A stretch of DNA of 20,583 nucleotides. Origin: a virus. The notes under the pieces are model-generated. The model did not search any database. It was not told the DNA's origin and saw nothing but the letters and a program-made list of their open reading frames with translations. The stretch's first letter is position 1, and each line of letters begins with the position of its first letter. The DNA is taken from the IMG/VR virus record IMGVR_UViG_3300044953_000370, positions 1 through 20,583 of that record; one strand, written 5' to 3'. Both the position numbers and the translations under genes were made by a program. Below, piece after piece: positions 1 through 20,583 of this stretch.

Positions 1-2
1 AA

Positions 3-179
3 CCAATTGAATTAGATGTAAAAATAATCGCAGATTTTAATACGATACCTGAAAAGTATCACGAAGTTTTTTTAAATATTATGTCTTCAAAATATTATAA
101 TAAAGTATCGTTTGGTGATAATCCATTTAGTCAATGTGTTCCACCTAAAAAGAAAAAATGGTGGCAAATTTGGAAATAA
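3..179 (+). CDS. 3' end of an unidentified phage protein (5' partial)
   Basis: An open frame enters from the left edge and ends at TAA 177-179, giving the last 58 residues of a longer protein. The visible part contains FNTIPEKYHEVFLNIM and ends in a basic, tryptophan-rich tail (KKKKWWQIWK). I do not recognise a family. Codon use and A+T content match the following phage genes, and the next gene starts 15 nt downstream, so it probably belongs to the same transcription unit. The basic aromatic tail could touch nucleic acid or a partner protein, but that is a guess. The start codon lies outside the window. Confidence 0.6.
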   Translation, partial: PIELDVKIIADFNTIPEKYHEVFLNIMSSKYYNKVSFGDNPFSQCVPPKKKKWWQIWK

Positions 180-194
180 ATAAAAATAGGTTAT

Positions 195-539
195 ATGAAA
201 GAAGAATCAGCAATTGAATTTTGTGAAAGGATATATCCCGAGATGATGGATGAATTTAAGAAAATCCAATCGGAGATGTATGAAACCTTTTGTAAAAAAC
301 AAAGAAACTACGGACCTGGAAATATATCGATAGGCACGGCATTGGAAACAAAAGAAGATGTAAAATTATCCCTCACAGGTCTTTGGTTTAGAATTAATGA
401 TAAAATTCAAAGATTAAAACAATTGGTGGTTTTAGGACAGCCCGATGAAGTTGGAGAATCAATACAAGATACCTATCAAGACCTATCAGTTTATGGTATA
501 ATTGCGCAAATTGTACAGAGAAAAAAGTGGGGAAAATAA
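195..539 (+). CDS. DUF1599 / Nmad1-like small protein
   Basis: 114 residues, ATG start, preceded by an A-rich leader and AGGTTAT rather than a Shine-Dalgarno. The pattern KKQRNYGPGNI (about residues 34-44), then WFRINDKIQRLKQL (64-77) and ESIQDTYQDLSVYGIIAQ (88-105) resembles the DUF1599 family (nucleotide modification associated domain 1). That family is all-helical and frequent in phages, where it has been proposed to act on modified nucleotides or as a MazG-like partner. Here the assignment rests on recalled motif spacing only. If right, it fits a phage that carries two Mom-like modification proteins further downstream. It could instead be an unrelated helical protein. No membrane segment or signal peptide is visible. 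A promoter for the following genes lies directly behind it. Confidence 0.55.
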   Translation: MKEESAIEFCERIYPEMMDEFKKIQSEMYETFCKKQRNYGPGNISIGTALETKEDVKLSLTGLWFRINDKIQRLKQLVVLGQPDEVGESIQDTYQDLSVYGIIAQIVQRKKWGK

Positions 540-541
540 AT

Positions 542-573
542 TTTGAAAATTGAAAAAATAGTTGTATATTTAC
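542..573 (+). promoter_or_regulatory. Bacteroidota-type promoter for the ssDNA-binding protein operon
   Basis: TTTG at 542-545 and TATATTTA at 565-572 are separated by 19 nt. This fits the known Bacteroidota primary sigma factor consensus, TTTG near -33 and TAnnTTTG near -7 with a 19-21 nt spacer, except for the last base of the -7 element. It lies just after the stop of the upstream gene and would give an untranslated leader of roughly 90 nt before the ATG at 671. Two further promoters of the same form (near 10799 and 16610) support the call. Confidence 0.55.
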
Positions 574-598
574 TATATTAAAAGTAAAAAAGGTTATA

Positions 599-660
599 TT
601 TAGTTATGTAGAAAGTAGCTACTAAACCTTAAACTTTAAACAATTTTTTAAACCTTAAAA
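599..660 (+). promoter_or_regulatory. Leader of the ssDNA-binding protein mRNA: palindrome plus TTAAA repeats
   Basis: The leader holds a possible stem (TTTAGT 599-604 with ACTAAA 621-626), an overlapping alternative stem (GTAG 608-611 with CTAC 619-622) and a 10-bp palindrome AGTAGCTACT (614-623). After it comes an unstructured A/T stretch with four TTAAA units (629-633, 636-640, 648-652, 655-659). TAAACCTTAAA occurs at 623-633 and again, with one extra A, at 649-660, ending 10 nt before the ATG. In T4, gp32 represses its own translation by binding a folded leader element followed by unstructured UUAAA repeats; the layout here is similar. Function is inferred. Confidence 0.4.
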
Positions 661-670
661 TCTAAAAACA

Positions 671-1528
671 ATGGACATTTCATTGGCACTTAAGAGATTT
701 AATTCTCTTCAAAACAACACAAAAAAGTCTGATTCCATTTGGAAGCCAGCAAACGGAAAATCACAAATTCGTATCGTTCCTTACAAATTTAATAAGGAAA
801 TTCCGTTTATTGAACTTTATTTTCATTACAACATTAACAACAAGACGTACCTATCACCAATGTCATTTGGTAGACCTGACCCAATCGTTGAGTTTGCAGA
901 AAAACTTAAACGTACAGGTGATACTGATGATTGGAAAGCAGGTAAAAAAATGGAGCCAAAATTAAGAACTTTCGTACCAGTTATCGTAAGAGGTAAAGAA
1001 AACGAAGGTGTTAAATTTTGGGGATTCGGAAAAACAGTTTACCAAGACATTTTAGGATATATTGCTGATCCTGATTACGGAGATATTACAGACCCAATAA
1101 CTGGTAGAGATATCGTATTGGATGTAACATCTGCGGAAGAATCAAATGCAGCATATCCAACAACAGCAATCCGAATTAAACCATCTGTAACAAAATTATC
1201 AAACGACGCTGCAGTTGTAAAACAATTATTGGAAAATCAAAAGAACATTACTGAATTATATCAGGAGTTATCATACGCTGAACTTAAATCAGTATTGGAA
1301 AATTGGTTGAATCCAAATTCTGCAGCAGATGATGAAATTGTTGAGGAATTAGAAGCGCCAAAAACAAAAACAACCACCCCAAAACAATCACAGTTTTCTG
1401 TTGATATGGGTGGTACACAAAAAATTGGTGATCTTCCTTATGAGATAATGAAAAATAATACAGCAGAAGCACCTGCTAAAAAAACAGATGATGTAGCATC
1501 AGCATTTGATGATTTATTTAACAATTAA
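671..1528 (+). CDS. 32: gp32-like single-stranded DNA-binding protein
   Basis: 285 residues, close to T4 gp32 (301). The protein would coat ssDNA at the phage fork and recruit recombination and replication partners. The basic N-terminus (ALKRF near residue 6) could serve cooperativity. The core has aromatic and basic residues typical of an OB-fold (SQIRIVPYKF 31-40, FIELYFHY 46-53, VKFWGFG 114-120). An acidic C-terminal tail ends in DDVASAFDDLFNN, like the partner-binding tail of gp32. Oddity: the zinc-binding cysteines of T4 gp32 are missing. The corresponding stretch SPMSFGRPDPIVE (62-74) has Ser, Asp and Val where family members have Cys, and the protein contains no cysteine at all. It is the first gene after the 542 promoter and is followed after 12 nt by the recombinase. 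Identification rests on tail, length and neighbours. Confidence 0.85.
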   Translation: MDISLALKRFNSLQNNTKKSDSIWKPANGKSQIRIVPYKFNKEIPFIELYFHYNINNKTYLSPMSFGRPDPIVEFAEKLKRTGDTDDWKAGKKMEPKLRTFVPVIVRGKENEGVKFWGFGKTVYQDILGYIADPDYGDITDPITGRDIVLDVTSAEESNAAYPTTAIRIKPSVTKLSNDAAVVKQLLENQKNITELYQELSYAELKSVLENWLNPNSAADDEIVEELEAPKTKTTTPKQSQFSVDMGGTQKIGDLPYEIMKNNTAEAPAKKTDDVASAFDDLFNN

Positions 1529-1540
1529 TAGGTTACAACT

Positions 1541-2647
1541 ATGGCTAAAGCACAGGATGACTTAGCAAGTATTCTTGCCGATTCTCTAAACAAACAAAAT
1601 AAGGATGGTAGAATTGCATACTTCCTTACGGATGGTGGAGGTGATGCTCCTACTAACGTAAAAGATTGGTTATCTACGGGTAACGCTCTTTTGGATGTAG
1701 CAATCTCTAATAGAACTTATGGTGGTTTACCTGTAGGCCGTATAGCAGAAATTACGGGTTTAGAGCAGAGTGGAAAATCTCTGCTCTCTGCTCATCTGTT
1801 AGCAGAAACACAAAAGAAAGGCGGAGTAGCCGTATTGATTGATACCGAAACGGCCGTTAATAGGGAGTTTTTGGAAGCAATTGGTGTAGATATTTCCAAA
1901 TTGTTATATGTTTCAGTAGATACGGTTGAAGGTATTTTTGAAGCATGTGAAACTATTATTGAAAAAATTAGGACTTCTGATAAAAATAGATTAGTTAGTA
2001 TTGTAGTTGATTCGGTGGCGGCAGCATCTACAAAGAAAGAGTTAGAAGCTGATTACGATAAAGATGGTTACGCAACTGATAAAGCAATCATCATTTCCAA
2101 AGCAATGCGTAAGATTACTAATATGATTGGTAGACAAAACATTTGTTTGGTATTTACTAACCAACTTCGTCAAAAAATGAACGCAATGGCATTTAGTGAC
2201 CCTTGGACAACATCAGGCGGTAAAGCATTAGCATTTCATGCTTCTGTTCGTTTAAGATTGAAATCTATGGGGCAGTTAAAGATTGGAGATAGAATTGTTG
2301 GTATCAAAATCAGAGCACAAGTTGTAAAAAATCGTTTAGGACCGCCTTTAAGGCACGCAGATTTCTCTATTTTCTTTGATAGAGGAATTGATAACTACGG
2401 AAGTTGGTTGGGCGTAATGAAAGATAATAAGCTTGTAAAGCAAGCAGGAGCATGGTACGAATATGTTGATATTGAAACGGGTGAGGTTATTAAATTTCAA
2501 TCAAAAGATTTCGCAGAAATTCTCAAAAACGAAGAACTAAAAGACCAAATATATCGTAGGATATGTGAGGTTTGTATTTTACAATATAAAAATTCCGCTT
2601 CAGAGGAAGTTGATGAAACAACGGATGTAGCAAATGAGTCAGATTAA
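1541..2647 (+). CDS. uvsX: RecA/UvsX-family recombinase
   Basis: 368 residues. Walker A is GLEQSGKS (73-80), the catalytic glutamate is in DTET (E103), and Walker B is SIVVDSVAA (153-161). TNQLR (206-210) and the loop-2 segment TTSGGKALAF (223-232) follow, then a core end typical of RecA (ASVRLRL). The protein would form filaments on ssDNA and carry out strand invasion for recombination-dependent replication and repair. The loop-2 region reads more like bacterial RecA than T4 UvsX. The C-terminus is acidic (SEEVDETTDVANESD), as in RecA, where such a tail tempers DNA binding. ATG start 12 nt after the ssDNA-binding gene; the last 14 nt overlap the exonuclease start. No partner gene uvsY is visible. 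Confidence 0.93.
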   Translation: MAKAQDDLASILADSLNKQNKDGRIAYFLTDGGGDAPTNVKDWLSTGNALLDVAISNRTYGGLPVGRIAEITGLEQSGKSLLSAHLLAETQKKGGVAVLIDTETAVNREFLEAIGVDISKLLYVSVDTVEGIFEACETIIEKIRTSDKNRLVSIVVDSVAAASTKKELEADYDKDGYATDKAIIISKAMRKITNMIGRQNICLVFTNQLRQKMNAMAFSDPWTTSGGKALAFHASVRLRLKSMGQLKIGDRIVGIKIRAQVVKNRLGPPLRHADFSIFFDRGIDNYGSWLGVMKDNKLVKQAGAWYEYVDIETGEVIKFQSKDFAEILKNEELKDQIYRRICEVCILQYKNSASEEVDETTDVANESD

Positions 2648-3686
2648 TAAAAAGTATTTAGATATACTAAAACAAATAGATGAAGAACATAAGAGTTTTG
2701 GAAATTTGCATAAAAATTCTAAAACCTTAGTCATTGATGGTCTTAATACCTTCATTCGTTCTTGGTCAACGGCACCAAATCTTTCAGATAATGGTGACCA
2801 CATTGGAGGCATAGTCGGTACACTTAAAAGTATCGGCTACGCTATCCGTATGATTAACCCCACGAGAGTTATTCTAACCTTTGATGGTAAAGGTGGGGCA
2901 AAAAGCAGACAAAATATTTACGCAGGATATAAGGCGGAAAGAGCTAAAAACAAAATCCGACTTAATCGTGCTATTACTGTTGATATGAATCCAGAGGATG
3001 AGCAAGTATCAATGCGTAGACAGATGGTAGGATTAGCTGAACTATTAACATATTTACCAGTAACCATTATGTTATATGATGGGATTGAGGCGGATGATGT
3101 GATGGGTTATATTGCAACCCAATTAAGACAAGAGGGGGAAAAGGTTGTATTAATGTCATCTGATAAAGATTTCTTACAATTAGTAAACAAAGATGTTTCA
3201 GTATATTCACCATCTAAAAAGAAAATCTATAATATTGATGAAGTTATTGAAGAATTTGGTATCCATCCTCACAATTTTATTAATTTCCGAATGATTGATG
3301 GTGATAAATCGGATAACATTAGTGGAGTAAATGGTTTGGGAATCAAATCTATTATCAAAGCATTTCCGATTCTTGCCGAAGAAACTACACATACAACCAA
3401 AACTATGATGGAGTATGTAAATGGATTAGATAAGAAAATAAAAGCACACGAATTATTTGAAAACAATTTGGAAATTTGCGAAAGAAATCGTAGATTAATG
3501 CAATTATCTAATCCAGAATTTAGTGGTAATATTCGTATGAAAATTATGGATAGATACGATGAACCTACACCTAAATTTGATAAGCAAGGATTTCTAAAGG
3601 CAGGATTAAGACATGGAGTTATTGATTCATTTAAAGATATTAACGATTGGTTACAATCCACATTCGGATATATTTCAAAATTTTAA
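2634..3686 (+). CDS. rnh: 5'-3' exonuclease / RNase H (T4 rnh-like, FEN family)
   Basis: 350 residues, ATG inside the end of the recombinase gene (14-nt overlap, suggesting translational coupling). The acidic metal-binding residues of the PIN/FEN fold are in place: LVIDGLN (D35), LTFDGKGG (D84), DGIEADDV (E152, D154, D155), SSDKDF (D177, D179) and MIDGDKSDNISG (D223, D225, D228). The last group begins a helix-3-turn-helix DNA-binding segment (GVNGLGIKSI, 231-240). KAERAKNKIRLNR (100-112) is the basic arch region that threads flaps. Such enzymes remove RNA primers and 5' flaps from lagging-strand fragments. Length is close to T4 RNase H (305) with a somewhat longer C-terminus. The antisense frame across its 3' half is a shadow. 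Confidence 0.9.
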   Translation: MSQINKKYLDILKQIDEEHKSFGNLHKNSKTLVIDGLNTFIRSWSTAPNLSDNGDHIGGIVGTLKSIGYAIRMINPTRVILTFDGKGGAKSRQNIYAGYKAERAKNKIRLNRAITVDMNPEDEQVSMRRQMVGLAELLTYLPVTIMLYDGIEADDVMGYIATQLRQEGEKVVLMSSDKDFLQLVNKDVSVYSPSKKKIYNIDEVIEEFGIHPHNFINFRMIDGDKSDNISGVNGLGIKSIIKAFPILAEETTHTTKTMMEYVNGLDKKIKAHELFENNLEICERNRRLMQLSNPEFSGNIRMKIMDRYDEPTPKFDKQGFLKAGLRHGVIDSFKDINDWLQSTFGYISKF

Positions 3687-3701
3687 AACACGCAGGAAAT
3701 T

Positions 3702-3911
3702 ATGAAGTGTATAAAAAACAACAAAACAGGCAATATTCAAAGAGTAACGGATAAAGAGGCCTACAATATGGTAGGAAACATATGGAGTTATGTATCTAAA
3801 TCAGAATGGAAGGCCGCTACGAGAAAACCAAAGGTTGAAGAAAAAGTAGAACTAGCAAAAGAAACTATTTCAGAAAAACAATTAAAGAGAAAGAAAAAAG
3901 TTAAAGCATAA
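3702..3911 (+). CDS. Small basic conserved-type phage protein, function unknown
   Basis: 69 residues, ATG start 15 nt after the exonuclease. The N-terminal half (MKCIKNNKTGNIQRVTDKEA, then WSYVSKSEWK near residues 28-37) reads like a small compact domain, and the C-terminal third is a lysine-rich tail (KQLKRKKKVKA). I recall similar short proteins beginning MKCIKN in many phages, but no function is attached to them. The stop codon overlaps the helicase start (TAATG), so the two are probably translated together. The charged tail suggests contact with nucleic acid or with the helicase. Position between exonuclease and helicase is the only functional hint. Confidence 0.6.
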   Translation: MKCIKNNKTGNIQRVTDKEAYNMVGNIWSYVSKSEWKAATRKPKVEEKVELAKETISEKQLKRKKKVKA

Positions 3912-5338
3912 TGGAAGCAGTAGATACATTGGTAAAATATGGTCAATCGTATCAATCTAAAGTTGTTGCTACACTTATCACAGATGTTAAGTTTTTAGAA
4001 CAGGTAAACGAAATTACAAAACCTAACTTTTTTGAATCCCAAGCAAATCAATGGATTGTAAAGGAAACACAAACTTATTTCGATAAGTATCATGGTACAC
4101 CTACAATGGAGGTTTTTAAAATCAAAGTTGGAGAGATTGAAGATAAGGTGCTAAAGCAAACCGTAATAGAACAACTTAAAAGTGTATATTTACAAATAGG
4201 TGCAAATGATTTACCATATGTAAAAAATGAATATTTTACCTTTGCAAAAAATCAAAAAGTAAAAGATGCTCTACTCAAATCCATAGACCTTTTAAAATCT
4301 GGTCAATACGATAAGATTATTGATACAATGACCGCAGCATCTAAAGTAGGTGTTGAAAATGATTTAGGTTTAGACTTTGTTGAGGATTTTGAAAACATAT
4401 TGGATAATGTAAAAAGAGATTCCGTTTCTACGGGTTGGGACGTTGTAGATGAATTAATGGATGGAGGATTAGGACCAGGTGAATTGGGTGTAGTTATGGC
4501 ACCATCTGGTATTGGTAAGAGTTGGTTCTTATCTAAAATAGCGTGCGCCGCATTACAAAGAGGTGTAAATGTATTGCATTACACTTTAGAATTATCTGAA
4601 AACTATGTAGGTCAAAGATACATTACAATCTTAACTAATATAACTACCGCAGATCAAAAGTTGAGAAAAGAAGATATTGTTCGTAAAGTAAAACAGACAC
4701 CTGGTAGAGTAAAGATTAAATATTATCCACCACAATACGCATCAGCAAAAACCTTATTTGCACATATTGAAAAAGTTAGAACAAGTGGTTTTAATTCACA
4801 ACTTATTATCATTGATTACGCTGACCTTCTTAAATCGGCAAACAGAGGTAACGACGGGTTGTATGCGGAGTTGGGTGGTATCTATGAGGAATTAAGGGGA
4901 TTAAGTGGTGAGACTGGGATTCCGGTTTGGACAGCAACACAAACGAATAGAGCGGCAATCGACCACGAAGTTATTCAAGCTGATTCAGTAGGTGACTCGT
5001 ATAAGAAAGTTCAAACAGCTGACTTTATTATGAGTATTAGTAGAAAAACCAAAGATAAATTATCTAACACAGGTAGAATACACATTGTAAAGAATCGTTT
5101 TGGACCAGATGGTATGACATTTCCTGCGAAGATTGATACTTTTCACGGAGTTATGGATGTGTTCGCAGCAACATCGGTAGATGGTATCATTGCACAAAAA
5201 GAAAGTAAAAATGGTGAAAGTTTAGAAAAGAAACTATTACATAAAAAGTATGTTGAAAACATGGGGGTTATTTTACTTATTTCTTATATTTATAGTATAT
5301 GGGATGTAATTTCTCATAATATATTCACTATGATATAA
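3911..5338 (+). CDS. 41: gp41-like replicative DNA helicase (DnaB family) with an altered C-terminus
   Basis: 475 residues. An N-terminal helical domain (about 1-150) precedes a RecA-type motor: Walker A APSGIGKS (197-204), helicase glutamate region LHYTLELSE (222-230), Walker B LIIIDYADLL (298-307), TQTNR (343-347) and the finger KNRFGP (394-399). It would encircle the lagging-strand template and unwind the fork as a hexamer. The start overlaps the preceding stop (TAATG). Oddity: after KKYVENMG (445-452) come 23 residues rich in Ile, Tyr, Leu and Phe, unlike the rest of the protein, ending at 5338. A homing-type endonuclease gene follows at once, so this tail is probably read from inserted DNA that displaced the native stop. 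No primase domain is present. Confidence 0.9.
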   Translation: MEAVDTLVKYGQSYQSKVVATLITDVKFLEQVNEITKPNFFESQANQWIVKETQTYFDKYHGTPTMEVFKIKVGEIEDKVLKQTVIEQLKSVYLQIGANDLPYVKNEYFTFAKNQKVKDALLKSIDLLKSGQYDKIIDTMTAASKVGVENDLGLDFVEDFENILDNVKRDSVSTGWDVVDELMDGGLGPGELGVVMAPSGIGKSWFLSKIACAALQRGVNVLHYTLELSENYVGQRYITILTNITTADQKLRKEDIVRKVKQTPGRVKIKYYPPQYASAKTLFAHIEKVRTSGFNSQLIIIDYADLLKSANRGNDGLYAELGGIYEELRGLSGETGIPVWTATQTNRAAIDHEVIQADSVGDSYKKVQTADFIMSISRKTKDKLSNTGRIHIVKNRFGPDGMTFPAKIDTFHGVMDVFAATSVDGIIAQKESKNGESLEKKLLHKKYVENMGVILLISYIYSIWDVISHNIFTMI

Positions 5339-5350
5339 AAAATATTAAAA

Positions 5351-6058
5351 ATGAATAAATGTATTATTTGTAAATCTAAAACTAAAAATAAACTATATTG
5401 TTCTCGTGATTGTTACAATGTTCGTAGACCTAATATGGTAAAACGAAATGTAATACAAAAGCAATGTAAATTATGTAATACCATATTTGAAACCAATAGA
5501 ACTTCGGCTAAATTTTGTAGTGAAAGTTGTTATCAGATGAACAGAGCAAATACCAATATTCGGTTAAATTGTGGTAATTGTGGTAAAGAATTTTCCGTAT
5601 CAAAATATAGATACGAAAAGGGTTTAGTTAAATATTGTTCAATGAAATGTAGAAATACAAGCGATGAATGGATTAATTCTAATATTATAAAAAATATAAA
5701 CCAATTACATAAAATTGGATTAAATAAATTAGAATTAAAGGGTAGAACTTTATTAAATGAACTTAATATAGAATTTTTAGAACAAACGTTGGTATGTGGT
5801 AAATTTGTTGTAGATGCTTTAATACCTGATAAAAAAATAATAATTCAATGGGATGGAGATTATTGGCATGGTAATCCTAATTTTCTAAAAAATGGAAAAC
5901 CAAATAAATTACAAAATAAAAATATAGAAAAAGATATAAGAGTAAACAACGAACTTATTAAAAATGGATATAGAGTTTTACGATTTTGGCAAAGCGATGT
6001 AGATAATAACCCAGAATTTGTAGTAGAAACAATTAAGAAAATATATGGTAATGAGTGA
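5351..6058 (+). CDS. Zinc-finger EDxHD/Vsr-like endonuclease, probable free-standing homing endonuclease
   Basis: 235 residues. Three CxxC...CxxxC zinc-ribbon modules lie at the N-terminus (C4/C7/C17/C21, C39/C42/C56/C60, C74/C77/C96/C100), and the C-terminal half is a Vsr/EDxHD-like nuclease. It contains LELKGRTLLNEL (127-138), FVVDALIPDKK (152-162), IQWDGDYWHGNP (165-176), then NIEKDIRVNNELIKNGYRVLRF (191-212; D195). The DGDYWHG motif with a preceding Asp and following Asp fits the EDxHD family, which includes phage homing endonucleases such as I-Bth0305I. The zinc ribbons would read the target. It sits between the helicase and a Mom-like gene, more A+T-rich than its neighbours, with its last 8 nt (ATGAGTGA) shared with the next start. 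It looks like a mobile gene inserted at the end of the helicase gene. Confidence 0.8.
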   Translation: MNKCIICKSKTKNKLYCSRDCYNVRRPNMVKRNVIQKQCKLCNTIFETNRTSAKFCSESCYQMNRANTNIRLNCGNCGKEFSVSKYRYEKGLVKYCSMKCRNTSDEWINSNIIKNINQLHKIGLNKLELKGRTLLNELNIEFLEQTLVCGKFVVDALIPDKKIIIQWDGDYWHGNPNFLKNGKPNKLQNKNIEKDIRVNNELIKNGYRVLRFWQSDVDNNPEFVVETIKKIYGNE

Positions 6059-6650
6059 GGTAAAGGATTATATTGTTCAAGAAACATCGTTTAATCATTC
6101 CGTTAGAAAATTTCTAAAGAAGTGGCATTATTCTGATTATGTAAATATTCAGGCTAAACATACATTTTGTCTTTTCAAAAATGGAAAATTCGGAATACCA
6201 GAACTGATAGGAGTGTGTATTTACACAAGACCTGCCGGACCAACGGCAGGTAAAACGTATCATCCATCCAATCCAAATATGGTTTTGGAATTGAGAAGAT
6301 TATGTTTGATAGATGATACGCCGAAAAATTCGGAATCATTTTTTGTTGGTAAAACTTTAGGATGGCTTAAGAAAAATACGGATTGGGAATTTGTTATATC
6401 ATACGCTGATGAAGAACAAGGTCATACTGGAGTAATATATCGGGCATCAAATTTCAAATATTTAGGAAAAACTAAACCTGGAAAGGTGTTGGAAGTGGAT
6501 GGTAAAGAATTTCACATTAGAACATTATCTATGATGGATAGACCTTATGGAATTGAAATAAATAAACGATATAAAGAAAAAGATGAAGGTGTAAAAATAA
6601 TACAAACTTTACCAAAACACATTTATACATACGATTTAAGGAACAAATAA
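6051..6650 (+). CDS. Mom-like GNAT-fold DNA modification protein (first copy)
   Basis: 199 residues from ATG 6051, which overlaps the endonuclease stop; ATG 6045 would add two residues but lies in endonuclease-derived sequence. Features of the Mu Mom family, by recalled pattern: FLKKWHYSDYV near the N-terminus, ELIGVCIYTRPAG, the hallmark LELRRLCL, NSESFF, a block with SYADEEQGHTGVIYRASNFKY. Mu Mom converts adenine to N6-carbamoylmethyladenine and shields phage DNA from restriction; it is a modified acetyltransferase fold. A second, more divergent member lies at 10003. The exact chemistry here is unknown; it could also be an ordinary GNAT-like enzyme. The gene is followed by a 152-nt non-coding gap. 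Confidence 0.7.
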   Translation: MSEVKDYIVQETSFNHSVRKFLKKWHYSDYVNIQAKHTFCLFKNGKFGIPELIGVCIYTRPAGPTAGKTYHPSNPNMVLELRRLCLIDDTPKNSESFFVGKTLGWLKKNTDWEFVISYADEEQGHTGVIYRASNFKYLGKTKPGKVLEVDGKEFHIRTLSMMDRPYGIEINKRYKEKDEGVKIIQTLPKHIYTYDLRNK

Positions 6651-6701
6651 ATATCAAAAAATGTGAAAAAAAATATATGAAAAAAACCTAAAATTAACTA
6701 A

Positions 6702-6760
6702 AGAAAATGGTGTCGAATGTCCGTTGACTCCATATTTATTTTTACATTTTCTGGTTTTTT
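6702..6760 (+). terminator. Hairpin with T-run in the gap before the ribonucleotide reductase
   Basis: The gap 6651-6802 holds no gene. AGAAAATG (6702-6709) is the exact reverse complement of CATTTTCT (6745-6752), and an inner stem GTGTC-like arm (6710-6714) can pair with 6726-6730, except for one T-T mismatch, around an 11-nt loop. GG and six T follow (6753-6760), so it may be a weak intrinsic terminator for the upstream operon or an attenuator/leader structure for the reductase. The long unpaired 3' side of the outer loop makes it imperfect. TATTTTTA (6737-6744) resembles a -7 promoter box, but no matching -33 box stands at the right distance. Confidence 0.35.
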
Positions 6761-6802
6761 AGAAAAAAAATCCACTCACAAAAATAAAAAAATTTACAAA
6801 AA

Positions 6803-8659
6803 ATGGACATTTCACAAAGAATTTTATCAGATATTACAGTCTATATGAAGTACGCAAAGTACAGACCTGAATTGAAGAGAAGAGAGACATGGGATGAATT
6901 AGTTTCTCGTAATATGGATATGCATATTAAAAAATATCCAAAATTAGAAGAAGAAATTAGAGAAAATTATAAATTCGTATACGATAAAAAGGTTTTACCT
7001 TCAATGCGTTCTATGCAATTTGCAGGTAAACCAATTGAAATAAGTCCAAATAGAATATACAATTGTGCATTCGTACCGATCGATGATTATAGAGTATTCG
7101 CAGAAATTATGTTTCTTTTATTGGGTGGAACGGGTGTAGGATATTCCGTACAAAAACATCATGTTGAACAATTACCTGAAATTCATAAACTTAATCCAGA
7201 TAAGACTAGAAGATTTCTTATTGGAGATTCCATCGAAGGTTGGGCAGATGCAATATCTGTTTTAGTAAAAGCATATTTTTTTGGTGGTAGTAAGCCCATA
7301 TTTGATTTCAGAGATATTCGTGCAAAGGGTGTAAGACTTGCAACATCAGGTGGTAAAGCACCAGGTCCTCAACCACTTAAAGAATGTTTGATTAAGTTGG
7401 AAGGTATTTTAGATGCACACAAAGATGGTGATAAATTATCACCAATTGAAGTAAATGATATGGTTTGTCATATTGCTGATGCGGTATTAGTAGGTGGTAT
7501 TCGTAGAGCAGCATTGATATGTTTATTCTCCGCAACGGATGAAGAAATGATTAGTTGTAAGAGTGGTACATGGTGGGAAAAAAATCCCCAAAGAGGTAGA
7601 GCAAATAACTCTGCAGTTTTAATGAGACACAAAATCACAAAAGAATACTTTTTAAACCTATGGAAAAGAATTGAAGCGAGTGGAGCGGGTGAGCCTGGTA
7701 TTTACTTATCATATGATAAAGATTGGGGAACTAATCCTTGTTGTGAGATTGCATTGAGACCTTTCCAATTCTGTAATCTTTGTGAAGTAAATGTATCTGA
7801 TGTAGTAGACCAGAATGATTTAAATGCAAGAGTAAAAGCAGCATCATTCATCGGAACACTTCAAGCTGGTTATACTGATTTTCACTACCTTCGTCCTATT
7901 TGGCAAAGAACAACTGAAAAGGATGCATTGATTGGTGTATCTATGACAGGTATCGGAAGTGGTGCAGTATTAAAATTAAATATAAAAGAAGCATCAAAGG
8001 TTGTAAAAGTTGAAAATGCAAGAGTAGCAGATATTATTGGAGTAAATCATTCAGCAAGAACTACGACAGTCAAACCCGCAGGAACAACATCACTAACATT
8101 AGGAACATCATCCGGTATTCACGCATGGCACAATGATTATTATATTCGTAGAGTGAGAGTTGGTAAGAATGAAAGTATTTACCGATATCTAATATTAAAT
8201 CATCCCGAATTAATAGAAGATGAATATTTTCGTCCACACGATACAGCGGTCATTTCTATTCCACAAAAAGCACCTGCATATGCAATATTTAGAACCGAAT
8301 CACCAATTCAATTATTAGAGAGAGTTAAAAAAGTATATAATGAGTGGATTAAGCCAGGTCATAGAAGTGGTAATAATACACATAATGTATCCGCAACCAT
8401 TTCAATCAGAGAGCATGAATGGAAAGCAGTTGGTGAATGGATGTGGGAAAATAAAGAATATTACAACGGACTTTCGGTTTTACCTTACGATGGTGGAACT
8501 TATATTCAGGCTCCATTTGAAGATTGTACAAAAGAAAAATACGAAGAATTAATGCAAACCCTACATGATATCAATTTAAGTCAGGTTATTGAAATAGATG
8601 ATAATACGAATTTAAGTGGTGAATTAGCTTGTGCAGGAGGTTCGTGTGAAATTAAATAA
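6803..8659 (+). CDS. nrdJ: Class II (adenosylcobalamin-dependent) ribonucleotide reductase, monomeric type
   Basis: 618 residues. It would reduce ribonucleotides to deoxyribonucleotides for phage DNA synthesis. Sequence evidence: SPNRIYNCAF with C88 as first active-site cysteine, the finger-loop site TNPCCEIALRPF with N311, C313 and E315, a second redox cysteine in FCNLCEVN (C324 or C327), KPAGTTSLTLGTSSGIHAW (424-442, substrate phosphate binding), and the redox-active tail ELACAGGSCEIK with C610 and C615 in the CxxxxC spacing of the Lactobacillus leichmannii type enzyme. No R2 partner or glycyl-radical motif is present, which points to the B12-using class II. It is shorter than the 739-residue model enzyme. 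A thioredoxin gene 0.9 kb downstream can supply electrons. Reading frame is intact: no intein or intron seen. Confidence 0.92.
   Translation: MDISQRILSDITVYMKYAKYRPELKRRETWDELVSRNMDMHIKKYPKLEEEIRENYKFVYDKKVLPSMRSMQFAGKPIEISPNRIYNCAFVPIDDYRVFAEIMFLLLGGTGVGYSVQKHHVEQLPEIHKLNPDKTRRFLIGDSIEGWADAISVLVKAYFFGGSKPIFDFRDIRAKGVRLATSGGKAPGPQPLKECLIKLEGILDAHKDGDKLSPIEVNDMVCHIADAVLVGGIRRAALICLFSATDEEMISCKSGTWWEKNPQRGRANNSAVLMRHKITKEYFLNLWKRIEASGAGEPGIYLSYDKDWGTNPCCEIALRPFQFCNLCEVNVSDVVDQNDLNARVKAASFIGTLQAGYTDFHYLRPIWQRTTEKDALIGVSMTGIGSGAVLKLNIKEASKVVKVENARVADIIGVNHSARTTTVKPAGTTSLTLGTSSGIHAWHNDYYIRRVRVGKNESIYRYLILNHPELIEDEYFRPHDTAVISIPQKAPAYAIFRTESPIQLLERVKKVYNEWIKPGHRSGNNTHNVSATISIREHEWKAVGEWMWENKEYYNGLSVLPYDGGTYIQAPFEDCTKEKYEELMQTLHDINLSQVIEIDDNTNLSGELACAGGSCEIK
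8635..8640 (+). promoter_or_regulatory. AGGAGG ribosome-binding site that decides the GTG start at 8646
   Basis: AGGAGG ends 5 nt before GTG 8646. It is one of only two strong Shine-Dalgarno matches I see in front of a gene in this window. It also encodes part of the AGGSC redox tail of the reductase, so its presence may be partly a codon coincidence. Confidence 0.4.
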
Positions 8660-8846
8660 AGATGACAAATCGCTATATTATTTGGAAAATGGTAAGGTGG
8701 TTTTTACCCCTTACTACCATATTACACGAGGGTATTGTTGTGGCAGCGGCTGCCGCCATTGTCCATATGACCCGAAACATCTAAATGGAAATAATAAATT
8801 AGAAGAGTTATGGCAGAAAACCAATCATCCAAACATCAGGAGTTGA
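8646..8846 (+). CDS. DUF5522-like small cysteine-rich protein
   Basis: 66 residues from GTG 8646; an earlier in-frame GTG at 8631 lies before the AGGAGG and would add five residues. The core KVVFTPYYHITRGYCCGSGCRHCPYDP (17-43) has four cysteines (C31, C32, C36, C39) and resembles the DUF5522 family known from bacterial genomes, notably Bacteroidota. The cysteine spacing suggests a metal site or a redox role. Its 5' end overlaps the reductase tail by 14 nt and its 3' end overlaps the PhoH start by 37 nt. The placement next to reductase and thioredoxin hints at redox or metal chemistry, but no function is known to me. Family membership is recalled, not searched. Confidence 0.7.
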   Translation: MKLNKDDKSLYYLENGKVVFTPYYHITRGYCCGSGCRHCPYDPKHLNGNNKLEELWQKTNHPNIRS

Positions 8847-9541
8847 CGGACAAAATTAGAGAGGAAAAACAGAAACCAAAAGGACCGATTAAATTTCAAC
8901 TTCAATTAAATGAAGAACAAAAAGTAGCAAAAGAAAAAATACTCAATAATGCAATAACCGTGTTGAGTGGCAAAGCTGGTAGTGGTAAAACACTTTTAGC
9001 ATGCCAGATTGCATTGGACTTACTATTTAAAAAAAGTATAAAAAAAATTGTTATTACCCGGCCGACAGTAAGTAAAGAGGAAATTGGATTTTTACCAGGG
9101 GACCTTCGAGAAAAAATGGAACCGTGGATGCAACCAATCTACGCAAACTTTTATCAACTTTACAACCAAGAAAAGGTTGATGAAATACTTGAAAGTGGGT
9201 TAATTGAAATAGTACCAGTTGCATTTATGAGAGGTAGAACATTTTTGGATTCTTTTGTAATTGTAGATGAAGCACAGAATTGTACTACCGACCAAATGGA
9301 AATGATTGTTTCTCGTTTGGGATTAAGAAGTAAAATGGTAATATGCGGCGATACACAGCAAGTTGATTTGAAGACAAAAGGTGAAAGTGGATTTAAATTT
9401 CTAATATCAGTAGCAACAAAAGTAAAAGATATGGCATCACAAGCTCTATTAACAAATCATAGACATCCAATAGTAGATGCCCTTTTGGATGAATATGAAT
9501 ATCTAAAACAAATAACGAATGGTAACGGTAAAAAAGTTTAG
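8810..9541 (+). CDS. phoH: PhoH-like P-loop ATPase
   Basis: 243 residues. Walker A GKAGSGKT (54-61), IVITRPTV (80-87), the PhoH signature EEIGFLPGDLREKMEPWMQPI (90-110), Walker B FVIVDEAQN (149-157), and the sensor MVICGDTQQVDL (176-187) are all present. PhoH proteins are ATPases, often joined to RNA-binding or nuclease domains in bacteria; in phages the bare ATPase domain is common and has been proposed to help RNA handling or phosphate-stress response, without proof. Length fits the single-domain phage form. ATG start lies inside the preceding small gene, and the 3' end overlaps the thioredoxin start by 23 nt. There is no OB-fold or PIN domain extension. Confidence 0.92.
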   Translation: MAENQSSKHQELTDKIREEKQKPKGPIKFQLQLNEEQKVAKEKILNNAITVLSGKAGSGKTLLACQIALDLLFKKSIKKIVITRPTVSKEEIGFLPGDLREKMEPWMQPIYANFYQLYNQEKVDEILESGLIEIVPVAFMRGRTFLDSFVIVDEAQNCTTDQMEMIVSRLGLRSKMVICGDTQQVDLKTKGESGFKFLISVATKVKDMASQALLTNHRHPIVDALLDEYEYLKQITNGNGKKV

Positions 9542-9782
9542 CGCAGTGTGGTGCGGCCCTTGTAGAATGTTAGCACCTGTAATAAATGAGATTAAAAGTA
9601 AATATCCAAATGTAAAGTTTGAAGAGTATGATGTGGATAATGAAGTAGATGAAGTTATGAAATACCGAGTAACATCAGTACCGACAGTAATCATTGAAAA
9701 AAATGGGCAACTACATGAGAGATTTACAGGTCTTCAATCTAAAATAGCATACCAAAATTCAATTAACGAAGCAATAGGATAA
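9519..9782 (+). CDS. trxA: Thioredoxin
   Basis: 87 residues, shorter than E. coli thioredoxin (109) because the first strand and helix are reduced. The active site WCGPC (11-15) comes directly after strand VTVKKFSAV, and the cis-proline is in TSVPTVII (P55). EEYDVDNEVDEVMKYRV and FTGLQSK complete the fold. It would reduce disulfides in the cytoplasm, and the obvious client is the class II ribonucleotide reductase upstream, whose CxxxxC tail needs such a donor. The ATG lies inside the PhoH coding region (23-nt overlap), suggesting coupled translation. A phage glutaredoxin is unlikely because the CGPC motif is thioredoxin-type. Confidence 0.92.
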   Translation: MVTVKKFSAVWCGPCRMLAPVINEIKSKYPNVKFEEYDVDNEVDEVMKYRVTSVPTVIIEKNGQLHERFTGLQSKIAYQNSINEAIG

Positions 9783-9791
9783 TTTGTTATA

Positions 9792-10019
9792 GTGAAAAAA
9801 ATTCCGTATATTAGGGTTATGTTAAAAGGTGAAGCTCATCCAATGAGCAAACTTACTGAAAAGCAAGTTGAGACGATTAGAGAACTATGGAAAATTGGAC
9901 ATCGTAATGTTAAAGTATTGGCTGTGAATCACAAAGTTTCATCTACAAACATTAAGAAAATAGTTACAAACAAAACGTGGAAACATCTGATAAAGTGGCC
10001 GTATGAAAGAAGCAAATAA
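9792..10019 (+). CDS. Small helix-turn-helix DNA-binding protein, like the tail domain of HNH homing endonucleases
   Basis: 75 residues from GTG 9792; an ATG at 9819 would give 66 residues and may be the real start. The segment HPMSKLTEKQVETIRELWK, then VKVLAVNHKVSSTNIKKIV and TNKTWKHL, matches a pattern common at the C-terminus of phage HNH homing endonucleases and in stand-alone phage HTH proteins. No nuclease residues (HNH) are present, so it is either a DNA-binding fragment left from a mobile nuclease or a small regulator. The 3' end overlaps the next gene by 17 nt. It opens the accessory block between the thioredoxin and DNA polymerase genes. Confidence 0.65.
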   Translation: MKKIPYIRVMLKGEAHPMSKLTEKQVETIRELWKIGHRNVKVLAVNHKVSSTNIKKIVTNKTWKHLIKWPYERSK

Positions 10020-10806
10020 ACAATATTGTGATGTATCCAGAGTTACAATTAGAGAAATAAGCCCATCGATTGCAAAAGAAATTATAGTTAAAAAACACTA
10101 TACTCATGCATGGACTGCATGTAGATACTCTTTAGGTTTATTTTACAGAACAGATGAAATAAACGCATTAGGAGATAATGAAAAATTAATCGGATGTTTG
10201 GTGTATGGATTTCCGGTAGGTGCAAGAGCAGCACTTTCAATTTCCGAATTACTTACGAAAGATAATGTATTAGAACTTACCCGTCTTTATTGTGATGATG
10301 GGTATGGTGCTAACATTGAATCGTATGCAATCGGACAATCTTTCAAATGGTTTAGAGAAAATGATAAAGCAATTAAAGTCCTAATTTCCTACGCAGATAA
10401 CGGACAAGAGCATTTGGGTGGAATATACCAAGCAACTAACTGGATATATCAGGGAATGAACACAGAAATTGCTTTAATGCCAAACTATGGTATATCTCTA
10501 ACAAAAGAACCTTACGATTGGATACATAGTAGGACAGTATTTTCAATGTGGGGTAGTGGTAATTTAGAACACCTTCGTAGAGAAATTGGAAAGCAAGGAT
10601 ATAAAGAGTTTTGGAGAAGGGAAGAACCACCAAAGCATAGATATGTGCAAGTGATTACAGGTGATAAAAAAGAAAAGAAAGCAATATTAAAATCCTTAAA
10701 GCATGAAGTTAGAGATTACCCAAAGAACGCAAAGGAATTTAACAAAGATATAGAACATTATTTAACAATCGCACCCGAAACGGAATTAGCAAGTAAGTTT
10801 TGGTAA
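10003..10806 (+). CDS. Mom-like GNAT-fold DNA modification protein (second copy)
   Basis: 267 residues. It shares the order of motifs with the gene at 6051: KKHYTHAW (30-37), LIGCLVYGFPVGA (62-74), LELTRLYC (90-97), a helix GQSFKWF, LISYADNGQEHLGGIYQATNW (127-147), then a family-specific second half with HSRTVFSMWG and a basic C-terminus (YPKNAKEF). Identity with the first copy is restricted to motifs, so these are old paralogs or independently acquired. Mom proteins modify adenine in DNA; this one is longer by about 70 residues and might differ in target. The ATG overlaps the preceding HTH gene. A promoter for the next gene begins within the last codons. Confidence 0.68.
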   Translation: MKEANKQYCDVSRVTIREISPSIAKEIIVKKHYTHAWTACRYSLGLFYRTDEINALGDNEKLIGCLVYGFPVGARAALSISELLTKDNVLELTRLYCDDGYGANIESYAIGQSFKWFRENDKAIKVLISYADNGQEHLGGIYQATNWIYQGMNTEIALMPNYGISLTKEPYDWIHSRTVFSMWGSGNLEHLRREIGKQGYKEFWRREEPPKHRYVQVITGDKKEKKAILKSLKHEVRDYPKNAKEFNKDIEHYLTIAPETELASKFW

Positions 10807-10830
10807 TATCAAAAAAAATTAGTAGATTTA
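10799..10830 (+). promoter_or_regulatory. Bacteroidota-type promoter for the ParB-domain gene
   Basis: TTTG at 10799-10802 and TAGATTTA at 10823-10830 with a 20-nt spacer fit the Bacteroidota -33/-7 consensus except the final base. Transcription would start a few bases later, leaving a leader of about 20 nt. It would let the ParB-nuclease and DruA-like genes be expressed separately from the upstream metabolic genes. Confidence 0.5.
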
Positions 10831-10835
10831 ACATC

Positions 10836-10847
10836 TAAACCTTAAAA
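10836..10847 (+). repeat. Copy of the TAAACCTTAAAA leader motif
   Basis: TAAACCTTAAAA ends 9 nt before ATG 10857. The same 12-mer stands at 649-660, ending 10 nt before the ssDNA-binding gene start, and its first 11 bases recur at 623-633. Copies appear only in leaders behind Bacteroidota-type promoters, so it may be a translation or transcript-stability element. Confidence 0.4.
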
Positions 10848-10856
10848 CATAAAAAA

Positions 10857-12023
10857 ATGTTTACAACAATTGAATTTACAGGAAAATGTGATGAATGGGT
10901 TTCCTTTGATAAAGTTAAACCTAGTAAAGAAAATGAAAGTATTTATGGAAATCTAAAAGAAGATAGAGAGTATATAGAAGAACTAAAAAAAGATATTACC
11001 GATATTGGTCTAACAACACCAATTTCAGTTTGGCCAAAAGGAAAATATTATGTTACAAAGGGTGGTCATAATAGAATGATTGCATTGTCGGAAATTGGAG
11101 AAACTCAACTTCCAATTGTTATTTTGGATAAAATGCCATCATCAACAATTGAAAAGATGGAACAGATGTTGAGTGATAATATGAGAAAAAGACAAACCAC
11201 TACTGAAAAATATAATTCAATAAAGACTATAAGAGACCAAAGAATCAAAGATATTGGTAGTTGTCCTGATAGAGAAATAAAAAGATATTGTATTAAAGTT
11301 CAAACAACTTGGAAAACATATGAAATGTTGAGAGAACTTGATGAAAAAAGACCAGATTTATTTCAAAGAGTTGCAGATGATGAAAACGCATTATCGGTTT
11401 CAGCAGCTTTCAAATTAATGAAAGAAGATGCAAAAAGAACAAGTAAACAACTTTCAGCTGCAAAAGCGCTAGATGATTTGATAAAAGAAGAGCATATTAA
11501 AAAAACAATTTTTTCATTCCAAGATTTTATGCACAGATTTTATGAATTAAATGTTAATATAAATGGTAATCGACATTCATTAGTTCCAACATATCAAGAA
11601 AACATACTGTCAGGTGTAGCACATGAAACATTTGCAAATATCATTGCTAAAATATTAACTGAAGATAAAAATATAAAAGTGGATGCACCAAACAATCAAA
11701 AACCATATGATTTAGTCATGCCTGGATATTGTTGGGAACCGGAAGTAAAATTTGCAAAATGGACTGGAAAAAATATACTAAATATTCATTGGCAGGGTAA
11801 ATATGCAAAATCTGGATATTATTTTTTAATAGCAGTTGACCATACAATTGAAAGATTTTTTGTTGCATATGGATTTATTAAAGATACTATGTGGGAAAGA
11901 GCAGGTCAATTGGTATCATTATCTTTAAAAAATGTTTATAATAGTAACTTAAAAACATTTTTAGGTGAAATTAAAGAAGTAAAAGGAGAATATCAAATAC
12001 ATTTAGATAAACCATCAATATAA
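10857..12023 (+). CDS. ParB/sulfiredoxin-fold N-terminal domain joined to a probable PD-(D/E)XK nuclease domain
   Basis: 388 residues. The N-terminal part has a ParB-type domain: VSFDKVKPSKEN (15-26), IEELKKDITDIGLTTPISVW (40-59), then KYYVTKGGHNRMIALSEIG (63-81) where GGHNR is the phosphate/nucleotide-binding loop, and an HTH-like helical segment (about 110-200). The C-terminal domain has KPYDLVMPGYCWEPEVKF (282-299), that is D285 followed ten residues later by E296-V-K298, the acidic-x-lysine signature of PD-(D/E)XK nucleases, then strands YYFLIAVDHT and FFVAYGFI. It could be a DNA-cleaving enzyme acting on host or modified DNA. No partition partner (ParA) is present. It has its own promoter and A-rich leader and is A+T-richer than the replisome genes. 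The nuclease assignment is by motif only. Confidence 0.7.
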   Translation: MFTTIEFTGKCDEWVSFDKVKPSKENESIYGNLKEDREYIEELKKDITDIGLTTPISVWPKGKYYVTKGGHNRMIALSEIGETQLPIVILDKMPSSTIEKMEQMLSDNMRKRQTTTEKYNSIKTIRDQRIKDIGSCPDREIKRYCIKVQTTWKTYEMLRELDEKRPDLFQRVADDENALSVSAAFKLMKEDAKRTSKQLSAAKALDDLIKEEHIKKTIFSFQDFMHRFYELNVNINGNRHSLVPTYQENILSGVAHETFANIIAKILTEDKNIKVDAPNNQKPYDLVMPGYCWEPEVKFAKWTGKNILNIHWQGKYAKSGYYFLIAVDHTIERFFVAYGFIKDTMWERAGQLVSLSLKNVYNSNLKTFLGEIKEVKGEYQIHLDKPSI

Positions 12024-12025
12024 TT

Positions 12026-13261
12026 ATGAAATTTTGGGATACAGGCGAAGAGCAAAAGAAAGCAGGATTTGATTTTGAAAAAGAAAAAGCAGAATTGATT
12101 GCAAACTTGCAATATCTCTTTGCAATGTCAGTACAAGAACAAACTCTCTACAAAAAGTGGATAGAGTGGAATGTTGATTTGCATAGTAGTATGAAATTAC
12201 TTCCAATACTTCATCAACAATACGATAAGATTTGGAAACCAAAAGATATATTCGATAAGGAAGCGACTATTGCAGAAATTCAAGCCATGCAACCTTATGT
12301 AGAAATAGTTGATGAAGATGAAGAAGCAACTCGTTGGACTTATATGAGAAAGTTAATTTCAACAATGGAATTTACTCCAAATCCTGGTCGTAATGTAAAA
12401 GCATATGTTAAAGATGGAGTTAATGGTAAATTATTGGGTGTAATTTCTTTAGGTAGTGATATTACGAGTTTGGGAGTTAGAGATGAATATATTGGTTGGA
12501 CTAAAGAAGATAAATTTAAGAAAGGTAAATTAAACAATACCGCAATCGGAACTTCTATTATAGCAACTCAACCTTTAGGTTATAATTTTTTAGGCGGTAA
12601 GTTAATATCACCATTGACAACATCCCCTGTATTTAGAGAACATTGGAAACAAAAATATGATAATACTTTAATTGCAGTAGGAACGACTTCTCTATATGGT
12701 ATTCATTCACAATACAATGCAATTCCACATTTCAAAACTTTAGGTGAAAGTAAAGGTAAAATCAGTATTAAACCTGATGATAAATTCTACGACCCATGGC
12801 ATCATTGGTTACAAGAAAATAGAGCAGATTGGTATAACACTCATATAATACAAGAAAGAGAACGTAATGGTATTAATATGGGGTATGAAAGAAACGGCCG
12901 TGGCCATGGTCCTGTTAGTGGTATTAAGCAAAAAATTCTAACACAAATATTTAGAGAGTGTGGCATTAAAGCAGACCAATATCATCATGGATTTAAGAGA
13001 GGTGTTTACTTCGCAATGATGTATGAGAATGGTTGTGAATTTCTTTGTGATAAAATTACCGAAGATAAATTAGTAATGAAAGATAAGTTTGCAGAAGGTG
13101 ATGATTATACTATCCGTTGGTGGAAAAAACAAGCAATCAAAAGATACACAAAGTTGCATGAAGAAAACAGATTAAAAAATGAAACTCTGTTTTATGCAGA
13201 TGCAATCGGATTGACTTGGGAACAAATGAAAGAAAAATTTTTAGCAGACGTAGGAAGATAA
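12026..13261 (+). CDS. DruA / DUF4338-like protein (tentative)
   Basis: 411 residues, ATG two nt after the ParB-nuclease stop. A central region from about residue 105 to 240 resembles DUF4338 (the DruA protein of Druantin defence): KLLGVISLGSD (135-145), VRDEYIGWTKEDK (151-163), a SIIATQP stretch, the helix PVFREHWKQKYD, then VGTTSLYGIHSQYNAIPHF (218-236). The latter parallels the SYAD...GHTG.IYRASNFKYLG block of the Mom-like proteins, which may mean a shared GNAT-type fold. The N-terminus is helical and acidic, and the C-terminus is long and basic-aromatic. In Druantin, DruA function is not defined; here it may act on DNA or modified bases. Confidence in the family is moderate, function unknown. 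Confidence 0.45.
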   Translation: MKFWDTGEEQKKAGFDFEKEKAELIANLQYLFAMSVQEQTLYKKWIEWNVDLHSSMKLLPILHQQYDKIWKPKDIFDKEATIAEIQAMQPYVEIVDEDEEATRWTYMRKLISTMEFTPNPGRNVKAYVKDGVNGKLLGVISLGSDITSLGVRDEYIGWTKEDKFKKGKLNNTAIGTSIIATQPLGYNFLGGKLISPLTTSPVFREHWKQKYDNTLIAVGTTSLYGIHSQYNAIPHFKTLGESKGKISIKPDDKFYDPWHHWLQENRADWYNTHIIQERERNGINMGYERNGRGHGPVSGIKQKILTQIFRECGIKADQYHHGFKRGVYFAMMYENGCEFLCDKITEDKLVMKDKFAEGDDYTIRWWKKQAIKRYTKLHEENRLKNETLFYADAIGLTWEQMKEKFLADVGR

Positions 13262-13305
13262 TTATGACAAGGCATAAGAAATGAAATAAGTGTAAACAAA
13301 AATAA

Positions 13306-13312
13306 AAGGAGG
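13306..13312 (+). promoter_or_regulatory. AAGGAGG ribosome-binding site in front of an ATT start
   Basis: A perfect AAGGAGG followed by TTGTT and then ATT 13318 (5-nt spacing). The other strong Shine-Dalgarno in the window (8635) precedes a GTG. TTG 13313-13315 is out of frame. A 7-codon minicistron (ATG 13264, MTRHKK then TGA) stands just before it. Confidence 0.6.
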
Positions 13313-13317
13313 TTGTT

Positions 13318-15873
13318 ATTTATCAGAATATCTACTATGAAAGGCAGAAAAACTTAATACATCTTTGGGATGATGAAAGAGGATATACAACATTTCCATA
13401 TCGTAAGTATGCGTATAAGAAAGACCCATACGGACAATATCGTTCTATAAATGATGATAAGTTAAGTAAAATAGGAAAGTGGGAAAAAAATGAAGCAGAT
13501 GAATTATTTGAAAGTGATGTTCCTGAAACGACAAGAGTATTGGTAGATATATACAATAGTGATATTCCATCGGTAGGTCATAGAGTAATGACGTTTGACA
13601 TTGAGGTAGAAATGGTATCAGGTCTACCGAATACAAAAGAGGCAGAAAACGAAATCACAGCAATTACAGCACATGATAGTGCAACAAAATTGTTTGATGT
13701 TTTTGTATTAGATAAACAAAGAAAAATTAAAAAAAATGCTGACAAATTTAGCAAAGATGGGCGAGAGGTTGGTGTTCACATTTTCGATAACGAGAAAAAT
13801 CTTTTATTTGCATTTCTTAATTACTACGAAGAAGTTAATTCGTCTATTCTTACGGGATGGAATATAGATTTCTTTGATATTCCTTATCTCTACAATCGTA
13901 TTAAAAAAGTTTGTGGTGAAGGAAATGCAAAAAGATTATCACGTATCGGACAATGTTTCTACTCACCATACAGAGACAAATGGAGTTTTGGTGGTGTATC
14001 TATATTAGATTACATAAACCTATACAAACAATACAATTTTGGTTTGGAAAGTTCTTACACCCTAAACCATATTGCTACAAAAGAATTGGGTAGAAGTAAG
14101 ATTGAATATGAAGGAAGTTTGGATGACCTATTTGAAAACGATTTGGAGAAGTTCATTGAGTATAACATTGTTGACGTGGAATTGGTAATAGCAATGGACA
14201 ATAAATTAAAGTTTATTGAATTATGTAGGGCCATATGCCACGCTGGTTATGTTCCGTATGAAGATTACATTTATTCTTCAAAATGGTTAGAAGGTGCATG
14301 TTTATCTTATCTTAAAACAAAAGGATTGGTAGCAACAAACAAGCCGGCAGATAGAAAACAAAGAATGCAAGCATTAAGAGATAATGATGAAGAGAAGTTT
14401 ATTGGTGCATATGTAAAAGAACCAATTGTTGGTAAGTATGATTGGATTTATGATTTGGATTTAACATCTCTATATCCATCAATTATTATGACTCTAAACA
14501 TATCACCCGAAACAAAGATTGGTAAGATTGAGAATTGGGATGCAGAAGCATGGATTAAAGGTGAAGATACTGGAACATATCGAATAGTTGGTAAAGATAA
14601 TACATACGAATACACTCGTCAGGAATTAGCAGAAGTAATCAAAGATAGTAATTTAGGAGTAGCAGCAAATGGAGTTCTTTATAATCAGGATAAGCCAGGT
14701 CTAATTGCGGATATTCTTAACACATGGTTTCAAAAGAGGGTTGAGTATCGTAAGTTGGAAAAGAAATATGGTGAGGAAGGAAATACAGAACAATATGAGT
14801 TTTATGGTAAAAGACAGCACGTTCAAAAAATCCTACTAAACTCAATGTATGGTGTATTAGGATTACCGGCATTCCGTTTTTATGATGTGGATAATGCGGA
14901 GGCAGTGACTCTGACCGGACAGGTGGTGATTAAGAAAACCGCTGAAATGGCAAACATCAAATATTGTAAAGAGTTAGAAACAAAACAGGACTATAATGTT
15001 TATATTGATACCGACTCAATCTATATGATGGCAGAACCTTTGGTAAAACACAGATACCCAGAATATAAAGAATTCGATGAAAAGAGAATGGCACAAGAGG
15101 TAAATACTATTGCAGAGGAAACGCAAGCTTTCTTAAATTCATTTTACAACTTATTAGCAGAGAGATTTTTTTTCATTCCAAAAGAGAAACACCGATTTGA
15201 AATTAAAAAGGAATATATTAGTAAAGCAGGATTTTGGGTAGCAAAGAAACGATACGCACAATGGATAATTTTAAAAAATGGCATTCCATGTGATAAGTTG
15301 GATATAAAAGGATTGGATGTTGTTAGAAGTTCATTCCCTAAATCATTTCAAAAGTTTATGTCCACAATTTTGAAAGATATCCTAATGGGTAAAGATAATG
15401 AATACATTGATGATACATTACTTACATTCAAAAAAAGTTTACCAACACTTCCTGTAAACCTAATTGCAAAGGGTGGAGCAATCAAAGAATTAAGTAAGTA
15501 TGATAATGGTAGTTGGCAGAAAGGCAAATCAGTTGCAGACTTTGAAAAGGGAACACCTGCACACGTAAAAGCCGGAATAGCATACAATAGATTATTAAAG
15601 TTTTTCAATTGTCCATATAAGCACGAACCAATTAGAGATGGTGACAAGGTAAAATGGGTATATCTTAAAACAAATCCATTGGGATTAGATACACTTGCAT
15701 TCAAAGATTATAATGACCCAAAAGAGGTTATGGACTTCATTGAAACTTACATTGATAGAGATAAAATATTTGAGACAGAATTGGAAAACAAATTAGATGA
15801 TTTCTACAACGCATTAAAATGGGAGAAAGCAACAATAGAAACAAAAACAGCTAAAAAGTTTTTTGCATTTTAA
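13318..15873 (+). CDS. 43: gp43-like family B DNA polymerase with 3'-5' exonuclease, probable AUU start
   Basis: 851 residues if started at ATT 13318 (T4 gp43 is 898). The frame is open from 13306, after TAA 13303-13305; ATG/GTG/TTG do not occur in frame until TTG 13540, so the usual start call would delete 74 residues that look like the family N-terminal domain (IYQNIYYERQ, LWDDERGYTTFPYRK). Exonuclease motifs: FDIEVE (D94, E96), LTGWNIDFFDIP (D184), NIVDVELV (D286). Polymerase motifs: A DLTSLYPSII (D381), B QKILLNSMYG (K504, N508), C YIDTDSIY (D564, D566). The C-terminus AKKFFAF resembles a clamp-binding peptide. The start has a strong Shine-Dalgarno. AUU starts are known in E. coli infC. 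A sequencing error that removed an ATG is the alternative. Confidence 0.88.
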   Translation: MYQNIYYERQKNLIHLWDDERGYTTFPYRKYAYKKDPYGQYRSINDDKLSKIGKWEKNEADELFESDVPETTRVLVDIYNSDIPSVGHRVMTFDIEVEMVSGLPNTKEAENEITAITAHDSATKLFDVFVLDKQRKIKKNADKFSKDGREVGVHIFDNEKNLLFAFLNYYEEVNSSILTGWNIDFFDIPYLYNRIKKVCGEGNAKRLSRIGQCFYSPYRDKWSFGGVSILDYINLYKQYNFGLESSYTLNHIATKELGRSKIEYEGSLDDLFENDLEKFIEYNIVDVELVIAMDNKLKFIELCRAICHAGYVPYEDYIYSSKWLEGACLSYLKTKGLVATNKPADRKQRMQALRDNDEEKFIGAYVKEPIVGKYDWIYDLDLTSLYPSIIMTLNISPETKIGKIENWDAEAWIKGEDTGTYRIVGKDNTYEYTRQELAEVIKDSNLGVAANGVLYNQDKPGLIADILNTWFQKRVEYRKLEKKYGEEGNTEQYEFYGKRQHVQKILLNSMYGVLGLPAFRFYDVDNAEAVTLTGQVVIKKTAEMANIKYCKELETKQDYNVYIDTDSIYMMAEPLVKHRYPEYKEFDEKRMAQEVNTIAEETQAFLNSFYNLLAERFFFIPKEKHRFEIKKEYISKAGFWVAKKRYAQWIILKNGIPCDKLDIKGLDVVRSSFPKSFQKFMSTILKDILMGKDNEYIDDTLLTFKKSLPTLPVNLIAKGGAIKELSKYDNGSWQKGKSVADFEKGTPAHVKAGIAYNRLLKFFNCPYKHEPIRDGDKVKWVYLKTNPLGLDTLAFKDYNDPKEVMDFIETYIDRDKIFETELENKLDDFYNALKWEKATIETKTAKKFFAF

Positions 15874-15874
15874 A

Positions 15875-16633
15875 ATGAAAAGTTTAAAGTTTTGGAAAGC
15901 CATTACATTTGATGTAACATCTTTTCGTTGGAAATTATCGGAAAGAAAAGGAAAAAGATTTCAAGGTTCAGGTTCAGATAATTCAAATAAAAATGTATAC
16001 ACTTATAATGAATTAGGATTTAGAGGTAATTCTTTCTTAAAAAATGGTTATAAAATTATGAGTGTTGGTTGTTCTCATACGGAAGGTATCGGTGTAAATG
16101 ATAATGAAACTTGGTCTTACTATTTATCAACTTTTATAAAAGATAGTGTTGATTTAAATTTTGGACATAGTGGTAGAAGTAATGATTATATAGCAAGAAC
16201 TATATTAACTTTTGTAGATAAAGTTAAACCTGATTTGGTATTAGTTATGTATAGTTATCCATCTAGAAGAGAATATTATAAAAAAGATGGTGGAATAGAA
16301 CCATTTGCTTTAAATCCGTGGGGTTACTATAAAGAGCATTCTGATGGTATAAAAGAATTTAAAATGTATTCTGAATTATCAAATATCGAAGATGATTTCA
16401 TTAACTGGTATAAAAATCATCAACTTATTACATACTATCTTAAATCAAATGATATTCCATTTATTTGGAATGGCACATTTGTAGAAACCGATTATACCGA
16501 TGAAAATCGATTTGATGGTGAGTATAAAAAATATAGTGATGAGCACGAACATGCTACCGCAGAAGAAAATAAATCATACGCAAAAAAATTACATAAACAT
16601 TTAAAAAAAATTGGTATTATTAAAAATTTATAG
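15875..16633 (+). CDS. SGNH/GDSL hydrolase-like phage protein
   Basis: 252 residues from ATG 15875, one nt after the polymerase stop; an upstream in-frame TTG (15863) lies within the polymerase end and is unlikely. The motif IMSVGCSHTEGIGV (61-74) resembles SGNH block I with Cys-Ser in place of GDS, LNFGHSGRSND (94-104) resembles block III (Gly/Asn oxyanion site), and DEHEHATAEEN (222-232) resembles the catalytic Asp-x-x-His block. SGNH proteins are esterases/acyl hydrolases; phage versions are often unassigned. No signal peptide. The gene is A+T-richer than neighbours and sits between polymerase and clamp genes, where T4 has no such gene, so it looks like an acquired moron. Substrate unknown. 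Confidence 0.7.
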   Translation: MKSLKFWKAITFDVTSFRWKLSERKGKRFQGSGSDNSNKNVYTYNELGFRGNSFLKNGYKIMSVGCSHTEGIGVNDNETWSYYLSTFIKDSVDLNFGHSGRSNDYIARTILTFVDKVKPDLVLVMYSYPSRREYYKKDGGIEPFALNPWGYYKEHSDGIKEFKMYSELSNIEDDFINWYKNHQLITYYLKSNDIPFIWNGTFVETDYTDENRFDGEYKKYSDEHEHATAEENKSYAKKLHKHLKKIGIIKNL

Positions 16634-16641
16634 TATATTTA
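16610..16641 (+). promoter_or_regulatory. Bacteroidota-type promoter for the sliding clamp gene
   Basis: ATTG (16610-16613) and TATATTTA (16634-16641) with a 20-nt spacer. The -33 box is one base off TTTG. The -7 box begins at the end of the SGNH gene stop. The leader AAAACTTAAACAAACAATT before ATG 16660 has A-rich, TTAAA-like sequence similar to the other two promoter leaders. Confidence 0.4.
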
Positions 16642-16659
16642 AAACTTAAACAAACAATT

Positions 16660-17373
16660 ATGAACAAAAACAATTTATTAAAATTTATTCAAAAGTATTC
16701 GTTAGGTGGACTTATCGAGTCAGTAGTGTGGAACGTAGAAGGAACAAAGTTATCAGTTAGATTTATTTCTGATGATAAAACCCTATTAGGTGAAGTAGAG
16801 TTTAACACATTCACTTCAACGCCCTTTAATGTAGGTATTTACACAACATCTCTATTGAAAAATATGATTGGTGTATTGGATAATGATATCGCATTGAAAG
16901 TGGATAAAGCTGGTGATAAAGCAGTTACTCTTAAGTTGAGTTCAGATGATACTGAAACTTCTTATCAATTAGCAGACTTGGGTGTTATTCCACCGGTTCC
17001 GGATTTAAAAGCATTGCCTGATTTTGGTATTGCTATTGATATGACATCACAAATGGTAGACCGTTTTATCAAAGCAAAGGGTGCATTGAGTGATGTAGAC
17101 ACATTTACTATCTTTACCGAAGGTGGTGATTTAAAATTAGCAATTGGTTATTCATCAATTTCGACAAATAGAGTAACATTCACAGCAATTAAAGGATTTG
17201 ATAGTGAAGTAAAACCAATCTCATTCTCTTCAAAATATTTAAAAGAAATTCTTACAGCAAATAAAGAAGCAACAAACGCAAAATTAAAAGTATCAACCGA
17301 TGGTTTAGCTCATGTTGAATTTCAAATAGATGATTTTGTTTGTAAGTATTATTTAGTAGAAATCTCAAATTAA
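16660..17373 (+). CDS. 45: gp45-like sliding clamp
   Basis: 237 residues, close to T4 gp45 (228). The two-domain layout is visible: an N-terminal half (about 1-115) ending in YQLADLGVIPPVPDLKALP (an interdomain linker) and a C-terminal half from FGIAIDMTSQMVDRF (122-136). TFTIFTEGGDLKLAIGYSS and the closing YYLVEIS are typical of the PCNA/gp45 fold. Three copies would form a ring that tethers the polymerase and, in T4, activates late transcription. ATG start with an A-rich leader and a candidate promoter. It is followed after 6 nt by a small gene with a clamp-binding-like motif and then, downstream, by dUTPase and loader subunits. Confidence 0.85.
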   Translation: MNKNNLLKFIQKYSLGGLIESVVWNVEGTKLSVRFISDDKTLLGEVEFNTFTSTPFNVGIYTTSLLKNMIGVLDNDIALKVDKAGDKAVTLKLSSDDTETSYQLADLGVIPPVPDLKALPDFGIAIDMTSQMVDRFIKAKGALSDVDTFTIFTEGGDLKLAIGYSSISTNRVTFTAIKGFDSEVKPISFSSKYLKEILTANKEATNAKLKVSTDGLAHVEFQIDDFVCKYYLVEISN

Positions 17374-17379
17374 TAAAAA

Positions 17380-17691
17380 ATGTTAGAACAATTAGAATTA
17401 TTCCCAAAAGAGGAAACTCAAACACAGGGTAGCGTAGAAATACCAAAACAAGAACCAATTAAAGATGCAGAGTGGTGTTTTCAATTTTTTAATAACGAAC
17501 CTGTAGTATTTGGTTGGCAAAGTGAAAATACAGAACCATCACCATTAGTATTACAATTACAACCAGTAGAGAGTGATGTATTAACTTTTAGACAAAATGG
17601 AATGGAGTTTAGAATTTTTGCAAGAACTATTTCAGAAGATACTAAACAAATTAGAAAAGAACAAGATGCAAATCAAAATAAAGAAGCTTAA
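17380..17691 (+). CDS. Small protein with an N-terminal clamp-binding-like QLELF motif, function unknown
   Basis: 103 residues, ATG 6 nt after the clamp stop. The N-terminus MLEQLELFPKEE contains QLELF, which matches the bacterial beta-clamp binding pentapeptide consensus QL(S/D)LF closely; the rest (for example EWCFQFFNNEPVVFGW, 31-46) I do not recognise. Because the gene lies between clamp and dUTPase, it may dock on the phage clamp, or it may bind the host beta clamp. The acidic C-terminal half ends in KQIRKEQDANQNKEA, and the last 26 nt overlap the dUTPase start. Function is inferred only from the motif and position. Confidence 0.55.
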   Translation: MLEQLELFPKEETQTQGSVEIPKQEPIKDAEWCFQFFNNEPVVFGWQSENTEPSPLVLQLQPVESDVLTFRQNGMEFRIFARTISEDTKQIRKEQDANQNKEA

Positions 17692-18091
17692 TCCTAATGC
17701 AGTAATTCCAACATACGCCAAAAGTGGTGATGCTGGAATGGATTTAGTAGCAACTGAAATTATATCAAATACAACTTTTGATATATCCTATGGAACGGGT
17801 ATAGCAATGGAGATACCTGAAGGATTTGTTGGATTGGTATTTCCTCGTTCATCAATTAGAAAATATGATTTAATACTTTCTAATTCAGTTGGTGTAATTG
17901 ATAGTGGATATAGAGGTGAGTTGCAGGCTACATTTAAAAAAACAAATGGATTGGATTCATTAGCTTATAAAGCAGGTGATAGAATTGCACAAATTATGAT
18001 TATACCATATCCACAAATTGAATTTACAGAAGTAGAAGAATTATTTAACACCGAAAGAGGCGATGGCGGATTCGGTTCAACTGGGAAATAA
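17666..18091 (+). CDS. dut: dUTPase
   Basis: 141 residues, a normal size for trimeric dUTPase. The five family motifs are in order: SGDAGMDL (20-27), PRSSI (60-64), GVIDSGYRGE (76-85; catalytic D79), GDRIAQIMI (104-112) and RGDGGFGSTG (131-140). It hydrolyses dUTP to dUMP and keeps uracil out of phage DNA while feeding thymidylate synthesis. An upstream in-frame ATG (17597) would add 23 residues inside the preceding gene; ATG 17666 is chosen because the chain QIKIKKLNP is the usual family start. It overlaps the preceding gene by 26 nt, and the clamp loader begins one nt after its stop. Confidence 0.95.
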   Translation: MQIKIKKLNPNAVIPTYAKSGDAGMDLVATEIISNTTFDISYGTGIAMEIPEGFVGLVFPRSSIRKYDLILSNSVGVIDSGYRGELQATFKKTNGLDSLAYKAGDRIAQIMIIPYPQIEFTEVEELFNTERGDGGFGSTGK

Positions 18092-18092
18092 T

Positions 18093-19040
18093 ATGAGTTT
18101 TTTCGCAAATGATATAAGTAAAAGAGAACATAGTTTGTGGGTAGAGAAATACCGCCCACAAACTCTTGCTGATTATGTTGGTAATGAAACCATCAAAGAA
18201 ACTATTCAGCAATATTTAGATACTAATGATATACCACATTTGTTGTTATACGGAAAAGCAGGTACGGGTAAGACCACACTTGCAAAACTTATCGTAAATA
18301 CAATTAAGTGTGACTTTATGATTATCAATGCATCGGATGAAAACAATGTAGAAACCGTAAGAACAAAGGTTAAGAACTTCGCATCTTCGGTAGGATTTGC
18401 AGGATTTAAAGTGATTATATTGGATGAGTTTGATTATATGACTCCACCTGCACAGGCAATCCTTCGTAATTTGATGGAAACATTTAGTAAGCATTGTCGT
18501 TTCATTTTGACATGTAATTATATTGAGAAAATTATTGACCCTATTCAAAGTCGTTGTCAATCCTTTGCAATCACTCCACCAACTAAAAAAGATGTGGCAA
18601 TTCAGGTAGCAAAGATATTAGATATTGAAAAAATTAAGTATGAACCAAAAAATATGGCCGATATCATTAATTCATATTATCCAGATATTAGAAGAATACT
18701 TAATACTTGTCAATTACAATCGGCAAAAGGAGAATTAAAAGTAGACCATAAAGTAATGGTTGAAGCAAACTTTGCAACTAAACTTATTGAACTTTTAAAA
18801 TCGGAAGATAATAAAAGAAATATATTTATAAAAATTAGACAGGTAGTAGCAGATAACAAACTAAATGATTACTCCGAAATGTATACAATGTTATACGATA
18901 AAGTAGATGAGTATGCATCTGGAAATACCGCAAATGTTATACTTACTATTGCAGAAGGATTATCAAAAGATGCATTAGTAGTAGATAAAGAAATAGTGTT
19001 TATGAGCACAATTACACAAATATTAAATATTATAAAATAA
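18093..19040 (+). CDS. 44: gp44-like clamp loader large subunit (AAA+ ATPase)
   Basis: 315 residues from ATG 18093, matching T4 gp44 (319); an in-frame ATG at 18063 lies inside dUTPase and is unlikely. SLWVEKYRPQTLADYVG (14-30) is the family box, Walker A is GKAGTGKT (54-61), Walker B ILDEFD (109-114, DEFD form as in T4), and SRC (153-155) is the arginine-finger motif. In T4 a gp44 tetramer with one gp62 loads the clamp on primer-template junctions. The gp62-like gene follows with a TAATG overlap, consistent with the pair being made in linked amounts. Confidence 0.93.
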   Translation: MSFFANDISKREHSLWVEKYRPQTLADYVGNETIKETIQQYLDTNDIPHLLLYGKAGTGKTTLAKLIVNTIKCDFMIINASDENNVETVRTKVKNFASSVGFAGFKVIILDEFDYMTPPAQAILRNLMETFSKHCRFILTCNYIEKIIDPIQSRCQSFAITPPTKKDVAIQVAKILDIEKIKYEPKNMADIINSYYPDIRRILNTCQLQSAKGELKVDHKVMVEANFATKLIELLKSEDNKRNIFIKIRQVVADNKLNDYSEMYTMLYDKVDEYASGNTANVILTIAEGLSKDALVVDKEIVFMSTITQILNIIK

Positions 19041-19492
19041 TGGCAGCTAAAAAGTTATTTGATCATCTTAATGCAATAACTTTCGAGCAAGACCCAAAGT
19101 ATTTTAATAAACTTTCGGAAGAGGACTTGAAATCATGGAGTAACTTTATGATTAATCGATTTCTTTCTATGAAACCGGAATGGGTTGAATTAATTGCAAC
19201 TCTTTTACCTCTAACACAAACTCTACAACCAAAAGAAATGTATAAGTTGTATATTAGTGTAATACCAAAAGGTAAATATTTTCTTAAATATATTAAAGGT
19301 AAGGCAGCAAATAAGTATGAAGATTTTTTAATTGAGTTGATTAAAAAAGATTTTCAATGTTCAGAAAAAGAAGCATTGGAATATATCGAAGTTCTTTATT
19401 CAACAAGAGAAGGTAGAGAAAACATAAAATATATTTGCGAAAAATACGGAACAGATAAAAAGCAAATTACTAAACTTAAACTTAAAATATAA
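19040..19492 (+). CDS. 62: gp62-like clamp loader small subunit
   Basis: 150 residues (T4 gp62 is 187). The start LFDHLNAITFEQDPKYFNKL (6-25), then WSNFMINRFLSM (33-44), YKLYISVIPKGKYFLKYIK and a lysine-rich C-terminus (KKQITKLKLKI) resemble phage gp62 proteins. It acts with gp44 as the clamp loader; the small subunit does not bind ATP and no Walker motif is present. The ATG overlaps the gp44 stop by one nt. The assignment rests on position and recalled pattern since this family is poorly conserved. In T4 the RegA repressor gene follows gp62; here a radical SAM gene does. Confidence 0.8.
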   Translation: MAAKKLFDHLNAITFEQDPKYFNKLSEEDLKSWSNFMINRFLSMKPEWVELIATLLPLTQTLQPKEMYKLYISVIPKGKYFLKYIKGKAANKYEDFLIELIKKDFQCSEKEALEYIEVLYSTREGRENIKYICEKYGTDKKQITKLKLKI

Positions 19493-19493
19493 A

Positions 19494-20583
19494 ATGAATA
19501 AAGCATTTTGTATATTACCTTTTATACATTTTAATGGATATATGGATGGTACAGCAAGAGCATGTTGTGATTCACAAAAACCATTTACTGATATTGATTT
19601 AAATAAAGAATCAATTGAAAATGCTTTTAATTCGGATGAGTATAAAAAATTAAGAATTGATATGCTTAATGATGTTCAAAATGAATATTGTAGTGCATGT
19701 TATAAATTGGAAGAACAAGGTATTAAATCATCTAGAAATAAATGGAATGAACATCATATTAAAAAAATTGAACCACTTACTGAAAAAATAAATAAAATAA
19801 AAAAATTTGATGGAAAAATAAAACCCGAATTTGTTTCTTTAGATTTAAGGCCATCAAATATTTGTAATTTTAAATGTAGAACTTGCAATGATGGATTTTC
19901 TACAAAATGGCAAGAAGAAAAAAAAGATTTTTACTTGGTAAATAAAAATATACTCTACTTTGGAAAAGAAACGGTTTCCAATATAAATAAAGTAAATTTT
20001 ATTTTAAATGAAAAATCTTTAAAAAAAATTGAGGTAATATATTTTGCAGGTGGAGAACCATTTGTATTGGATGAACATTTTGAACTTTTAGAATCAATTA
20101 TTTATAAAAAAAGAATATCGATTATGTATAATACAAATTTTAGTATTTTAAAATATAAAGGTAAAACAATATTTGAATATTTAAAAGATTTTAGAAATGT
20201 TCATTTTTCAATTTCATTAGATGGACTAGGAGAAGTTGGCGAATTTGTTAGAACAGGTTTTGATAATAACGTTTTTAATAAAAATTTTATGCTTTTAAAA
20301 TGGGCAACTGAACATTATAAAAATATATCGTATGATTTTCAATATACTTGTTCTGTATTAAATGCATTTAATTTTTTTGATTTTTTAAAAGAACTTAATG
20401 AAGACCATAATTTGATAAATTTCCATTGGGTAAAATACCCATTTTGGTATAATACTATCCATTTTGATGAAATTAAAAGTGATATAATAAGATTATATAA
20501 GCAAAATTTATATAAAATAGAATCAGAAAAATTAAAAAATTCTTTATTAGCATTTATAGAATACTTAAAAAAATCAACAGTAT
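19494..20583 (+). CDS. Radical SAM protein, twitch-type (3' partial)
   Basis: 363 codons are visible from ATG 19494 (one nt after the gp62 stop) and the frame stays open to the window edge. The cluster-binding motif is CNFKCRTC (C124, C128, C131), that is CxxxCxxC, and IYFAGGEPF is the GGEP S-adenosylmethionine motif. The N-terminus has a Cys-bearing region (FCILPFIH, ARACCDS, EYCSACYKLEEQGIKSSR) like phage twitch-domain radical SAM proteins, whose target is not known to me. Composition is very A+T-rich (many Asn, Lys, Ile, Phe), more so than the clamp genes before it, suggesting recent acquisition. It could modify a peptide, nucleotide or glycan; nothing in the sequence decides it. Confidence 0.85.
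   Translation, partial: MNKAFCILPFIHFNGYMDGTARACCDSQKPFTDIDLNKESIENAFNSDEYKKLRIDMLNDVQNEYCSACYKLEEQGIKSSRNKWNEHHIKKIEPLTEKINKIKKFDGKIKPEFVSLDLRPSNICNFKCRTCNDGFSTKWQEEKKDFYLVNKNILYFGKETVSNINKVNFILNEKSLKKIEVIYFAGGEPFVLDEHFELLESIIYKKRISIMYNTNFSILKYKGKTIFEYLKDFRNVHFSISLDGLGEVGEFVRTGFDNNVFNKNFMLLKWATEHYKNISYDFQYTCSVLNAFNFFDFLKELNEDHNLINFHWVKYPFWYNTIHFDEIKSDIIRLYKQNLYKIESEKLKNSLLAFIEYLKKSTV

Follow-up and report, generated by a model that had tools for sequence, protein, structure and literature searches.

The DNA polymerase gene of a T4-like lake phage very probably begins with an AUU codon placed behind an exceptionally strong Shine-Dalgarno (SD) sequence, and codons of the AUU type recur at the start of this one gene in a wide group of uncultured phages. 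The analysis covered the 20,583 bases of the IMG/VR virus record IMGVR_UViG_3300044953_000370, called the window below. The polymerase frame directly follows a stop codon (TAA, 13303-13305) and is open from 13306, and the ATT at 13318 stands 5 nt (TTGTT) after AAGGAGG (Table 1). The first in-frame ATG, GTG or TTG is the TTG at 13540, 74 codons downstream from this ATT. The preliminary description of this DNA was accurate on each of these points. The product contains exonuclease and polymerase domains like those of RB69 and T4 gp43, which makes it a T4-type family B polymerase, and the N-terminus that it has in common with its homologues lies in a frame without ATG, GTG or TTG nearby.

Comparison with about 80 polymerase relatives (82-94% identity) showed that the codons aligned with the start read ATG-TAT-CAA-AAC in nearly all of them. 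The exceptions were two sequences with an added ATG-GCA, one truncated sequence, and L066, which has ATT as in the window. In ATG-type relatives, the start usually lies a few bases past the stop of the upstream gene, without a proper SD. The relatives thus begin, with ATG, at the codon equivalent to 13318, and neither at the equivalent of TTG 13540 nor at a nearby restored ATG. The dN/dS ratio of codons 2-74 (Table 1), calculated against relatives at 89-94% identity, is equal to that of the rest of the gene; judging from this substitution pattern, these codons are under purifying selection and hence translated. Since codons 2-74 are translated and the ATG of the relatives aligns at 13318, the start was placed at this position. 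The earlier assignment of 13318-13539 to the polymerase N-terminus therefore stands on close relatives and selection, but not on direct likeness to T4, as the T4 and RB69 polymerases of the PDB are similar only from residue 74 onward. Relatives, selection and the recurrence described below all support an AUU that is a real start behind a real SD.

Table 1. Features at and upstream of the polymerase start in the window.
Feature	Coordinates	Strand	Remarks
DruA-domain (PF14236) protein gene	12026..13261	+	E 6e-18; in many ATG-type relatives its stop directly precedes the polymerase start
Decayed 3' end of a GIY-YIG homing endonuclease gene (best reading)	13259..13305	+	Translates as MTRHKK*NKCKQK*, against RHQNGKNCKQK* and RHQTSNKCITI* at the end of intact versions
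Shine-Dalgarno AAGGAGG	13306..13312	+	9-bp helix AAAGGAGGU with a Bacteroidota-type 16S tail
AUU start codon of the DNA polymerase (very probable)	13318..13320	+	Of 80 relatives, nearly all have ATG at this codon; ATT/ATA/ATC/TTG in others
Polymerase codons 2-74, lost if the start were TTG 13540	13321..13539	+	dN/dS 0.03-0.08
Family B DNA polymerase, 851 aa from AUU (P0001)	13318..15873	+	Pfam DNA_pol_B and DNA_pol_B_exo1; RB69 gp43 structures, E 5e-74

The same leader was detected in other phages. The sequence AAGGAGGT[T/A]GTT-ATT-TATCAG precedes the polymerase in the independent contigs L084, L085, L066/L086, L087 and L088, and a scan with the pattern AAGGAGGTNGTT-ATT-TATCA gave matches before the polymerase in L084, L085, L086 (the same as L066), L087 and L088; a further match, in L083, was unrelated and due to chance. 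Wider polymerase searches revealed ATT starts in L094/L095 (the same contigs as L085/L084), L097, L134, L135, L150-153 and L159-161/L213, ATA starts in L163/164/169/171 and an ATC start in L136. Many marine relatives have TTG at this codon. L183 and L187 were not kept as AUA starts, since both have an in-frame TTG four codons ahead of the ATA. In a tree of 146 polymerases, at least eight changes separate AUU/AUA/AUC from ATG/TTG starts (counted after removal of two ambiguous rows), gains and losses being indistinguishable on the tree. AUU was retained between L094 and L097 at a synonymous divergence of 0.56, where a single base change would give AUG. When 1754 ORFs of these neighbourhoods were compared all against all in an unbiased screen, 21 polymerase ORFs proved to lack a canonical start, each with about 130 aligned homologues; some of the 21 are from near-identical or duplicate contigs. 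Recurrent AUU/AUA/AUC starts were found in this screen for the polymerase only, and the remaining non-canonical starts belonged to antisense frames, short ORFs or singletons, for example a dUTPase-like ORF of L033. This recurrence at one gene over a wide group of uncultured phages suggests deliberate control of the amount or timing of the polymerase. No report of AUU-started phage polymerases was found in the open-access literature searched, and gene finders limited to ATG, GTG and TTG will truncate these proteins.

AUU-type starts are coupled to an SD. Of 16 AUU-type rows, 15 have a core SD motif at a distance of 4-10 nt from the start, compared with 9 of 108 ATG rows, where the motif is formed by the last bases of the preceding gene (GGGGAGATAA). 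Among seven independent pairs, about six favour an SD with the AUU-type start and none the opposite (median p 0.03). The polymerase SD of the window pairs with a Bacteroidota-type 16S 3' tail at -12.9 to -13.6 kcal/mol, against a median of -1.75 and a best value of -8.1 kcal/mol for the leaders of 18 other ORFs of the window, and the polymerase start ranks first among 165 candidate start codons, in line with the initial remark that so strong an SD is unusual here. Polymerase leaders of the freshwater AUU phages range from -12.9 to -17.0 kcal/mol, near the values published for rpsU of Flavobacteriales (-14 to -21 kcal/mol; PMC9976891). In G010, the AUU phage L097 and a 120-kb relative of the window phage, the median of the other leaders (98 ORFs) is -1.5 kcal/mol, and the polymerase AUU ranks first of 1395 candidate start codons. 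The window and G010 thus both present an exceptionally strong SD on an SD-less background, the pattern known from rpsU. Pairing is less strong for the marine AUU/AUA leaders (-6.5 to -7 kcal/mol), and G008, the one marine phage examined, uses SDs broadly across its genes. Unless initiation itself is under selection, it is difficult to account for recurrent AUU-type starts that are confined to one essential phage gene and tied each time to an SD.

The hosts of the freshwater group are probably Bacteroidota, since the phages combine Flavobacterium-type bS21 matches with SD-less, A-rich leaders. Genes for bS21 were present in 5 of 19 related phage records. Compared with PDB chains, the bS21 of G010 matched 9i5v (4e-11) and 7jil (3e-10), the latter from the F. 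johnsoniae ribosome, with the next chain at 6e-4; that of G002 gave the same ranking, less sharply, and for both the best match is a Flavobacterium-type bS21. No bS21 gene was found in G003 and G004, two large related records, or in the window, which is a fragment. Bacteroidota promoter-like motifs are in modest excess in G010 (21 vs 11 expected). The probable host group, overlooked in the preliminary description, changes the likely mechanism. Bacteroidota ribosomes normally ignore SDs, the 16S tail being held by bS21, bS18 and bS6; in Flavobacteriales, rpsU is the only SD-controlled gene (pairing of -14 to -21 kcal/mol) and is autoregulated through its SD, being translated by ribosomes lacking bS21 (PMC9976891). 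In lake Bacteroidetes phages, the phage bS21 is expressed late (PMC9723584).

The best explanation of the sequence patterns, which we favour by a modest margin of belief, is that the weak AUU and the strong SD would control the polymerase through SD-competent ribosomes. A weak start codon would be paired with an exceptionally strong, optimally spaced SD, and initiation would depend on SD pairing because the AUU is weak and the SD strong. Ordinary Bacteroidota ribosomes, presumably also on the mRNAs of these phages, hide the anti-SD and initiate on AUG in A-rich leaders. Replacement of AUG by AUU would thus remove ordinary initiation and leave only the SD-competent ribosomes, presumably the bS21-free ones that also read host rpsU. 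The polymerase level would consequently be held low, and its synthesis would be shut off once bS21, phage-encoded in relatives, fills the ribosomes late. Discrimination by IF3 against AUU could add a brake, and an IF3-sensitive or weak-start control is plausible. It is reasonably probable that the AUU start is regulatory in some way. Much more tentatively, SD and AUU could form a double lock opened only by bS21-lacking ribosomes and closed late by phage bS21, a replication timer in SD-blind Bacteroidota. The position of the start, its recurrence and its linkage to an SD can be read directly from the sequences, and the ribosome mechanism is what we infer from them. The bS21 idea fits the freshwater part of the group only, since marine SDs are weaker and G008 uses SDs generally. 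Most relatives, the closest included, have AUG without an SD, so that control by SD and AUU would be dispensable in the clade.

Non-canonical starts under IF3 control have been described for infC (AUU, Escherichia coli) and sigR (GTC, Streptomyces) (PMC5472188). The polymerase resembles both in carrying a non-canonical start on a dosage-sensitive gene, and the IF3 start-codon discrimination known for infC and sigR would extend to it. It differs in being a phage replicative polymerase outside any IF3 autoregulatory loop, and no IF3 gene was found in the 19 related phage records. With rpsU of Flavobacteriales, the polymerase shares an exceptionally strong SD that stands alone among genes otherwise lacking one; here, however, the gene is a phage polymerase with an AUU start, pairing is -13 to -17 instead of about -20 kcal/mol, and the response to bS21, known for rpsU, is a putative one.

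The main rival explanation is that SD and AUU are a by-product of endonuclease insertion and of escape from re-cleavage. The replaced segment, with its own SD, AUU for AUG, CAG for CAA and AAT for AAC, would keep the polymerase translated while altering the endonuclease recognition site, and the AUU would be non-regulatory. We regard such a homing scar or homing immunity as unlikely on balance, though a serious candidate. An intact GIY-YIG gene lies directly before the same SD and ATT, followed by TATCAG, in L066/L086 and L088; the copy in L087 has an internal deletion. The endonucleases score 28.5 and 31.6 bits with PF22945 (cut-off 27), and at one site the gene is present in L066 and L088 and absent from their respective sisters L065 and L039, which start with ATG. 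Domain score and presence/absence together identify a GIY-YIG homing endonuclease with putative cleavage activity. The left junction in the carriers retains a piece resembling polymerase codons 4-9, minus the ATG, and flank co-conversion is usual for the free-standing endonucleases of T4 (PMC2988022). In the window, positions 13251-13317 can be aligned to the L088 leader together with the 3' end of the endonuclease gene before it, with a score of 56, against a maximum of 40 in 200 shuffles; without the SD part, the alignment is marginal (38 vs a maximum of 37). Because of this alignment, the best interpretation of MTRHKK* is a relic of the endonuclease gene and not the controlling minicistron first suggested. 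On the favoured explanation too, the leader in the window probably arrived with a homing endonuclease cassette inserted at the polymerase start and then outlived it. The window and its endonuclease-bearing AUU kin could have received the leader passively.

However, L084/L085/L097 have the leader without an endonuclease, under promoter-like sequence and with a long-kept AUU, so the leader exists independently of the endonuclease. No such cassette was found in the marine AUU/AUA/ATC leaders read, and an origin by homing leaves the maintenance of AUU without explanation. Among known systems, seg43 adjoins gene 43 of Aeromonas phage 25, and the seg and mob genes of T4 encode free-standing homing endonucleases (PMC2988022). 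Both cases link a GIY-YIG endonuclease gene to the polymerase gene in T4-like phages; here, in contrast, the endonuclease sits at the polymerase start codon, followed by SD and AUU replacing AUG, and the window has a remnant only. A group I intron was not favoured, as the insert of the carriers (about 650 nt) is nearly all endonuclease ORF. Left of the endonuclease ORF in L066 (3796-3835) and L088, a motif resembling codons 4-9 of the polymerase occurs twice (AACATTTATTAYGA, AATATTTATTAYAA), perhaps a target duplication.

Another explanation, which we consider improbable, is an autogenous operator, with the polymerase binding its own mRNA leader and the weak start sharpening repression. T4 gp43 is under such autogenous translational repression, with an AUG start and the protein binding an operator, and the control point would in both cases lie at the leader of homologous polymerases. 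The present phages do have a short private leader directly 5' of a gp43-type polymerase. Single-sequence folds of the AUU-type leaders are weak, however, and no obvious common hairpin was seen over the SD.

There is very little room for initiation elsewhere, either at TTG 13540 or at the out-of-frame TTG 13313 followed by a frameshift. The first was rejected because it would lose 73 residues of a conserved N-terminus. The second is present in the window, but it abuts the SD and is missing in most AUU-type relatives, and no canonical start in any frame lies near the SD in L066, L088, L097, L134, L135, L150, L159 and L163. Least probable of all is the loss of an ATG through an error of sequencing or assembly: the window is one metagenomic contig only, but other metagenomes yielded independent contigs with the same leader and ATT, as did diverged polymerases, which makes the base error considered at the outset very unlikely.

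If the link between the polymerase and bS21 is true, the polymerase would be a second natural client of bS21-lacking ribosomes besides rpsU, and the link would help to explain the presence of bS21 genes in lake phages, for which PMC9976891 and PMC9723584 offered no settled answer. It could be tested directly in Flavobacterium johnsoniae, for which reporters and bS21 mutants exist.

Other features were observed in these phages. Short inverted repeats (GATT-TTAT-AATC, AGGT-ATATA-ACCT) lie just 5' of the start in ATG-type marine polymerase leaders (for example L162, 3970-4000, and L176) and might form an operator hairpin. In L150 (4001-6700), as in L151-L153, an apparent insertion, intein-like or nuclease-bearing, ends the polymerase frame after 586 aa. 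The C-terminal half of the polymerase is taken up again some hundreds of bases further on, so this may be a fractured gene with a split intein. The window encodes two Mom-family proteins (6045-6650 and 10003-10806; PF25680, E 3e-37 and 2e-41), a hint of DNA base modification. Between a DnaB-like helicase gene and a Mom gene, an ORF at 5351-6058 with DUF559 (PF04480) nuclease likeness and cysteine motifs is likely another homing endonuclease. The ORF at 10857-12023, which adjoins the DruA-domain gene, looks ParB-like by eye, with no Pfam match.
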